A program made the position numbers and the translations under genes. This document shows positions 1-64,000 of a DNA stretch of 64,000 nucleotides, piece after piece. Each line of letters starts with the position of its first letter. Within the stretch, counting starts at the first letter, position 1. The notes beneath the pieces are model-generated. The model ran no database searches. It had not been told where the DNA came from and saw only the letters and a program-made list of their open reading frames with translations. The stretch spans positions 3,044,001 through 3,108,000 of the forward strand of contig NZ_CP067225.1 in the NCBI RefSeq assembly GCF_016617715.1, given 5' to 3'. Origin of the DNA: Paracoccus sp. MC1862 (GTDB lineage: Bacteria > Pseudomonadota > Alphaproteobacteria > Rhodobacterales > Rhodobacteraceae).

Positions 1-14
1 TGCACGCCGGCCGC

Positions 15-518
15 ATGGCGCTGAACCTGACGGCGGGAGAGAACGGCGGCCTGCACCTGCCTGATGCCGTCCCCGACCCGGCGTGCTGGTCGGCGGCGAT
101 CCTGTGGACCAGCGACAGCCCCGCGCAGGCGCTGCTGGCCATGCGGCCCGAACGCGGCGGCAATCCGGTCCATCTTTCCGAGACCGAGGAAGGGCTGGTC
201 TTCCGCGACGACGACGGCACCGCCTTGGCCAGCCTGCCGCATCGGGGCAGGGGCTGGCGGCTGACGCTGCTTTCCTGCGTTGATGGCACACTGCGGCTTT
301 CGCAGGATGGGCAGACCGCCCGCGCAGAGGGGCTCGTGGTTCCCGAAGGCCCGGCGCATCTGCTGATCGGCTGCCGCAGCGCCCGGCGCGGGATGCGCCG
401 GACGCTGGGCGCGGGCCGCATTGCCGAGGTCTGGCTCTGGCCCGGCCTCGACATCCTGTCCGATGCCGGCGCCGACCTGCGCCATGCGCTGGACGACCTT
501 CTGCTGTGGGAGAGTTGA
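15..518 (+). CDS. Hypothetical protein with possible ConA/LamG-like fold
   Basis: I do not recognise this 167-residue protein with certainty. It reads as a beta-rich, single-domain protein of the concanavalin-A-like lectin/LamG type: alternating hydrophobic strands such as AAILWTS and VHLSETEEGLVF, with no signal peptide or membrane segment. The frame stays open to the window edge, so the true start may lie upstream. The stop is 2 bases before the ATG of the sulfatase gene, so the two are probably co-transcribed and translationally coupled. In that setting a sugar-binding or polysaccharide-associated role is plausible, but this is inference. Confidence 0.5.
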   Translation: MALNLTAGENGGLHLPDAVPDPACWSAAILWTSDSPAQALLAMRPERGGNPVHLSETEEGLVFRDDDGTALASLPHRGRGWRLTLLSCVDGTLRLSQDGQTARAEGLVVPEGPAHLLIGCRSARRGMRRTLGAGRIAEVWLWPGLDILSDAGADLRHALDDLLLWES

Positions 519-520
519 GC

Positions 521-2824
521 ATGGCCTTTACCCGCGACAGCATCGAGGGCGACAACATTTGCCTGATCTGGGTGGATGACATGATCGACGTCTTCACCTG
601 GCGCGACGCCTTCGGCGTCACCATCCGAACCCCCAACATCGACCGGCTGCTGAACGCGGGGGTGCACTTTTCCAACACCTATGCCTCGGTGCCGCTGTGT
701 GCGCCCTGCCGGGCCGAGGTGGCGACGGGGATCTCGCCTTATCGCTCGGGGCTGGTGGACCTGAACCGCGTCTGGCGCGACGTGATGCCGCCCGAACGCG
801 CCTGGGCCTATGACCTGCGGCGCGCGGGCTTCTACAATTTCACCACCGGCAAGACCGACGCCCATTACAAGCCGATGCCCGAGGACTACCGGCGCATCCT
901 GTTCCACGAGGACCCCGAAGCCAGCGACAAGGGGGGGCGGCGCAACGTCAAGGACTATCTGGGCGGCAAGGGGCCGGGCGTCTCGGGGGTGAACCACCCG
1001 GATGACGACGGCTCTCAGGACGACCGCTTCTACGACTACTGGGTCGCGCAGAACGCCATCGACCATCTGCAGCGCGCGGACCCAGGCCGCCGCCACCTGA
1101 TCCAGCTTGGCTTCAAGCACCCGCATTTCAACCTGGAATGCCCGGACCGCTTCTACCAGATGTATGACCCGGCCGAGATCACCTGGCCCGCGGTCGCCGC
1201 GCCCGAGGATTTCCACGGCCCCCAGCCCGGCATGGCGGTCTATGAACTGGCTTATATCGTCAACGGAAGCTGGACCCCGGAAAAGGCGGGGGACGAGGGC
1301 TGGCGGCAGGTCGTGCGCGCCTATTTCGCCGCCTGCAGCCATGTGGACCACGAGATCGGCCGGTTCCTCGACGCGCTGGCGGCCTCGGCCCTGGGCGACC
1401 GGACGACGGTGGTTTTCCTGTCGGACAACGGCTTCAACCTCGGCAACCACGACAGCTTCCACAAGATGAGCCAGTGGGACAGTGCCGCCCATGTTCCCTT
1501 GGGCATCTGGAGCCCGCGGATGGAGGCTGGCCGGGTGGTCGATCTGCCGATCTCGCTGCACAACCTGCCGATGACGATCATGGACCTTGCGGGCCTGCCG
1601 TGCCGGCCCGACTGGCCCTCGGGGCAGAGCCTGCTGCCGCTGATCGACGACAGCTTCGGCAGCTTCGACGAGACGAAATCCCCCGTGACCTCGGTCTTCG
1701 GCACCCTGTCGGTGCGCCCCACCGCGCCCGACCTGCGCCATCTGCGGTATTTCCGCTATCCCAACGGCGAGGAACAAGTCTACGACCTGATCGCCGACCC
1801 CGGCGAGACCACGAACCTCGCCGGAACCGCGCCCATGGACCGGCTGCGGGACGAACTGGTGCGGAACGCGGCCGATCTTGGCATCGACCTTTCGGGGGCA
1901 GAGAACCCGGCCTATGGCATCAACGCGATGATGGCCGTGGATGGCTCGGTCGTGCTGGCGGGGGGCGCGGGGGACACCCATTACTGGGCCTATGGCGCCG
2001 ACACCGCCCGGATCAGCGCCGAGGCGGACGGCGGGCACAACACGCTCTGGTATCTCGGCGGTCCCAACGACTTCGTGTTGCAGATGCCGCCCCATATGCA
2101 CGAATTGCGGGTCGCCACGGTGGTCGCCCGCACCGAGGGGGGCGAATCGCGCGAAGGCCGGACGCTGCGGATCGTCGGCCACCCGGACAGCCCCTTCCGC
2201 TTTGAAAGCTCGGAACGGGTGTCGGTGCATGTGATCGGCTCGAATGGCGACGACGTGATGATCGGGCAGAAATACGGCGGCGCGACCTTTCACGGGCAGG
2301 GGGGCGACGACCTGCTGGTCGCGACCTCCAAGCGGCCCAAGGACCGCAATGTCTTCCACGGCGGGTCCGGCAACGACACCCTGATCGGCGGGCCGGGGCG
2401 CGACAGCCTTTACGGCGGCTCGGGCGATGACGTGATCCACCTGCGCGGCGCCCGCGGACTGGCCGTCGCGGGACCGGGCAATGACGAGATCCGCGCCGAT
2501 GAAGGCGAAGCCGAGATCGACGCCGGGCCGGGACGCAACGTGATCGACCTGGCCGGGGGCAGCCATCGCGTGACGCTCGGCCCCGGCCCCAACCGCATCA
2601 CGGCCGGGCAGGGCGCCAAGCGGTTCATCCTGGAACATGGTGCGACCGTCGAGCTTACCGGCTGGGACAAGGCGCAGCGCTACGTTCTGAAGGACTGGTC
2701 CGGGCCGATTCACCAGCGGGTGCTGGATGGCGGCGGGACGATGCTTTACGCGGCGACCTCGTGCCTTGTCGTGACCGACTGCCCCGAGGGCACAGACCTT
2801 CTTGCCCAGGTCGAGGGCGCCTGA
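521..2824 (+). CDS. Type I sulfatase with C-terminal RTX repeats
   Basis: The 767-residue protein begins with an alkaline phosphatase/sulfatase fold. The metal-binding Asp pair is in WVDDM near residues 17-21. The sulfatase signature CAPCRAEVATG (residues 60-70) fits C-x-P-x-R, so Cys60 would be converted to formylglycine. A further metal motif, SDNGFNLGNHD, lies near residue 305. From about residue 573 the chain becomes glycine/aspartate-rich nonapeptides (GGSGNDTLIGG, GGSGDDVIHL) typical of calcium-binding RTX proteins exported by type I secretion. There is no signal peptide. ATG 521 is preferred over GTG 506 because GGGAGAG lies just upstream. A secreted enzyme removing sulfate from a polysaccharide is likely; the substrate is unknown. 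Confidence 0.85.
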   Translation: MAFTRDSIEGDNICLIWVDDMIDVFTWRDAFGVTIRTPNIDRLLNAGVHFSNTYASVPLCAPCRAEVATGISPYRSGLVDLNRVWRDVMPPERAWAYDLRRAGFYNFTTGKTDAHYKPMPEDYRRILFHEDPEASDKGGRRNVKDYLGGKGPGVSGVNHPDDDGSQDDRFYDYWVAQNAIDHLQRADPGRRHLIQLGFKHPHFNLECPDRFYQMYDPAEITWPAVAAPEDFHGPQPGMAVYELAYIVNGSWTPEKAGDEGWRQVVRAYFAACSHVDHEIGRFLDALAASALGDRTTVVFLSDNGFNLGNHDSFHKMSQWDSAAHVPLGIWSPRMEAGRVVDLPISLHNLPMTIMDLAGLPCRPDWPSGQSLLPLIDDSFGSFDETKSPVTSVFGTLSVRPTAPDLRHLRYFRYPNGEEQVYDLIADPGETTNLAGTAPMDRLRDELVRNAADLGIDLSGAENPAYGINAMMAVDGSVVLAGGAGDTHYWAYGADTARISAEADGGHNTLWYLGGPNDFVLQMPPHMHELRVATVVARTEGGESREGRTLRIVGHPDSPFRFESSERVSVHVIGSNGDDVMIGQKYGGATFHGQGGDDLLVATSKRPKDRNVFHGGSGNDTLIGGPGRDSLYGGSGDDVIHLRGARGLAVAGPGNDEIRADEGEAEIDAGPGRNVIDLAGGSHRVTLGPGPNRITAGQGAKRFILEHGATVELTGWDKAQRYVLKDWSGPIHQRVLDGGGTMLYAATSCLVVTDCPEGTDLLAQVEGA

Positions 2825-2839
2825 TCGACGGAGATCGAC

Positions 2840-4828
2840 ATGGATTGCGACGCGCTTCAGTTCCATTCGCAGATGGCGGGGTGGAACGCGGTTTCGATGG
2901 CGACCGAATACAAGGTGGTCGTCAGCGACCCCGCGGCGCTGCAGACGCGCGACGGCAGCGACGTGGATGAGGCGCTGCGGGGCTTTCTCGTGTCGAACAT
3001 GAACGCCCGCGCTGCGGGCCGCCTGTCGGCGCAGGACGGGGCCGAGGCTGCCGAACTGACGGACGGCGGTGGCTTCGCGGTGCTGCTGGACCCTGTCACC
3101 CGGCAGCCCGCGCGCCTGTCCGATGGCCGGCTGCTGACGATCGACCCGCCGGGCAAGGGCAAGGACCGCCCGGCGGGACTTGAATCCATGGTGAGCTGGC
3201 GATCCGACGTGGGCGTCCACCTGCAGGTCGGCGGCGGGGCCGAACGCTTCGTCTCGACCCTGCGCGAAAGCTTTCCCGAGGTGAACGTGGTCCGGCTCGA
3301 TTTCAACGCCGAAAGCGTGGACAACGCCGGCATGACCGAGGAATGGCGCGGCTTCGCCCTGACCGCCGCGCGGGCCGGGCTGGGGCTGGTGATCCAGAAC
3401 TCGGACGGCGACCTGGCCGGCGGGCTCAAGCGCGCCGAGCCGGTGGAACTCGGGCCGCCCGACGCGCTGGCGCAGGTTTCGGGCGAATGGAAGATCAACA
3501 ACGTCCGGGAAGACTGGGAACGGATGCTGGAATGGTTCCAGCGCCCCGAGAACGCCGAGATCCTTGATGCCGTCCTTGGCTGGGAACTGATCAACGAGCC
3601 GATGGCCTATGGCAACACGGCGCAGGCGGGCGCGCTTTACAGCCGCCACATGGCCGACCTGATCGGTGCGATGGACTGGGGCGACAAGCGGCTGTTCGTG
3701 GGCGGGTTGCGCGCCTCGGCCCAGTTCCAGCACCTGGACCACGACCTGATCCGCGAGGCGGCAGGTGACCGGCTGGTCTGGTCGGCGCATATGTATCCCG
3801 CCTGGGTGGTCGCCAAGACCCCCGACCCGGACGGCGCCATGTTCCGCGACCAGATCTGCACACGCATCGGCACGCTGACCGAAGCAGGTGACGACATCGT
3901 GGTGACGGAATCGCAGCTTTACACCGAGGCAGGGACGCTCGACCCCGCGACAAGCGGCGCGCGGGCCGCGCAGAGCTTCAACATGGCCCGCAAGCTGCCG
4001 TGGTTTGCCGACAACGGCATCGGCTGGACCTGGTGGCCGCCGGTCGGCCGCGCCTCGCAGATGCTGAAATGGGGCGGCGGCAAGGCGGGCTACGAGATCC
4101 AGATCGAATCCGCCGCCTTCGCCCATTGGGGCTGGGTGCGCGACGAGACCCAAGGTCCCGCCGGCACGACCGAGCATTGGGGCGGGACGGGGGAAGAGGT
4201 CCTGTCGGTCGATCCCGCCCAAGACGAAACGGCCGACCATGTCGTGGACGGCGTGTCCAACCCGCACGGGCTGATCTATGCGCTGGGCGGCAATGACCGC
4301 GTGACCGGCGGCGACTTGCCGGACCTGCTTTACGGCGGGCAAGGCAACGACCTGCTGCGGGGCGGCACCGGTGACGACTGGCTGTTCGGCGGTCGCGGCG
4401 ACGACATGCTGGACGGCGGCGACGGCGGTGACAGGCTGATCGACCCCGAGGGCGCGAACACGCTGACGGCCGGGTCCGGCGACGACCACCTCGAAGGCAC
4501 GGGCACGCTTGACGGCGGCGAGGGTGACGACGTGCTGATCGCGTCGGGCGACGGCGCGATCCTGACCGGCGGCCCCGGCTCCGACCGCTTCCTGCCTTGG
4601 CTGCGCGGCGAGATCACCTTCACCGACTTCACTCCCGGCGAGGACAGGCTGGACCTGTCCCTGCTTCAGACCCCCAAGCGCGCCCCGACTTTGGAACTGC
4701 GCGGCTCGGGCGACGGCACGACGCTGGTCTGGGGCGAGCTGACGGTCCATATGCCGGGTGCAGAGGGGCTGACCGAGGGCGACATCATAAACGCGGGGCC
4801 GCGACGGGTGGTGGTGACGGGGCGGTGA
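2840..4828 (+). CDS. GH5-like (cellulase family) glycoside hydrolase with RTX tail
   Basis: The 662-residue protein has a (beta/alpha)8 glycosidase domain at roughly residues 110-460. The acid/base Glu is in WELINEP (about residue 252) and the probable nucleophile Glu is in VVTESQL (about residue 356). This spacing fits clan GH-A, GH5-like enzymes. Residues from about 480 carry RTX calcium-binding nonapeptides such as GGQGNDLLRGG and GGRGDDMLDGG. It has no Sec signal, consistent with type I secretion. It starts 15 bases after the sulfatase stop, so the two form a probable operon of extracellular polysaccharide-modifying enzymes. The exact glycosidic bond cannot be told from sequence. Confidence 0.8.
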   Translation: MDCDALQFHSQMAGWNAVSMATEYKVVVSDPAALQTRDGSDVDEALRGFLVSNMNARAAGRLSAQDGAEAAELTDGGGFAVLLDPVTRQPARLSDGRLLTIDPPGKGKDRPAGLESMVSWRSDVGVHLQVGGGAERFVSTLRESFPEVNVVRLDFNAESVDNAGMTEEWRGFALTAARAGLGLVIQNSDGDLAGGLKRAEPVELGPPDALAQVSGEWKINNVREDWERMLEWFQRPENAEILDAVLGWELINEPMAYGNTAQAGALYSRHMADLIGAMDWGDKRLFVGGLRASAQFQHLDHDLIREAAGDRLVWSAHMYPAWVVAKTPDPDGAMFRDQICTRIGTLTEAGDDIVVTESQLYTEAGTLDPATSGARAAQSFNMARKLPWFADNGIGWTWWPPVGRASQMLKWGGGKAGYEIQIESAAFAHWGWVRDETQGPAGTTEHWGGTGEEVLSVDPAQDETADHVVDGVSNPHGLIYALGGNDRVTGGDLPDLLYGGQGNDLLRGGTGDDWLFGGRGDDMLDGGDGGDRLIDPEGANTLTAGSGDDHLEGTGTLDGGEGDDVLIASGDGAILTGGPGSDRFLPWLRGEITFTDFTPGEDRLDLSLLQTPKRAPTLELRGSGDGTTLVWGELTVHMPGAEGLTEGDIINAGPRRVVVTGR

Positions 4829-5061
4829 CGCCCGGCAGCGCGGGATGCGGGACAGGATCGCGAGGCTGCCCCACCACGGCGGCAAGCTGGCCATCTGTCT
4901 ATGCGTCCAGCAATTCGACAAAGCCTTTTGTCGGACGGCTCCGCTCTGACGCGCGTGCGCGCAGGTCGCGAGGCCGACAGGCAGCGGCCCCGAACCGGTG
5001 GCGCAACAGGGCGCATTGATGAGGAACTGGGCCGGAGTTGGCGCTCAGAAATGGCGGCCGA
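4829..5061. other. Non-coding gap with one small hairpin
   Basis: This 233-bp gap lies between the glycosidase gene and the convergent glycosyltransferase pseudogene. It holds a short inverted repeat, CGACAAA (4916-4922) and TTTGTCG (4927-4933), with a 4-base loop. No T-run follows, so I do not call it a terminator. I see no convincing gene. Confidence 0.4.
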
Positions 5062-6056
5062 TCATACCGTGCCTTGCAATGCCTTCTGACTCGGAGTGGC
5101 GCGCAAAGTCCGGTCGAGTGCCTGACCAGCGGGTGATTGCAGCAGCCGCGCAACCATCTTTTCGTGATGTTCGAGTGCCCGCCCATGCAGGTCGGCAAGG
5201 ACCGGATCTGCGTGCAGCTCTGCTGCCAGTTCCTGGGCGCCTGGGGGCAGGTGCACGTCACGCGGGTGTTGGTCAGACTGATTGCGCGCTGTCCAGTAAC
5301 GCGCTGCATTGTCGAGCTGCTGCTTCGTTTCGACGCCAAGCCGAGAAGCGGTGACTGCATCGCCTCGAAGCGTCTTGACCATGAAGCCATGCAGCGACCT
5401 GAGCGAATGATGGTTCACATGGGCAAGGCGCGGATAGAACGGGAACAGGTAGCCGTTGACTTTCTTGTCGGTGAATTCCGCAGGCATGGCATTTCCGCTG
5501 CCGTCCAGCCACACACGGCCTGTGGTCGAAAAGCCGTTGATCTTCGGGCGGTGATTGCGGAACTGCGCGCCCGGTATTGCTGGTCGGGACAGAGTTTTAA
5601 CCGCTTGGGCCTGCGGCGTCCAACCTTCGCGATCAGCCAGATTTACCCTGGGTCGTCGAAAGCGCGACAAAACCTGGCCATCTCCGACGCTCGGATGGTC
5701 ATCGCTGCTGTAACCGATAACCGGCAAGCTGATGACGTCACAGTCTCCAGCAGCCTCGAACAAGGCCGATAGCGTACCGTCACCGGTGGAAACCTCGATG
5801 AATTCATCCGCATCGACAGTGCAAACCCAATCTGCACGGCGGAAGATGCCAAAAGCCGACGCATAGCGCAGAGCGGCGACTTGCCAGACACCCAAGGTTC
5901 CGAAAACGGACTTGGGATTGGGGGCGTGAACAACAAGATGCCGATCCATCATCCGGTCCAGAATCCGATCGGTCCCATCCGAGCAGTCGTTTGTAAATAC
6001 GAGGATATCCGTAAACCCCAATGCCCGATAGTGCGCGACCCATTCAATGACATAAG

Positions 6057-7115
6057 TGTTCCATCCCGGACGATTACATAGACCCTCGCCGGAGCGCCCT
6101 CTTCATGGCAAGATCGATCCTTGGCGTCGTCCGGGAGGAGGGCCGACCATGCTGATCTCTTTGCACAAGCAGGCGACGACGACACCGAAGATCCGGGCCG
6201 CGATCCAGGCGAGCAGCGAACCGGCCTGGATGGTCGCCGAACGCTACGGCATCTCCGAGCAGACGGTCTGGAAATGGCGCAAGCGCGACAGCGTCCAAGA
6301 CCGGAGCCACACGGCGCACCGGCTGCAGACCACGCTCACTCCAGCGCAGGAGGCCGTGGCGGTGGCGCTGCGCAAGTCCCTGCTGCTGCCGCTCGACGAC
6401 CTGCTCGCGGTAGTGCGCGAGTTCCTCAACCCGGACGTCTCGCGCTCGGGGCTGGACCGCTGCCTGCGGCGGCACGGGGCGGGCAACCTGCGCGAGTTGA
6501 AGCCTGCCGCGCCGCAGCCCGCGCACAAGCCCTTCAAGGCCTATGCGCCCGGCTACCTCCACATCGACGTCAAATACCTGCCGCAGATGGCCGACGAGGA
6601 CCGCCGGCGCTACCTCTTCGTCGCGATCGACCGCGCCACCCGATGGGTCTTCGTGCGCGTCTACCCGGCGAAGACGGCTGCCAACGCACGCCGTTTCCTT
6701 CGTGATCTGGAGCGCGCGGCGCCGATGAAGATCGCCCGGGTGCTGACCGACAATGGCAAGGAGTTCACCGACCGGCTCTTCGGGTTGCGCCGCCGCGCCG
6801 CCACCGGCAACCACGAGTTCGACCGGCTCTGCGCCGAGTTCGGCATCGAACACCGCTTGGCGCCGCCGATGCGACCGCAGACGAATGGCATGGTCGAGCG
6901 GTTCAATGGCCGGATCGAGGACATCCTGCAGAGCCACCGCTTCCGCAGTGGCGAGGACCTGGAGCAGACCATCCTGCGCTATGTCCGCCTCTACAACGGC
7001 CAGCTGCCCCAGTCTGTCCTCAAAGGTCGAACACCCATCGATGCCCTCAAGGTCTGGCATCACGAAAGACCAGAGCTGTTCAGGAAGCAGCCGTATAATC
7101 ACGCGGGATGTGACA
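6057..7115 (+). mobile_element. Complete IS481-family insertion sequence
   Basis: This 1,059-bp element has imperfect terminal inverted repeats. The left end reads TGTTCCATCCCGGACGATTA; the right end, read inward, is TGTCACATCCCGCGTGATTA. About 17 of 25 positions match. It is flanked by a 6-bp direct repeat CATAAG (6051-6056 and 7116-7121). One further base (A at 6050 and 7115) matches by chance. The boundaries are confirmed independently, because excision restores an uninterrupted glycosyltransferase frame. It encodes one DDE transposase. Confidence 0.93.
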
Positions 7116-7120
7116 CATAA
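6149..7120 (+). CDS. IS481-family transposase
   Basis: This 323-residue transposase has an N-terminal helix-turn-helix (YGISEQTVWKWRKRD) and an rve/DDE core. Catalytic residues appear as the D of HIDVKYL, the D of LTDNGKEF and the E of NGMVERFNGRIEDI. ATG 6149 is preceded by GGGAGGAGGG. The last codons read GGA TGT GAC ACA TAA. The IS ends at 7115, so the final two bases of ACA and the TAA stop lie in the target duplication rather than in the IS. The element looks intact and possibly active. Confidence 0.93.
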   Translation: MLISLHKQATTTPKIRAAIQASSEPAWMVAERYGISEQTVWKWRKRDSVQDRSHTAHRLQTTLTPAQEAVAVALRKSLLLPLDDLLAVVREFLNPDVSRSGLDRCLRRHGAGNLRELKPAAPQPAHKPFKAYAPGYLHIDVKYLPQMADEDRRRYLFVAIDRATRWVFVRVYPAKTAANARRFLRDLERAAPMKIARVLTDNGKEFTDRLFGLRRRAATGNHEFDRLCAEFGIEHRLAPPMRPQTNGMVERFNGRIEDILQSHRFRSGEDLEQTILRYVRLYNGQLPQSVLKGRTPIDALKVWHHERPELFRKQPYNHAGCDT

Positions 7121-7168
7121 GGCGCTTCGTCACGCATGATCGCGACAAGCAGATTCCGAGCCATGCCC

Positions 7169-8344
7169 TTATCCCTTTCCTGATGTGTCAGGCATTTCGG
7201 AAGAGAAATCGTCGCTCCGCTCGATGCGGCGGCGAACCTCCTCAATGACCAGCATATTGCATTGGTGCCTGAGATCCGTGCGGCCGAGTTGCCGGCATAC
7301 TGCAGCTGCGCGCTCTGTCATCTCGCGGCACTCGGCGTCGTTCTTCCTGCACCATGCAAGCCGATCCTCGAAGTCGGACAGGTCTTGCCGGAACGGCACG
7401 TAATGCTCCCAAGGCTTGAAGTGGACGGATGCAAAGCTTTCAAACGGCGTTTCCATGACCAATCCGACAGAACCGCTGTTCATCGTCCAGAAGAACGAAG
7501 ACCCGATGTCGAGGCCTGGCAGAACCACAAGATACTTGAAGCGCAACATCTCGCGCTGCGGGATCGCTTCAAGCTTCAACGGCCGCAGAGCCGGCCAGTT
7601 GTCGATGCCGATGTCCTTGCGCTCGGTGAAACCGACATCTCCTCGGACATCCCCGATGTAGCGGCTGACGAACCTGTATCGGGGAAAGAGGTCGAGTTGC
7701 GCTCGCAGGTTTCCATCGGAAATGCGGCCATCGCGGTGCCGCTGCAGCAGCGGCCGCATACGCGTATCCGCGGCATGCTCTGACGGCTTTCCGATGGAAT
7801 TGCGGCCTCCGGGGCTTCCGCGCCAGACGAAGCGAGGTCCCTTCATTTCCCACGGAATGCGATGCTGATCGAAGTTGCCGAGGAAGCCATCGGACCCAAG
7901 GTCGTGATAAAGGGGCAGGGGCCAGAGGACGGCTCCGGCAACGCTTTCAAGCCTGTTGAAGACGAAGACGGGCACGGCGCATCCCGCGTCCGGTCCCTCG
8001 GACACGACCGGACTGCGGACGCGCCTGTCCTGCATGTCCATCGCAAAGTCGAAGTCGGCTCCGGCGGCGAGCACCTCCTTAAGCGCACGGAAATATTTGG
8101 GTGCGCGCTCTGGTGATCGGCCGTTTAGGCGAATGCTGTCCACATCGCAACCAACGCTGTCCCAGCCGTTCCACGCGGCCGGGCGGCCTTCCCCTGCATT
8201 CCAGACCAGAGCCGAGCCCGAGCAGCTTCGTTCAAGCCGCTGTCGCGTTGCCTCGGTGGATTTCAGGCGGATGTTCCCGATGGAGCCCAGCCGGTGGGCC
8301 ACCTGGATGCGGACGAACTCGGCGTCGTCAACAGCAGCAGTCAT
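7169..8344 (-). CDS. Glycosyltransferase family 90 (LpsA/CAP10-like)
   Basis: This 391-residue protein resembles bacterial GT90/LpsA proteins, which act on lipopolysaccharide or other surface glycans. Family features are FVWRGSPGGR near residue 171 and the long conserved stretch from KYLVVLPGLDIG (about residue 260) through SSFFWTMNSGSVGL and FKPWEHYVPF. It has no signal peptide or transmembrane helix, so it is probably cytoplasmic. It lies just upstream of the IS-split glycosyltransferase (gap of 4 bases). The IS insertion should not affect this gene but would be polar downstream. The donor sugar is unknown. Confidence 0.8.
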   Translation of the reverse strand: MTAAVDDAEFVRIQVAHRLGSIGNIRLKSTEATRQRLERSCSGSALVWNAGEGRPAAWNGWDSVGCDVDSIRLNGRSPERAPKYFRALKEVLAAGADFDFAMDMQDRRVRSPVVSEGPDAGCAVPVFVFNRLESVAGAVLWPLPLYHDLGSDGFLGNFDQHRIPWEMKGPRFVWRGSPGGRNSIGKPSEHAADTRMRPLLQRHRDGRISDGNLRAQLDLFPRYRFVSRYIGDVRGDVGFTERKDIGIDNWPALRPLKLEAIPQREMLRFKYLVVLPGLDIGSSFFWTMNSGSVGLVMETPFESFASVHFKPWEHYVPFRQDLSDFEDRLAWCRKNDAECREMTERAAAVCRQLGRTDLRHQCNMLVIEEVRRRIERSDDFSSEMPDTSGKG

Positions 8345-8374
8345 GCCAGCCCTCTGCCGTAAACCATTGACGTG

Positions 8375-10156
8375 CTACTGACGGACGAACAGGGATGATC
8401 CGCCACTCGTGACCTCGGTCTTTTCCCTGAACCCGGCGGCCGCCAAGGCTTCGCCATAGGCCGCGCTCAGGCCATCTTTCCCCCCCGTCGCGACGATTGC
8501 CCGCTTCACCGTGTCCAGCGGCATCGCGGCAAGCAGTTCGGGGGGGACCACCTCAAGCCGGGACAGGCGCAGCGCGTCGGGGCGGAAGTCACGCAAACAG
8601 GCGGAAAGGCCGGCGGCGGCGGTCGCGCCGTCTCCGCTCAGCCGCAGGGGGCCGTCCACGACGCGCAGGCGGGCGGTGTCCTCGATCCCGTTGTGGCGGT
8701 GGATCATCCGGGCGGCCGCGGCCAATCCGGGGCGGTCTTCCTGCAGCATCACCGTCAGGCCGGGCATTGCGCGCAGAGCGGCCATCGCCGGAAAGCCCAC
8801 GCCTCCTCCGATGTCGAGAAGCCGCCGGCAGCCGTCGAGATGGCCGGGCAGGTTGCGGGCGGCGCGGCGCTCGAACTTGCCGGCGCGGATTGCTGACAAG
8901 GCCTCGGCCGTGAAGATGCGAGGATCGGCGGGAAGCTGAAGCTCGCGGTTCGGGAGCCACTCCACGTCAAGCTGCGTCGAGAGATCGACGGGCGTGATGT
9001 AGGTTGCCGAGTTCGCTGGGCGAAGCACTGGCTGGTCCGCGTCCCCGGCCGTCGGGTCTCCGGGGCTCCTGACCCGGTTCATCAACTCTGCGATGCGGGT
9101 CGGGTCGCGGGGCTTGGGAGGCTTGGCCTCGACATTGGCGATCGGCACCTGTCCGGCGGCGATCAGACCCTCGCGCAACTCGAGGTAGGCAGAGGTTTCC
9201 CGGTATTCGGCCAGCCGCGCCTCGACGCGGGCCAGCGCGGTTTCGTGCAGTTCGCGCAAGGTCGGGTCGGTCAGCAGTTCGGCCATGATCGCGGCGCGGG
9301 CGGCGGCGTGGCGCAGGATGCGGGTGTCGGGCACCTCGTTGCGGTCCTGCAGCGCCCAGTAGTCGGCGTTGTACTTGTCGGCCTTGTTGTTCACGTTGCC
9401 GCGGAACTTGCGCAGCGCATAGCTGTCCACCGACTTGACGGCGTAATGGTTCATCTGCGCCCAGTCGTAGCCGATCGTGCGCTTGATCGACCGCCAGCCG
9501 TGGAACTTGAAGTAATCCTCCATCGGCTGGCCCGAGCCGTTGAGCCAGCGCACCGTGTCCGGGAAGCCATCTTCCATATGCTTGTTCTTGATGGACGGCC
9601 GGTGGATGCCGAGCTTCCAGTATTCCGGGTCGAACCTGAACAGCGTCTTGACGCCCCAGCCCTTGTTCCAGTCGGAGGGTGCCGCGCGGGTGTATTGTTC
9701 CGTCACCGGCGCCCGCGACCAGTCCACGATCCCGTTCGAGCCGAAGATGCGCCAGGTGATGACGATGCCGTTCGCGTCCCTGGCCACCGCGTCGTCCAGC
9801 ATCCCGTCCAGGTGGCCCGAGGGGTGGTTGATCGCCAGGAACTCGTCGGCGTCGAAGACCAGCAGCCAGTCGGCGTCCTGCACCAGCGGCTCGGCCTGCC
9901 CGTGGCTCAGGGCCGAGGGCTGCGGCTTGACGCCGGGCTTGATTAGATTGGGGCGGTGATACCCCAGCCCGAGTTCCTCAAGCCGCTGCAGCATCTCGTC
10001 GGTGCCGTCGGTGCAGCTGTTGGTATAGACGAGGATGTCGGTGAAGCCCACGGCAAGGTGGTGGGCAAACCATTCCAGCAGGAACGGCGCCTCGTCCTTC
10101 ATCATCGACATCGCCATGACGGTCCCGTGCGGGCTGACGTGCTTTTTCAGGTTCAC
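8375..10156 (-). CDS. Bifunctional glycosyltransferase / SAM methyltransferase-like fusion
   Basis: This 593-residue protein has two parts. Residues 1 to about 330 form a PF13704-like glycosyltransferase (MMKDEAPFLLEWFAHH, GFTDILVYTNSCTDGTDEML, VFDADEFLAI). After a linker, the region from about residue 440 reads LLDIGGGVGFPAM, a Rossmann SAM-binding motif I, followed by a FkbM-like segment ending in a C-terminal beta strand. GTG 10156 is chosen because earlier codons overlap the upstream gene and do not look like the family. It lies 16 bases after that gene's stop, preceded by AAGGA. It may add a sugar and methylate the product; the methyltransferase call is less secure than the transferase call. 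Confidence 0.75.
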   Translation of the reverse strand: MNLKKHVSPHGTVMAMSMMKDEAPFLLEWFAHHLAVGFTDILVYTNSCTDGTDEMLQRLEELGLGYHRPNLIKPGVKPQPSALSHGQAEPLVQDADWLLVFDADEFLAINHPSGHLDGMLDDAVARDANGIVITWRIFGSNGIVDWSRAPVTEQYTRAAPSDWNKGWGVKTLFRFDPEYWKLGIHRPSIKNKHMEDGFPDTVRWLNGSGQPMEDYFKFHGWRSIKRTIGYDWAQMNHYAVKSVDSYALRKFRGNVNNKADKYNADYWALQDRNEVPDTRILRHAAARAAIMAELLTDPTLRELHETALARVEARLAEYRETSAYLELREGLIAAGQVPIANVEAKPPKPRDPTRIAELMNRVRSPGDPTAGDADQPVLRPANSATYITPVDLSTQLDVEWLPNRELQLPADPRIFTAEALSAIRAGKFERRAARNLPGHLDGCRRLLDIGGGVGFPAMAALRAMPGLTVMLQEDRPGLAAAARMIHRHNGIEDTARLRVVDGPLRLSGDGATAAAGLSACLRDFRPDALRLSRLEVVPPELLAAMPLDTVKRAIVATGGKDGLSAAYGEALAAAGFREKTEVTSGGSSLFVRQ

Positions 10157-10172
10157 GGCGCGGTCCTTGCGG

Positions 10173-10997
10173 TCATTCCTCCAGCGCCGTCGCCGGGTCG
10201 ATGCCGGCCTTCTCGCACATCCGCGCGGCATAGGAGTTCGGCAGCGGCGGGTTCTTGCGCCACCACGGCTTGGTGCCGTTGGTGTAAAGATGGACCGAGA
10301 CGGTTCTGTCGGTGAAATGGCCCTCGACCCGGCCATGGGGGTCGAAGAACACGTCGTTCAACTGGAAGGGGACAGGATAAAGGACGTCGGGCGTCATGGC
10401 CTTGTCGATGTCGCCTGTCTGCTGCGCGAACCAGGTGAAGGCCTGCGGGCCGAAGGCGGTGCGCTCGGTCTTGTAGATTGCCGCGCCGTGGGACAGCTCG
10501 CCCTTTTCGGTCAGCTTGTCCATCTGGCGGCGCTGCTTCTTGTTCCACCAGGCCGGATAGCCGGGCAGGTTGTCGTAGTAATCCAGCAGCCGGTCCATCA
10601 GCTCGCAGTCCTGCGGCAGGCCCACGACGCCGCAGTTCAGCGCCCCGCGCATCCCGTGGCCGGCGAAGACATAGTCCCATTCGTCCGGGAAGGGCTTGTG
10701 GCAGAAGGCGTCACAGTCGATCCACAGCGCGGCGGTCTTGCGGATCATCTTGTAGCGGAAGACGTTCGACAGGAACGAGGCCGAGGTGTCCTCGACCAGT
10801 TTCATGTCCAGGTCCATGATCTCGGACGCGGGACGGATCTCGACGCCCTCGGGGGCATTGTCCACCTTGTCGGTGCAATACAGCGTCACCGGATGGCCAT
10901 GCAGCAGATGCGACCTGAGGCAAAGCTGGTTGAGGTAGTGCAGCCTGTCGCCGATCCACAGCGAGGCTACCGGGCGTCGATCGAGTTTCATGTCCAT
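10173..10997 (-). CDS. DXD-motif glycosyltransferase (GT32/Gb3-synthase-like)
   Basis: This 274-residue protein has the layout of sugar transferases with a DXD metal-nucleotide motif. It starts with VASLWIGDRLHYLNQLCLRS. Residues 85-97 include KTAALWIDCDAF, whose DCD would bind Mn2+ and the nucleotide sugar. It ends with VSVHLYTNGTKPWW. There are no membrane helices. It is followed within 16 bases by the glycosyltransferase-methyltransferase fusion, so it belongs to the same minus-strand operon. The substrate is unknown; hexosyl transfer onto a surface glycan is likely. Confidence 0.7.
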   Translation of the reverse strand: MDMKLDRRPVASLWIGDRLHYLNQLCLRSHLLHGHPVTLYCTDKVDNAPEGVEIRPASEIMDLDMKLVEDTSASFLSNVFRYKMIRKTAALWIDCDAFCHKPFPDEWDYVFAGHGMRGALNCGVVGLPQDCELMDRLLDYYDNLPGYPAWWNKKQRRQMDKLTEKGELSHGAAIYKTERTAFGPQAFTWFAQQTGDIDKAMTPDVLYPVPFQLNDVFFDPHGRVEGHFTDRTVSVHLYTNGTKPWWRKNPPLPNSYAARMCEKAGIDPATALEE

Positions 10998-11063
10998 CCG
11001 CGGGTCAGGGGCGCTTGCGTTGCTGCCCCTTACCCAATCCGCCGGGCATCATCCAGCCACAGG

Positions 11064-12152
11064 TCAGGAATTTACATCCCTGCGTTGCGTATCGGCGTCA
11101 GTTTCGTGGCGCGGCCGGGGCGGTTTCTTCACCGGATGCGCCTGCAGCCGCATCCGGTGCAGTTCCATCTGAAGCTCCATGGGCAGGACTGGGGTGTCGG
11201 GGCATTGCACCAGCCGCGTGAACAGCAGGAATTGCTGGTGATCCGTCAGCGCCTCGGCGATGCGCCGGCGGCGCCATGCGATTGCCTGCCAGTACAGCCG
11301 GCCCAGCACATCGTCGGCCAGGAACGCCTCGACCCCCGCCCGCAGGCCGTCCAGATAGCGCAGGATGCGGCGGTCCTCGATCGCGTTGAAGTTGCGCTCG
11401 ACCCAGTAGCCAAGGTCGATCGGCCGGTCCATGTGGTTGGGCCGACCGCGCGCCATCTTGACGAGGAAGTTCTCGGTCGAGCCAAGGGCGTAATGGTTGA
11501 TCTGCGCCAGCCCGTAGCGTTCCTGCGCCGTGACCGCGAATGAACTGTCGGTCAGGGTGAACGGCCTGCCGTTCCCGTCCACCCATTGGCCGGGAACGGG
11601 CTCGCCCTCCTCGGTCAGCGGCCGGTGGACGCCCAGCCGGACAAGGCGCGGATCGCGGCGGAACAGGCTCTTGAACTGGCCGGCGCGCAGCGGCCACAGC
11701 ATCCGGTCGGGGGCCGCGCGGGTGAATTGCGCGGTCACCAGTTCTTCCTCGAACCGGATGCGGCCCGAACTGCCGAACATCCGCCACGGCACCGCGAAAC
11801 CCGTGGCGTCGGGGACGGCGGCGAAGAGGTCGTCCAGCCGGCCCTCGCCCGCGTGGATCACCAGGAACTCGTCCACGTCAGCGACCATGATCCACTCGGC
11901 CCGGCGCGTCAGCCGGTGGTTCCGCGCCCGCGTCAGCGCCTGCCACTGGACCGTCTTGCGGCCCCGGCGCGGGTTGGGGACATGGGTGACGATGCCCAGT
12001 TCGGCCAGCCGGTCCAGCATCGCGTCGGTGCCGTCCGCGCAGTCGTTGGAATAGATCAGGAAGTCGGTGAAGCCGATCAGCCGGTGATAGGCGATCCATT
12101 CCAGGATGAATGGCGCCTCGTCCCGCATCGTGGTGATCATCAGGCGCATCAT
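11064..12152 (-). CDS. PF13704-like glycosyltransferase
   Basis: This intact 362-residue member of the glycosyltransferase family occurs four times in the window. It begins MMRLMITTMRDEAPFILEWI and continues GFTDFLIYSNDCADGTDAML, with the acidic motif VADVDEFLVI near residue 93. It has no signal or membrane segment. It is divergent from the UDP-glucose dehydrogenase gene across a 104-bp gap that should hold both promoters. It is the best template for what the two IS-damaged paralogues looked like. Confidence 0.8.
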   Translation of the reverse strand: MMRLMITTMRDEAPFILEWIAYHRLIGFTDFLIYSNDCADGTDAMLDRLAELGIVTHVPNPRRGRKTVQWQALTRARNHRLTRRAEWIMVADVDEFLVIHAGEGRLDDLFAAVPDATGFAVPWRMFGSSGRIRFEEELVTAQFTRAAPDRMLWPLRAGQFKSLFRRDPRLVRLGVHRPLTEEGEPVPGQWVDGNGRPFTLTDSSFAVTAQERYGLAQINHYALGSTENFLVKMARGRPNHMDRPIDLGYWVERNFNAIEDRRILRYLDGLRAGVEAFLADDVLGRLYWQAIAWRRRRIAEALTDHQQFLLFTRLVQCPDTPVLPMELQMELHRMRLQAHPVKKPPRPRHETDADTQRRDVNS

Positions 12153-12256
12153 CTGCCGCAGGTTGAGCGTCCGGCGAGCGTCTGCGGACCGATGGGCATG
12201 GATTACACCGATTTTCCTGCTAAGAGAACGCCCAAAAGCAGAGCGGAGCTTGCCTC

Positions 12257-13423
12257 ATGAAGATCGCTGTCGCCGGCCTGGGCTATGTCGGGCTTTCCCT
12301 TGCCGTGTTGCTGGCGCAGGAACACGAGGTCGTGGCGCTGGACGTCAATGCCGCCCGCGTGGACCAGGTGAACGCGGGAACCTCGCCGATCGAGGATGCC
12401 GAGATCAGCGCCTTCCTGGCCCGCGGCAATCTGAAGCTGACCGCCACGACCGACGCCGCGCAGGCGTTGGCGGGGGCGGATTACGTCATCGTCGCGACCC
12501 CCACGAATTATGACGAGCGCACCAACCGCTTCGACACCTCGACGGTCGAGCAGGTGATCGCCGGCACCCGCCGGTACGCGCCGGAGGCGACGGTTGTGGT
12601 GAAATCGACGATCCCCGTCGGCTTCACCGAACGGATCCGGGCCGAGCATGGCACGGACCGGATCCTGTTCTCGCCCGAGTTCCTGCGCGAAGGCCGGGCG
12701 CTGCACGACAACCTGCATCCCTCGCGCATCGTCGTGGGCGACACCACGCCCGAGGCGCGCCGCTTCGCCGACCTGCTGGCCGCGGGATCGCTGGACCCCG
12801 ACGTGCCGGTGCTGTTCACCGGCGCCACCGAGGCCGAGGCGATCAAGCTGTTTTCCAACACCTACCTCGCCCTGCGGGTGGCCTTCTTCAACGAGCTGGA
12901 CAGCTATGCGCTGACCCACGGCCTGAACGCGCGCGAGATCATCGACGGCATGTGCCTCGATCCCCGCATCGGCGCGCATTACAACAATCCCAGCTTCGGC
13001 TATGGCGGCTACTGCCTGCCCAAGGACACCAAGCAGCTTCTGGCGAACTATGACCAGGTGCCGCAGAACCTGATCGCGGCGGTGGTGGAATCGAACCGCA
13101 CCCGCAAGGACGTGATCGCCGACCAGATCGTCGCCCGCGCGCCCGGCACGGTTGGGGTCCACCGGCTGGTGATGAAGGCAGGGTCGGACAATTTCCGCGA
13201 CAGTTCCATCCAGGGGATCATGAAGCGAATCAAGGCCAAGGGCATCCCGGTGATCGTCTATGAGCCCGTGCTGACCGAGGACCATTTCTATCACTCGCCG
13301 GTGATCCGCGACCTTGATCAGTTCAAGCAGCAGGCCGACCTCATCATCGCCAACCGGCTGACCCCGGACCTGGCCGACGTGGCAGACAAGGTCTATACCC
13401 GCGACCTCTTCGGGCAGGACTGA
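12257..13423 (+). CDS. ugd: UDP-glucose 6-dehydrogenase
   Basis: This 388-residue enzyme oxidises UDP-glucose to UDP-glucuronate with two NAD+. The N-terminal Rossmann motif is [13 protein letters not shown]. The catalytic cysteine is in [14 protein letters not shown] near residue 254. Length and domain order (NAD-binding, central helix, UDP-binding) are normal for the short bacterial form. It is followed after 4 bases by an epimerase gene, so together they should make UDP-glucuronate and an epimer for the polysaccharide made by the neighbouring transferases. Confidence 0.93.
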
Positions 13424-13427
13424 CCTG

Positions 13428-14438
13428 ATGCGCACGGTCCTTGTCACCGGCGCGGCCGGCTTCATCGGCTTCCATCTTGCGCAGGTCATGCTGGACGAAG
13501 GCTGGCGCGTGATCGGGCTGGACAACCACAACGACTATTACGACCCGTCCCTGAAGGAAGCGCGCGAGGCGCAGTTGCGCGCGAACCCCAACTACCGCTC
13601 GGTTCGCGGGTCGGTGGAAGACCCGGGCTTGCTGATGGACCTGCTCGCCGCCGAAAGGCCCGAGGCGGTCGTCCACCTCGCCGCCCAGGCGGGCGTGCGC
13701 TATTCGATCGAGAACCCGCGCGCTTATGTGCAGGCGAACCTTCTGGGCAGCTTCGAACTGCTGGAGGCCGCGCGGGCATACCCGCCCAAGCACATGCTGC
13801 TGGCCTCGACCAGCAGCGTCTATGGCGCCAACACGGAAATGCCCTATCGGGAAACCGACAAGGCGGACACCCAGATGTCCTTCTACGCGGCGACCAAGAA
13901 GTCGAACGAGGCGACGGCGCATTCCTATGCCCATCTGTTCGGGCTGCCGATGACGATGTTCCGCTTCTTCACCGTCTATGGTCCCTGGGGGCGGCCGGAC
14001 ATGGCGCCCTACCTGTTCACCAGCGCGATCTTCGATGGGCGGCCGATCAAGGTCTTCAACCACGGCGACATGAAGCGCGACTTCACCTTCGTCCTGGACC
14101 TCGTGCGGGCGATCAGGCTGCTGATCGACGCGGTGCCGGGGGAGAAGCCTGCGAGCGAGTTCGACAGTCTCTCACCGGTCGCGCCCTTCCGCGTGGTCAA
14201 CATCGGCAACGGCGCGCCGGTGCCGCTGCTGGACTTCATCGCCGCGATCGAGGAGGCCGCGGGCCGTCCGGCGGAAAAGCAGATGCTGCCGATGCAGCCC
14301 GGCGACGTGCCCGCGACCTGGGCCGACACTACGCTGCTGCAGGCGCTCTCGGGCTATGCGCCGAAGACGGGCGTGCGCGACGGCGTGAAGCAATATGTGG
14401 ACTGGTTCCGCGACTATTACGGCGTGGACAGGGGCTGA
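13428..14438 (+). CDS. NAD-dependent epimerase, probable UDP-glucuronate 4-epimerase
   Basis: This is a 336-residue extended short-chain dehydrogenase. The NAD motif GAAGFIGFHLA is at the N-terminus, and the Tyr-Lys pair is in FYAATKKSNE (about residues 149-158). The motif DNHNDYYDPSLKEAR is typical of UDP-glucuronate 4-epimerases, and the adjacent ugd supplies that substrate. The product would be UDP-galacturonate, a donor for acidic capsule or LPS sugars. A UDP-glucose 4-epimerase role is less likely from sequence style. Confidence 0.88.
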   Translation: MRTVLVTGAAGFIGFHLAQVMLDEGWRVIGLDNHNDYYDPSLKEAREAQLRANPNYRSVRGSVEDPGLLMDLLAAERPEAVVHLAAQAGVRYSIENPRAYVQANLLGSFELLEAARAYPPKHMLLASTSSVYGANTEMPYRETDKADTQMSFYAATKKSNEATAHSYAHLFGLPMTMFRFFTVYGPWGRPDMAPYLFTSAIFDGRPIKVFNHGDMKRDFTFVLDLVRAIRLLIDAVPGEKPASEFDSLSPVAPFRVVNIGNGAPVPLLDFIAAIEEAAGRPAEKQMLPMQPGDVPATWADTTLLQALSGYAPKTGVRDGVKQYVDWFRDYYGVDRG

Positions 14439-14442
14439 AGCT

Positions 14443-15528
14443 TCAGGCCATCCCCAGATGTGACGCCAGTTCCCGCGCGGCTGCCCCGCCCGCGCGGTTG
14501 GCCCCGATGGTCGAGGCGGACGGTCCGTAGCCGACAAGGTGGATGCGCGGATCGCGGGCAACCTGCGTGGCCAGTCGCCCGGTCATCGCGATGCCGCCGC
14601 TGTCCTCCTCCAGCCCCAGCGGCGCGAGGTGGTCGAGCGTGTGCTGGAACCCCGTCGCCCACAGGATCACGTCGGCCCGCTGCTCGGTCCCGTCGGGCCA
14701 GCGGACGCCGGTCTCGGTGATCTCGGAAAACATCGGGCGCCATTCCAGCGCGCCCCGCTGTCGGGCCGCCCGCAGCGCAGAGGTCCACGGCAGCCCCGTC
14801 ACCGACACCACCGAGCCGGGTTTCAGCCCCCGCCGCACCTGCTCCTCGACGCGGGCGACGGCGGCGCGGCCGTCCTCCGCCGTAAACGGACGCTCGCTGA
14901 ACTGCGGCCTGCGGCGGCTGACCCAGGTGGTCGTCGTCACCTGCGAGATCTCGTCGAGATGCTGCAGCGCCGAGATCCCTGCGCCCACGATGACCACATG
15001 CCGGCCCGCGAAATCCTGCGGGCGGCGATAATCGCGCGAGTGCATCTGCCGCCCCCGGAAGCGTTCCGCCCCCGGATAGCGCGGCATGTTCGGCGTGTCC
15101 CATGTTCCCGTCGCGTTGATGATCCCGCGCACCGAGAAGCTGTCGCGGTCGGTGTCCACCCGCAGCCGCTCGCCATGCGGGCGGACGGCGCGGACGGCAA
15201 CGGGGCGCAGGATCGGCAGGGCGAAGCGGCGGGCATAGGCAGCGTGATAGCGCGGCACGGCCTCGGCGGCGCGGACCTTTCCGTCGCCGGTCTCGACGGC
15301 CTCGGACATCGCCATGCCGGGCAGGTCGTGGATCGCGTTCGCCGTGCTCAGCGTCAGCGAGGGCCAGCGATGCTGCCAGGCGCCCCCCGACCCGGCGTTG
15401 CGGTCCAGGACGGCGAAGCCGCGCCAGGGCCGCAGCCCCAGCCGCGCGAGGTGATACGCCGAGGACAGCCCGGCCTGACCGGCGCCGATCACCGCGATAT
15501 CGACCTTGATCGTGACTTTCGGGGTCAT
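14443..15528 (-). CDS. Flavin-containing monooxygenase-like oxidoreductase
   Basis: This 361-residue protein has two dinucleotide-binding motifs, FAD at IGAGQAGLSSAYHL near the start and NADPH at VVIVGAGISALQHL near residue 165. It also has the ATGFQHTLDHL motif near the C-terminus typical of flavin monooxygenases and YhhW/CzcO-like oxidoreductases. ATG 15528 is chosen because GAAAGG precedes it and earlier codons read poorly. It is convergent with the epimerase gene (4-bp gap). The substrate is unknown. Confidence 0.78.
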   Translation of the reverse strand: MTPKVTIKVDIAVIGAGQAGLSSAYHLARLGLRPWRGFAVLDRNAGSGGAWQHRWPSLTLSTANAIHDLPGMAMSEAVETGDGKVRAAEAVPRYHAAYARRFALPILRPVAVRAVRPHGERLRVDTDRDSFSVRGIINATGTWDTPNMPRYPGAERFRGRQMHSRDYRRPQDFAGRHVVIVGAGISALQHLDEISQVTTTTWVSRRRPQFSERPFTAEDGRAAVARVEEQVRRGLKPGSVVSVTGLPWTSALRAARQRGALEWRPMFSEITETGVRWPDGTEQRADVILWATGFQHTLDHLAPLGLEEDSGGIAMTGRLATQVARDPRIHLVGYGPSASTIGANRAGGAAARELASHLGMA

Positions 15529-15619
15529 GGGGACCTTTCGCGGCATAGGGGTTGCGGCATCATCCCGTTCCGCTTGCCCCATGGCAACGGCTTGCTGCCC
15601 CGGCGCGATCCGCCGGGGT

Positions 15620-16714
15620 TTACGCATCCTCCTTGCGGGCGCGTCCCATGTGAGACGCGTCATGGGCGACGGATTTGACGATGGCTGTCAGGAACTCGCC
15701 CGGCGCGATGCCGAGTTGCACGACGGACCTTCGGGTGACGCGCGACAGGATCGGTCCTGCGGCCGTCGCAAGGCGGACCAGCACGGAACCTTCACGCTCG
15801 GTCACGGATTCAACCGTGCCGGGCAGGATGTTCAGAGCCGAGAGCCCGTCGGGGCGGCCGCGCGCCAGCATCACGTCCGCCGCCGCGATCCGCAGCCGCA
15901 GCCGCGTGCCCGGCGCCGCCGCAAGGGTAGGCAGGAACAGCGGCAGTCCTCCGGCGCGCAGTTCCGTCACACCGTCCAGGTGATGTGTGGTGACGATGGC
16001 CTCGATCACCGCACCGGCCTCTCGTCCAGGCCCGGCGGCGGCAGGGTCGGCCAGCACTTCGGCCGCGGGGCCCATGCGGAGGATGCGGCCCCGGTCCAGC
16101 ATCACCACGGTAGTAGCGATGCGGGCGACCTCGGCGGGGGAATGGCTGACATAGAGCATCGGGACGCGCCATTCGTCGCGCAGGCGTTCCAGATAGGGCA
16201 TGATCTCGGCCTTGCGGTCGTCGTCCAGCGCCGACAGCGGCTCGTCGGCAAGGATCAGGCGCGGATCGGCCAGCAGCGCGCGGCCGATGGCGACGCGCTG
16301 GCGCTCGCCCCCCGAAAGCGTCGCGGGCGTACGGTCGAGAAGCGCGCCGATGCCCAGCATTTCCACAACGGCCGCTTCCGAGGTCCGGCGCGAGCTGCGG
16401 GGCGCGAACCAGCGGCCATAGCGCAGGTTCTGCCGCACGGTCAGGTGCGGGAACAGCCGGCCGTCCTGAAAGATCACGCCCAGGCGGCGGCGGTGCGGAG
16501 GCAGGTGGATGCGGCGAGCGCTGTCGGTCAGCACCGTGCCGTCCACCGTTACGCGGCCCTCATCAGGCCGCAGCAGCCCCGCCACCGCGTTCAGCACCGT
16601 GGATTTGCCGGAACCGGAGTGGCCGAACAGCACCGTCACGCCGTGTGGCGCGTCAAAACTTACATCCAGCGAGAACCCCTCGAAGCGATGGCGCAGCGCG
16701 ACCGAGACGCTCAT
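15620..16714 (-). CDS. modC: Molybdate ABC transporter ATP-binding protein
   Basis: This 364-residue ATPase powers molybdate uptake. It has Walker A (FGHSGSGKS), signature LSGGERQRVAIGRAL and Walker B LILADEPLSALD. A C-terminal mop/TOBE segment (from about residue 290, SALNILPGTVESVTEREG) can bind molybdate. ATG 16714 overlaps the modB stop as ATGA, showing coupling. It is the last gene of modE-modA-modB-modC. Confidence 0.93.
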   Translation of the reverse strand: MSVSVALRHRFEGFSLDVSFDAPHGVTVLFGHSGSGKSTVLNAVAGLLRPDEGRVTVDGTVLTDSARRIHLPPHRRRLGVIFQDGRLFPHLTVRQNLRYGRWFAPRSSRRTSEAAVVEMLGIGALLDRTPATLSGGERQRVAIGRALLADPRLILADEPLSALDDDRKAEIMPYLERLRDEWRVPMLYVSHSPAEVARIATTVVMLDRGRILRMGPAAEVLADPAAAGPGREAGAVIEAIVTTHHLDGVTELRAGGLPLFLPTLAAAPGTRLRLRIAAADVMLARGRPDGLSALNILPGTVESVTEREGSVLVRLATAAGPILSRVTRRSVVQLGIAPGEFLTAIVKSVAHDASHMGRARKEDA

Positions 16715-17409
16715 CGCCCCTGCACCCGCCGCATGGCCCGGCGGGCGAGCCATTCCGACGCGACCAGCGCCGCCATCGCCACGACGATGGAAATGACGAC
16801 CAGCCGGGCAGCGGCGGATTCTCCCCCCGGCACCTGCAGGAAGGTGTAGATGGCCGAGGGCAGGGTCTGCGTCTGGCCGGGGATGTTGGACACGAAGGTG
16901 ATCGTAGCCCCGAACTCTCCCATCGCCTTGGCGAAGGCCAGCACCGCCCCCGCGATCACGCCGGGCAGGATCAGGGGCAGGGTGACGGTGGCCCAGACCC
17001 ATGGCCCGGACGCCCCCAGCGATCCCGCCGCCTGTTCCAGCTTGGGGTCCACGGCCTCGATCGACAGCCGGATCGCCCGGACCATCAGCGGAAAGGCCAT
17101 GATCGCCGCAGCCAGCACCGCGCCGGTCCAGCGGAAGGCGAAGACGATCCCGAACCACTGGTCGAGCCACTGGCCGATCCAGCCCCGCCGCCCGAAGGTC
17201 AGAAGCAGCAGGTAGCCGGTGACGACCGGCGGCATGACCAGCGGCAGGTGCACCAGCCCGTTCAGCAGCCCATGCCCCGGAAAGCGCCAGCGGGCCAGCG
17301 CATGGGCGGTCAGCAGGCCGAGCGGCAGGCTCGCCAGCGTCGCCCAGAAGGACACGCGCAGCGACAGCCGCAGCGCGTCCCATTCGGCGGGGGTCAGCCA
17401 GTCGGCCAA
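16711..17409 (-). CDS. modB: Molybdate ABC transporter permease
   Basis: This 232-residue inner-membrane permease has five hydrophobic helices. The EAA loop, which contacts ModC, is visible as EQAAGSLGASGPWVWATVTLPLI-type sequence near residues 125-150. Length is normal for ModB. The start is one base after the modA stop. It forms the channel of the ModABC importer. Confidence 0.92.
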   Translation of the reverse strand: MADWLTPAEWDALRLSLRVSFWATLASLPLGLLTAHALARWRFPGHGLLNGLVHLPLVMPPVVTGYLLLLTFGRRGWIGQWLDQWFGIVFAFRWTGAVLAAAIMAFPLMVRAIRLSIEAVDPKLEQAAGSLGASGPWVWATVTLPLILPGVIAGAVLAFAKAMGEFGATITFVSNIPGQTQTLPSAIYTFLQVPGGESAAARLVVISIVVAMAALVASEWLARRAMRRVQGR

Positions 17410-17410
17410 G

Positions 17411-18166
17411 TCAGTTCAGCAGCGTGAAGCCCTGTTGCTGGAACACCGCATCGGCCTCGGGCGCGCCCAGCGCGTCGAAGAAGGCGCGGTCGGCCTCGTC
17501 GGAGGCGTTTTCCAGCAGCGCGGCAGGATAGGTGATGGGCGCATGGCTGTCCTTGGGGAAGGTGCCGGTGACATGGACGTTCGGCTCGGCCGCCGCATCC
17601 GTGGCATAGACGATGCCCATCGGCGCCTCCCCGGTCGCCACCAGCGTCAGCGCGGCGCGGACGTTGTCGGCCTGCGCGACATGGGGTTCCACCTGATCCC
17701 AGACGCCGAGCGTCGTCAGCGCCTCTTTCCCGTATTGCCCGGCGGGCACCGCATCGACCAGCGCCATCGCCAGCTTGCCGCCGTCCAGCGCGCCCACCAG
17801 ATCGAAGCCCCGCGCGGGCGTCAGTTGCGGCGCGGCTTCGTCATGGGCGACCAGCACCAGGCGGTTGCCCAGCAGGTCGGTGCGGGTGCCCTCGGCGACA
17901 TCGCCCGCCCGTTCCACCTCGTCCATCCACTGGGTCGAGGCCGAGATGAAGATATCCGCCGGCGCCCCCTGCAGGATCTGCTGGGCCAGCGCGTTCGACC
18001 CCGCATAGCTGATCGTCACGGTGTCGCCGGTCGCCTGCTGGAACGCCTCGGCGATGGGGTCGAGCGCCGTCTTCATCGAGGCGGCGGCGAAGACCACGAC
18101 CTCGGCGGCGGCGGCAGACAGGGGCAGAAGGAGGGCGGCAGCGAGGGCAACGGGCAGGCGGGGCAT
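17411..18166 (-). CDS. modA: Molybdate-binding periplasmic protein
   Basis: This 251-residue binding protein begins with a Sec signal peptide (MPRLPVALAAALLLPLSAAAAEV). The mature part starts EVVVFAAASMKTALDPIAEAF, the family's oxyanion-binding strand, followed by SYAGSNALAQQILQGAPADIF. ATG 18166 gives the proper signal peptide; an upstream in-frame start would not. It captures molybdate for ModB/ModC. An operator-like palindrome lies just upstream at 18182-18203. Confidence 0.92.
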   Translation of the reverse strand: MPRLPVALAAALLLPLSAAAAEVVVFAAASMKTALDPIAEAFQQATGDTVTISYAGSNALAQQILQGAPADIFISASTQWMDEVERAGDVAEGTRTDLLGNRLVLVAHDEAAPQLTPARGFDLVGALDGGKLAMALVDAVPAGQYGKEALTTLGVWDQVEPHVAQADNVRAALTLVATGEAPMGIVYATDAAAEPNVHVTGTFPKDSHAPITYPAALLENASDEADRAFFDALGAPEADAVFQQQGFTLLN

Positions 18167-18181
18167 GGGGCGGCTCCATGG

Positions 18182-18203
18182 GTTATGTCCGGGTGAACAT
18201 AAC
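18182..18203. promoter_or_regulatory. Mo-box-like operator upstream of modA
   Basis: A perfect 7-base inverted repeat, GTTATGT (18182-18188) and ACATAAC (18197-18203), has an 8-base spacer. It lies 16 bases before the modA ATG and just after the modE stop. ModE boxes are AT-rich palindromes of the TAT-type, so this is a good candidate for ModE repression when molybdate is plentiful. Direct binding is inferred. Confidence 0.7.
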
Positions 18204-18226
18204 CAAGCCGCGCCAAGGCTCAACCG

Positions 18227-18598
18227 TTATTTCTGCGCGGAGCTATCGGGCAGAAGCCCGCGCAGTGCCGACAGGCGGTCGGCACTGGCCCCGGCCGCCG
18301 CCGCCTCGATCCCGCGGTAAAGCGCCAGCACCTGCCGCCCGGTGTCGGTCAGGCTGGCGCCGCCGCCGCCCGCGCCGCCGCGCGCGCTTTCCACCAAGGG
18401 CTCGCGGAACATCCCGTTCAGCGCCTCGACCAGCATCCAGGCGCGCTTGTAGCTCATCCCAAGCTCGCGCCCCGCGGCGGAAATCGAGCCGGTGCGCGCG
18501 ATCCCTTCCAGCAGCGCCGCCTTGCCTGGGCCGAGCATGGCGTTTTCGCCCAGGAACAGGCGGATGAAGAACTCGGGGTGCAGTCGCGGCGCGCTCAT
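18227..18598 (-). CDS. modE: ModE-type transcriptional regulator, DNA-binding domain only
   Basis: This 123-residue protein has the ModE/LysR-like winged helix: LLEGIARTGSISAAGRELGM, then SYKRAWMLVEALN. It stops at about the end of that domain and lacks the C-terminal molybdate-binding mop domains of E. coli ModE. It may therefore sense molybdate through a partner or act constitutively. It sits immediately upstream of modABC with the palindrome between. Start ATG 18598 gives the conserved N-terminus MSAPRLHPEFFIRLF. Confidence 0.85.
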   Translation of the reverse strand: MSAPRLHPEFFIRLFLGENAMLGPGKAALLEGIARTGSISAAGRELGMSYKRAWMLVEALNGMFREPLVESARGGAGGGGASLTDTGRQVLALYRGIEAAAAGASADRLSALRGLLPDSSAQK

Positions 18599-18648
18599 GC
18601 CCCAAGGTTCCCGCATCGCGGGGAGGGGGACAAGAGCGCGCCGGAAAG

Positions 18649-19530
18649 TCAGACCGTGCGGATGGTCAGCCGTGTGCCCCAAGGGTCGCGGGCGGCGATC
18701 TCTCCGCTGTCGGCCTCGCCCAGCCGCGAGGCGATCCCGGCCGCAACGCCGGGCGTCGCCAGCAGCTCGACCTCGGCCAGCCCCGTGTTGCCTTCAGGGC
18801 GTGGCCCCGCGCCGCGGCTGTTCCAGATGTTGGTGCCGATGTGGTGATGGTAGCCGTCCGAGCCGAAGAAGTTCGCCCCGTTGTAGCGGGTCATGACCTC
18901 GAACCCCAGCGCGCCGGCGTAAAAGGCCTCGGCCGGGTCAAGATCGCCGACCTGCAGGTGGACATGGCCGACGATGGTGCCGCCCGGCATCCCGGCAAAG
19001 GGTTTGCCGGTTCCGGCCGCCGCCAGGTCGTCCAGATCCAGCCGCAAAGTCGCCATCGCCACGGTGCCGTCCGGCACGATCGTCCAGTCGGCGCTGTCGC
19101 GGTCCCGGTAGATTTCGATGCCGTTGCCTTCGGGGTCGGTCAGATACAGCGCCTCGCTGACCAGGTGGTCCGAAGCGCCGTCCAGGGCCGCACGTTGGCC
19201 CGCGGCATGGATCAGCCAGTCGGCCAGCGCGGCGCGGTCGGGCAGAAGGAAGGCGGTGTGGAACAGCCCGGCCTGGTGGCGGTCGGACAACTGCGCCCGG
19301 GGATCGTGGCGCAGGTCCAGCAGCACCCGGTCGCCCGCGCCCAGCCGGTGGCCCCGGGCGTCCGCTTCGATCAGCCGCAGGCCGATGATGTCCTGGTAGA
19401 AGCGGCTGACCCGGTCCAGGTCGCGCACGGTCAGGGCGACCGTTCCGATCCGCAGGGGCGATCCTCCTGATGTGATGCCCGCGCGGGCGGGCTCCCCTTG
19501 CGGGGCGGCATGGGGCTTTGCTTGGCGCAT
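18649..19530 (-). CDS. VOC (glyoxalase/extradiol dioxygenase fold) protein
   Basis: This 293-residue protein contains two vicinal-oxygen-chelate modules. The first starts at IGTVALTVRDLDRVSRFYQ (about residue 30), the second at IVGHVHLQVGDLDPAEAFYAG (about residue 195). His and Glu ligands for a metal are present (FHTAF, VGHVHL, GYHHHIGTNIW). It resembles CatE-like catechol 2,3-dioxygenases and related enzymes of unknown substrate. ATG 19530 has GGAG upstream; an in-frame ATG at 19560 is possible. Confidence 0.75.
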   Translation of the reverse strand: MRQAKPHAAPQGEPARAGITSGGSPLRIGTVALTVRDLDRVSRFYQDIIGLRLIEADARGHRLGAGDRVLLDLRHDPRAQLSDRHQAGLFHTAFLLPDRAALADWLIHAAGQRAALDGASDHLVSEALYLTDPEGNGIEIYRDRDSADWTIVPDGTVAMATLRLDLDDLAAAGTGKPFAGMPGGTIVGHVHLQVGDLDPAEAFYAGALGFEVMTRYNGANFFGSDGYHHHIGTNIWNSRGAGPRPEGNTGLAEVELLATPGVAAGIASRLGEADSGEIAARDPWGTRLTIRTV

Positions 19531-19799
19531 GGTGATCTCCATCATCCGGTTGAACTTCATATGGAGCCTTGCCGCGGCCCTGATAACCGCCCCGCCGGGA
19601 AGGAGAACTTGCCCCATCGGGAAGGAATGGCGACCGTTCCTTCAGGCAGCCATTGCGGCGCCTGAGATGGCGCGGGCAGGGACGAGGCGAGGCATGGCTT
19701 TTCCGCAGGACGCATCGGTTCGGATGCCGGGCATGGGCAGGGTCCGAAAGCGCATGGTCCCGGCCTGCCGGTCGAAGGGGCCGGGACGCGGCAGGTCCG
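19531..19799. other. Non-coding gap between VOC gene and cytochrome b561 remnant
   Basis: This 269-bp GC-rich stretch has no convincing gene on either strand. It contains one inverted repeat, GAAGGAA (19621-19627) and TTCCTTC (19637-19643), of unknown meaning. It directly borders the decayed region that follows. Confidence 0.4.
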
Positions 19800-20102
19800 T
19801 CAGTTCGCCGCGCGCCTGCACCCCCGCATCCGGGCCAGCGTGCCGTCGCGCCATATGGATTCGTGGGCGCCTGCCATGACGATGTGCCCCGCGATCAGGA
19901 TCGACAGCAGCCAGCCCGGTTCGCCATGCAGCAGGCCGCCCGGGTTGACCATCCAGCCGATCGGCGGCTCCTGCGCCGCGAAGATCGTGAAGCCGAAGGG
20001 CGCGAAGTCCCGGTTGCTGCCATAAGTGCGGATCAGGGTGATCGTGGGCACAGCCAGCATCACGGCATACAGCACCGCATGGTTCAGCAAGGCCGCGCGG
20101 CC
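19800..20102 (-). pseudogene. Cytochrome b561-family remnant, N-terminus missing
   Basis: About 100 residues remain of a diheme membrane cytochrome b561. The readable part starts in-frame after a stop at 20103-20105 (GRAALLNHAVLYAVMLAVP). It retains two of the usual four helices and ends with LIAGHIVMAGAHESIWRDG, which carries the C-terminal heme-ligand His pattern. Full-length members are about 170-180 residues, so the first one or two helices, with their heme ligands, are gone. The break faces the truncated FecCD gene at 20113. Confidence 0.75.
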
Positions 20103-20112
20103 TCAGGAATGA

Positions 20113-20460
20113 TGGCCATGGGCGGGGCGGTCGTTCGGGCAGGCGCGCAGCTTCGGCGTGGCGCGCCTGAAGCGCTGGTCGCGGCTGCGGGTCAGCCTGC
20201 TAGCGGTTTCGGCTGTGTCGATGGTGGGCGTGATCGGCTTCGTGGGCCTTGCGGGGCCGCATATCGCCCGGATGCTGCTGGGTGAGGATCCCCGCTTCTT
20301 CCTGCCCGGCAGCCTGCTGGCGGGGGCAGTCATAATGTCGCTGGCCTCGCTGGTGTCCAAGACTGTCGTGCCGGGAGTGCTGCTGCCTGTAGGGCTTGTG
20401 ACCTCGCTGATCGGGCTGCCGATCTTCGTCTCGCTGATCCTGCGGGGATACAGGCGGTGA
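20113..20460 (+). pseudogene. FecCD-family siderophore permease remnant, N-terminus missing
   Basis: Only the last ~100 residues of a ~330-residue iron-siderophore/cobalamin permease remain: GQARSFGVARLKRW, then the conserved GVIGFVGLAGPHIARMLLG and two final helices. An in-frame stop (TGA at 20110) lies just before the homologous part, and no start for a full protein is visible. It overlaps the ATPase gene as GTGA, the normal arrangement of an intact operon. A deletion has removed its 5' end and, with it, the promoter side of the neighbouring cytochrome gene. Confidence 0.8.
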
Positions 20461-21202
20461 GCGGCCTGCGGATCGAGGAACTGACCGTTTCCTACGGCCG
20501 TCGCCGCGTCCTCGAGGGGCCGGACCTGCCGCCCCTGATGCCCGGCGAGATCGTGGTGCTGACGGGACCGGACGCGGCCGGCAAATCCTCGCTGCTGAAG
20601 GGGATTGCCGGGTTTCTGCCGGTGCGCGGCCGGGTGATGTTCGGGGCCGCGACCTTTCGGCGCTGTCCGCTGTGGACCGGGCGCAGACCTTGGGCTTCAT
20701 GCCGCAAACGCTGCCCTCGGGGGCGGCGCTGTCGGTCCTGGAAACCGTGATCGCCACGCGCTCGGCCAGCAGCGAGGGGACGGGCGCCGACCGGGCGGCG
20801 ATTGCGGTGCTGGACCGGCTCGGCATCGGCGACCTGGCGCTGGATCGGCTGTCGGGCGGGCAGCGGCAGATGGCGGGGCTGGCGCGGGCGCTGGTCCGTG
20901 ACCCCGCGCTCTTGCTGCTGGACGAGCCGACCAGCGCCTTGGACATGGACCGGCAGGTCCGCCTGGTGACCGAGGTGCGCCGCGTTGCCGCCGAGGGAGG
21001 GGTGGTGCTGCACGACCTTGCCCTTGCCGCGCAATGGGCCGACCGCATCGCCGTGCTGCACCGGGGCCGGCTTCACAGCTTCGGCACCCCAGCCGAGGTC
21101 GTCACGCCGAAGATGCTGGCCGATGTCCATGGTGTCGAGGCGCGGGTCGAGCGTTGCTCTCGCGGCCGTCTCATGGTGCTGATCGACGGCGAGAGCGCCT
21201 GA
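20457..21202 (+). pseudogene. Siderophore ABC transporter ATPase with a frameshift
   Basis: The 5' part encodes LRIEELTVSYGRRRVLEGPDL and Walker A GPDAAGKSSLLKGIAG. At the G-run 20643-20646 the frame is lost. The continuation is in another frame as DLSALSAVDRAQTLGFMPQT, then LSGGQRQMAGLARALV and LLLLDEPTSALDMD. One extra G in that run would restore FGGRDLSALSAVDR, the usual FepC/FhuC-type sequence. Joined, it is about 250 residues, a normal length. It could be a true mutation or a homopolymer error in the assembly. The adjacent truncated permease argues for real decay. Confidence 0.85.
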
Positions 21203-21260
21203 GCGGTTTACATTCCGCGCGCGGCCGGTTGTCCTGTGCCCGTTCCATGAGGTGTCCTCC

Positions 21261-22466
21261 ATGATCTACCGCGCCGCCGCCACCCTTGTCGGAGCGGCGC
21301 TGCGCGCTGCGGTTCCGCTGGCGGGCGTGGCCTTGCGCGAGCGGCTGGTGCTGGACGCCCTTCCCCTCCCGGTCGAGGGCGGCATCTGGGTCCATGGCGC
21401 GAGTGTCGGCGAACTGAACTCGGCCCGTGCGGTGATCGAGGCGCTGGCCGCCGAACGCCCGCTGCTTGTGACGGCGAATACGGAAACCGGCCGGGCGGTG
21501 GCGCAGGGCTGGGGCTTGCCCGCGCGGCTGGCGCCGTTGGACGTGCCGGGGGCCGTCGCCCGCTTCCTCGACGCCGCCCGGCCCGCGCTGATGCTGACGG
21601 TCGAGAACGAGATTTGGCCCAACCGCGCCGCATTCGCGCGCCGCCGGGGCATCGCGCAGGCGATGATCGGGGCACGGATGTCGGAACGCTCGGCCCGGCG
21701 CTGGGGCAGGGCGCGCGGTCTCATCGGCCCGGTGCTGGAGGGGCTGGATCTGCTGTCGGCGCAGGACAAGGGGACCGAGGTGCGGCTGCGCGCGCTTGGC
21801 CTGCCGGAAGGGGCAATCGCGCCACGGCTGAACCTCAAGCTGCTCGGCCCCGCCGCGATCCGGCCGCCCCAGGACGCACCCGGGCGGGATCGCGTCTGGC
21901 TCGCCGCCTCGACCCACGAGGGCGAGGAAGCGCCGATCCTTGCCGCCCATGCGAGCCTGCTGGCGCGCTTTCCGGGGCTGCGGCTGATCCTCGCCCCCCG
22001 CCACCCGCGCCGGGCCGAAGAGGTCGCGGGGCTGATCGCCGCGCAGGGCTTCGAGGTCGCCCGCCTTGGCGACCGCGGCATCGCCGAGGCGGGCGAGCCG
22101 CCGGTCCTGCTGGTCGACCGGCTGGGCGTCATGGCCGAAGCCTACAGGGCGGCGGGCACCTGCCTGACCGGCGGTTCCCTGTCCGACCGCGGCGGCCATA
22201 CCCCGTGGGAACCCGCCGCCTGGCGCTGCGCGCTGCTGCACGGGCCGCATGTCGCGAATTTCAGCGCCGATTATGCGCTGCTGGGCGCGCAGGGGGCAGC
22301 GCGGCAGGTCCGGGCGGATACGCTGGGGGGCGAACTGGCCGCGATCCTGTCCGATCCCCCGCGTCGCCATGCGATGGGACAGGCGGCGCGGCGGGCGCTG
22401 GACGCCGCCGCGCCCGATCCGGCAGACCTTGTCGCCCGGCTGCTGGCGCTGGCACCGCCCGCCTGA
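21261..22466 (+). CDS. waaA: 3-deoxy-D-manno-octulosonic acid (Kdo) transferase
   Basis: This 401-residue GT30 enzyme transfers Kdo from CMP-Kdo to lipid A at the inner face of the membrane. The hallmark GGIWVHGASVGELNS is at residues 40-54, with catalytic Glu51. VENEIWPNR and the C-terminal GGSLSDRGGHTPWEPA (the nucleotide-sugar site) are also present. ATG 21261 has an AGG ribosome site 8 bases upstream. The enzyme is slightly short but within the range for alphaproteobacterial KdtA. Confidence 0.92.
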   Translation: MIYRAAATLVGAALRAAVPLAGVALRERLVLDALPLPVEGGIWVHGASVGELNSARAVIEALAAERPLLVTANTETGRAVAQGWGLPARLAPLDVPGAVARFLDAARPALMLTVENEIWPNRAAFARRRGIAQAMIGARMSERSARRWGRARGLIGPVLEGLDLLSAQDKGTEVRLRALGLPEGAIAPRLNLKLLGPAAIRPPQDAPGRDRVWLAASTHEGEEAPILAAHASLLARFPGLRLILAPRHPRRAEEVAGLIAAQGFEVARLGDRGIAEAGEPPVLLVDRLGVMAEAYRAAGTCLTGGSLSDRGGHTPWEPAAWRCALLHGPHVANFSADYALLGAQGAARQVRADTLGGELAAILSDPPRRHAMGQAARRALDAAAPDPADLVARLLALAPPA

Positions 22467-22525
22467 TCCGCCTTCCGCCGCCCTCGGGGAATGCCTATAT
22501 TCAACGCCCTGGAGGGTTGAACCGC

Positions 22526-22948
22526 ATGATCCGTTATGCACTGCGCTGCGACAAGGGGCACGATTTCGACGGCTGGTTCCGCTCGGCCGCGGGCTTTGAC
22601 AGGCTGAACGCGGAAGGGCAGGTGAACTGTTCCATCTGCGGCAGCGCCGCCGTCGAAAAGGCGCCGATGGCCCCGGCGGTGCCCTCGCGCGACGAGACGG
22701 GGGCGCGGCCGCTCGACCAGCCCGGCTCGGCGCTCGAGGCGGCGATGACGATGCTGCGCCGGCATGTCGAGGAAAACTCCGACTATGTCGGCGAGAGCTT
22801 CGCGGCAACCGCGCGGCAGATGCATGACGGCGAGATCCCGCACCGCCTGATCCACGGAGAGGCGCGGCCGGATGAGGCGCGCAAGCTGCTGGAAGACGGC
22901 GTGCCGGTCGCGCCGCTGCCCTTCCGCGTCACCCGCAAGCTGAGCTGA
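22526..22948 (+). CDS. DUF1178 family protein
   Basis: This 140-residue conserved protein of unknown function is common in Rhodobacteraceae. It has MIRYALRCDKGHDFDGWF and the pair CDKGH and CSICG, suggesting a small zinc ribbon, and ends in VAPLPFRVTRKL. ATG 22526 has GGAGG 9 bases upstream. It follows waaA by 59 bases and may be co-transcribed. I do not propose a function. Confidence 0.85.
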   Translation: MIRYALRCDKGHDFDGWFRSAAGFDRLNAEGQVNCSICGSAAVEKAPMAPAVPSRDETGARPLDQPGSALEAAMTMLRRHVEENSDYVGESFAATARQMHDGEIPHRLIHGEARPDEARKLLEDGVPVAPLPFRVTRKLS

Positions 22949-22966
22949 GACGCCTGCGGAAATGGA

Positions 22967-22991
22967 AAAGACCGACGGAAAGCCGGTCTTT
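22967..22991 (+). terminator. Hairpin terminator after DUF1178 gene
   Basis: An 8-bp stem, AAAGACCG (22967-22974) with CGGTCTTT (22984-22991), closes a 9-base loop. It lies between two convergent genes (DUF1178 and the RTX-Hint gene). The 3' arm ends in TTT and the other strand also ends in TTT, so it could work in both directions. Confidence 0.6.
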
Positions 22992-23012
22992 CTGATGCCC
23001 TTCCGATGTCCT

Positions 23013-25754
23013 TCAGGACACCAGCGGCTTGTTGTTCTGGACGTGCCGCATCGCCAGCTTGCGCCCCATGCGGCCCGACGCCATCGTGCGGGCGGCGGGA
23101 TAGCTGACGCTTTCGTCCCGCAGTTCGGGGAAGATCGCGAAGATCTCGTCGCGCCCGGCCTCGCCCGCCATGTTCAGCGCGTTGCGCCCCGGATGCAGCG
23201 ATTCCGTTTCGGCGCCGTTCGACCAGACCACCTGATGGTCGTCGAACAGGAAGTGGACGTAATCGACGCCCGCCAGATCCTCGGCCACGTCGATGCCGTC
23301 GACCAGCAGCAACTGCTTGGCCGCGACCAGAACCTCGGGTGCGCCGAACAGACGCTGCGCCAGCTTCGAGCGGACCAGCACCCGGTGCTGCGGCGACACC
23401 ACCAGGTCGGCCCGGGGCGTGCCGCGTCCCAGCGCGCCCGCCCTGATGCGGATCGGGCGCAGGTTCGGCGCGGCCTCAAGCTCGGCCTCGGTCAGGTGGC
23501 GGTGCCCGATCCAGCGGATCGGCTGGGGGCCTGCGTCCCTTGTCGTGACCAGCATCCCGACCTGAAGGTCGCCTGCGGGAACCCGGCCCTCGGGCGTGTC
23601 GATCAGCGCGTCGGCGCCGAAGCAGAGAACTGCTACGCTGTCATTCGTGAGGCTGTCGCCCGCCACCGCCGTGTTATTATTGCGAATGCTCAGCGTAAAC
23701 GCCTGCTGGAAGCCGTTTGCGGTCGTGATGCTGTTCAACACCCCGTCGTCAGCCTGGTCCGCATGCAACCAGCCAAGCGCGTTCTGGTAGGTTGCAAGCC
23801 CCTGCGCCGCGCGCGAGGCGTTAAGGATCGCAAGGTTGGCATCGTTGTAATAGCTGCCGAGGTCGACCTGATCGTTGTCTCCGGTGAGGCTATCGACCGT
23901 GAAGTCGGTGATCACGTCTCCCGTGCGGACGACGAACACGTCACTGCCGGCACCCCCGGTCAGCATGTTGTTGCCTGTGCCGCCATCCAGCGTATCGTTG
24001 CCATCCCCGCCTTCAAGCACATCGTCGCCTGCGCCGCCGAACAGGCGGTCCGCGCCCGCGCCGCCAACCAGCGAGTCATTTCCGTCCCCGCCCTCGAGCA
24101 GATCAGCGCCCTCGCCGCCCAGAAGCGTGTCGCGGCCGGCGCCACCCTGCAGGATGTCGTTGCCGGCGCCTCCTTCCAGCGAGTCGTCGCCGAAGCCGCC
24201 GAGGATCGAATCGTTGCCGTCGCCGCCGAACAGGCGGTCCGCGCCGCCGAGGCTGTCGGTGCCGTTGATGTCGTCGCCGTAGATCGTGTCGTCGCCGGCA
24301 TTGCCGTAGATGATGTCGGCGCCCCGGCCGCCGGTGACGGTATCGTTGCCTGCGCCGGCAATGACCGAGTCGTTGCCATCGCCTGCGAAGATGCTGTCCG
24401 CACCGCCGAGCGAGTCGGCTCCTGCCGTATCATCGCCGTAGATCGTGTCGTCGCCGGCATTGCCGTAGAGGGTGTCGGCGCCCAGCCCGCCGGTGACGGT
24501 ATCGTTGCCCGCCCCGGCAATGACCGAGTCGTTGCCATCGCCTGCGAAGATGTTGTCCGCACCGCCGAGCGAGTCGGCTCCTGCCGTATCATCGCCGTAG
24601 ATCGTGTCGTTTCCGGCATTGCCGTAGAGGGTGTCGGCGCCCAGCCCGCCGATGACGGTGTCGTTGCCAGCACCGGCATAGACCGTATCGTTCCCGAAGC
24701 CGGCAACGATGCTGTCTTCCCCGTCGCCGGCGTCGATCAGATCATTGCCGCCGAGGGTGTCGGTTCCCGCGATGTCGTCACCATAGATGGTGTCGTTTCC
24801 GATGCCGCCCGAGATGCGATCATCGATGGTGCCACCCTCGCCACTGCCACGGCCCGTGCTGAGCGTGATGCCGGGATCCCCGTCCCACAACCCGCCGATG
24901 ATGGAATCGTCGCCGCTGCCGCCGAAAAGGTAATCCGACCCGGTCAGGCCGTTGATGGTGTCATTCCCGCCGGCACCGTCGATATAGTTCGCATAGGTTG
25001 ACCCGTCTGCATCGACGCCGTCGCCATTGGTCCCGGTGATGTTGTCGCCGAAAGCGGTGCCGATGATGCCATCGATGCCCGAAAGGGTATCCGTCCCTAG
25101 GCCCGGCACGCTGACGGTGAACGAGTTGGCAGACATGATGATGGTCGCGCCGCCGGTCGCGCCCGCGGAATAATCCGCGATGTCCAGTCCCATGCCGCCG
25201 TCCAGCACATCGTTGCCGGTCCCGCCGATCAGGCGGTCCCAGCCGCCCTGGCCGTACAGGGTGTCGTTGCCCGCGCCACCATTGAGGACGTCGGTGTCCG
25301 TGGCGCCACCCGCGCCGGGCGGATTCGGGTTGGTGATCGTGCCAGCGTCGCCACCGCCTCTCAGAACGTCGGGACCCCCAAGTCCATTGATCGTATTGGG
25401 GCTGGTGGTGCCGTTGAGCGTCTCGGTTAAGAGGTTAGTGTTGGAGCCGGTTATCGGCGCATTGGTGGTGTAGATCGGCGAGATATGAACGGTCGCCGTG
25501 TCGATCGTCAGGCCCGAGGAAGCGGGCACGAAGAAGACGTCGTTGCCAGAGGCATAGAAGGTGCCGGCGATCGGACGTGAGGGGAACGTCTCTCCGCTTG
25601 CGGTTTCGCGGCCGGCCGCCAGGATGCTGCCTGCGCCGATGCGGGGAATGGCATCCGCAAAGTCCGTGGGCGTCGTTGCGACGGCGTCTCCATACCAGAG
25701 CGTATTGTCGCTGAGCGTCCCGGTATTGAGGTTGACGCGGTAGCCGGTGGGCAT
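23013..25754 (-). CDS. RTX calcium-binding protein with C-terminal Hint domain
   Basis: This protein has about 913 residues. Residues 1-130 form an N-terminal segment, then many RTX nonapeptides (GGAGNDTLYGQGG, GGTGNDVLDGG and so on) run to about residue 620. The C-terminal Hint module starts at VLCFGADALIDTPEGRVPAGD and continues with LVVSPQHRVLVRS, as in many rhodobacterial surface proteins. The Hint domain may self-cleave or attach the protein to the cell surface. The middle is a 53-residue repeat present three times. ATG 25754 is favoured over 25760 because GGAG is better spaced from it. No Sec signal is seen; type I secretion is likely. Confidence 0.85.
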   Translation of the reverse strand: MPTGYRVNLNTGTLSDNTLWYGDAVATTPTDFADAIPRIGAGSILAAGRETASGETFPSRPIAGTFYASGNDVFFVPASSGLTIDTATVHISPIYTTNAPITGSNTNLLTETLNGTTSPNTINGLGGPDVLRGGGDAGTITNPNPPGAGGATDTDVLNGGAGNDTLYGQGGWDRLIGGTGNDVLDGGMGLDIADYSAGATGGATIIMSANSFTVSVPGLGTDTLSGIDGIIGTAFGDNITGTNGDGVDADGSTYANYIDGAGGNDTINGLTGSDYLFGGSGDDSIIGGLWDGDPGITLSTGRGSGEGGTIDDRISGGIGNDTIYGDDIAGTDTLGGNDLIDAGDGEDSIVAGFGNDTVYAGAGNDTVIGGLGADTLYGNAGNDTIYGDDTAGADSLGGADNIFAGDGNDSVIAGAGNDTVTGGLGADTLYGNAGDDTIYGDDTAGADSLGGADSIFAGDGNDSVIAGAGNDTVTGGRGADIIYGNAGDDTIYGDDINGTDSLGGADRLFGGDGNDSILGGFGDDSLEGGAGNDILQGGAGRDTLLGGEGADLLEGGDGNDSLVGGAGADRLFGGAGDDVLEGGDGNDTLDGGTGNNMLTGGAGSDVFVVRTGDVITDFTVDSLTGDNDQVDLGSYYNDANLAILNASRAAQGLATYQNALGWLHADQADDGVLNSITTANGFQQAFTLSIRNNNTAVAGDSLTNDSVAVLCFGADALIDTPEGRVPAGDLQVGMLVTTRDAGPQPIRWIGHRHLTEAELEAAPNLRPIRIRAGALGRGTPRADLVVSPQHRVLVRSKLAQRLFGAPEVLVAAKQLLLVDGIDVAEDLAGVDYVHFLFDDHQVVWSNGAETESLHPGRNALNMAGEAGRDEIFAIFPELRDESVSYPAARTMASGRMGRKLAMRHVQNNKPLVS
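24241..24717 (-). repeat. Three 159-bp tandem repeats coding for 53-residue RTX units
   Basis: Units start at 24241, 24400 and 24559 with a period of exactly 159 bases. Long stretches are identical between the second and third units (for example from 24401 and 24560). Each encodes a GNDTVTGGLGADTLYGNAGD-like stretch ending in SLGGAD. A related fourth unit nearby is longer by 27 bases, exactly one nonapeptide. The identity suggests recent duplication, and copy number may vary between strains. Confidence 0.85.
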
Positions 25755-25760
25755 GATCAT

Positions 25761-26113
25761 GCTCCGTTTTCAAATCAAGGTCATCACCGGCAGGACCGGC
25801 CTGTGCGCCTGTTCGAAGCGCGAGATACGGCTTCGCACGGGAAGCAAAGCCGACGACCAATGAGGCTGAATGAATGCGATTCCGCCCTGGGGGCCGGATC
25901 AAGCGAACTTTCAGACTGCAGCCCGCCGAGGCGGCCGAATCGTCGGGCAAGATACCCGTTTAAAGTGCGTATACCCTAACATTACACGGTTAACGCGAAA
26001 ACCCGGAAAAACATCGCCCTGCCATCCAGTTGCAAGGATGCCGCACTTGCCCTTGCGCGGGCGCGGCCCTAAGAGCCTGCCGTCCGAAACCTGCGACTGG
26101 GGGGCTTGTCTGG
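25761..26113. other. Intergenic promoter region between RTX-Hint gene and lysC
   Basis: This 353-bp gap separates divergent genes. It has no credible coding frame. From about 25955 to 26012 it is AT-rich compared with the surroundings and contains the palindromes GTATAC (25969-25974) and GTTAAC (25989-25994). It should hold promoters for both flanking genes, but I cannot assign -35/-10 boxes with confidence. Confidence 0.5.
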
Positions 26114-27370
26114 ATGCCGCTTCTGGTGATGAAATTCGGCGGCACCTCGGTGGCCGACCTCGACCGCATCGCGAATGCCGCCCGAAAGGTGCAGCGCGAG
26201 GTCGAACGCGGCTACGACGTCATCGTCATCGTCAGCGCCATGTCGGGCAAGACCAACGAACTCGTGGGCTGGGTCGAGGGCACCTCGCGGCTTTACGATG
26301 CGCGGGAATACGACGCCGTGGTCGCGAGCGGAGAGAACGTGACGGCGGGGCTGATGGCGCTGCGGCTGCAGGAAATGGGCGTGCCCGCGCGAAGCTGGCA
26401 GGGCTGGCAGGTGCCGATCAACACCACCGCCCAGCACGGGGCGGCGCGGTTCCTGTCGATCCCGCGCGAGAACGTCGATCAGAAATTCGCCGAAGGGATG
26501 AAGGTCGCCGTGGTCGCGGGCTTCCAGGGGATCGGGCCGGACGGGCGGATCACCACGCTGGGGCGCGGCGGGTCCGACACCACGGCCGTGGCCTTCGCCG
26601 CCGCCTTCGGGGCGGAACGCTGCGACATCTACACCGACGTGGACGGCGTCTATACGACCGATCCGCGCATCAGCGACAAGGCCCGCAAGCTGGACCGCAT
26701 CGCCTTCGAGGAGATGCTGGAACTGGCCTCGCTGGGCGCCAAGGTGCTGCAGACGCGCTCGGTCGAGCTGGCGATGCGTTTCAACGTGCGCCTGCGGGTG
26801 CTGTCGTCCTTTGACGAAACCGACGAAACCAGCGGCACGCTGGTCTGTGCTGAGGATGAAATCATGGAATCCAGGGTCGTTTCCGGCATTGCCTACTCGC
26901 GCGACGAGGCCAAGATCACGCTGGTCACGGTCGAGGACCGCCCCGGCATCTCGGCCGCCATCTTCGAGCCCTTGGCCGAAGCGGGGGTCAACGTGGACAT
27001 GATCGTCCAGAACATTTCCGAACGCGACTACGAGGATCATCCGGGCGCCGTGACGGACATGACCTTTTCGGTGCCGGTCAACCAGGTCGAACGCGCCCGC
27101 AAGGCGATGGAACAGGCTCGCGAAAACGGCAAGATCGCCTATGACGACCTGGCCGTCGATACCGAAGTGGCCAAGGTCTCGGTCGTGGGCATCGGGATGC
27201 GGTCCCACGCGGGCGTTGCCGCGCGCATGTTCCGGGCACTTGCCGACGAGAACATCAACATCAAGGTCATCTCAACCAGCGAGATCAAGATTTCGGTGCT
27301 GATCGACCGCAAGTATATGGAACTGGCGGTTCAGGCACTGCATGATGCCTTTGAGCTGGAAAAAGCCTGA
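26114..27370 (+). CDS. lysC: Aspartate kinase
   Basis: This 418-residue enzyme phosphorylates aspartate, the first step to lysine, threonine and methionine. The kinase signature is [13 protein letters not shown] at the start, with [18 protein letters not shown] near residue 155. Two ACT domains follow ([22 protein letters not shown] and [19 protein letters not shown]), so feedback inhibition by end products is expected. ATG 26114 begins the conserved part. It is followed directly by ptsP, an order common in alphaproteobacteria. Confidence 0.95.
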
Positions 27371-27424
27371 TTGACGCGCGTCGGTCACGGCCCGCTCGTG
27401 ATCGCGGAAAGGAACGCGCCACCC

Positions 27425-29662
27425 ATGCCCGAGCGGACGGAAAGCGAATCGCGCAAGCTGCTCAGGCGGCTGCGCGACACGCTGGCCGCCCCCGGCGACG
27501 GGCAGGCGCGGCTGGACAGCATCACGCATCACATAGCCGATTCGATGCGGACGCAGGTGTGCTCGATCTACCTGTTCTGCGATCCCGACACCCTTGAACT
27601 CTGCGCGACCGAAGGGTTGCGGCGGCAGGCCGTCCACCAGACCCGCCTGCGGCTGAACGAGGGACTGGTGGGCCGGGTCGCCCGCACGGGGCGGCCGATC
27701 AACACGGCCAACGCGCCCGCCGAGCCCGGCTTTCGCTACATGCCCGAGACGGGAGAGGAGGTCTTCCCCTCGTTCCTGGGTGTGCCGATCCAGCGCGTGG
27801 GCGAAAAGCTGGGGGTGCTGGTCGTCCAGTCGCGCGAGGCGCGCGAATATTCCGACGACGAGATCTACGGGCTGGAAGTCGTGGCGATGGTTCTGGCCGA
27901 GATGGCGGAACTGGGCGCCTTCCTGGGCAACGGCGCGCAGCTTTCGGCCCATCGCCTGCCGCTCGTCTTCCGCGGGTCCACCGGGCAGGAGGGCTCGGCC
28001 GAGGGGCATGTCTGGCTGCACGAACCGCGCGTCGTCATCACCAATCCCGTCGGCGACGACCCCGAAAAGGAACGCGCCCGGCTGACCGAGGCCGTGGCCA
28101 TGCTGCGCCAGACCGTGGACGACATGGTCGACAGCGCCGATCTGGTCAGCGGCGACGGCGAGGGGGTGCTGGAAGCCTACCGGATGTTCGCCCGCTCGCG
28201 CAGTTGGCTGAGGCGGATGGAGGAGGACATCGACCTTGGCCTTTCCGCCGAGGCGGCGGTGGAAAAGGAACAGTCCCACGCCCGCGCCAAGCTGGAAAGC
28301 ACGGGCGACCCTTACCTGCGCGACCGGCTGCACGATCTTGACGACCTGTCGAACAGGCTGCTGCGGATCCTGACGGGGCAGGGCCGCAACACCGGGATCC
28401 CGATGCCCGCGGACCCGATCCTCGTCGCCCGCAACATCGGCCCGGCCGAGTTGCTGGAATACGGCCGCAGCCTGCGCGGTGTCGTGCTCGAGGAAGGCTC
28501 GGTCGGCAGTCATGCCGTGATCGTGGCCCGCGCGCTGGCGATCCCGCTGGTGATCCACGCCGCGCGCATCACCTCGGACGCGCTGAACGGCGACCCGATC
28601 CTGGTCGATGGGGACACCGGCCTTGTCCATCTGCGACCTGAGGAAACCGTCGCCGCCGCCTTCCGCGACAAGATCGCGATGCAGACCGAGGCGCAGAAAA
28701 GCTATGCGGGCTTGCGCGACCTGCCCGCGCAGGCGCTGTGCGGCACGACGGTCAAGCTGATGATGAACGCGGGGCTGATGGCGGACCTGCCCAGCCTTGA
28801 AGGCTCGGGCGCCGAGGGGGTGGGGCTTTTCCGCACCGAACTGCAGTTCCTGATCCGCAGCCGGGTTCCCCGCCGCAGCGAACTGGCGGCGCTGTACCTG
28901 CGCGTCATGGACAACGCCCGCAGCAAGCCGGTGATCTTCCGCACGCTCGACATCGGGTCGGACAAGGTGCTGCCCTACATGAAACGCATCGATGAGCCGA
29001 ATCCGGCGATGGGCTGGCGCGCGATCCGGGTGGGGCTGGAAAAGCGCGGCGTGCTGCAGATGCAGTTGCAGGCGCTGATCCGCGCGGCCGAGGGGCGCGA
29101 GCTGCATGTGATGTTCCCCTTCGTCGCCGATTGCGACGAATTCTACGAGGCCCGCGCCATGCTGATGGCGCAGATGGAACGCGAGGCCGCGATGGGCCAC
29201 GCGCCGCCGACCGGCGTGAGGGTGGGGGCCATGCTGGAAACCCCGTCGCTTGCCTTCGCGCCCGAGGCGTTCTTCCGCGCCTGCGATTTCATCTCGATCG
29301 GTGGCAACGACCTCAAGCAGTTCTTCTTCGCCGCCGACCGGGAAAACGAGCGGGTCCGCAAGCGCTATGACACGCTGTCGGCCCCTTTCCTGGATCTGAT
29401 CGAGATGATCGTGAACCGCTGCGCCGCCACCGACGTGCCACTGAGCTTCTGCGGCGAGGATGCCGGCCGGCCGGCCGAGGCCGCTACCCTGGCCGCGCTG
29501 GGATTGCGGGTCCTGTCGATGCGCCCGGCCTCCATCGGGCCGGTCAAGGCGCTGCTGCGCCGCACCGACCTGGCCGCGCTGAAGGCCCTGATCGACACCG
29601 AGCGCGCGGCAGGCACCGTGACCCTGCGTCCGGTCGTTGCCCGATTCCTGGGTCTCACCTAG
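27425..29662 (+). CDS. ptsP: Nitrogen PTS enzyme I (phosphoenolpyruvate-protein phosphotransferase)
   Basis: This 745-residue protein has a GAF domain (about residues 25-165: VCSIYLFCDPDTLELCATEGL), a linker, the swivelling domain with phospho-accepting His near 362 (GSVGSHAVIVARALAIP), and a PEP-binding TIM barrel with GVGLFRTELQFL and active cysteine in FCGEDAGRP near 675. It starts the PTS-Ntr phosphorelay, which senses nitrogen status. ATG 27425 is used because it begins the family-like helix MPERTESESRKLL. An upstream TTG directly after lysC is possible. Confidence 0.93.
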   Translation: MPERTESESRKLLRRLRDTLAAPGDGQARLDSITHHIADSMRTQVCSIYLFCDPDTLELCATEGLRRQAVHQTRLRLNEGLVGRVARTGRPINTANAPAEPGFRYMPETGEEVFPSFLGVPIQRVGEKLGVLVVQSREAREYSDDEIYGLEVVAMVLAEMAELGAFLGNGAQLSAHRLPLVFRGSTGQEGSAEGHVWLHEPRVVITNPVGDDPEKERARLTEAVAMLRQTVDDMVDSADLVSGDGEGVLEAYRMFARSRSWLRRMEEDIDLGLSAEAAVEKEQSHARAKLESTGDPYLRDRLHDLDDLSNRLLRILTGQGRNTGIPMPADPILVARNIGPAELLEYGRSLRGVVLEEGSVGSHAVIVARALAIPLVIHAARITSDALNGDPILVDGDTGLVHLRPEETVAAAFRDKIAMQTEAQKSYAGLRDLPAQALCGTTVKLMMNAGLMADLPSLEGSGAEGVGLFRTELQFLIRSRVPRRSELAALYLRVMDNARSKPVIFRTLDIGSDKVLPYMKRIDEPNPAMGWRAIRVGLEKRGVLQMQLQALIRAAEGRELHVMFPFVADCDEFYEARAMLMAQMEREAAMGHAPPTGVRVGAMLETPSLAFAPEAFFRACDFISIGGNDLKQFFFAADRENERVRKRYDTLSAPFLDLIEMIVNRCAATDVPLSFCGEDAGRPAEAATLAALGLRVLSMRPASIGPVKALLRRTDLAALKALIDTERAAGTVTLRPVVARFLGLT

Positions 29663-30573
29663 CGGCAGGCGGCCAGCGCCTTTCCGACCGAGCGGATCAG
29701 TTCGGGATACATCCCGGACCCGAGCGGAATCGAGTCCCCGGCCGGGTCCACGACAGCGGTCTTCACGCCGCGCCCGCGGAACACCGTTCCCATGAGATCG
29801 GGGTCGAACTGCGGCTCGGTCAGGGCGCAGGTGACGCCCAGATCGGCCACCCGGTCGCGCAGCTCGGCGATGCGGGCGGGACCGGGGGGCGAGGCATCGC
29901 TGAGCGCGATGGCGCCCACCGCCGTCAGGCCGAAGCGGTGTTCGAAATACTGGTAGGCGTCGTGGAAGACGATAAAGCGCAGGTCCTGCAGGGGGGCGAC
30001 GATGGTACGCGTATCCTCGACCGCCGCCTCGATCTGCGCGACGCCCGCCGCGGCATTGGCGTGGTAGCGAGCTGCGTTTTCCGGGTTGATGCCGGCCAGC
30101 GCCCTGGCGATTACCCCCAGCCAGATCTTGCCGTTCTCGGGGTCGAGCCAGGCATGGGAATCGAGGGGGCCGCCCGTCGCATGGTCATGGTCCTCCTCGC
30201 CATGGTCATGCGGCTCGAAGGTGGCGCCGGTCCGCATGGGCAGGGTGATCGTTTCGGGCTGTTCCAGCAGCCGCAGCCGCTGGGCCGATCCGGCCAGCGA
30301 GGTCAGGGGCCGGTCCATCCAGGGCGAAAGCTGCGGCCCGATCTTGATGATAACATCGGCCTCGCGCAGCTTTTTCGCATCCGAGGGCTTCAGCGCGTAA
30401 AAATGGGGCGAGCCGCCGGGCGGGATCAGCAGGTCGGGCTGGCCCACCCCTTCCATCACCTGCGACACCAGCGAATGGACGGCGGCGATGTCGGCCACGA
30501 CCTTCGGCGGCTCGGCCCCGGCCGGAAGGGCGAGGACGGCGGTCAGCGCCGCGAACAGCAGGGATCGTGGCAT
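29659..30573 (-). CDS. znuA: Zinc ABC transporter substrate-binding protein
   Basis: This 304-residue periplasmic protein has a signal peptide (MPRSLLFAALTAVLALPAGA). It has the metal-site motif PPGGSPHFYALKPSD, a His/Asp-rich loop EPHDHGEEDHDH that may collect zinc, LDSHAWLDPENG, and FHDAYQYFEHRFGL. It is divergent from zur across a gap carrying a Zur-like palindrome. It hands Zn2+ to ZnuB. Confidence 0.93.
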   Translation of the reverse strand: MPRSLLFAALTAVLALPAGAEPPKVVADIAAVHSLVSQVMEGVGQPDLLIPPGGSPHFYALKPSDAKKLREADVIIKIGPQLSPWMDRPLTSLAGSAQRLRLLEQPETITLPMRTGATFEPHDHGEEDHDHATGGPLDSHAWLDPENGKIWLGVIARALAGINPENAARYHANAAAGVAQIEAAVEDTRTIVAPLQDLRFIVFHDAYQYFEHRFGLTAVGAIALSDASPPGPARIAELRDRVADLGVTCALTEPQFDPDLMGTVFRGRGVKTAVVDPAGDSIPLGSGMYPELIRSVGKALAACR

Positions 30574-30606
30574 TATCTTCCACTCCGGTCTGGAACATTC
30601 CGGCGA

Positions 30607-30619
30607 GTTATAGTATAAC
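30607..30619. promoter_or_regulatory. Zur-box-like palindrome between znuA and zur
   Basis: GTTATAGTATAAC is a perfect inverted repeat (GTTATA-G-TATAAC). It matches the core of alphaproteobacterial Zur sites as I know them. It lies 34 bases upstream of znuA and 31 bases upstream of zur, so one site could control both directions, repressing uptake and zur-znuCB when zinc is sufficient. Confidence 0.8.
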
Positions 30620-30650
30620 GTTTCTGCCGTCAATAATCGCGAGGGGCGCC

Positions 30651-31106
30651 ATGCATGACCATGACCGCTGCATTGCCAGGGCGATGGCCCATGTCGATTC
30701 CGCCTGTGCCGAGGAAGGCCTGCAAATGACCCCGGTGCGCCGCCGCGTGCTGGAGATCCTGCTGGAAGGGCACCGGGCGCTGGGCGCCTACGAAATCCTC
30801 GACCGCCTGCGGGCCGAAGGCTTGGGCAGTCAGCCGCCGGTCGCCTATCGCGCGCTGGACTTCCTGCGCCGCGCGGGCTTCGTCCACCGGATCGAGACGC
30901 TGAACGCCTTTGTCGCCTGCACGAAAGGCGGAGAGGGCCATGTCCCCGCCTTCCTGATCTGCCGCCAGTGCCATCGGGTGATCGAAGCCTCGGCCGAACC
31001 CGCGCAGGGCCAGCTTGAAAGCGCGGCCGAAGGCGCGGGCTTCGCCATCGAAACCGCCGTGCGCGAGGCCGAGGGGCTTTGCGCCGACTGCCGGACCGCC
31101 GCGTGA
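30651..31106 (+). CDS. zur: Zinc uptake regulator (Fur family)
   Basis: This 151-residue Fur-family repressor has a winged helix (MTPVRRRVLEILLEGHRALGAYEILDRL). Metal-binding cysteines are in CRQCH and CADC and support the dimer and zinc sensing. Context (znuA divergent, znuCB downstream) makes Zur rather than Fur or PerR. ATG 30651 has GAGGGG upstream. Its stop overlaps the znuC start as GTGA. Confidence 0.93.
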   Translation: MHDHDRCIARAMAHVDSACAEEGLQMTPVRRRVLEILLEGHRALGAYEILDRLRAEGLGSQPPVAYRALDFLRRAGFVHRIETLNAFVACTKGGEGHVPAFLICRQCHRVIEASAEPAQGQLESAAEGAGFAIETAVREAEGLCADCRTAA

Positions 31107-31861
31107 CCGGCGGCGAACCCCTTGTGACGCTGGCGGGCGTGTCGGTCGCGATGGGCGGTCAACCAGTCCTGACAGCCATCGACCTGACCATCCGGCGGGG
31201 CGAGATCGTCACGGTGGTCGGCCCGAACGGATCGGGCAAGACCACGCTGATGCGGGTGATCATCGGTGCGGTGCGGCCCGATGCGGGCCGGCTGGCGCGG
31301 GCGCGGGGCCTGCGGCTCAGCTATGTGCCGCAGCGGCTGGCGATCGACCCGACCATGCCGATGACGGTGGGGCGCTTCATGAACCTGCCGCAGCGGCGCG
31401 ACCCGGCCGCCATCGCCGGGGCGCTGGACCGCGCCGGGCTGGCGGGGCTTCAGGCGCGTCCACTCGCCGGACTGTCGGGCGGGCAGATGCAGCGGCTGCT
31501 GCTGGCCCGGGCGCTGCTGAATCGGCCGGACCTGCTGATCCTCGACGAAGGGACCGCGGGGCTGGACCAGCCGGGGGTCGCCGCCTTCTACGAACGGATT
31601 GAGCAGGTGAACCGCGAGACCGGCTGCGCCGTGCTGATGGTCAGCCACGATCTGCAGGTGGTGATGCGGGCCTCGGACCACGTGATCTGCCTGAACGGCC
31701 ATATCTGCTGCGAGGGGACGCCCGAGACCGTCTCGATCTCGCCCGCCTATCTGGGCCTGTTCGGGTGCGGGGCAGGGGCGCTGGCGCTTTATCGTCACCA
31801 TCACACCCACAGCCACGATGACGGCCAGCCCTGCGCCCACAGCCACGAGGACGCCGCCTGA
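31103..31861 (+). CDS. znuC: Zinc ABC transporter ATP-binding protein
   Basis: This 252-residue ATPase has Walker A (GPNGSGKTTLM), signature LSGGQMQRLLLARAL and Walker B LLILDEGTAGLD. The C-terminus is His-rich (HHHTHSHDDGQPCAHSHED), common in ZnuC and perhaps zinc-binding. GTG 31103 overlaps the zur stop. The stop overlaps the znuB ATG as TGATG. Confidence 0.93.
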   Translation: MTGGEPLVTLAGVSVAMGGQPVLTAIDLTIRRGEIVTVVGPNGSGKTTLMRVIIGAVRPDAGRLARARGLRLSYVPQRLAIDPTMPMTVGRFMNLPQRRDPAAIAGALDRAGLAGLQARPLAGLSGGQMQRLLLARALLNRPDLLILDEGTAGLDQPGVAAFYERIEQVNRETGCAVLMVSHDLQVVMRASDHVICLNGHICCEGTPETVSISPAYLGLFGCGAGALALYRHHHTHSHDDGQPCAHSHEDAA

Positions 31862-32670
31862 TGCTGGACGACTTCATGCTGCGCGCGGCCATGGGCGCGA
31901 TCGGGCTGGCTTTCGCCTGCGCGCCCCTGGGCTGCTTTGTCGTCTGGCGGCGCATGGCCTATTACGGCGACGCCACGGCCCATGCGGCGCTGCTGGGGGT
32001 GGCGCTGTCGCTGGCCTTCGCCCTGCCGCTGTTCCCGGCAGTGATCGTGGTCGCCTTGGTCATGGCGGCGGTGGTCGCCGGAATGGCCGGGCGGCAGTCG
32101 GTGGACACGATGCTGGGCGTCCTGTCGCACGGGGCGCTGGCCGCGGGCATGGTCGCGGTCAGCTTCGTGCAGGGGGTGAGGACGGACCTGTCGGCCTATC
32201 TGTTCGGCGACATCCTGTCGGTGACATGGGCCGACCTCGCCCTGATCTGGGGCGGCGCGGCGCTGGTCGCGGCGCTGATCGCCTGGCGCTGGTCGGCGTT
32301 GCTGCTGGCAACTCTGTCGCCCGAGATGGCGGTGGCCGACGGCATCCGCCCGCGGGCCGAGCAATGGGCGCTGAACATCGCCCTCGCGCTGGTCGTCGCG
32401 GCGGGCATCCGCATCGTCGGCGCGCTTCTCATCAGCGCCATGCTGATCATCCCCGCCGCCGCCGCCCGTCCCCTGGCGCGTTCCCCCGAAGCGATGGTGG
32501 CCATCACCGTCCTGATCGGCTCGGGTGCCGGGCTGCTGGGCCTCGGCGCGGCCTTCCGGCTGGACACGCCCACCGGCCCCACCATCGTCTGCGCGGCGGT
32601 GGCGCTGTTCGCCATGGTCACGGCGCTGACCCTGACCCGCCGCCGCATCGCCGCCCGGGGATTTTCCTGA
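31861..32670 (+). CDS. znuB: Zinc ABC transporter permease
   Basis: This 269-residue ABC-3 family permease has about eight hydrophobic helices. Family features include CFVVWRRMAYYGDATAHAALLG near the start and VAAGIRIVGALLISAMLIIPAAAA. It is translationally coupled to znuC and completes the ZnuABC importer. Confidence 0.93.
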   Translation: MLDDFMLRAAMGAIGLAFACAPLGCFVVWRRMAYYGDATAHAALLGVALSLAFALPLFPAVIVVALVMAAVVAGMAGRQSVDTMLGVLSHGALAAGMVAVSFVQGVRTDLSAYLFGDILSVTWADLALIWGGAALVAALIAWRWSALLLATLSPEMAVADGIRPRAEQWALNIALALVVAAGIRIVGALLISAMLIIPAAAARPLARSPEAMVAITVLIGSGAGLLGLGAAFRLDTPTGPTIVCAAVALFAMVTALTLTRRRIAARGFS

Positions 32671-32719
32671 CCCAACGTCAGCCCCCGCGCCTATACTGCC
32701 CGCAGGGAGAGGCCGAATC

Positions 32720-33718
32720 ATGGAGACACGCCATCACGCCGACCGCGTGATCGAGCGGACCTGCGCGTCCAACGACCTGACGCCGCTGACGGCAAGCTGG
32801 CGGCGGTCAGCGCTGCGGCATGGGCTGGACCCTGCCGCCCCTGTCCGGGCGCAACGACTGACAACGGCGGAACTCGCCGCCCGGCGCGAGGCCATGGGCG
32901 CCTTCCTGTCGGTCGCGGCCCAACCGGTGGACGAGCTTTACCGTCTCGTCAGCGGCTCGGGCTGCGCCGTCCTGCTGACGGACGCGGACGGCATCCTGCT
33001 GGACCGCCGCGCCCAGGCCGCCGACGCGGCGGTCTTCGACGCCTGGGCGCTCGCCCCCGGCGCCGACTGGTCCGAGGCCGCGCAGGGCACCAACGGCGTC
33101 GGCACCTGCCTTGCCGAAGGGCGCGGCGTCATCATCCACCGCGACCAGCATTTCCTGTCCTCGAACACGGGGATGAGCTGCATCGACGCGCCCATCCACG
33201 GGTCCGAGGGGCAGATCATCGCAGCGCTGGACGTCTCCAGCGCCCGGGCCGACGCGACCGAGGGGATCAACGCCCTGATCGCCGCCATGGTCGGCCAGTC
33301 CGCCCGCGCCATCGAGGTCGCCTGGTTCCGCGCGGCCTTCCCCGGCGCCCGCATCGTGGTGGCAGGCGAGGGGACCGAGGCGCTGGTCGCCGTTGACCGC
33401 GACGACCTCGCCATCGGTGCGACCCGCGCCGCTCGCCGGGCGCTGGGGCTGCCGAAGACCGGCGCGCTGAAGCCGCGCCCGCTGTCGGACCTGCTGGCCG
33501 AGGCAGAGGGCGGCGAAGGCGGGTTCGACCGCGCCGAGCGGGCCGCCGTGATCCGGGCGCTGGCCCGCGCTGAAGGCAACGTTTCCGCCGCCGCCCGCGC
33601 GCTGGGCGTCGGCCGCGCCACGCTTTACCGCCGGATGAGCCGCCTGGGGATCGCGCCCGAAGGCGCGCGTCCCGGAATCGAGACAGTCGGGCGGGCCGAT
33701 GTCCCGCCCGGCGGTTGA
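32720..33718 (+). CDS. AcoR-like regulator without the AAA+ domain
   Basis: This 332-residue protein has the N-terminal GAF sensory part of AcoR-type activators ([13 protein letters not shown], then [21 protein letters not shown] and [19 protein letters not shown]). It ends with a Fis-type helix-turn-helix ([20 protein letters not shown]). The central sigma-54 AAA+ ATPase domain is absent, so it is unlikely to activate sigma-54 promoters directly. It lies 77 bases before an aldehyde dehydrogenase gene and probably controls it. Confidence 0.85.
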
Positions 33719-33795
33719 CCGCAAGCCTTCGGGCTTTGCACCATGTGCCCGTCCGGAAACGAGGAGCCGGGCCGCATTCTCTGGGAGGAGACACC

Positions 33796-35322
33796 ATGCC
33801 CAACGACCAGACGCATGAGTTCAAGGGCGTCAGCGCCATGCCCTTCGCGGCGCGCTATGACAACTTCATCGGCGGCAAGTGGGTCGCGCCGAACGCCGGC
33901 CGCTATTTCGACAACACCACGCCGATCACCGGCGCGAAGATGAGCGAGATCGCGCGGTCCGACGAATCCGACATCAACCTGGCGCTGGACGCGGCCCATG
34001 CCGCAGCCGACGCTTGGGGCCGCACCAGCCCGCAGGAACGCTCGCGGGTTCTGCTGAACATCGCCGACCGGATGGAGGCGAACATCGAGCTGCTGGCTGC
34101 GGCCGAAACCTGGGACAACGGCAAGCCCATCCGCGAAACGATGGCCGCCGACCTGCCGCTGGCGATTGACCACTTCCGCTACTTCGCGGGCGTGCTGCGG
34201 TCGCAGGAAGGCAGCCTGAGCCAGATCGACGACAACACCGTCGCCTACCACTTCCACGAACCACTGGGCGTGGTGGGCCAGATCATCCCCTGGAACTTCC
34301 CGCTGACGATGGCCTCGTGGAAGCTGGCCCCCGCGCTTGCGGCCGGCAACTGCGTGGTGCTGAAGCCCGCGGAACAGACGCCGGGCAGCATCATGCTGCT
34401 GATGGACCTAATCGGCGACCTGCTGCCGCCGGGCGTGCTGAACGTCGTCAACGGCTTCGGGCTGGAAGCGGGCAAGCCGCTGGCCTCGTCCAAGCGCATC
34501 GGCAAGATCGCCTTCACCGGCGAAACCTCGACCGGCCGGCTGATCATGCAATATGCCGCCGAGAACCTGATCCCGGTGACGCTGGAACTGGGCGGCAAGT
34601 CGCCCAACGTCTTCTTCGCCGATGTCGCGCGCGAGGATGACGATTTCATGGACAAGGCGCTGGAAGGCTTCGCCATGTTCGCGCTGAACCAGGGCGAGGT
34701 CTGCACCTGCCCGTCGCGCGCGCTGGTGCAGGAATCGATCTACGAGCGCTTCATGGAAAAGGCCGTGAAACGCGTCGAGGCGATCAAGCAGGGCGATCCG
34801 CGCGCGTCCGACACCATGATCGGCGCGCAGGCGTCCAAGGAGCAGCACGACAAGATCCGCTCCTACTTCGACATCGGCCGGGACGAGGGCGCCGAGATCC
34901 TGACCGGGGGCGATGTGGCCGACCTGGGGGGCGAGCTGTCCGCGGGCTACTACATCAAGCCCACGATCTTCTCTGGCCACAACAAGATGCGGGTCTTCCA
35001 GGAGGAGATCTTCGGCCCCGTGGTGTCGGTCACCACCTTCAAGACCGAGGCCGAGGCGCTGGAGATCGCCAACGACACGCTTTACGGCCTTGGCGCCGGC
35101 GTGTGGAGCCGCGATGCGAACACCTGCTACCGCATGGGGCGCGGCATCAAGGCGGGCCGGGTGTGGGTGAACAACTACCACGCCTATCCGGCGCATGCGG
35201 CCTTCGGCGGCTACAAGCAGTCGGGGATCGGGCGCGAGACGCACAAGATGATGCTGGACCACTACCAGCAGACCAAGAACATGCTGGTCAGCTATTCGCC
35301 CTCGAAGCTGGGCTTCTTCTGA
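33796..35322 (+). CDS. NAD-dependent aldehyde dehydrogenase (ExaC/AldB-like)
   Basis: This 508-residue enzyme oxidises an aldehyde, probably acetaldehyde, to the acid. It has the glutamate motif [11 protein letters not shown] near residue 263 and the cysteine motif GEVCTCPSR (Cys303 and Cys305), plus the NAD-site stretch [19 protein letters not shown]. The double Cys matches the acetaldehyde dehydrogenase group. ATG 33796 has GGGAGGAG upstream. The AcoR-like gene upstream suggests induction by acetoin or ethanol metabolism. Confidence 0.92.
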
Positions 35323-35342
35323 GGCCTTTCGCCTGAAACGAT

Positions 35343-35374
35343 TGCCTGCCGTGGAAACGCGGCAGGCATTTTTT
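35343..35374 (+). terminator. Rho-independent terminator of the aldehyde dehydrogenase gene
   Basis: A perfect 9-bp stem, TGCCTGCCG (35343-35351) with CGGCAGGCA (35360-35368), encloses an 8-base loop and is followed by six T residues. It ends the plus-strand transcript 20 bases after the aldehyde dehydrogenase stop. Confidence 0.92.
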
Positions 35375-35442
35375 GTGCGCCCTTGGGCCAAGGAAGCAGC
35401 CAACCGCCCGTAAGGGCGGAAGATACATGCAAAAAGGGGAAA

Positions 35443-35519
35443 TGGCGGACCCGGAGCGATTCGAACGCCCGACCCCCAGATTCGTAGTCTGGTGCTCTAT
35501 CCAGCTGAGCTACGGGTCC
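35443..35519 (-). tRNA. tRNA-Arg (anticodon ACG)
   Basis: The 77-nt gene on the minus strand folds as a cloverleaf. The acceptor GGACCCG pairs with CGGGTCC, the D arm is GCTC/GAGC, and the anticodon loop is CTACGAA between CCAGA and TCTGG. The T arm contains GTTCGAATC, and the CCA end is encoded (35443-35445). Anticodon ACG reads CGN arginine codons, with A34 becoming inosine. Confidence 0.95.
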
Positions 35520-35561
35520 GTCGTAGGGCGGGTAGGTAGGGCTAGCCGCAGGGGGATGCAA

Positions 35562-35593
35562 GCGGAAAAATCGCGCACCGCGATCTTTTCCGC
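35562..35593 (-). terminator. Hairpin terminator after the histidine kinase gene
   Basis: On the minus strand, a long stem (GCGGAAAAGATCGCG with CGCGATTTTTCCGC, one bulge) starts 3 bases after the kinase stop codon. The T-rich stretch sits in the 3' arm. It separates the kinase gene from tRNA-Arg. Confidence 0.7.
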
Positions 35594-35596
35594 GCG

Positions 35597-36997
35597 TCAG
35601 GCCGCCGCGATCTCGCGCGGCAGGCGGAGCTGGAACTCGGTTCCCGTCTCGTCTGTGCGCGCCAGTTGTAGCCGGCCGCCGTGGCCCCGGATCAGGTCGG
35701 CGGCAATGGCAAGGCCAAGGCCGGTGCCGCCCTTGCGGATGCCGCCGGTGAAGGGCTGGAACAGGTTCTCGCGCGCCTTCTGCGGCAGGCCGGGGCCGGT
35801 GTCGCCGACGCGGATGCACCAGTGGCTTTCGTCCTCGGTGGCGGAAATCTCGATGGTGCCGGGCTGGCGGGTCGCCTCGATCGCCTGCCGCGCGTTGCGG
35901 GCAAGGTTCGCCAGCACCCGGTAAAGCTGGTCGCGGTCGGCGCGGATGCGCATTCCGGCGGGGATATCGGCGATGAACTCGACGGCCGCCTCGCCCATGG
36001 CCTCGCTGGCAAGCTCCTCGGCCTCGATGACTTCCGCGACCAGCGGGCGCAGGTGGAACAGCGACAGCGAGGGGCGCGGCTCTTCGGCCTTGCCGAAGGC
36101 CAGCGTCGTTTCGCAGAGGTTCACCGCGCGCGAGATCGAGCCCATCAGCTTGGGCGCGGCACGCCGCACGGCCGGGTCGGCGCTTTCCTCCAACCGGTCG
36201 GCAAGGATCTGGCCCGTGGTCAGGATGTTGCGCAGGTCGTGGCTGATCTTGGCCACCGCCTGTCCAAGCTGGGCCAGCCGTTCCCGCTGCTTCAGCGAGG
36301 CGGTGACGGTGTGCTGCAGGCCTGCCAGCGCGATCTCGGCGTCGCGCACCTCGCCCATTCTGGCTCCTGGCGTGATGATCGTGCGGCTGTCCTCGGGCGA
36401 GGCCGCATAGGCGGTCATGTGACCGATCACGCCCCGGATCGGCCGGACGATCAGCCGCTGCGTCGCCAGGTTCAGCAGCACCGCCGTCAGCAGCGAGAAG
36501 GCGGCCGAAACCGCCAGCAGGCGCAGGGCGAACTCGATCATCGCCGCCCGCATGGGGGCGGTATCCATCGTGATCTCGATCAGTTGCCCCGCGTCGCGTA
36601 CCGGCTCTCCGATCACGCGGATGACCTCGGGCTGGGCGTTCAGCAGGCGGCTCATCGTGTCGCGGACGTCGGCAGGCCAGTTGCGGTCACGCAGGTCGTA
36701 GGTGGCCGAGATTGCCTGCGGCAGGGCCGAAGACAGCACCAGTTGGCGAATGTCGTCGCGGCGCAGGACGACGTTGAAGACGCCCGCGTTTTCCAGCAGC
36801 TCGCTTTCAAGGTCGGCGGCGATGGATTCGTCGGTCGCCAGCAGCGCGAGGCTGGCGATCTGCGCCCGCTCCAGCCGTGTTTCCAGGTAGTCGCGGCGGA
36901 AGTTGGTGACGCTGGGAACAAGGATGAGGATTTCCGCCAGCAGGACGAACACGATCGTCAGCAGGGCAAAGCGGCCGGAAATGCTGTTGAAGGTCAT
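35597..36997 (-). CDS. Membrane sensor histidine kinase
   Basis: This 466-residue kinase has a first transmembrane helix at residues 8-28 (FALLTIVFVLLAEILILV). A periplasmic sensor region runs to about 160, then a second helix at about 163-185. The cytoplasmic part has the H-box ISHDLRN near 253, the N-box NLARNARQAIE, G1 GDTGPGLP and G2 GGTGLGLAIA. The H-box HDLRN variant resembles HPK4-like kinases. No response regulator gene is adjacent, so it is an orphan sensor here. Its stimulus is unknown. It is divergent from rpmH. Confidence 0.88.
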   Translation of the reverse strand: MTFNSISGRFALLTIVFVLLAEILILVPSVTNFRRDYLETRLERAQIASLALLATDESIAADLESELLENAGVFNVVLRRDDIRQLVLSSALPQAISATYDLRDRNWPADVRDTMSRLLNAQPEVIRVIGEPVRDAGQLIEITMDTAPMRAAMIEFALRLLAVSAAFSLLTAVLLNLATQRLIVRPIRGVIGHMTAYAASPEDSRTIITPGARMGEVRDAEIALAGLQHTVTASLKQRERLAQLGQAVAKISHDLRNILTTGQILADRLEESADPAVRRAAPKLMGSISRAVNLCETTLAFGKAEEPRPSLSLFHLRPLVAEVIEAEELASEAMGEAAVEFIADIPAGMRIRADRDQLYRVLANLARNARQAIEATRQPGTIEISATEDESHWCIRVGDTGPGLPQKARENLFQPFTGGIRKGGTGLGLAIAADLIRGHGGRLQLARTDETGTEFQLRLPREIAAA

Positions 36998-37149
36998 GTG
37001 GTTCCGTATCGTCCCAGAGCCGGGGCGCCGGCAATCGCATCGGCCCTTGGCGGCGCTGATGTTCAAACATATGTGATCCTGGCCGGGTTCCAAGGGTGCG
37101 ACGACGCGCCGTTGCGTCGCGAAAAACAGGTGGGGCGGCGGTGTTTCTG

Positions 37150-37178
37150 TTGACTCGCGGGTCTGCCGGCCGTATCAG
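37150..37178 (+). promoter_or_regulatory. Sigma-70-like promoter for rpmH
   Basis: TTGACT (37150-37155) and TATCAG (37173-37178) are separated by 17 bases, the ideal spacing for the housekeeping sigma factor. The site is 77 bases before the rpmH ATG. No other good promoter is visible in this gap. Confidence 0.6.
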
Positions 37179-37255
37179 CCGGGTTTCGCATTCCCGGCGC
37201 GCCTGCGTGGGCCAATGGCCCATACCCTGCGCGTCCCAGTTGTTGGAGCAAGACG

Positions 37256-37390
37256 ATGAAACGCACCTTCCAGCCGTCGAACCTGGTTCGCGCGCGCCGG
37301 CATGGTTTCCGCGCCCGCATGGCCACCAAGGGCGGCCGTCGGGTCCTGAACGCCCGCCGCGCCAAGGGCCGCAAGGTCCTGTCGGCCTGA
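37256..37390 (+). CDS. rpmH: 50S ribosomal protein L34
   Basis: This 44-residue basic protein reads [20 protein letters not shown] and ends GRKVLSA. It is a textbook L34 of full length, part of the large ribosomal subunit. TTGGAGCAAG precedes the ATG. It lies upstream of rnpA, the near-universal order. Confidence 0.97.
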
Positions 37391-37473
37391 TCGGCCTTGA
37401 GCCGGTGGCCGAGGCGCTGACCGCTGACGTCCCGGCACCCGCCGGTGACGCGCAGGACGCCTGCCGACCGGCC

Positions 37474-37866
37474 ATGACGACCCTGGCCCGCCGCGCCGAT
37501 TTCCTGCGCGCGGCATCCGCCCGCCGTCAGGGAACGGCGGGCTTTCTGCTGCAGGCCCGTCGCCGCGACCCGGCCGAGGCGGGCACGGCGATCCGCGTTG
37601 GTTATACCTGCTCAAAGAAGCTCGGCAATGCCGTGGCCCGCAACCGCGCCAAGCGGCGTCTGCGGGCGCTTGCGCGCGAGGTGATCCCGGTACAGGGGCA
37701 GGGCGGCTGGGACTATGTGCTGGTCGGCCGCCCCGAGGCGACCGCCACCCGCGACTTTGCCGATCTGCGCGCCGACCTCAGCCGCGCGCTGGCCCGCGTC
37801 CATGCCGGTCCCGATCCGCGCAGCCCAGATCCAGGCGCTCAGCCCCGCCGAAGGGGCAGGGGATGA
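37474..37866 (+). CDS. rnpA: Ribonuclease P protein component
   Basis: This 130-residue basic protein assists RNase P RNA in trimming tRNA 5' ends. It has [24 protein letters not shown], which contains the family RNR motif. The start at ATG 37474 gives the conserved [12 protein letters not shown]; an upstream in-frame start would add about 20 residues. Its stop overlaps the yidD ATG by 4 bases. Confidence 0.93.
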
Positions 37867-38102
37867 CGCCGCTCGCCCGCATCGTCGCGCTGCCGGTGCG
37901 CGCCTATCGGCTGCTGTTCAGCCCATGGGTGGGCCATGCCTGCCGCTTCCAGCCGACCTGCTCGGCCTATGCGCTGGAGGCGCTGGAGCGGCACGGGTCG
38001 TTGCGCGGAGGCTGGCTGACGCTGCGGCGTATCGCGCGTTGCCATCCTTGGGGCGGCTGGGGGTATGATCCGGTACCGCCTGCCCGGACGGCCCGCCGAT
38101 GA
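37863..38102 (+). CDS. yidD: Membrane protein insertion efficiency factor
   Basis: This 79-residue protein has an N-terminal amphipathic helix ([18 protein letters not shown]). The family signature follows: [19 protein letters not shown], then [18 protein letters not shown]. It helps YidC-dependent insertion of membrane proteins. The normal neighbour yidC is not next to it but about 9 kb away, at 47226-49082. Confidence 0.94.
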
Positions 38103-38211
38103 CTGGCCGCCTGTGCGATCCTGCCGGGCCTGCTGCTGGTTGCGCTGCTGACTTTCGTTTTCGAGGCATGGGTCCCGCGATGCCCGCGCCTTACCTTCCA
38201 AGGGCCGCCTG

Positions 38212-39096
38212 ATGCTGGACGATGCCACCGACACCGCCGACGAGACTGAGATTCACCCGCTGTTCCGCGGCGCGCCCTCCTCCACCGAGTTCCGCAAGCT
38301 GAGGAAGCGCCTCGTGCGCGAGGTCCGGGCGGCGATCGAAACCTATCACATGGTCACACCCGGCGACCGCTGGCTGGTCTGCCTGTCGGGGGGCAAGGAC
38401 AGCTATACGCTGCTGGCAGTGCTGCATGAGCTGAAATGGCGCGGGCTGCTGCCGGTCGATCTGCTTGCCTGCAACCTCGATCAGGGCCAGCCGGGCTTCC
38501 CCGCGACCGTGCTGCCCGAGTTCCTGACGGAACGCGGCGTTCCGCACCGGATCGAGTATCGGGACACCTATTCCGTCGTGAAGGCCAAGGTGCCCGAGGG
38601 CCGCACCTATTGCAGCCTGTGTTCCCGCCTGCGCCGGGGCAACCTGTATCGCATCGCACGCGAGGAAGGGTGCAGCGCGGTCGTGCTGGGCCACCACAGG
38701 GATGATATTCTGGAAACGTTTTTCATGAACCTGTTCCACGGCGGAAGGCTGGCCTCGATGCCGCCAAAGCTGCTGAATGAGGACGGCGACCTGAACGTGC
38801 TGCGCCCCTTGGCCTTCGTCGCCGAGACCGACTGCGAGCGTTTTGCCCGCGCCATGAACTATCCGGTGATCCCCTGCGACCTTTGCGGCAGCCAAGAGGG
38901 GTTGCAGCGGATGCAGGTCAAGAAGCTGCTGGATGAATGGGAGGCGCGCAGCCCCGGCCGCCGGCAGGTGATGTTCCGGGCGCTGACCAACGTGCGCCCC
39001 TCGCATCTGCCCGACCCGGTGCTGTTCGATTTTGCCAACCTCGCGCCTGCGCCGACGCCCGCCGGGGACGTGCCCCGGCTGCGTGATCAGGACTGA
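38212..39096 (+). CDS. ttcA: tRNA 2-thiocytidine(32) synthetase
   Basis: This 294-residue protein thiolates cytidine 32 of certain tRNAs. It has the PP-loop [12 protein letters not shown] near residue 62 and two CxxC pairs (CSLCSR and CDLCGS) that hold an iron-sulfur cluster, as in TtcA. Length is normal. The stop overlaps the end of the convergent nitrilase gene by 10 bases. Confidence 0.93.
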
Positions 39097-39962
39097 AGCG
39101 GCACGTCCTCGCTTTCCGGCCAATGCGCGAAGGGCAGCACCCGCCCGTTGCGGCGGCTTTCGGCGATGCGGTCGAGGTCGATTTCTGCCTTGATCCAGCC
39201 GGGCGCGTCCATCACCCCTTCCGCCACGATCCCGGTTTCCGGCCACAACCCGTCCGGGGGCGCGTAGATCGCGGCGATCCCCCGGTTCTCGTCAATGGCG
39301 GGGTTCCAGTCGCAGTCGCCCACGGTCGGGGCCTGGACGACGACGCATTGGTTCTCCAAGGCCCGTGCCATGCAGCCGATGCGGACGCGCATGAAGCCCG
39401 CCACGCTGTCGGTGCAGCTTGGGGCCAAGAGGATCTCGGCCCCGGCTTCCGCCAGCTTGCGGGCAAGCAGGGGGAACTCGCTGTCGTAGCAGATGATGAT
39501 GCCGAGCTTTCCGACGGGCGTGTCAAAGACCTGCAGGCCCGGCGCGCCGGTCACGTTCCAGTCCTCGCGCTCGAAGCGGGTCATGATCTGCTTGTCCTGA
39601 TGCCCGATTCTCCCCTGCGGCCCGAATAGCACCGCCCGGTTTACTGGCCGCCCGCCGCGCGTCGGGAAAGCGGGACCCGAGGTCGCGAGGATATGGCAGC
39701 CATGCTCCGCCGCGAGCCGCGCATGGAGTGCGTCCCGTGCGGCCTCGTGATGCACGACCTCGTGCAGGCTGGCTTCAAGGTCGCGGGCAATTTCAGGGCC
39801 GCCGAGACTCGCCAGTTCCATCGCGCCATATTCGGGGAAAACCAGCAGGTCGCAGTCGGCGGCATCAGTGACCCAAGCCGTGATCTTGGCCTCATAGGCC
39901 GCGAGGTCGTCGAACCAATCGAAGGGATAGGCGGCGGCGGCGATGCGGACGGGGCGGCTCAC
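39087..39962 (-). CDS. Carbon-nitrogen hydrolase (nitrilase superfamily)
   Basis: This 291-residue hydrolase carries the catalytic triad Glu ([10 protein letters not shown], about residue 44), Lys (HQDKQIM, about 124) and Cys ([10 protein letters not shown], about 158). It probably acts on an amide rather than a nitrile. It is coupled to the upstream GNAT gene by a GTGA overlap, as often seen where an acetyltransferase and a nitrilase act on one amine or amide. The substrate is unknown. Confidence 0.85.
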
Positions 39963-40540
39963 AGCGGTTTCATCCAGAATTGCAGTTGCTTCGTCGTCTC
40001 CTCGGCGTCCCCGAGATCGCGCCAGTGGAAATTGGCGACAACGCCCGGCAGGGGCTGGTAGCCGCGCTTGCGCCAGAAGCCGTCGAGCGGGCGGTAATCC
40101 GCGGGCCGTGCCGGGTGGTCGGGGGGGCGGATGACCGAGCAGAAGGCCGCAAAGCGCCGCCCCAGGCTGCGCGCCTGTTCCTCGCGCCCATCGAAGAAGG
40201 CGTGGCCCAGGCCATGGCCGCGATATTCGGGCAGCAGGACTGACTCGGCGCAGTAGAAGATGTCCTCCAGCCGCTCGGGGCGGTCCTCGAAGGCGGCTGC
40301 GAAATCCTCGGCGTGATGTTCCATCGGCGCGCCGGTGGCGGCGCCGATCATGCGGGTGCCGTCCATCGCCGCGACGACCACCGCGCCGGGGGCGGTGTAG
40401 GCCTTGAGGTACTCGCGCTCATACCCCTCATCGCCGTCGTAGAGATAGGGCCAGTCGCGGAACACCGCGATCCGCAGCCGCGCGAGATCGTCCAGCACCC
40501 CCGCCGCCGCCTCTCCGGTCAGGATGCGCGTGGTGATCAC
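39959..40540 (-). CDS. GNAT family N-acetyltransferase
   Basis: This 193-residue protein has the acetyl-CoA fold: VVVAAMDGTRMIGAATGAPM, SVLLPEYRGHGLGHAFFDGR (motif A with the R/Q-x-x-G-x-G/A pyrophosphate loop) and a C-terminal beta strand. GTG 40540 overlaps the stop of the SnoaL gene as GTGA. It forms a three-gene operon with that gene and the nitrilase. Confidence 0.83.
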   Translation of the reverse strand: MITTRILTGEAAAGVLDDLARLRIAVFRDWPYLYDGDEGYEREYLKAYTAPGAVVVAAMDGTRMIGAATGAPMEHHAEDFAAAFEDRPERLEDIFYCAESVLLPEYRGHGLGHAFFDGREEQARSLGRRFAAFCSVIRPPDHPARPADYRPLDGFWRKRGYQPLPGVVANFHWRDLGDAEETTKQLQFWMKPL

Positions 40541-40944
40541 GAGACCTGCCGCACCCAGTCGGAGAGGTTGTAGTAGGTCGTCACCCGCGCGATCTTGCCG
40601 TCCTTGATGGCAAAGAACGTCCCTGCGGGCAGGCGATAGCTCTGCCCGCGCGCTTCGGGCAGGCCGGGGTCGGTTTTCAGGTAGGTGCCGTTCACGATGA
40701 ACTCGGCGGCGCCCCGGCTGCCGTCCTCGCTGGCGAAGATCACCATGTCGGTGAGGTTCTCGCGGTAGGTCTCGCTCATGTGCCGGTTGAAGGCGGCGAA
40801 GCCGTCCTTGCCGCGGCGGATGCCGCCTTCGTTCACGTGATGCTCGAAATCGTCGTGCAGCATGGTTTCCATCGCCTCCGGCTCGCCCCGGTTGAAGGCG
40901 TCGTAATAGGCGGCGATCAGTTGCTTGGTCTCGGCTTGGGACAT
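40537..40944 (-). CDS. SnoaL/NTF2-like protein
   Basis: This 135-residue protein has the cone-shaped NTF2 fold (KQLIAAYYDAFNRGEPEAME, then IRRGKDGFAAFNRHM). It is close to ketosteroid-isomerase-like and SnoaL-like enzymes, whose substrates are very diverse. It is the first gene of the SnoaL-GNAT-nitrilase operon. No specific reaction can be assigned. Confidence 0.82.
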   Translation of the reverse strand: MSQAETKQLIAAYYDAFNRGEPEAMETMLHDDFEHHVNEGGIRRGKDGFAAFNRHMSETYRENLTDMVIFASEDGSRGAAEFIVNGTYLKTDPGLPEARGQSYRLPAGTFFAIKDGKIARVTTYYNLSDWVRQVS

Positions 40945-41072
40945 GGGCTTCCTTTCCGTGGTTTCCCAAGGACTAGCGGGGCGGGGCGCGAAGGTCAGCC
41001 CCCTCCGAAGGTCGGACGGCTTGCGCGGCGGGCGTCCTTTGGGCAGGGTCGCGCGGCCAAAGGAGAACGCCC

Positions 41073-42443
41073 ATGACCGCCCGCACCATCACCTGCTTCA
41101 AGGCTTACGATTTGCGCGGCCGCCTGGGCGACGAACTGGATGAGGATGTCGCCTGGCGCGTGGGCCGCGCCTTTGCCATGCGTCCGGGTACCCGGCGGGT
41201 GGTCGTGGGGCGCGACGGGCGGGAAAGCTCGCCCGCGCTGGTGGCGGCGCTGATGCGCGGGCTGGTCGAGGGCGGCGTCGAGGTGCTGGACCTTGGCCTC
41301 GCCGGCACCGAGGAGATGTATTTCGCCACCGATCACCTGGGCGCGGATGGCGGCATCGAGGTCACCGCCTCGCACAACCCCATCGACTATAACGGGATGA
41401 AGCTGGTCAAGCGCGGGGCCGCGCCGCTGGACCCCGCGACCGAGCTGGCCGAACTGGCGCAGGTGGCGCAGGCGGGCGAGTTTCCCGAGACTGCTCGGGG
41501 CCGGGTGACGGACGCAAGCGGAACCCGCGCCGACTATGCCCGCCGCGTCTGCGACTTCGTGGAGGCCCCGGCGCTTGGCCCGCTGAAGCTGCTGGTGAAC
41601 GCGGGGAACGGCGTCGCCGGTCCCGCCTTCGACGCCATCGCGGCGGAACTCGCCCGGCGCGGTGCGCGGCTGGAGATCGTCCGCATCAACCACGAGCCGG
41701 ACGCGAGCTTTCCGAACGGCATCCCGAACCCGCTGCTGCCGGAAAACCAGCCGATGACCTCGGACGCGGTGCTGGCGCATGGCGCCGATCTCGGCGTCGC
41801 TTGGGACGGCGACTTCGACCGCTGCTTTCTTTTTGACGAGACGGGCCGCTTCATCCCCGGCGAATATGTCGTGGGGCTGCTGGCGGCGGCCTTCCTCGAC
41901 CGCCATCCCGGCGCCCGCATCGTCCACGATCCCCGGGTCGTTCTGAACACCCGCGACATCATCGCCCGGGCGGGGGGAGAGGCGGTGCAATCGAAAACCG
42001 GCCACGCCTTCGTCAAGCAGGCCATGCGGGAAAGCGGCGCGGTCTATGGCGGCGAGATGTCCGCGCATCACTATTTCCGCGACTTCGCCCATGCCGACAG
42101 CGGCATGATCCCCTGGGCACTGGTGGCCCAGCTCATCAGCCGCTCGGGCCAGCCCCTGTCGCGGCTGGTGGGGGACCGCATGGCGGCCTTCCCGTCCTCG
42201 GGAGAGATCAATTTCCGCCTGTCCGATCCCGACGCGAGCCTTGCCCGCGTGCTGGCGGCGATGCAGGCGCAGGCCATCGCGCGGGACGACACCGACGGCA
42301 TCAGCCTCGAATACCCGGAGTGGCGCTTCAACCTGCGCCGGTCCAACACCGAGCCGGTGGTGCGGCTGAACGTGGAATCCCGCGGCGACGCCGCGCTTGT
42401 CGCGGCGAAGGTGGCGGAAATCTCGGCCCTGCTGGCGGGCTAG
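41073..42443 (+). CDS. Phosphomannomutase/phosphoglucomutase (CpsG-like)
   Basis: This 456-residue enzyme interconverts hexose 6- and 1-phosphates and feeds GDP-mannose or UDP-glucose. The active phosphoserine is in VTASHNPIDYNGMK near residue 100. The metal loop is GVAWDGDFDRCF near residue 245. The sugar-binding loop is GGEMSAHHYFRDF, and the phosphate-binding stretch is LRRSNTEPVVRLN. It ends in a 4-bp convergent overlap with kpsT. It is likely to serve capsule synthesis. Confidence 0.92.
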   Translation: MTARTITCFKAYDLRGRLGDELDEDVAWRVGRAFAMRPGTRRVVVGRDGRESSPALVAALMRGLVEGGVEVLDLGLAGTEEMYFATDHLGADGGIEVTASHNPIDYNGMKLVKRGAAPLDPATELAELAQVAQAGEFPETARGRVTDASGTRADYARRVCDFVEAPALGPLKLLVNAGNGVAGPAFDAIAAELARRGARLEIVRINHEPDASFPNGIPNPLLPENQPMTSDAVLAHGADLGVAWDGDFDRCFLFDETGRFIPGEYVVGLLAAAFLDRHPGARIVHDPRVVLNTRDIIARAGGEAVQSKTGHAFVKQAMRESGAVYGGEMSAHHYFRDFAHADSGMIPWALVAQLISRSGQPLSRLVGDRMAAFPSSGEINFRLSDPDASLARVLAAMQAQAIARDDTDGISLEYPEWRFNLRRSNTEPVVRLNVESRGDAALVAAKVAEISALLAG

Positions 42444-43114
42444 TCGCCGACCGTATCCGGCACGCCCATGACATGTTCATGGTAGGCGATGGCGTCGTCG
42501 ATCTTGTCGAAGACCGTCAGCCGCGCCCGGTCCAGCACCGCGCCCATGTTGCACAGCCGCCGGATCATCGGCATCGAATGGCTGACCAGGATGGCCGAGG
42601 ACCGCTGCATCCGGTCGGTGAAGACGCGCTGCGACTTTTCCCGGAACTCGGCATCGCCCACGCTGGTCACCTCGTCCACGAGGTAGGTGTCGAAATGGAT
42701 GCCCATGCTGCATCCCATCGCCAGCCGCGACTTCATCCCCGAGGAATAGGTGCCGAAGGGCATGTGGTAGCTGTCGCCCAATTCGGCGAAATCGGCGACG
42801 TAATCGACCAGCCCGTCCGTGTCGACGCCGTAGATGCGGGCGACGAAGCGGATGTTCTGCGCCCCCGTCAACTCGTGGTGGAAGCTGCCTGCGAAACCCA
42901 CCGGCCAGGAGATCGAGCCGTCCGAGACGATCCTGCCCGTCGTCGGCAGCGCCGTTCCCGCGATCATCCGCAGCAGCGTCGATTTCCCCGCCCCGTTGCG
43001 GCCCAAAAGCCCGACCGAGGCGCCGGTCGGGAACACCGCGTTCAGCCCGTCCGCGACCACCTTACGCCGGCCATTGGCGTAGTAGATCTTTGTCAGGTTC
43101 TCGAGCCGGATCAT
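42440..43114 (-). CDS. kpsT: Capsular polysaccharide ABC exporter ATPase
   Basis: This 224-residue ATPase has Walker A (GLLGRNGAGKSTLLR), signature YSSGMKSRLAMG and Walker B YLVDEVTSVGD. It belongs to the KpsT/CtrD capsule-export type, not the O-antigen type with an extra C-terminal domain. It follows the kpsE-like gene after 9 bases. Its partner permease kpsM is at 44978-45820 on the other strand. Confidence 0.9.
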   Translation of the reverse strand: MIRLENLTKIYYANGRRKVVADGLNAVFPTGASVGLLGRNGAGKSTLLRMIAGTALPTTGRIVSDGSISWPVGFAGSFHHELTGAQNIRFVARIYGVDTDGLVDYVADFAELGDSYHMPFGTYSSGMKSRLAMGCSMGIHFDTYLVDEVTSVGDAEFREKSQRVFTDRMQRSSAILVSHSMPMIRRLCNMGAVLDRARLTVFDKIDDAIAYHEHVMGVPDTVGD

Positions 43115-43123
43115 CGCGCTGCC

Positions 43124-44902
43124 TTAGCGCCGGTCGCGCACGCTGTAATAGACCAGGATCATGATCGACCACAGCAGAAAGGCCATCCCCGCCCCCAGCG
43201 CCAGCAGCCAGGGCCGCGCAGGCTCCAGCGATCGTTGCGCGAGGGTGGGGGTGATGTGGGCGGCCAGGTAGCGTGTCTGCCGCTGGGCCGCGGCAAGGGC
43301 GGATTCATAGGCGATGCGAGAGGACTGGTGCATCCCTTCCGCGAATTCCAGATCGACCTTCAGGCGTTCGTAATCCGCCATCATCTCGGCGTAATTCTCG
43401 CCGTCGGGGGTGTCGCCGCCGAACTTGTCGCGCTCCTGCTCGATCTGGTTTTCCAGCGAGGCGACCCGCAGCTCGGCCTGGACGATCCGCTGGTCGCCAG
43501 CGCGGGCGTTCTGGCGCAACTGGTCCAGCGCGACCTGCGCTTCGGCCAGCTGGCCCTGCAGGGTGGTCATCACCGTCATCTGCGCGCCCAGGTCGATGGT
43601 CGGATCAACGATGCGGGTGCGGACGCGGAAGGCGGTCATCGCCTGGCGCGCCTCGGTCAGCACGGCGCGGGATTTCTCCAGTTCGGCCTCGGCCTGCGTG
43701 GTGGCGTCGCGGCGGGCGTGTTCGGACAGGCTGTTCACCACCCGCTCGCTTTCCGCAAAGACCGTGTCGGCGATGGCCTTGGCATCCTCGGGCGTGAAGG
43801 CGCTGACCTTGACGGTGATGATGCCGGAGGAATCGTCGTAGTAGATACTGACCTGCCGCCGCCAGTAGTTGGTCAGGTCCTCGATCGTGCCTTCGGGGTT
43901 GAAGGCAAAGACGAAGTCCTGCGGCCAGTTGCGCGAGAACATCGCGCGGATGTCCAGCGTCTCGTCCGTCCGCTGCACGAGATCGGGCGAGCGGATGAAT
44001 TCGTAAAGGATGTCGGTGTCCGAAGCCGTGCCCGAGGAACTGCCGCCGAAGATGCCCCCGAACATGTCGATCGAGGGCGTGCCTTCCTCTCGCCGGACCG
44101 AGAAGCCGACGGTCGAGGAAAACTGGTCCGTCGCCCGCGTCCACAGATAGGCGCCCCAGAGGGCCGTGGGCAGGATCACCAGCAGGAACAGGCTGAACAG
44201 CAGCACCCAGTGCCGGCGCTTCGGCCGCGCGACCGGCGCAGGCTCGGCGACCGGGGGAAAAACCGCGGCCTGGGGCGGAACGGCTGGGGGCGGGGGCGAG
44301 GCGGGCCGGGGCGCCGGCGGCGGCGCGACGGGACGCGGAGCGGCTGGAACAGACGCAGGCTGGGCCGCGGTGGCCGGCGCTTGCGCAGGCGCGGGTGCCG
44401 GGCGGGCTGCCGCGGCGCGCGCGGCTGCGGCGGCGGTCGCGGCGTCGGCCGGGATCAGGCGCCCCGGCGTCGGCTCGGGCGCGGCAGGTTTCGGCTGCGT
44501 GGCCGCCGGGGCGGGCTGTGCCGCAGCCTTGGGCGGCGCGCTGGCCGCCGCCGTGCCGCCAGCGGGCTGCACTGCGGGTTGGGCCGCCTGGGGCGCGGCG
44601 GCAGGGGACACGGGCGCCGGTTTCGCGGCGGGGCTGGCCGCCTGCGGCTTGGCAGACTCCGCGGCTTTCCCGGCCTCTGCTGCGGCCGGCGCGGGTTTCG
44701 AAGCCGGTTTCCCCGAGGGTTGCGGCGGGGCAGAAGCCGGTTCGGTCTTGGGCGTATTGGCGGGCGTGGATGCGGCGCCCTGCGCCCCCGGAGCCCCCGG
44801 CCATGCGGGGCCGTTGGGCGGCGTCGCTTGCGCGGGGGCGGCGGGGCGGCTCTGGCCCGGCGGCTCGGCCTGGGGGGCGGGTTGCGGACGAACGCTGGCC
44901 AT
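43124..44902 (-). CDS. KpsE-like polysaccharide export protein with long Pro/Ala-rich N-terminus
   Basis: This protein has about 592 residues. Residues 1-245 are almost entirely proline, alanine, glutamine and lysine. Then comes a transmembrane helix (WVLLFSLFLLVILPTALWGA) and the PCP-2-type periplasmic region, with FSRNWPQDF and coiled-coil stretches rich in Gln/Glu/Arg at about 410-520. The final helix is PWLLALGAGMAFLLWSIMIL. KpsE proteins are usually 380-430 residues, so the N-terminal tail is an unusual addition on the cytoplasmic side. ATG 44902 is used, but TTG 44923 is also possible. Confidence 0.83.
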   Translation of the reverse strand: MASVRPQPAPQAEPPGQSRPAAPAQATPPNGPAWPGAPGAQGAASTPANTPKTEPASAPPQPSGKPASKPAPAAAEAGKAAESAKPQAASPAAKPAPVSPAAAPQAAQPAVQPAGGTAAASAPPKAAAQPAPAATQPKPAAPEPTPGRLIPADAATAAAAARAAAARPAPAPAQAPATAAQPASVPAAPRPVAPPPAPRPASPPPPAVPPQAAVFPPVAEPAPVARPKRRHWVLLFSLFLLVILPTALWGAYLWTRATDQFSSTVGFSVRREEGTPSIDMFGGIFGGSSSGTASDTDILYEFIRSPDLVQRTDETLDIRAMFSRNWPQDFVFAFNPEGTIEDLTNYWRRQVSIYYDDSSGIITVKVSAFTPEDAKAIADTVFAESERVVNSLSEHARRDATTQAEAELEKSRAVLTEARQAMTAFRVRTRIVDPTIDLGAQMTVMTTLQGQLAEAQVALDQLRQNARAGDQRIVQAELRVASLENQIEQERDKFGGDTPDGENYAEMMADYERLKVDLEFAEGMHQSSRIAYESALAAAQRQTRYLAAHITPTLAQRSLEPARPWLLALGAGMAFLLWSIMILVYYSVRDRR

Positions 44903-44977
44903 ATGGGCTTTCGCTGCTTCCAAATTACGGGCAGTTGTTACAGAGCCGTGCCATCGAACGCCAGCCTCAGCAGTAAA

Positions 44978-45820
44978 ATGTCCGACACCCCCCAGCCCTC
45001 AAAGCCGACGCCAGTCCCACCCGCCCGACCGCGGGCGCCGTCGAACGGGCTGTTCCGCATGGTCCGCACCGTCGTGGCGCTGATCCTGCGCGAGATCGCG
45101 ACCACCTATGGCCGCTCGCCCGGAGGCTATGTCTGGGCCTTGGCCGATCCGATCCTGGGCATCGCCCTGCTGACGCTGGTCTTCCAGTACGCGTTGGGGA
45201 ACACCAACCCCCTGTTGGGAACCAGCTTTCCGCTGTTCTATGCCTCGGGCTACATCCCCTTCCAGATGTATCATGACATTGCGGGCAAGATGGCGCAGAG
45301 CCTGCGCTTCTCGCGCCCGCTGCTGGCCTATCCGGCAGTCACCTTTGTCGATGCGCTGGTCGCGCGGCTGATCTTGAACAGCGTGCTGCATGTGATCGTC
45401 TTCACCGTGGTTGTCAGCGGCATCGCCATCGTCCAGCGCATCCCGCTGGTGATCGACGTGTCGGTCGTGCTGCATGCGCTGGCACTGGCAGCGCTGCTGG
45501 GGGCGGGAATCGGGACGCTGAACTGCTTTCTGGTGTCACGCTTTCCGGTCTGGGAACGGGCCTGGTCGATCCTGACCCGGCCGCTGTTCCTGATGTCGGG
45601 AATCTTCTTCACCTATGACGTGATGCCATCCATGGTGCGCGACATCCTGTGGTGGAACCCGATCGTGCATATTGTCGGCCTGATGCGGCGCGGCATCTAC
45701 GGCGTCTATCCGGCCGACTATGTCAGCGAGCGTTATGTGGTCACCGTCTCACTGCTGACGCTGGTCACGGGCCTGCTGCTGCTGTGGCGGCGCTATCGCG
45801 ACCTGCTGGAACTGCGCTGA
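44978..45820 (+). CDS. kpsM: Capsular polysaccharide ABC exporter permease
   Basis: This 280-residue ABC-2 type permease has about six helices. It has a proline-rich first 25 residues, then IATTYGRSPGGYVWALADPILGI, typical of KpsM. The C-terminal half has FLMSGIFFTYDVMPSMVRDI. It is divergent from the kpsE-like gene across a 75-bp gap and forms the transporter with KpsT. Confidence 0.9.
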   Translation: MSDTPQPSKPTPVPPARPRAPSNGLFRMVRTVVALILREIATTYGRSPGGYVWALADPILGIALLTLVFQYALGNTNPLLGTSFPLFYASGYIPFQMYHDIAGKMAQSLRFSRPLLAYPAVTFVDALVARLILNSVLHVIVFTVVVSGIAIVQRIPLVIDVSVVLHALALAALLGAGIGTLNCFLVSRFPVWERAWSILTRPLFLMSGIFFTYDVMPSMVRDILWWNPIVHIVGLMRRGIYGVYPADYVSERYVVTVSLLTLVTGLLLLWRRYRDLLELR

Positions 45821-45823
45821 CCC

Positions 45824-46474
45824 TCAGGTCAGCCCTTCGATGATCGCGCGCAGGGTCGGGATGCCCTCGCCCTTTTCCGAGGAGGTGACGACCAGTTCGG
45901 GATAGGCGGCGGGGTGCTTCTGCAGCTCGGCCTCGATCTGCCCCAGCGTCTGCTCCATCGTGCCGCGACCGATCTTGTCGGCCTTGGTCACGACCACCTG
46001 GAAGGGCACGGCAGAACGGTCCAGAAGCGTCATGATCTCGTGGTCCACCGGCTTGATGCCGTGGCGCGCGTCGATCAGCGCGAAGGCCCGGCGCAGGTTC
46101 GGGCGGCCGGCCAGATACTGCTTCAGCAGCGCCTGCCATTTCTGCACCACCGCCACAGGGGCCTGCGCGTAGCCATAGCCGGGCAGGTCCACCAGGTAGC
46201 CGCGCTCGCCGAGGGCGAAGAAGTTCAGTTCCTGGGTCCGTCCCGGCGTGTTGGACGCGCGGGCGATGCCCTTGCGCCCGGTCAGCGCGTTGATGAGGCT
46301 GGACTTGCCGACATTGGACCGCCCGGCGAAGCAGACTTCGGGGCGGTCGGCTGGGGGCAGGCCGTCCATGCCAACCACGCCCTTGATGAAATCGACAGGG
46401 CCGGCGAACAGCAGGCGCCCGGCCTCGGCGGCCTCAGCCTCAAGCTCGGGGGCAGGGGGAAAGGAAACCTTCAC
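45824..46474 (-). CDS. engB: Ribosome biogenesis GTP-binding protein
   Basis: This 216-residue YihA/YsxC GTPase acts in large-subunit assembly. G1 is GRSNVGKSSLINAL, G2 is in TPGRTQELNFF, G3 is DLPGYGYA, G4 is VTKADKIG and G5 is TSSEKG. GTG 46474 overlaps the upstream MOSC gene stop as GTGA. It belongs to the yidC-MOSC-engB operon. Confidence 0.93.
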   Translation of the reverse strand: MKVSFPPAPELEAEAAEAGRLLFAGPVDFIKGVVGMDGLPPADRPEVCFAGRSNVGKSSLINALTGRKGIARASNTPGRTQELNFFALGERGYLVDLPGYGYAQAPVAVVQKWQALLKQYLAGRPNLRRAFALIDARHGIKPVDHEIMTLLDRSAVPFQVVVTKADKIGRGTMEQTLGQIEAELQKHPAAYPELVVTSSEKGEGIPTLRAIIEGLT

Positions 46475-47229
46475 AGGACTTCGACCTCGTCTCCGGGGCG
46501 GATGGTGCCGCCGGTCTGAACCTCGGCGTAGATGCCGAAGTCCTGGTGCCAGAACCGGTCCTGCAGCGCCTTGGGCATGTCCACGTCGATCCGTCCGGTG
46601 TCGGTGTCCACGCTGGTCGCATCGCAGCGGCCGATCCGCTCGGTCAGCTTCAGCACCACGGTCCCGCCAATGCGGATGCGGTGCAATTGCATGTCGCGTT
46701 CGGCGTAAGCGTCCCAGCCGTCGATCCACAGGTTGGCCCGCCAGCGATGGGTGCCCAGGGGCTGGCCGAGCCGCTCCTCCAGATCGCGCAGCGAGGACAG
46801 CGACAGGACGGACAGCCACGGGTGGTTCACGTCGGTCAGCGCCTGCGGAGCCTCGACCAGCTTCGCGGCCGGGGCCTTGCCGCTGGGCGCCCACAAGGGC
46901 GAGAGCCAGTCCAGCAGCGCCGCTTCGTCGCGCGTGGGATCGAAGCGCAGCGGGGGCAGATCGGGATGCGACAGCGCCAGATGGTCGCCGTCCCAGCCGC
47001 CGCTGATTGCCTGCAGGCGCGCGGAGGCGACCCCGCGCACGAATGCGGACTTGGGCAGCCAGCGGCGAAGTTCCTCGCCGTCGAGATGCTGCACCGCCGC
47101 CGCGTGCATCACCGCGAAGCGGCGGTCGCCGGGCAGGGGCTGGCCTGCGGTCAGGGCGACCTCGGCCAGCGCCTCTCCGCCGGCCGACTTGACCGGATAG
47201 CGGAAGACTTGGGCGAGCCGCGCGCTCAC
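46471..47229 (-). CDS. MOSC domain protein
   Basis: This 252-residue protein has the MOSC N-terminal beta barrel (RLAQVFRYPVKSAGGEALAEV) and a C-terminal MOSC domain (RWRANLWIDGWDAYAERDM, then IGRCDATSVDTDTG). The conserved Cys sits in that last motif. MOSC domains bind molybdenum cofactor sulfur. GTG 47229 overlaps the yidC stop. The substrate is unknown. Confidence 0.85.
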   Translation of the reverse strand: MSARLAQVFRYPVKSAGGEALAEVALTAGQPLPGDRRFAVMHAAAVQHLDGEELRRWLPKSAFVRGVASARLQAISGGWDGDHLALSHPDLPPLRFDPTRDEAALLDWLSPLWAPSGKAPAAKLVEAPQALTDVNHPWLSVLSLSSLRDLEERLGQPLGTHRWRANLWIDGWDAYAERDMQLHRIRIGGTVVLKLTERIGRCDATSVDTDTGRIDVDMPKALQDRFWHQDFGIYAEVQTGGTIRPGDEVEVL

Positions 47230-49082
47230 TTCTTCGGGCTGCGTTTGGGTATGCCCGACCGGATGTTGCCGAACAGGTCGGGGCGGTGGCCATGCATCGA
47301 CATGATCCCGTACTGCTGGATGATCGTGATCACGTTGTTGGTGATCCAGTAGAGCACCAGCCCCGAGGCGAAGCCGCCCAGCATGAACATGAAGATCCAG
47401 GGCATCCAGGCGAAGATCATCTTCTGCGCCGGGTCGGTGGGTGCCGGGTTCAGCTTCTGCTGCATCCACATCGAGATGCCGAGGATGATCGCCAGCACCG
47501 GCAGCGACAGCGAGTGCAGCATCGTTCCCTGCGCCGGCGCGTCCCAGGGCAGCATGCCGAACAGGTTCAGCAGCGACGAGGGATCCGGCGCGGAAAGGTC
47601 GCGGATCCAGCCGACCCAAGGGGCGTGGCGCAGTTCCAGCGTGACGAAGATCACCTTGTACAGCGCGAAGAAAATCGGAATCTGCAGCAGCAAGGGCAGG
47701 CAGCCCGCCGCCGGGTTCACCTTGGCGTTGCGGTACAGCGCCATGACCTCCTGCTGGTATTTCGCCCGGTCGTCGCCGGTGCGCTCCTTGATCGCCTCCA
47801 TCTCGGGCTGAAGCTCGCGCATCCGGGCCATCGAGACATAGGACTTGCGGGCCAGCGGGAATACCAGCGCCTTGAGGATGAAGGTCAGCGCGATGATCGA
47901 CCAGCCCATGTTGCCGATGGCGCCATTCAACCAGTGCAGCAGGCGGAAGATCGGCTTGGTCAGGAAGTAGAACCAGCCCCAGTCGATCGAATCGACGAAG
48001 CGGTCGATCCCCTTGGTCTGCTGGTAGGCATTGATCGTCTCCCACTCCTTGGCGCCGGCGAAAAGGTAGCTGGAGGAGGAAAGCTGCGTGCCTGCTGCCA
48101 CCGTCTGCATCGGCAGGCGCGTCTCGGCCTGGTAGATGTCGGCGCCCGGCGCGTATTTCACGACCGAGGTGAAGGGCTGGCCCGGCGCCGGGATCAGCGT
48201 CGTCATCCAGTACTTGTCGGTGAAGCCGACCCAGCCGTTTTCCGTGACCTGGGTGATCTCGGCGGGACCTTCCTGTCCGGCCGCGTCGAACTTCGCCATG
48301 TCCTTGTACTTGGCCTCGAGCAGCTGGCCGTCGCTCATGCCGACCGCACCTTCGTGCAGGATGAAGAAGTTCTGCGTGTCGGGCTGGCCGTGGCGGGCGA
48401 GGATGCCATAGGGCGCGGCCACGAAGGGCGCGGTCCCCAGGTTCTCGACGCTTTGCGTGACGGTGAACAGGTAGCGGTCGTCCAGTTCGAAGCTGCGGCG
48501 GAAGATCTGGCCCGCGCCGTTGTCCCAGGCCAGCGTGACCGGCTGGCCGGGAGCGAGCGTCTCGCCGCTTTCCACCGTCCATTGCGTCGCGGGGCTGGGA
48601 ACCAGCGCCGGGTCCACGCCGGGGCCGGGCATCCAGCCGTAGACGGCGTAATAGGGCTTCTGCACCACGATTTCCGGGTTCGCGCCGGGGGCGACGGGCG
48701 TGCCCTCGGTCGTGACCCGCGGCTGCGCCGTCGGCGACATCAGCCGCACGAAGGGCGAGTTCGGGTCCAGCGTCTCGCGGTAGCCGGTCAGCAGGATGTC
48801 GTCGATCCGGCCCCCCGCCAGCGAGATCGAGCCGCTGAGCGAGGGCGATTCGATCTGCACCCGTGGCGCGGTCAGCACCGGATCGTCGGCCGCCCCGATC
48901 AGCGTCGGCGCAGGCGCCTGCCCGGCCGGCGCATCCGGCAGGACCGTCCCGGCCGCCGTCTGCGTCACCGTGGCCGGGGCCACGGGCTCGGGCGGAGGCG
49001 GCGCGAAGAAGGCATACCACCCGATCATGACCAGTGCCGACAGCACCATGGCAAGGATCAGGTTGCGGTTGTTGTCGTCCAT
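47226..49082 (-). CDS. yidC: Membrane protein insertase
   Basis: This 618-residue protein inserts and folds inner-membrane proteins. It has an N-terminal helix (LILAMVLSALVMIGWYAFFA), a large periplasmic beta domain (about residues 60-360) and a five-helix core with GWSIIALTFILKALVFPLARK and PLLLQIPIFFALYKVIF. Length is normal for the alphaproteobacterial form. The usual neighbours rnpA and yidD lie about 9 kb away. Confidence 0.95.
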   Translation of the reverse strand: MDDNNRNLILAMVLSALVMIGWYAFFAPPPPEPVAPATVTQTAAGTVLPDAPAGQAPAPTLIGAADDPVLTAPRVQIESPSLSGSISLAGGRIDDILLTGYRETLDPNSPFVRLMSPTAQPRVTTEGTPVAPGANPEIVVQKPYYAVYGWMPGPGVDPALVPSPATQWTVESGETLAPGQPVTLAWDNGAGQIFRRSFELDDRYLFTVTQSVENLGTAPFVAAPYGILARHGQPDTQNFFILHEGAVGMSDGQLLEAKYKDMAKFDAAGQEGPAEITQVTENGWVGFTDKYWMTTLIPAPGQPFTSVVKYAPGADIYQAETRLPMQTVAAGTQLSSSSYLFAGAKEWETINAYQQTKGIDRFVDSIDWGWFYFLTKPIFRLLHWLNGAIGNMGWSIIALTFILKALVFPLARKSYVSMARMRELQPEMEAIKERTGDDRAKYQQEVMALYRNAKVNPAAGCLPLLLQIPIFFALYKVIFVTLELRHAPWVGWIRDLSAPDPSSLLNLFGMLPWDAPAQGTMLHSLSLPVLAIILGISMWMQQKLNPAPTDPAQKMIFAWMPWIFMFMLGGFASGLVLYWITNNVITIIQQYGIMSMHGHRPDLFGNIRSGIPKRSPKK

Positions 49083-49181
49083 CCTTCGGGACCCCGGTCT
49101 GTGCGAGAAATACGCGCCGCTTCAACCGGACCCCCCTGCAAAGGTCAAGCGAATAGCAGGTTCAGGGCTGGCGCGGGCCGA

Positions 49182-50153
49182 TCAGATGGCGGTGACGACG
49201 CGTTCCGCGTAAAGCCGCTCGACATCCTCGGCGCGGCAGAGATCGGTCGCGGGCGTCATCACCGCCGCCGCCGCGGCGGCGGCGCCCAGCGCCAGCGCGT
49301 CGGGTTCCGCCATGCCGCGGGCGACCGCCAGCGCATAGCCCGCGACGAAGCTGTCGCCCGCGCCGACCTTGCTGACGACCTCGACCTTCGGAGCTTCGGC
49401 GTGCCAGCGTCCCTGCGCGTTCGCGACGATATTGCCGTCCGATCCCCGCGCGATAATCACCGCACGGGCGGCGCCCGCCTGCACGAGGCTCGACGCGAAG
49501 TCGGCAGTGTCCTGCCGCCGGGACAGGGCGCGGCCCGCCAGCCCCTCGGCCTCGGCGTCGTCCATCCGCAGCACCGCGATGGGACCGGCCCGGCCCGAGG
49601 CGGCGGCGGCCAGCGCCTTGCCCGAGGTGTCCACGAACAGGCAGGTGTCGCGGCCGTTCAGCCGCTCGGCCAGCAGGATCGGGAACTCGGCCGGAACGCC
49701 CGGCGGGTTCGATCCCGAGACGACGAGGATGCCGTCCTCGGGCGCGGCCGAGGCCACCGCGTCCAGCGCCTCGCGCACATCGTCCTCCTGCCACTCAGGC
49801 CCCGGCAGGACAAAGCGGAACTGCTCGCCGGTGCTGCGGTCGATGACCGATACGGACTGCCGCGTCTCGGCGGGCGCCTCCAGGCGCAGGATCTCAAGCC
49901 CCGTCTCGCAGAGAAGAAGATCCCGCATCCGCTTGCCGTTGTGGCCTGCCAGAGCCACCACCGCCGTGGACTGCCCGGCCATCAGCGCGATGGCGCGGCT
50001 GACGTTGATGCCGCCGCCGCCCGCGTCGAAGACCGGTGCCTCGCAGCGCAGCTTGAGGTCAGGCACCACCTTCTCGGCGCTGGTGGCGATGTCCAGCGCC
50101 GGGTTCAGGGTGACGGTCAGGATCGGGACCTGCGGCTGGGGCGTGACGATCAT
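49182..50153 (-). CDS. PfkB-family sugar kinase, 1-phosphofructokinase-like
   Basis: This 323-residue kinase begins ILTVTLNPALDIATSAEKV, typical of the FruK/PfkB group. The substrate loop is GGGGINVSRAIALMAG and the catalytic site is KVGAGDSFVAGYALAVARG near residue 255. It probably phosphorylates fructose 1- or 6-phosphate or a tagatose phosphate. ATG 50153 overlaps the metallopeptidase stop as ATGA. Confidence 0.86.
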   Translation of the reverse strand: MIVTPQPQVPILTVTLNPALDIATSAEKVVPDLKLRCEAPVFDAGGGGINVSRAIALMAGQSTAVVALAGHNGKRMRDLLLCETGLEILRLEAPAETRQSVSVIDRSTGEQFRFVLPGPEWQEDDVREALDAVASAAPEDGILVVSGSNPPGVPAEFPILLAERLNGRDTCLFVDTSGKALAAAASGRAGPIAVLRMDDAEAEGLAGRALSRRQDTADFASSLVQAGAARAVIIARGSDGNIVANAQGRWHAEAPKVEVVSKVGAGDSFVAGYALAVARGMAEPDALALGAAAAAAAVMTPATDLCRAEDVERLYAERVVTAI

Positions 50154-50557
50154 TCCCACCACCTGTCGATGCTGGCGATGTCGCCGTCAGACCAGCCGAA
50201 GTGATGGGCGAATTCATGGATCACCACGTTGCGGACCAGCGCCCCTAGCGCCACGTCGCCGCGTTCGGCCCATTCGTCCAAGATCGCCCGGCGGAACAGC
50301 CAGACCGTGTCGGGGAAATGCTGGGGTTGGCTCGCCATCTTCTCGGTCTCGGGGACGCCGTCGTAAAGCCCGGTCAGCTCCAGCGGGTCGTCGATCTCAA
50401 GCTCGTCCAGCACGTCCTCGCCGGCGAAGTCCTCGACCCGCAGGATGACCTGGGCGGCGGGGCCGGCGAACTCGGCGGGCAGGCCGGCCAGAATCTCGCG
50501 TGCCAGCGCCTCGATATCGGCGGCGGAGGGCGCGGTGGCCTCGGTCCAGTCGGTCAT
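50150..50557 (-). CDS. Minimal metallopeptidase-like protein (HExxH)
   Basis: This 135-residue protein carries a zincin motif, VIHEFAHHFGWSD, near residue 112, which fits HExxH-x-x-G. It is the small metallopeptidase family (PF06262-like) common in Proteobacteria, whose targets are unknown. No membrane segment is seen. It is coupled to the PfkB kinase gene. Confidence 0.83.
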   Translation of the reverse strand: MTDWTEATAPSAADIEALAREILAGLPAEFAGPAAQVILRVEDFAGEDVLDELEIDDPLELTGLYDGVPETEKMASQPQHFPDTVWLFRRAILDEWAERGDVALGALVRNVVIHEFAHHFGWSDGDIASIDRWWE

Positions 50558-50641
50558 GACGTCTCCGGGTCGTGGCGGTCAGGCCCCGATATGGACAAGA
50601 ATCGCCCGGTATGAAAGAGCGGGCGGATCAAGGAGACGCCG

Positions 50642-51970
50642 ATGACCACGACCCGTTTCGCGCCCTCGCCGACCGGCCATATCCACGTCGGCAACCTGCG
50701 AACCGCCCTGATGAACTACCTGATCGCCCGGAAAACCGGCGGCACGTTCATCCTGCGGCTGGACGACACCGACCGCGAGCGGTCGAAGCAGGAATATGCC
50801 GACGGCATCCAGCGCGATCTGGAATGGCTGGGGCTGCAATGGGACCGGACCGAGCGGCAGTCCGACCGGCTGGACCGCTATGCCGAGGCCGCAGATGCGC
50901 TGCGCGGGGCCGGACGGCTTTACGAGGTCTTTGAGACGCCGACCGAGTTGGACCTGAAGCGCAAGAAGCAACTCAACATGGGGAAACCGCCGGTCTATGA
51001 CCGCGCCGGGCTTGCGCTGTCCAACGAGGACCGTGAGCGGCTGCGGGCCGAGGGGCGCGAGGGCTACTGGCGCTTTCGGCTGGACCAGGAGCGGATCGAG
51101 TGGCCCGACGGCATCATCGGCGACGTGTCGATCGACGCGGCCTCCGTCAGCGACCCGGTGCTGATCCGGCATGACGGGCAGGTGCTTTATACCTTCGCGT
51201 CCTCGGTCGATGACGTGGACATGGGCGTGACCGACATCGTGCGCGGCGCCGACCATGTGACCAACACCGCAACGCAGATCCAGATCATCCGGGCGCTGGG
51301 CAGCGAACCCCCGCGCTTTGCCCACCACTCGCTGCTGACCGGCCCGGGGGGAGAGGAACTGTCCAAGCGCCTGGGCACCCTGTCGCTCCGCGACCTGCGC
51401 GAGCAGGGCGTCGCCCCCGAGGCGCTGCTGTCCCTGATGGCGCGGTTGGGGTCGAACCAGCCGGTGACCCTGCGGATGAGCCTTGACGAGTTGGCCGAGG
51501 GCTTCGACCTGTCGCAATTCGGCGCCTCGCCCACCAAGTTCGACGCCGAGGACCTGTGGCCGCTGACGCGCGAGCGCAACCAGCACCTGCCGTTCGAGGC
51601 GGTGCGCGACCGGATCGCCGCCATGGGCGTGCCCGGCGACATTGCCGAGCGGTTCTGGTCGGTTGCGCGGGCCAACATCACAAAGCTGGACGATCTGGGC
51701 GAGTGGTGGAGCCTGATGCGCGACGGCGCGCAGCCACTGATCGACCCCGAGGACGCCGAGTTCATCCCGCAGGCGCTGGCGATGCTGCCCGCCCGTCCCT
51801 GGACCGGAGCGACCTGGGGTGAATGGACGGGCGCGGTGAAAGCCGCCACGGGCCGCAAGGGCAAGGGGCTGTTCATGCCCTTGCGCAAGGCCCTGACCGG
51901 CATGGATCACGGCCCCGAGATGGCCGACCTGATGCCGCTGCTGCAAAGGGTGCCCGCCGCCGAAGGCTGA
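50642..51970 (+). CDS. gltX: Glutamyl-tRNA synthetase
   Basis: This 442-residue class I synthetase attaches glutamate to tRNA. The HIGH motif appears as GHIHVGNLRTAL near residue 16 and the KMSKS motif as ELSKRLGTLS near residue 240. Alphaproteobacteria often have two such genes and glutaminylate by transamidation. Whether this is the main or second copy cannot be told here. Confidence 0.93.
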   Translation: MTTTRFAPSPTGHIHVGNLRTALMNYLIARKTGGTFILRLDDTDRERSKQEYADGIQRDLEWLGLQWDRTERQSDRLDRYAEAADALRGAGRLYEVFETPTELDLKRKKQLNMGKPPVYDRAGLALSNEDRERLRAEGREGYWRFRLDQERIEWPDGIIGDVSIDAASVSDPVLIRHDGQVLYTFASSVDDVDMGVTDIVRGADHVTNTATQIQIIRALGSEPPRFAHHSLLTGPGGEELSKRLGTLSLRDLREQGVAPEALLSLMARLGSNQPVTLRMSLDELAEGFDLSQFGASPTKFDAEDLWPLTRERNQHLPFEAVRDRIAAMGVPGDIAERFWSVARANITKLDDLGEWWSLMRDGAQPLIDPEDAEFIPQALAMLPARPWTGATWGEWTGAVKAATGRKGKGLFMPLRKALTGMDHGPEMADLMPLLQRVPAAEG

Positions 51971-52004
51971 GCAGCCGCCGCTTCCGCAAGACGCGGCCTT
52001 CAAG

Positions 52005-52028
52005 CGCCCGTGCCTTGCGGGCGGTTTT
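52005..52028 (+). terminator. Possible terminator after gltX
   Basis: A 6-bp stem CGCCCG (52005-52010) with CGGGCG (52018-52023) is followed by GTTTT. It is short but placed 34 bases after the gltX stop and before the convergent tonB gene. Confidence 0.5.
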
Positions 52029-52091
52029 CAGCGCCTGCGAGGGACAGATCCCGCACAGCCCCTCGGTGCGCTCCGGCCCGTGCCGCAGTTG

Positions 52092-53039
52092 TCACCGCAG
52101 CCTGATCGCGATGGGCTGGGTGAACTGGAAGGACCGGCCGGTGGGCGGCGGCGGCAGGCCCGGCATCCGGGCCGCCTGTCGGGCAAGCGCCGCGTCGATC
52201 TGGGGATCGCCGGTTCCCCGCGCCAGCCGGGCGCTGGTGGCGCCGTTGGCGGCTACGCTGACAGTCACGGTGGCCTGCACGGTGCCGCCCTTGCCGCGGA
52301 TGCGGGTGCGGCTCATGTGCCGGCTGACCGTGGCGCCGGCGCGCTGTTCCCAACTGGCCTGTGCCTGCCGCGAGGCGCCGGATGCGGCGGCGGGGGCCTG
52401 CCGCGCGCCGCTTTCCGCGCCGCGGCCCTGTCGGCCCGAACGCGACGACTGGGATTGTTCGCGGCGCGGATCGCTGCGTTCCGCGCGGGGCTGTTCTGGC
52501 GCGCGCCGAGCCTCGCGGCGGCGTTCCTCTCGCGGCTCCTCGCGGGGCTGCTCGGGCCGCATCAGCCGCTCGGGGCGGCGAGGCGGCGGGGGGACGGCGG
52601 CGGGGGTGGCCTCGGGCGGCGTCGTGAGGCTGGCGAAGTCGGGCGGCGGCAGGGGCACGACCGGGGGGGGCTCGAACTCCGGCACCGGCTCGGGAGGGGG
52701 CATCTCGGCGAAATCGGGGGGCGTCAGCGGCTCGACCCCGGGTGGGACGAATTCGGGTTCCGGTGGCACCAGTTCAGAGAAATCAGGTGGGGGCAGCGGA
52801 TCGACAGGCTCGGGGGTGAACTCCCGTGGCGGGTCGGCAGTTTCTTCGTTGGCGTCGGTCTCCGGCGCCTCCTCGCCCGCAGGCGGCGGGGCGAGGTCCA
52901 GCAGGATCGCGTCAGGCACGGCGGGCAGGGTCTGGCCGGGCTGGCGCATGGCCCAGGCGGCGGCCGCCACATGGGCCGACAGCACCAGCGCGCCCACCGC
53001 CAGCCACGCCCCCGCGTTGCCCAGGCGCCCGCCGCTCAT
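52092..53039 (-). CDS. tonB: Energy transducer TonB
   Basis: This 315-residue protein has an N-terminal anchor helix (AWLAVGALVLSAHVAAAAWAM). A long proline- and glutamate-rich spacer (PPREFTPEPVDPLPPPDF and similar repeats) spans the periplasm. The C-terminal TonB domain starts near residue 235 (TVSRHMSRTRIRGKGGTVQ). It is the last gene of exbB-exbD-tonB, overlapping exbD as ATGG/TGA-type adjacency. It passes proton-motive energy to outer-membrane receptors; no receptor gene is in the window. Confidence 0.92.
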   Translation of the reverse strand: MSGGRLGNAGAWLAVGALVLSAHVAAAAWAMRQPGQTLPAVPDAILLDLAPPPAGEEAPETDANEETADPPREFTPEPVDPLPPPDFSELVPPEPEFVPPGVEPLTPPDFAEMPPPEPVPEFEPPPVVPLPPPDFASLTTPPEATPAAVPPPPRRPERLMRPEQPREEPREERRREARRAPEQPRAERSDPRREQSQSSRSGRQGRGAESGARQAPAAASGASRQAQASWEQRAGATVSRHMSRTRIRGKGGTVQATVTVSVAANGATSARLARGTGDPQIDAALARQAARMPGLPPPPTGRSFQFTQPIAIRLR

Positions 53040-53494
53040 GGCGTTGCCGCCAGCGCCGCCGGCGGTGCGCTGGCGCGGTCCATTCCGACCAGGGCGATCT
53101 TCAGGTAGCCCGAATCGCGCAGGCGGTTCATCACCCCCATCAGGTCGCCATAGGCCACCGCCTGGTCGGCCCGCAGGTAGATGCGGGTTTCAAGGTCGCC
53201 CCCGGTCGCCTCCGCAAGCTCGGCCGCAAGCGCGTCGGGGGCGATCGTCTCGTTGCCCAGCGACAGCGCCAGATCCGGGCCCACGGTCAGCCAGACGGGC
53301 GTGTCGGGACGACCGGATACCGGCGCGTTCGACACCGGCAGGTCCACGTTGATGTCCACGGTGGACAGGGGCGCCGCCACCATGAAGATGATCAGCAGGA
53401 CCAGCATCACGTCGATGAAGGGGGTGACGTTGATCTCGTGGTTTTCCACCAGATCGTCGTCGCCATTCGGCTGGTTCCGGATGCCCCCCGCCAT
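53036..53494 (-). CDS. exbD: TonB-system biopolymer transport protein ExbD
   Basis: This 152-residue protein has one N-terminal helix, VTPFIDVMLVLLIIFMVAAP, with the conserved Asp that takes part in proton flow. A periplasmic domain follows. It starts at the last base of exbB and forms the stator with ExbB. Confidence 0.93.
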   Translation of the reverse strand: MAGGIRNQPNGDDDLVENHEINVTPFIDVMLVLLIIFMVAAPLSTVDINVDLPVSNAPVSGRPDTPVWLTVGPDLALSLGNETIAPDALAAELAEATGGDLETRIYLRADQAVAYGDLMGVMNRLRDSGYLKIALVGMDRASAPPAALAATP

Positions 53495-54477
53495 CAGACC
53501 GCGAACCCCGCCGCCGCGCGGTCAAGGTCGCGGCTGACCAGCCGGTCGACCCCTGCCGCGGTTTCGTTCAGGCGCAGCCTGTAGCCGGTGATCGCGCGGG
53601 CGAAGAAGTTGTAGATGACGACGGCCGGGATGGCCGCGACAAGGCCGAGGGCGGTCGCCAGCAGCGCCTCGGCGATGCCCGGCGCGACCACGGCGAGGTT
53701 GGTCGTCTGCGCCTCGGAAATGCCGATGAAGCTGTTCATGATCCCCCAGACGGTGCCGAACAGTCCGACAAAGGGCGCGGTCGAGCCGATGGTGGCCAGA
53801 ACCCCGGTGCCGCGCCCCATGTGCCGCGCCGCCCGTGCCTGGATCTGGCCCAAGTGCGAGCCGATGCGTTCCCGCACCCCGTCGGTGGACAACCCTTCGG
53901 CAGATCGGTTCAGCTCGCGCGCCGCCGCCCGCAGCATCCGGTCCTCGGGGCCGCGCCCGTCGGCCGAGCCCAGGGCGGCGCGCAGGCTGGCGGCCGCCTC
54001 GATCCGGCGTGCGCCCTGGTTTATGGCGCGCATCGCCGTCAGGTATTCGATCATCTTCACGATCAGCACCGTCCAGGTGACGATCGAGGCGAAGACAAGG
54101 CCGATCATCACCGCCTTCACCACGATGTCGGCCTGCCGGTACATCCCCATCGGCGACAGGTCATGGGGCAGTGCATCCGCCGGGATCGCCCCGAGAGGAC
54201 TCGAGTCCGGCCCGGTCGAATCATCGGCAGCAGGCGCATCTGTTCCGATGGACGGCGAGGCGGCGGTGCCGGCCTCGCCCGCCGCGATGGCTGCAGGGGG
54301 CGCGACCTGCGGCGCGGAGGGCGCAGCGGGCGTCGTCGCGACAGGCGCGGGCACCACCTGCGGCGCGGGGGACAAGGGAACATCCTGCGCCAGCGCGGCA
54401 GGCGCGCCACTTCCGGCAGCAACGGCAAGCGCAAGCGAAAGCCGGAGCAGGGCAGCGCGAGGAAGGGCAAACATCAT
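53494..54477 (-). CDS. exbB: TonB-system energiser ExbB with signal peptide and P/A-rich stretch
   Basis: This 327-residue protein has a signal-like N-terminus ([20 protein letters not shown]), then a Pro/Ala-rich segment to about residue 85. The MotA/TolQ/ExbB core follows: [21 protein letters not shown], then [31 protein letters not shown]. The longer N-terminus is typical of the ExbB type paired with haem or iron uptake. ATG 54477 is used; ATG 54474 is equally possible. Confidence 0.92.
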
Positions 54478-54527
54478 GGAACAAACCTTGCTGAGCGGCG
54501 TGGCCGCATTCGTTCCGGTCCAAATAG

Positions 54528-54654
54528 ACTCTGACATTTCTTGTCAACTATCTGCGAGCTGGAGGGCAAATTTCCAATTCGCCGCAACCGGCGCTGTACC
54601 TGAGCAACAGAATCGTATTGACAGAGGTCAATCCTGACGTAAACACTCTGACAT
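54528..54654. promoter_or_regulatory. Iron-regulation candidate region between exbB and hemP
   Basis: This divergent gap holds two perfect palindromes: TGACA-TTTCT-TGTCA (54532-54546) and ATTGAC-AGAG-GTCAAT (54617-54632). The 10-mer ACTCTGACAT also occurs twice (54528-54537 and 54645-54654), each time beside one of the genes. Gene function (TonB system, HemP, Bfd) points to an iron-responsive regulator such as RirA, IscR or Irr. I cannot tell which. Confidence 0.65.
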
Positions 54655-54690
54655 ACCCGAGCAACAAGCTCACTTAAGTTGGAGGCTCAG

Positions 54691-54867
54691 ATGAACGACC
54701 TCACCTTCCATGGTAACGATCCCATGCCTGTCCAGGTCCGGCTGCAGGCCCCTTTGCATGACGCGACGGCCCTGACCGCGGGCGGGCATCTGGCCCAGAT
54801 CGCGCTGGCCGATCAGATCTATACGCTGCGAATCACGCGCGCCGGAAAGCTGATCCTGACCAAGTGA
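54691..54867 (+). CDS. hemP: Hemin uptake protein HemP
   Basis: This 58-residue protein ends in DQIYTLRITRAGKLILTK, the HemP signature. GGAGG lies just before ATG 54691; the upstream TTG 54679 is not needed. HemP is linked with haem uptake and iron regulation, perhaps as a regulator of haem receptor expression. It is divergent from exbB and upstream of bfd-bfr. Confidence 0.9.
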   Translation: MNDLTFHGNDPMPVQVRLQAPLHDATALTAGGHLAQIALADQIYTLRITRAGKLILTK

Positions 54868-54982
54868 CCGGGGACGCCCCCCGCATGCCCAGCCACCCAC
54901 GAAAGCCCGGCCCCATGCACCCTGTCATCCTTTCCCCCGGCTTCCCGGCCCCTGCCATGATCGCGCAACAGGAAACAGCCCG

Positions 54983-55237
54983 ATGATCGTCTGTCATTGC
55001 ATGGGGATCACCGATGGCGAGATCCGCGCCGCGGTCGGCTGGATGCGCGCCTCGGATGCTGATACGATCGTGACGCCCGGCAAGATCTACCACGCGCTCG
55101 GCAAGCGCGCGGATTGCGGCGGGTGCATGAAACTGTTCGTCGCGACGATGCGCGCCGCCGATGGCTTTGCCGTCGATGCAGACCCAAGGCAGGTGCCGGC
55201 GGTTCTGCGCGGATTGCGGCAGCGGGCGGCGGTCTGA
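54983..55237 (+). CDS. bfd: Bacterioferritin-associated ferredoxin
   Basis: This 84-residue protein has [18 protein letters not shown], then [13 protein letters not shown]. The four Cys (CHC and CGGC) hold a [2Fe-2S] cluster. Bfd docks on bacterioferritin and reduces its stored Fe3+ for release. It is directly upstream of bfr (17-base gap), so they form a pair. Expression is expected under iron limitation. Confidence 0.94.
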
Positions 55238-55254
55238 AAGCAGAGGGGCTGTCC

Positions 55255-55740
55255 ATGAAGGGTGATCCGAAGGTCATCGAGTATCTCAATGCCGCGCTCA
55301 GGTCCGAGCTGACGGCCGTCAGCCAGTACTGGCTGCATTACCGCCTGCAGGACGACTGGGGCTATGGCCGGATCGCCAAGAAGTCGCGCGAGGAATCGAT
55401 CGAGGAAATGCATCACGCCGATCGCCTGATCGAGCGGATCATCTTCCTTGAAGGGCATCCGAACCTGCAGAAGCTGGACCCGCTGCGGATTGGTCAGAAC
55501 CTGCGCGAAACGCTCGAAGCGGACCTCGCCGCCGAGCATGAGGCCCGCAACCTGTATCTCGAGGCGCGGCAGCATTGCTCGCAGGTGAACGACCAGGTGT
55601 CGAAATCCCTGTTCGACGACCTGATCGAGGACGAGGAAGGCCATATCGACTTTCTGGAAACGCAGTTGTCGCTGATGGACGAGATCGGTGCCCAGAACTA
55701 CGGCCAGTTGAATGCAAGGCCCGCCGACAAGGCAGAGTGA
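55255..55740 (+). CDS. bfr: Bacterioferritin
   Basis: This 161-residue haem-containing ferritin stores iron. Di-iron ligands are visible in [18 protein letters not shown] and EEMHHADRL, and in the second pair AEHEARNL and [12 protein letters not shown]. The haem-binding Met is in the MHHA region. A terminator follows. The partner bfd is upstream. Confidence 0.95.
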
Positions 55741-55764
55741 GCGGCGACGACCAAGAAGCTGCGG

Positions 55765-55788
55765 ACGCCGCCTTCGGGCGGCGTTTTC
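55765..55788 (+). terminator. Terminator after bfr
   Basis: The stem ACGCCGCC (55765-55772) with GGCGGCGT (55777-55784) has a TTCG tetraloop, a very stable form, and is followed by TTTC. It lies 24 bases after the bfr stop. Confidence 0.85.
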
Positions 55789-55800
55789 ATTTCACAGTCG

Positions 55801-56625
55801 TCAGCTGTGGTCCTGGGCAAGCAGATGCGCCTCGGGCCGGATCACCCGCACGAAGCCTTCGGTGAGGCATTCCGCCAGGATGCCGGGCGGCAGCGTGGAC
55901 ATTCGCAGGTAAAGCTGGTCGAGGCCCGCATTGCCGTCCCTTGCTTCCGCCTCGGCGATCAGTGCCTGCTGACGCTCTCTGAACCGTCCTGCCATCGGAA
56001 CCGAGACCTCGCTGCGGATGCGCCGCAGGTGCTTTTCCTTCCACATCTCGGGCGATAGCGTGTCGTAGTGCCGCAGCACCAATTGCGGCGCCTGCTGCCG
56101 CATCAGAAAGCCGTTGATCCGCTCCTGCTTCTTGTGGTGCAAAGGCATGCGTCCGACATCCGCCTTTGCCCGGATGAAGGACTTGCCGAGGATATGCCCC
56201 CACAAGCCATATTTTGAAGCGTTCCAAAGATCGCCATAGGCCTGCTGCGAGATGGCGCGATAGGCTCTCGGCCTTCCCCGTTCGTCGAAGAAGAACTTGA
56301 AGAAAGGCGTCCTGAACATTGTGTGTTGACTTGGCGGGGCGGCATAGACCGCCTCGGCGGTGTTGATGACGATGCCGCCGACGTCATCGGGGATCAGGCC
56401 CAGCACTTCGCCCACATCCTGCGCGGACCAGATCAGTTCATCCACGTCGCAATGCAGGAGCCAGTCCGTTTCGCACCAGGCCTTGGCTTTTGTTGCGTTG
56501 TGGACCTGGCGATCCTCCAGCGCGTCCGGCCGGCCTCGCCTCCACCATCGACCTTGGCAGACGGTGTTCCGGACCCCGTGGAGCGCGACATTGCAGGCCA
56601 CCGACGCGTCGTCATGGAACAGGAA
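55801..56625 (-). pseudogene. Glycosyltransferase, N-terminus lost at an IS21-family element
   Basis: The readable frame begins at the IS edge as FLFHDDASVACNVALHGV and continues with LLHCDVDELIW, the acidic motif of the PF13704-like group. It ends at residue ~275 with a family-like C-terminus. The first ~30 residues, including the DEAPF-type start, are missing. A shorter product from an internal start would lack the first strand. Its stop faces the bfr terminator. Confidence 0.85.
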
Positions 56626-56698
56626 TGTTGATTTCCACTCGGAACTGACCCGGGTTTTCCATCGAGAACTGACCCACCCTCAGGTTATGTTTCGTGGG

Positions 56699-57493
56699 TT
56701 AGGCTTGGGTCAAGGCATGGCCGGCCTCCTTGGTTTTCCTGGCTGCTGCGGCTGAGCTTGCCTTGAAGCGGAAGCTGTCGTTTCCGGTCTCCAGGATGTG
56801 GCAGCGGTGGGTGAGGCGATCGAGCAGCGCGGTGGTCATTTTGGCATCGCCGAAGACGGTGGCCCATTCGCTGAAGCTCAGGTTGGTGGTGATGACAACG
56901 CTGGTGCGCTCATAGAGCTTGCTCAGAAGGTGGAAGAGCAGCGCACCGCCTGAAGCGCTGAACGGCAAGTAGCCCAGTTCGTCCAGGATCACGAGATCGA
57001 GCCGGGTCAATCCCTCCGCGATCTGGCCCGCCTTGCCCTTGGTTTTCTCCTGCTCGAGGGCATTGACGAGTTCGATGGTGGAGAAGAAGCGGACCTTCCG
57101 GCGGTGGTGTTCGATGGCCTGGATGCCCAGGGCGGTTGCGACATGGGTCTTGCCGGTGCCCGGCCCGCCGATCAGCACGACATTCTGCGCGCCGTCGATG
57201 AACTCGCAGCGGTGGAGCTGGCGCACCGTGACCTCGTTGATCTCGCTGGCAGCGAAGTCGAAGCCCGAGAGATCCTTGTAGGCCGGGAAGCGCGCGGCCT
57301 TCATGTGATAGGCAATGGAGCGCACTTCGCGTTCCGCCAGTTCGGCCTTCAGCAGCTGGGACAGGATCGGCACGGCTGTCTCGAATGCCGGCGCCCCCTG
57401 TTCGATCAGGTCGGTGACGGCCTGGGCCATGCCGTGCATCTTCAGGCTGCGGAGCATGATGACGATGGCGCCGCTGGCGGGATCATGACGCAT
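56699..57493 (-). CDS. istB: IS21 helper ATPase IstB
   Basis: This 264-residue AAA+ protein helps target selection by the IS21 transposase. It has Walker A ([14 protein letters not shown]), Walker [13 protein letters not shown] and the sensor-like [12 protein letters not shown] 57493 overlaps the end of istA by 11 bases, showing coupling. It looks intact. Confidence 0.93.
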
Positions 57494-59012
57494 GGCGGTC
57501 TCCGATCTGCGCCCGCAGGTCGTCATAGCGTTCGACATTGGCCTTCGGCTCATGGCGCAGGATCAGCGCCTCCGGTGTGTCGATGTTCGGGCCGCCGGTC
57601 GTCTTGCCATCGATCAGCCTGTGCAGGAGATTCAACACATGGGTCTTGGTCGCGACGCCTTCGGCCAGGGCCATTTCCACAGCAACCAGCACAGCCTGTT
57701 CATCATGCTGCAGGACCAGCGCCAGGATATCGACCATCTCGCGATCGCCACCGGGTCGTCGCAGCATCTGGTCCTGCAACTGTCGGAAGGCCGCGGGCAG
57801 TTCCGCGAAGGGCGCACCGTTCCTGAGGGCACCCGGCTTGCGCTGGATGACGGCCAGATAATGCCGCCAGTCATAGATCGTGCGAGGCGGCAGGTGATGG
57901 GACCGCTGGATCACCCGCCCATGTTCGCACAGGATCTGTCCCTCGGCGGCAACCACCAGCCGATCCGGGTAGACCCTGAGGCTGACAGGACGGTTGGCAA
58001 AGGACGCCGGCACGCTGTAGCGGTTGCGCTCGAAGCTGATCAGGCAGGTGGGTGAGACACGCTTGCTCCGCTCGACGAAGCCGTCGAAGGCAGGCGGCAG
58101 CGGCATCAGCGCGGCCTGTTCTTCGGCCCAGGCGTCGGCGACGGTTCCGGGCAGAACCCCGTGCGGGATCTCGCGCCACAACTCCAGGCAGCGCCGTTCC
58201 AGCCAGGCGTTCAGCGCCGCCAGGTCAGGAAAGTTCGGCATCGGCTGCCACAAACGAGGCCGGGCATCCTGAACGTTCTTCTCGACCTGTCCCTTCTCCC
58301 ATCCCGCGGCAGGATTGCAGAACTCCGGCTCGAAGACATAGTGGTTGGTCATGGCGAGGAAGCGGATGTTGACCTGCCGTTCCTTGCCGCGGCCAACGCG
58401 GTCAACCGCTGTCTTCATGTTATCGTAGATGCCGCGACCCGGCACGCCGCCAAAGACGCGGAACCCGTGCCAATGGGCATCGAACAGCATCTCGTGGGTT
58501 TGCAGCAGATAGGCCCGAACCAGGAAGGCCCGGCTGTGTGCCAGCTTGATGTGGGCGACCTGAAGCTTCGTGCGCTCCCCGCCCAGAACCGCGTAGTCCT
58601 CGCTCCAATCGAACTGGAACGCCTCGCCCGGACGAAAGACCAAGGGGACGAAGGTGCCGCGGCCCGTCGTCTGCTGCTCGCGCTGCCGGTCCATCCGCCA
58701 TTGCCGGGCGAAGGCCGCGACCCGGCCGTAGGAGCCGGTGAAGCCGAGCGCCACGAGGTCGGCATGGAGTTGCTTCAGCGTCCGGCGCTGCTTGCGTGAC
58801 TTGCCGGCTTCCGTCTTCAGCCACGCCGCCAGCTTCTCGGAAAACGGATCGAGCTTGCTCGGCCGATCAGGCGTCGCGAACCTCGGCTCGATGGTCCCAG
58901 CGCTCAGATACTTCCTGATGGTGTTGCGCGACAGGCCGGTCCGCCGTGCGATCTCCCGGATCGGCAGCTTCTCCCGCAACGCCATGCGTCGGATGATGTT
59001 CAAAAGTCCCAT
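57483..59012 (-). CDS. istA: IS21 transposase IstA
   Basis: This 509-residue transposase has an N-terminal helix-turn-helix ([21 protein letters not shown]). An rve/DDE core has the D of FQFDWSEDY, the D of [13 protein letters not shown] and a downstream E in the [10 protein letters not shown] stretch. A C-terminal beta domain follows. ATG 59012 is used; ATG 59021 is possible. No frameshift is seen. Confidence 0.92.
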
Positions 59013-59123
59013 GTGGATCACTCCATTACCCCCGCCGCGCTCCGCTTTGGGGAAGGTTCACATGGGTCAGTTCTCAGTGGAAATTACGCCCCTACCCGGG
59101 TCAGTTCCGGGTGGAAATCAACA

Positions 59124-59675
59124 CGCATCGACTCTGTCTGGACCCTTGAGGACGAACGCCGGTTTCTCGACACCGCCCCCTCTCATATCGGCCTGGCGTT
59201 CATGCTGGCGATCTGGACCGGGCAACGGCAAGGCGACCTGCTGCGGCTCAAATGGTCCGCCTATGACGGCAAGGAAATCCGTCTGCGCCAGAGCAAGACA
59301 AGTGCGCGCGTCACTATTACTGTCGGGGAACCGCTGCGGCTGATCCTCGACAACACCGAGCGGACAACCGAAACGATTCTTGCCACGTCGCGCCAAACCC
59401 CGTGGACCGAGTCGGGCTTCCGCTCATCTTGGCGCACCGCCTGCGAAGCGGCGGGCATTGACGGACTTACCTTTCACGACCTGCGGGGGACGGCTGTGAC
59501 CCGCCTTGCTGTCGCTGGCGCGACGACGCCTGAGATTGGAACCATCACCGGGCACAGTCTCAAGCAAGTCGAAGCGATACTGGATTCCCACTACCTGAGC
59601 CGCGACTCGGCGCTTGGTCTGTCGGCTATCAGGAAGCGGGAAATCTACGAGGGAGCGATTAAGACTCCCAACTAA
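59124..59675 (+). pseudogene. Tyrosine recombinase, catalytic half only
   Basis: The frame begins at the IS edge as RIDSVWTLEDERRFL and runs for about 183 residues. Catalytic residues are present: Arg in TGQRQGDLLRL, Lys in QSKT, HxxR in FHDLRGTAVTRL, His in ITGHSLKQ and Tyr in DSHYLSR. The N-terminal arm/core-binding domain is missing, so the protein is unlikely to work. It points to tRNA-Met 57 bases away, as for an integrase next to its attachment site. Confidence 0.88.
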
Positions 59676-59732
59676 GCGCCCAACTGTTCTATAGTGCCAA
59701 ACACTCACAGAGGAAAAACGCTTTAAGATCAA

Positions 59733-59809
59733 TGGTAGCGGAGGAGGGACTTGAACCCCCGACACGCGGATTATGATTCCGCTGCTCTAACCAACTGAGC
59801 TACTCCGCC
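59733..59809 (-). tRNA. tRNA-Met (anticodon CAT)
   Basis: The 77-nt gene has acceptor GGCGGAG, anticodon loop ATCATAA between GCGGA and TCCGC, and a T arm with GGTTCAAGTCC. An encoded CCA lies at 59733-59735. The first base pairs normally, so it is an elongator, not an initiator. Its 3' end faces the recombinase remnant. Confidence 0.95.
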
Positions 59810-59972
59810 CCAAGCATCCCGCGAGAGGTGCGGGCGATTTAGGGCCACCAAGGCCATGCGTCAAGCGGATTCGCGGCCAACCGCCATGCGGCCCTTGCCG
59901 GGCAGGGCAGGGTCGTGCAGGGAAACCGGGCGCGCCGCGGGGCGTTGAAGCAGGGATAGCAAGGGGTTGCAG

Positions 59973-60902
59973 ATGGCGGACGATCCGTATGCCGCGCTGG
60001 GTGTGTCGAAGACGGCAAGCGACGCCGAGATCAAGAAGGCCTATCGCAAGATCGCCAAGACCGATCACCCGGACCTGACCGACGATCCGAAGGCGCATGA
60101 CCGCTTCAAGGCGGCTTCGGCGGCTTACGACCTGCTGAAGGACCCCGATCAGCGCGCCCGATTCGACCGGGGCGAGATCGATGCCCAGGGGCAGGAACGC
60201 CCGCAGCGCCGCTATTACCGCGATTTCTCGGAATCGCCCGACAATCCGTATCGCGGGCAGGCGCATTACGGCGATTTCTCGGATGTCTTCGCCGACCTGT
60301 TCGGGGAAGGCGGGCGCGGCACCCGGCAGGCCGGCTTCGGCGGCGCCCGCAGCTTCGACATGCGCGGGCAGGACCATCGCTATACGCTGGAGGTCGATTT
60401 CATGACCGCGGCCCGGGGCGGCACCACGCGCATCACCCTGCCGGACGGCAATGTGCTGGACGTGACGATCCCGCCCGGAACCCGCGACGGCCAGACCATC
60501 CGGCTGCGCGGCAAGGGCGGCGCCGGGATGGGCAACGGCCCCGCGGGGGACGCGCTGCTGGCGATCACCGTGCGCGACGATCCCGACTGGCGGCGCGAGG
60601 GCGACGACGTGACCACGGTGCTGCCGATCTCGCTGGACGAGGCGGTGCTGGGCGGCAAGGTCGAGGCGCCCACGATCGACGGGCCGGTGATGCTGACGAT
60701 CCCGCGGGGCGCCTCCTCGGGGCAGAAGCTGCGGTTGCGCGGACGGGGGCTGGCGGGCGCGGGCGGCCGGCGCGGCGACCAGCATGTGGAACTGCGCGTG
60801 GTCATGCCGCCGAAGATCGACGACGGGCTGGCCCGCTTTGTCGAGAACTGGCGCAAGGATCACGCCTATGATCCCCGCGCGCAGGGAGGGAAGGCACGAT
60901 GA
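59973..60902 (+). CDS. cbpA: DnaJ-like curved-DNA-binding co-chaperone
   Basis: This 309-residue protein has a J domain at residues 4-65 (DPYAALGVSKTASDAEIKKAY) with an HPD motif (TDHPDLTDD). It lacks the zinc-finger region of DnaJ and has two beta-barrel substrate domains (GTTRITLPDGNVLDVTIPPG). This is the CbpA form. AAGGGG precedes ATG 59973. The stop overlaps the cbpM start as ATGA. Confidence 0.9.
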   Translation: MADDPYAALGVSKTASDAEIKKAYRKIAKTDHPDLTDDPKAHDRFKAASAAYDLLKDPDQRARFDRGEIDAQGQERPQRRYYRDFSESPDNPYRGQAHYGDFSDVFADLFGEGGRGTRQAGFGGARSFDMRGQDHRYTLEVDFMTAARGGTTRITLPDGNVLDVTIPPGTRDGQTIRLRGKGGAGMGNGPAGDALLAITVRDDPDWRREGDDVTTVLPISLDEAVLGGKVEAPTIDGPVMLTIPRGASSGQKLRLRGRGLAGAGGRRGDQHVELRVVMPPKIDDGLARFVENWRKDHAYDPRAQGGKAR

Positions 60903-61255
60903 CCCGCCGTTCGATGACCCGGGACGAGATCCTCGCGCTGATCCCCGAACTCTCGGACGAGGCGCTTGCGGTGCTGACCGAGGCGGGGATCGTCCAGCCC
61001 GTCCTGGGCGCGGCCGAGCCGCGCTTCCGCGAGATCGACGCGGCCCGCCTGCAGCTTGCCGTGGACCTTGAAGAGATCTTCCGGCTCGACCCCGACGGGC
61101 TTGCGCTGGTGCTGTCGCTCATCGACCAGTTGAACGGGTTGAAGCGAGAAATGCAGGCGGTGCTGGGCGCGCTGGCCGAAGAGCCGCCCGAAACCCGCGC
61201 CCGGCTGCGCCGCGTGATCCGGGAAACCCGCATCCTGCGGGTGCAGGGTGAGTGA
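60899..61255 (+). CDS. cbpM: Chaperone modulator CbpM-like
   Basis: This 118-residue protein has a MerR-like helical start (TRDEILALIPELSDEALAVL, then EAGIVQPVLGAAEPRFREI). The C-terminal half is a coiled coil (LVLSLIDQLNGLKREMQAVL). CbpM binds the J domain of CbpA and inhibits it. The gene order and overlap support this call. Confidence 0.85.
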   Translation: MTRRSMTRDEILALIPELSDEALAVLTEAGIVQPVLGAAEPRFREIDAARLQLAVDLEEIFRLDPDGLALVLSLIDQLNGLKREMQAVLGALAEEPPETRARLRRVIRETRILRVQGE

Positions 61256-61697
61256 CGGCGTCCGCCTGCGTCCCGGCGGCCCGCCTCTGGACCTCGCCGC
61301 GGCCGAGGGCGGCTGCCATTGCGGGGCGGTGCGTTTCCGGGTGAGGCTGGCCGAGGGCCTCGCCTCGGCCCGGTGCTGCGACTGCTCCTATTGCCGGATG
61401 CGGGGCAGCATCTCGGTCACTGTCGCCGAGGGCGGGTTCGAACTGCTCTCGGGCGCTGATCGCCTCGCGACCTATCGCTTCAACACCGGGGTCGCGGCCC
61501 ATCACTTCTGCCGGTGCTGCGGCATCAACACCCATCATGAACGCCGGTCGGTGCCGGGGCAGGTTGCCGTCAGCGCCGCCTGCCTGGACGGGGTGAGTCC
61601 CTTCGATTTCCTTGACCTGCCGGTCTCGGACGGGGTGCATCACCCCTCGGACGGGGGCGGCGGACGCGCCGGGATGCTGCGCTACAGTCCCGCGTAA
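61248..61697 (+). CDS. GFA family zinc-binding protein
   Basis: This 149-residue protein has three cysteine clusters: GGCHCGAVRFRV, CCDCSYCRM and FCRCCGINTHHE. These form the two zinc sites of the glutathione-dependent formaldehyde-activating (GFA/CENP-V) family. Activity on S-hydroxymethylglutathione is known for few members. GTG 61248 overlaps cbpM. The 3' end overlaps rlmJ by 16 bases, convergent. Confidence 0.85.
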   Translation: MSDGVRLRPGGPPLDLAAAEGGCHCGAVRFRVRLAEGLASARCCDCSYCRMRGSISVTVAEGGFELLSGADRLATYRFNTGVAAHHFCRCCGINTHHERRSVPGQVAVSAACLDGVSPFDFLDLPVSDGVHHPSDGGGGRAGMLRYSPA

Positions 61698-62458
61698 AGG
61701 GCGGCAAGACGGTCCGCCTCGGCATCCAGCCCATAGGGCGGGTTGATGACGAACATCCCCGATCCGACCATGCCATGTCCCGGACGGGCCGGGGGAAAGC
61801 GCACCTCGGACCGCAGCGCCTGCGGATGGGTGGCGGCCAGCGCCCCGACCATGGGGCGGTGGCGGTCGTCGGTCAGGACCGGATACCACAGGGCGATCAC
61901 GCCGACGTTCCACTTGCGCGCCATGCGGGTGATCCAGTCGGACATGCGGTCATAGTCGGGCTTGACCTCGTAGCTCGGGTCCACCAGCAGCATCCCGCGC
62001 CGGGGCGTCGGCGGAATCAGGGCGTTGGCCATGGCGAAGCCGTCCTGATGGTGAAGGCGCGCGAAACCGGCGACCTCGGCCAGCGCGGCTTGTTCGGCCG
62101 GGTGCAGTTCCGCCAGATGGGCGGCATCCTGCGGCCGCAGGAAATGCGCTGCGATCAGCGGAGAGCCGGGATAGGAATCGGGGCCATGCTGCGCACGGAT
62201 GGCTGCCAGCGCCTCGCGCAAGGGGTGGTCCTGCGGCAGCCAGCCCGAAGACAGCGCCCTGACGATGCCCACTTCCGCCTCGCCGGTCTTCAGTGCGGCT
62301 TCGGCACGCAGGTTGTAAAGCCCGCGGCCGGCATGGGTCTCGATATAGCTGAGGGGCTTGGGCTTCCCGGTCAGCCGCGCCAATGCGGTCGCAAGCAGCG
62401 CGTGCTTGTGCACATCCGCCAGGTTCCCGGCATGAAAGGCGTGCTGATAGGACAACAT
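61682..62458 (-). CDS. rlmJ: 23S rRNA adenine-2030 N6-methyltransferase
   Basis: This 258-residue enzyme methylates A2030 of 23S rRNA. It begins MLSYQHAFHAGNLADVHKHA, a near-invariant RlmJ start, has YIETHAGRGLYNL as SAM motif I, and MLLVDPSYEVKPDY with the catalytic DPSYE. Length is slightly short but complete. Just upstream on the same strand lies the cuckoo RNA array. Confidence 0.93.
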   Translation of the reverse strand: MLSYQHAFHAGNLADVHKHALLATALARLTGKPKPLSYIETHAGRGLYNLRAEAALKTGEAEVGIVRALSSGWLPQDHPLREALAAIRAQHGPDSYPGSPLIAAHFLRPQDAAHLAELHPAEQAALAEVAGFARLHHQDGFAMANALIPPTPRRGMLLVDPSYEVKPDYDRMSDWITRMARKWNVGVIALWYPVLTDDRHRPMVGALAATHPQALRSEVRFPPARPGHGMVGSGMFVINPPYGLDAEADRLAALYAGL

Positions 62459-62501
62459 GGCGCGTGCCTAGCCGCCGCTGTCACCGATGGAAAGAGAGGA
62501 A

Positions 62502-62612
62502 GCGGCGACCCCGGGGAGGAGGAGAGGGGTCGCCGCCGACAACGCGCCCAGGGAGGAGGAGAGGGCGGCGTTGCAATCGGATCGCTGCCGGGGAGGAGGT
62601 CGGCTGCGATCC
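62502..62612 (-). ncRNA. Triple hairpin array with CCTCCTCCC loops (cuckoo/CcsR-like RNA)
   Basis: Read on the minus strand, three successive stem-loops each show a CCTCCTCCC-type (anti-Shine-Dalgarno) loop. Stem 1: 62502-62512 with 62526-62536 (11 perfect pairs, 13-base loop). Stem 2: 62541-62549 with 62563-62572 (one bulge, 13-base loop). Stem 3: 62579-62589 with 62602-62612 (one mismatch, 12-base loop). This matches the cuckoo RNA family, which includes the stress-induced CcsR RNAs of Rhodobacter sphaeroides. The loops can pair with ribosome-binding sites or with CcaF-type proteins. No short DUF1127 (CcaF1-like) gene is visible upstream. Confidence 0.82.
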
Positions 62613-62895
62613 ATGTCCGTAAGATGGCCCGGTTGCTGCAAATGCACAACGGCTTTTTGCGCCTATCTGTTATGCTGCAGGCGCATGGTTGAACCGCCTC
62701 AGGGTTGTTCGCTTCCTAGAAGTTCGCAGAAATCTATTATCATACACTCGGAAGATGTATCACCTATGTGTGTGACGCAACGGAAATCAGGAACTTTTTT
62801 CTTAATGCTGCAAAGCAGCATTTTTCCGGCGTCTGGTTCCCGCAGATGCCAGCGCCTATATCGCCCCAAGGACAGCAAGAAGGATGGGCGGCAGG
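62613..62895. other. AT-richer intergenic region upstream of mrp
   Basis: This 283-bp stretch has lower GC than its surroundings, especially 62725-62825. It should hold the minus-strand promoter of the cuckoo array and the plus-strand promoter of mrp. An extended -10-like TGTTATGCT lies at 62668-62676 on the plus strand. I see no gene. Confidence 0.5.
62804..62825 (+). terminator. Rho-independent terminator on the plus strand upstream of mrp
   Basis: A perfect 8-bp stem, AATGCTGC (62804-62811) with GCAGCATT (62815-62822), has an AAA loop and is followed by TTT. It ends a plus-strand transcript about 70 bases before the mrp ATG. No annotated plus-strand gene lies before it, so it may end a small RNA or act as a leader attenuator. 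Confidence 0.75.
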
Positions 62896-64000
62896 ATGAC
62901 GGCGAATCGCGACAGGGTCATGCAGGAACTTTCGGCCATCCCCGTTCCGGGCGGCAGCAATCTCGTCGATGCCGACCTTGTGCGCGCCCTGACCATCACG
63001 GATGACGAGGTGAGCTTCGTCATCGAGGCCCCGGATGCGGTCCTTGCCCGTGCGCTGGACAGCGCAAGCAAGGATGCCGAGGCGCGATTGCGCGCTCTCG
63101 GGTTTTCAAGGGTCCGCATCGTCACCACCGCGCAGGCCGGCCGCGCGCCGCAGGTCACCGCCCGCTCTGGTCAGGGGGCGGACCCCGGCGCAGGCGCCCC
63201 CCCCAGCCTGAAGCTCGGCCGTCACCCCACACCGCAGGCCGGCCCGGAGACAATTCCCGGCGTGGACCGCATCCTTGCCATCGGCTCGGGCAAGGGCGGG
63301 GTCGGCAAGTCCACGCTGACGACGAACCTCGCCGTCGCGCTGGCCCGCGCCGGGCGGCGGGTGGGGGTGCTGGATGCCGACATCTACGGCCCCAGCCAGC
63401 CCCGGATGCTGGGCGTGACCGACCGCCCCCGCAGCGAGAACGACCGCATCATTCCCATCCGCGCCCATGGCGTCACCATGATGTCGCTGGGCTTGATGAT
63501 GAAGGAAGGCGAGGCCGTCGTCTGGCGCGGCCCGATGCTGATGGGCGCGCTGCAGCAGATGCTGAACCAGGTGGAATGGGGCGAGCTTGACGCGCTGCTG
63601 GTGGACCTGCCCCCCGGCACCGGCGACGTCCAGCTGAGCCTGTGCCAGAAGGCGCCGGTGACGGGTGCCATCATCGTGTCCACCCCGCAGGACGTGGCGC
63701 TGATCGACGCCCGCCGCGCCATCGACATGTTCGACAAGCTGAAGACCCCAATTCTGGGGCTGGTCGAGAACATGTCGTCCTATGTCTGCCCGAACTGCGG
63801 GCACGAGGCGCATCTGTTCGGCCATGGCGGGGTCGCCGCCGAGGCGCAGGCGCGCGGCTTGCCCTTCCTCGGTTCGGTGCCGCTGGACCTGTCGGTGCGA
63901 CTCGGGGGCGACTCGGGCCAGCCGGTGGCCCTGGGGCAGGGGCCGATTGCTGATGCCTATGCCGATCTCGCGCAACGGCTGGTCCGGGGCGGGATGGCCT
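62896..64000 (+). CDS. mrp: Mrp/ApbC iron-sulfur cluster carrier ATPase (3' end beyond window)
   Basis: This incomplete protein shows about 368 residues. The N-terminal MrpN/FeS assembly domain (LVRALTITDDEVSFVIEAP) is followed by an Ala/Pro linker. The P-loop ATPase core has AIGSGKGGVGKSTLTTNL near 138. GVLDADIYGPSQPRML, LLVDLPPGTGDVQLSLC and the scaffold CxxC YVCPNCGHEA follow. It holds and transfers [4Fe-4S] clusters. ATG 62896 is used; ATG 62884 in the same frame is possible. Confidence 0.93.
   Translation, partial: MTANRDRVMQELSAIPVPGGSNLVDADLVRALTITDDEVSFVIEAPDAVLARALDSASKDAEARLRALGFSRVRIVTTAQAGRAPQVTARSGQGADPGAGAPPSLKLGRHPTPQAGPETIPGVDRILAIGSGKGGVGKSTLTTNLAVALARAGRRVGVLDADIYGPSQPRMLGVTDRPRSENDRIIPIRAHGVTMMSLGLMMKEGEAVVWRGPMLMGALQQMLNQVEWGELDALLVDLPPGTGDVQLSLCQKAPVTGAIIVSTPQDVALIDARRAIDMFDKLKTPILGLVENMSSYVCPNCGHEAHLFGHGGVAAEAQARGLPFLGSVPLDLSVRLGGDSGQPVALGQGPIADAYADLAQRLVRGGMA

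Follow-up and report, generated by a model that had tools for sequence, protein, structure and literature searches.

A three-hairpin RNA array of the cuckoo kind upstream of rlmJ in Paracoccus sp. MC1862, with no DUF1127 gene beside it

The cuckoo RNA family and the CIN1 locus reportedly go back to Reinkensmeier and Giegerich in 2015. Cuckoo-type forms with three and with four hairpins have been described (PMC3927594), and CIN1 denotes the association of cuckoo RNAs with short DUF1127 genes (PMC10253847). In Rhodobacter sphaeroides, CcaF1 and RNase E are described as processing the long ccaF1-CcsR transcript, for which the sigma factors RpoHI/RpoHII are named (PMC10253847), and CcsR1-4 are reported to target the FlhR mRNA (PMC8307010). 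The function of small DUF1127 proteins is disputed, with RNA binding put forward for CcaF1 of Rhodobacter, protein-protein interaction for Agrobacterium, and no sign of RNA binding for YjiS of Salmonella (PMC12501420).

The alpha-r14 RNAs are described with three hairpins (PMC10746234), and in one of them, NfeR1 of Sinorhizobium meliloti, three loops redundantly silence targets at translation-initiation regions, with sigma-70 as the sigma factor (both PMC7143759, PMC10746234). The NfeR1 promoter is bound by LsrB at TGCA-N6-GCAT, as shown by gel shift (PMC10746234). LsrB has been termed unique to Rhizobiales (PMC11975290), and VtlR/LsrB has been termed present in many Alphaproteobacteria, with a different box, GCAT-N3-TG-N3-T, proposed (PMC7486931).

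A cuckoo-type array with conserved loops and paired stems

The window, a stretch of 64,000 nucleotides from Paracoccus sp. MC1862, carries on its minus strand a hairpin array that is a real feature of a known kind, cuckoo/alpha-r14/CcsR. Three adjacent hairpins with a common pyrimidine loop and differing stems had been predicted at 62502-62612, and both coordinates and loops were confirmed: hairpin 1 (SL1) occupies 62579-62612 with CCUCCUCCC at 62591-62599 of its loop; hairpin 2 (SL2) occupies 62540-62573 with its motif at 62551-62559; and hairpin 3 (SL3), a possible weak terminator, occupies 62502-62536 with its motif at 62514-62522. All three loops contain CCUCCUCCC, lengthened to CUCCUCCUCCC in SL2 and SL3, and the stems are well paired and differ in sequence. 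The genome of 3.63 Mb holds 37 copies of CCTCCTCCC, three of them within 86 bases at the array, and a triple pattern with spacing of 20-50 nt occurs once, at the array, with no match to the reversed-pattern control.

The original prediction had proposed kinship with cuckoo/CcsR RNAs, along with a covariance-model search, and the kinship was borne out. Rfam model ar14 (RF02344) matches over its full length (model positions 1-123 of 123) with 54.1 bits and E 4.3e-9, below its gathering score of 58.8, and CcsR1 (RF02791) covers hairpins 2-3 with 47.4 bits and E 1.7e-10, below its gathering score of 65.3. Neither model gives a convincing second locus in the genome, their next-best E values being 0.2 (ar14) and 0.02 (CcsR1). 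Across the genus sample, ar14 matches at E<=0.001 are found in 120/125 genomes and exceed the curated cut-off in 39/125. The array has the at least two adjacent hairpins with CCUCCUCCC loops, and the variable yet paired stems, that define cuckoo-type RNAs in the broad sense, and it also has the three hairpins, each with an unpaired motif in its loop, that define alpha-r14. That there are three hairpins had been singled out as notable, a point that does not hold up given the three of alpha-r14 RNAs (PMC10746234) and the up to 19 of the array's relatives.

Each of the described systems resembles the array in part. It shares with alpha-r14/NfeR1 the three hairpins, one CCUCCUCCC per loop, differing stems, a similar length, a promoter of its own immediately upstream (predicted in the case of the array) and a LysR-type box, which lies at about -71 to -59 (TGC-N7-GCAT) compared with -72 to -60 for the TGCA-N6-GCAT of NfeR1 (PMC10746234); it differs in its ar14 score (54.1 < 58.8), in lacking a terminal run of four T and in its surrounding genes. 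The ccaF1-CcsR1-4 operon of R. sphaeroides has the same loop motif and the same promoter layout, the latter as seen in Cereibacter johrii, a close relative of R. sphaeroides, and most relatives of the window within the genus retain a DUF1127 gene before the array. Unlike that operon, the window has no DUF1127 gene, three hairpins instead of eight motifs, a CcsR1 score of 47.4 against a cut-off of 65.3, and rlmJ downstream. The adjacent hairpins, CCUCCUCCC loops and variable stems are also those of the cuckoo family and the CIN1 locus, of which the window copy differs in being a CIN1-type locus minus the DUF1127 gene.

Folding agreed with the minus strand proposed for the array, which gave a z of -2.90 with 2/200 shuffles equally good, compared with -1.31 and 20/200 for the plus strand; structure on the plus strand was rejected because of this weaker fold. 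The proposal that the stems are kept by compensatory change is supported by a stem swap test on 1136 motifs from 119 genomes of the genus, in which a motif's own stems averaged -22.65 kcal/mol, compared with -13.95 kcal/mol when 3' flanks were exchanged between genomes and -13.68 kcal/mol when they were exchanged within a genome, the GC-rich flanks leaving even swapped stems at an average of about -14 kcal/mol. In the stretch of three hairpins compared across 12 orthologues, 90.6% of cells were paired, as against 34-52% in slid controls. Double changes occurred at 6/32 pairs in the 12 sequences of the array locus, a number that is not exceptional alone because 42/500 shuffles also reach it, making the swap test the stronger evidence.

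Promoter, LysR-type box and 3' end

A predicted promoter lies directly upstream of hairpin 1 on the minus strand, with a -35 element TTGTGC (62644-62649) and, after a 17-nt spacer, a -10 element CATCTT (62621-62626), from whose position the RNA would start near 62614. Further up is a box resembling those of LysR-type regulators, TGC-N7-GCAT (T-N11-A) at 62672-62685, about -71 to -59 from the predicted start. The promoter pattern recurs upstream of the DUF1127 gene or the array in 111/121 loci of the genus, and 97 of these 111 promoters carry the TGC-N7-GCA box, compared with 9/111 when a window lying 100 nt more upstream served as control. The distance from box to -35 is 36 or 37 nt in 94 of the 97 cases. 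The composite of box and promoter, at the spacing of the window and with at most two mismatches, occurs once in the genome. Read by eye, this layout recurs in C. johrii (L230), ahead of its ccaF1-type gene and an array of eight motifs, and on the strength of this layout and of the 111/121 genus loci the predicted promoter matches that of ccaF1-CcsR operons as represented by C. johrii.

Similar boxes occur elsewhere. The genome's other DUF1127 gene (L064; G000:C1:2363326-2363343) has upstream a TGCA-N6-GCAT box, ATGCATTTTCTGCATGGC, and DUF1127 genes and array may therefore share one LysR-type regulator. The looser pattern ATGC-N7-GCATRRC has 16 occurrences in the genome, compared with one for its reversed control. 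An inverted repeat resembling TGC-N4-GCA, which could be an operator, is found in the -35/spacer region of 99/111 genus promoters (62637-62646 of the window, minus strand).

At the other end of the arrays, five or more T within an 8-nt stretch where the stem ends mark 95/121 last hairpins and 2/1041 other hairpins, and a run of four T marks 72/121 last hairpins compared with 2/1041 others. From these tails, the last hairpin would normally double as a terminator in arrays of the genus. The tail after SL3 of the window, TTCCTCTCTTT, has five T in eight in a mixed T/C sequence and no run of four T, which leaves the 3' end of the array uncertain; termination after SL3 is plausible, and would be weaker than in most arrays. 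A terminator scan was negative at the array, which says little because the scan admits loops of 3-8 nt only and those of the array are 13 nt long.

Distribution of the array and loss of the DUF1127 gene

The original prediction had suggested looking for the array before rlmJ in other Paracoccus genomes. Within the genus, 122 of 125 genomes yielded rlmJ, and the DNA upstream of it was taken up to 1,500 nt for 30 loci and up to 2,500 nt for 92. Hairpins of the cuckoo kind are present in 121/122, the exception being G057, whose contig extends only 198 nt upstream of the gene, and the distance from rlmJ reaches about 2 kb in G082. Reading towards rlmJ, loci of the genus usually start with the promoter, followed by the DUF1127 gene and then the hairpin array, and a Mrp/ApbC-type iron-sulfur carrier gene is divergent upstream (105/122 loci; in the window at 62884-63997 on the plus strand, with an uncertain start codon and a frame open to the window end). 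In 104/122 loci the array comes after a DUF1127 (ccaF1-type) gene of the same strand, and in 15 this gene is absent, the other three being undecidable at contig ends (G057, G068 and G085, set aside in the comparison that follows).

Arrays are shorter where the gene is absent, with 3 to 7 hairpins (median 5) in the 15 genomes lacking it, compared with 5 to 19 (median 10) in the 104 that have it, and the seven genomes with three hairpins, the window included, all lack it. A rank test of this relationship gives p 4e-9, which ignores kinship and therefore overstates independence. Hairpins were counted as the motif CCTCC[TC]CC with paired flanks; an earlier counter gave too few in some arrays (two instead of three in the window), so that a set of 116 arrays used below omits the six genomes to which that counter had assigned fewer than three, including the genome of the window, and the tail test was redone on 121 genomes.

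Beyond the genus, the triple pattern was found in 86/295 genomes of a family-level sample, compared with 7/295 for the reversed control, six of which also have the true pattern. In the neighbourhoods of 30 of the 86 pattern-bearing genomes, each about 3 kb or less, a DUF1127 gene lies upstream on the same strand in 28 and downstream in L193, and none is present within the stretch in L188. A CcsR-derived pattern yielded 28 named loci, of which 23 hold arrays and the other five appear to be chance matches; 22/23 have a DUF1127 gene, the stretch of the remaining one (L244) ending about 100 nt upstream. One array in the family, L190 (G288:C1, from 334949), comprises 26 CCTCCTCCC motifs with near-identical units of about 140 nt and resembles a recent tandem amplification of the array.

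In the window locus the DUF1127 gene is absent, as had been predicted, and the single DUF1127 match of the genome lies about 0.74 Mb away. The absence thus stood, and its standing as a feature of the locus was qualified: it is a secondary loss in the window's group, most loci of the genus keeping the gene. In an rlmJ tree, built on the first 300 nt and with a bootstrap that had not settled, 14 of the 15 genomes without the gene fall in one group of 16 members (support 99/76), whose remaining members, G088 and G108, still carry it; G098, which lacks it, is placed outside. From these placements in a weak tree, the gene was probably lost more than once. Of the 14 members of the group whose locus lacks the gene, 13 have exactly one DUF1127 match in their genome and G050 has two, which suggests loss rather than relocation.

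The shrinkage of the array can be followed in the same comparison. SL1-SL3 of the window correspond to hairpins 1-3 of relatives with six and seven hairpins, the rlmJ-proximal hairpins are missing, and the counterpart of SL3 in longer arrays is an internal hairpin. What is new is this derived state, a cuckoo locus that keeps the RNA and the promoter without its DUF1127 partner and most of its hairpins. A literature search found nothing about the array locus in Paracoccus and no paper joining CcaF1 with Paracoccus, and the main text of a survey of small RNAs in Paracoccus denitrificans (PMC5107571) does not mention ar14, CcsR, Rfam or DUF1127.

Other genes of the window were also recorded. A GFA-domain protein (glutathione-dependent formaldehyde-activating type, PF04828) is encoded on the far side of rlmJ at 61248-61697 (plus strand). 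An IS21-type transposase gene (istA, 57483-59021, minus strand) adjoins a fragment of the phage integrase family (59013-59675, plus strand), near which lies a tRNA gene (59736-59809), as of an integration site.

A probable stand-alone small RNA

The three hairpins probably form a small RNA of the cuckoo (alpha-r14/CcsR) kind that stands alone and acts in trans, with its own promoter and redundant loops that would block translation, a reading supported by the full-length ar14 match, the arrays and promoter found throughout the genus and the precedent of NfeR1. The ancestor would have been the operon widespread in the family, consisting of promoter, DUF1127 gene of the ccaF1 type and hairpin array. 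The lineage of the window would then have lost that gene as well as the hairpins nearest to rlmJ, bringing the old promoter directly to hairpin 1. The transcript would start near 62614 and extend for about 115-130 nt, and because the promoter abuts hairpin 1 its 5' end would need no processing, so that this ready-made RNA may not need processing by CcaF1/RNase E. Rigid stems would hold the loops open and protect the RNA, and the anti-Shine-Dalgarno sequence of the loops, three probably redundant copies of it, would base-pair with mRNA targets at their G-rich ribosome-binding sites, blocking translation.

By analogy with NfeR1 and CcsR1-4, the loops should pair with G-rich ribosome-binding sites, and the pattern GGGAGGAG-N3-11-ATG has 21 occurrences in the genome compared with five for its reversed control. 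The 21 entries comprise 20 distinct sites, 18 of them with a frame of at least 60 codons, and all 18 were scanned. Candidate targets include a PQQ-dependent dehydrogenase of the methanol/ethanol type (just below its cut-off and with a frame that the stretch truncates), two aldehyde dehydrogenases, trimethylamine monooxygenase, malate-CoA ligase beta, a MauM/NapG ferredoxin, DctP and 2-hydroxyacyl-CoA lyase. Enrichment for C1 metabolism was first considered, given that the FlhR mRNA is a reported target of CcsR RNAs (PMC8307010), and then rejected: a control set built on another strong ribosome-binding site, AAAGGAGA (25 entries, 14 proteins scanned), likewise held C1-type genes, among its members being formyltetrahydrofolate deformylase, a MauG-like protein and ProX, and no target enrichment is therefore claimed.

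Other readings depend largely on rlmJ (61682-62458, minus strand; PF04378, E 1e-45), which encodes a 23S rRNA methyltransferase and lies 43 nt downstream of SL3, in near agreement with the 44 bases originally given. This short distance had raised the idea of a leader acting in cis, in which case the hairpins would form the 5' untranslated region of rlmJ and control its transcription read-through or its translation. The last hairpin has a U-rich tail in 63/68 short-gap arrays, read-through past which could supply rlmJ, and the run of four T that is usual there is missing from the window array. Against these points, rlmJ adjoins the array in only 1/30 family stretches (L196, from another genus) and in 0/18 named array loci with a visible downstream side, the stretch ending within about 100 nt downstream in five of the 23 (L226, L232, L233, L238 and L240); the last hairpin is at least 300 nt from rlmJ in 32/116 genus arrays; and no G-rich site matching the loops is present at the rlmJ start. 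In some of the long-gap genomes the array ends about 320 nt from rlmJ, and in one example, L131, this interval holds a small open frame that resembles a DUF2945 protein.

The gene also has a promoter-like element of its own at 62466-62494 (minus strand), consisting of CTTTCC (62489-62494), a 17-nt spacer and CTAGGC (62466-62471), 7 nt from the ATG. Its T-T-C/T (-35 to -33) and TA (-12/-11) occur together in 45/72 short-gap and 36/49 long-gap loci, and sliding both words upstream by 3-15 nt brings the average down to 0.00. Of the two classes the long-gap one is the more telling, since the T block runs into the terminator tail where the gap is short. The element fits a separate rlmJ promoter with a near-leaderless start, as judged from its position and conservation, and its CTAGG block could alternatively be a weak ribosome-binding site. 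Its constant distance from the ATG in both gap classes is what an independent, near-leaderless transcript would predict, and with adjacency so rare beyond the genus the cis-acting leader has little support and is quite improbable. A combined arrangement, in which RNase E or termination frees the small RNA from a transcript that also runs into rlmJ, is unlikely as well: it agrees with the cutting of CcsR RNAs out of the longer ccaF1-CcsR transcript by RNase E (PMC10253847) and with the only moderately U-rich tail of SL3, but the rlmJ element makes a shared transcript unnecessary. The same element and the rarity of this adjacency outside the genus mean that rlmJ is probably incidental to the function of the RNA.

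That the DUF1127 gene and hairpins went missing in one and the same group might also point to a decaying relic, an array that shrinks and no longer functions once its protein partner has gone; with loops invariant and stems still paired in the closest relatives while the surroundings change, and with promoter and box retained, this is very unlikely. Least credible of all, to the point of near exclusion, is a small protein encoded by the 48-codon frame that is open across the array in the window from an ATG at 62614, a candidate rejected because the frame is not conserved in five near relatives, three having a stop at codon 10 and two a different frame.

For the stand-alone RNA, it is tentatively proposed that the lineage represents a natural deletion, in which a protein-assisted operon of several RNAs became a self-contained NfeR1-like RNA whose LysR-box promoter fires directly into hairpin 1, with no need for CcaF1/RNase E. 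Since the array has outlasted the protein, probably on more than one occasion, the RNA would on this proposal be the conserved core of the system and the DUF1127 protein a dispensable helper, the need for which would scale with array length. The common LysR-type box also suggests that rhizobial alpha-r14 RNAs and the Rhodobacteraceae operons of the CcsR type have a promoter plan in common, a point not found stated in the literature search. With the DUF1127 gene gone while RNA and promoter stay, this lineage offers a natural and clean test of whether the protein is needed for maturation of the RNA.
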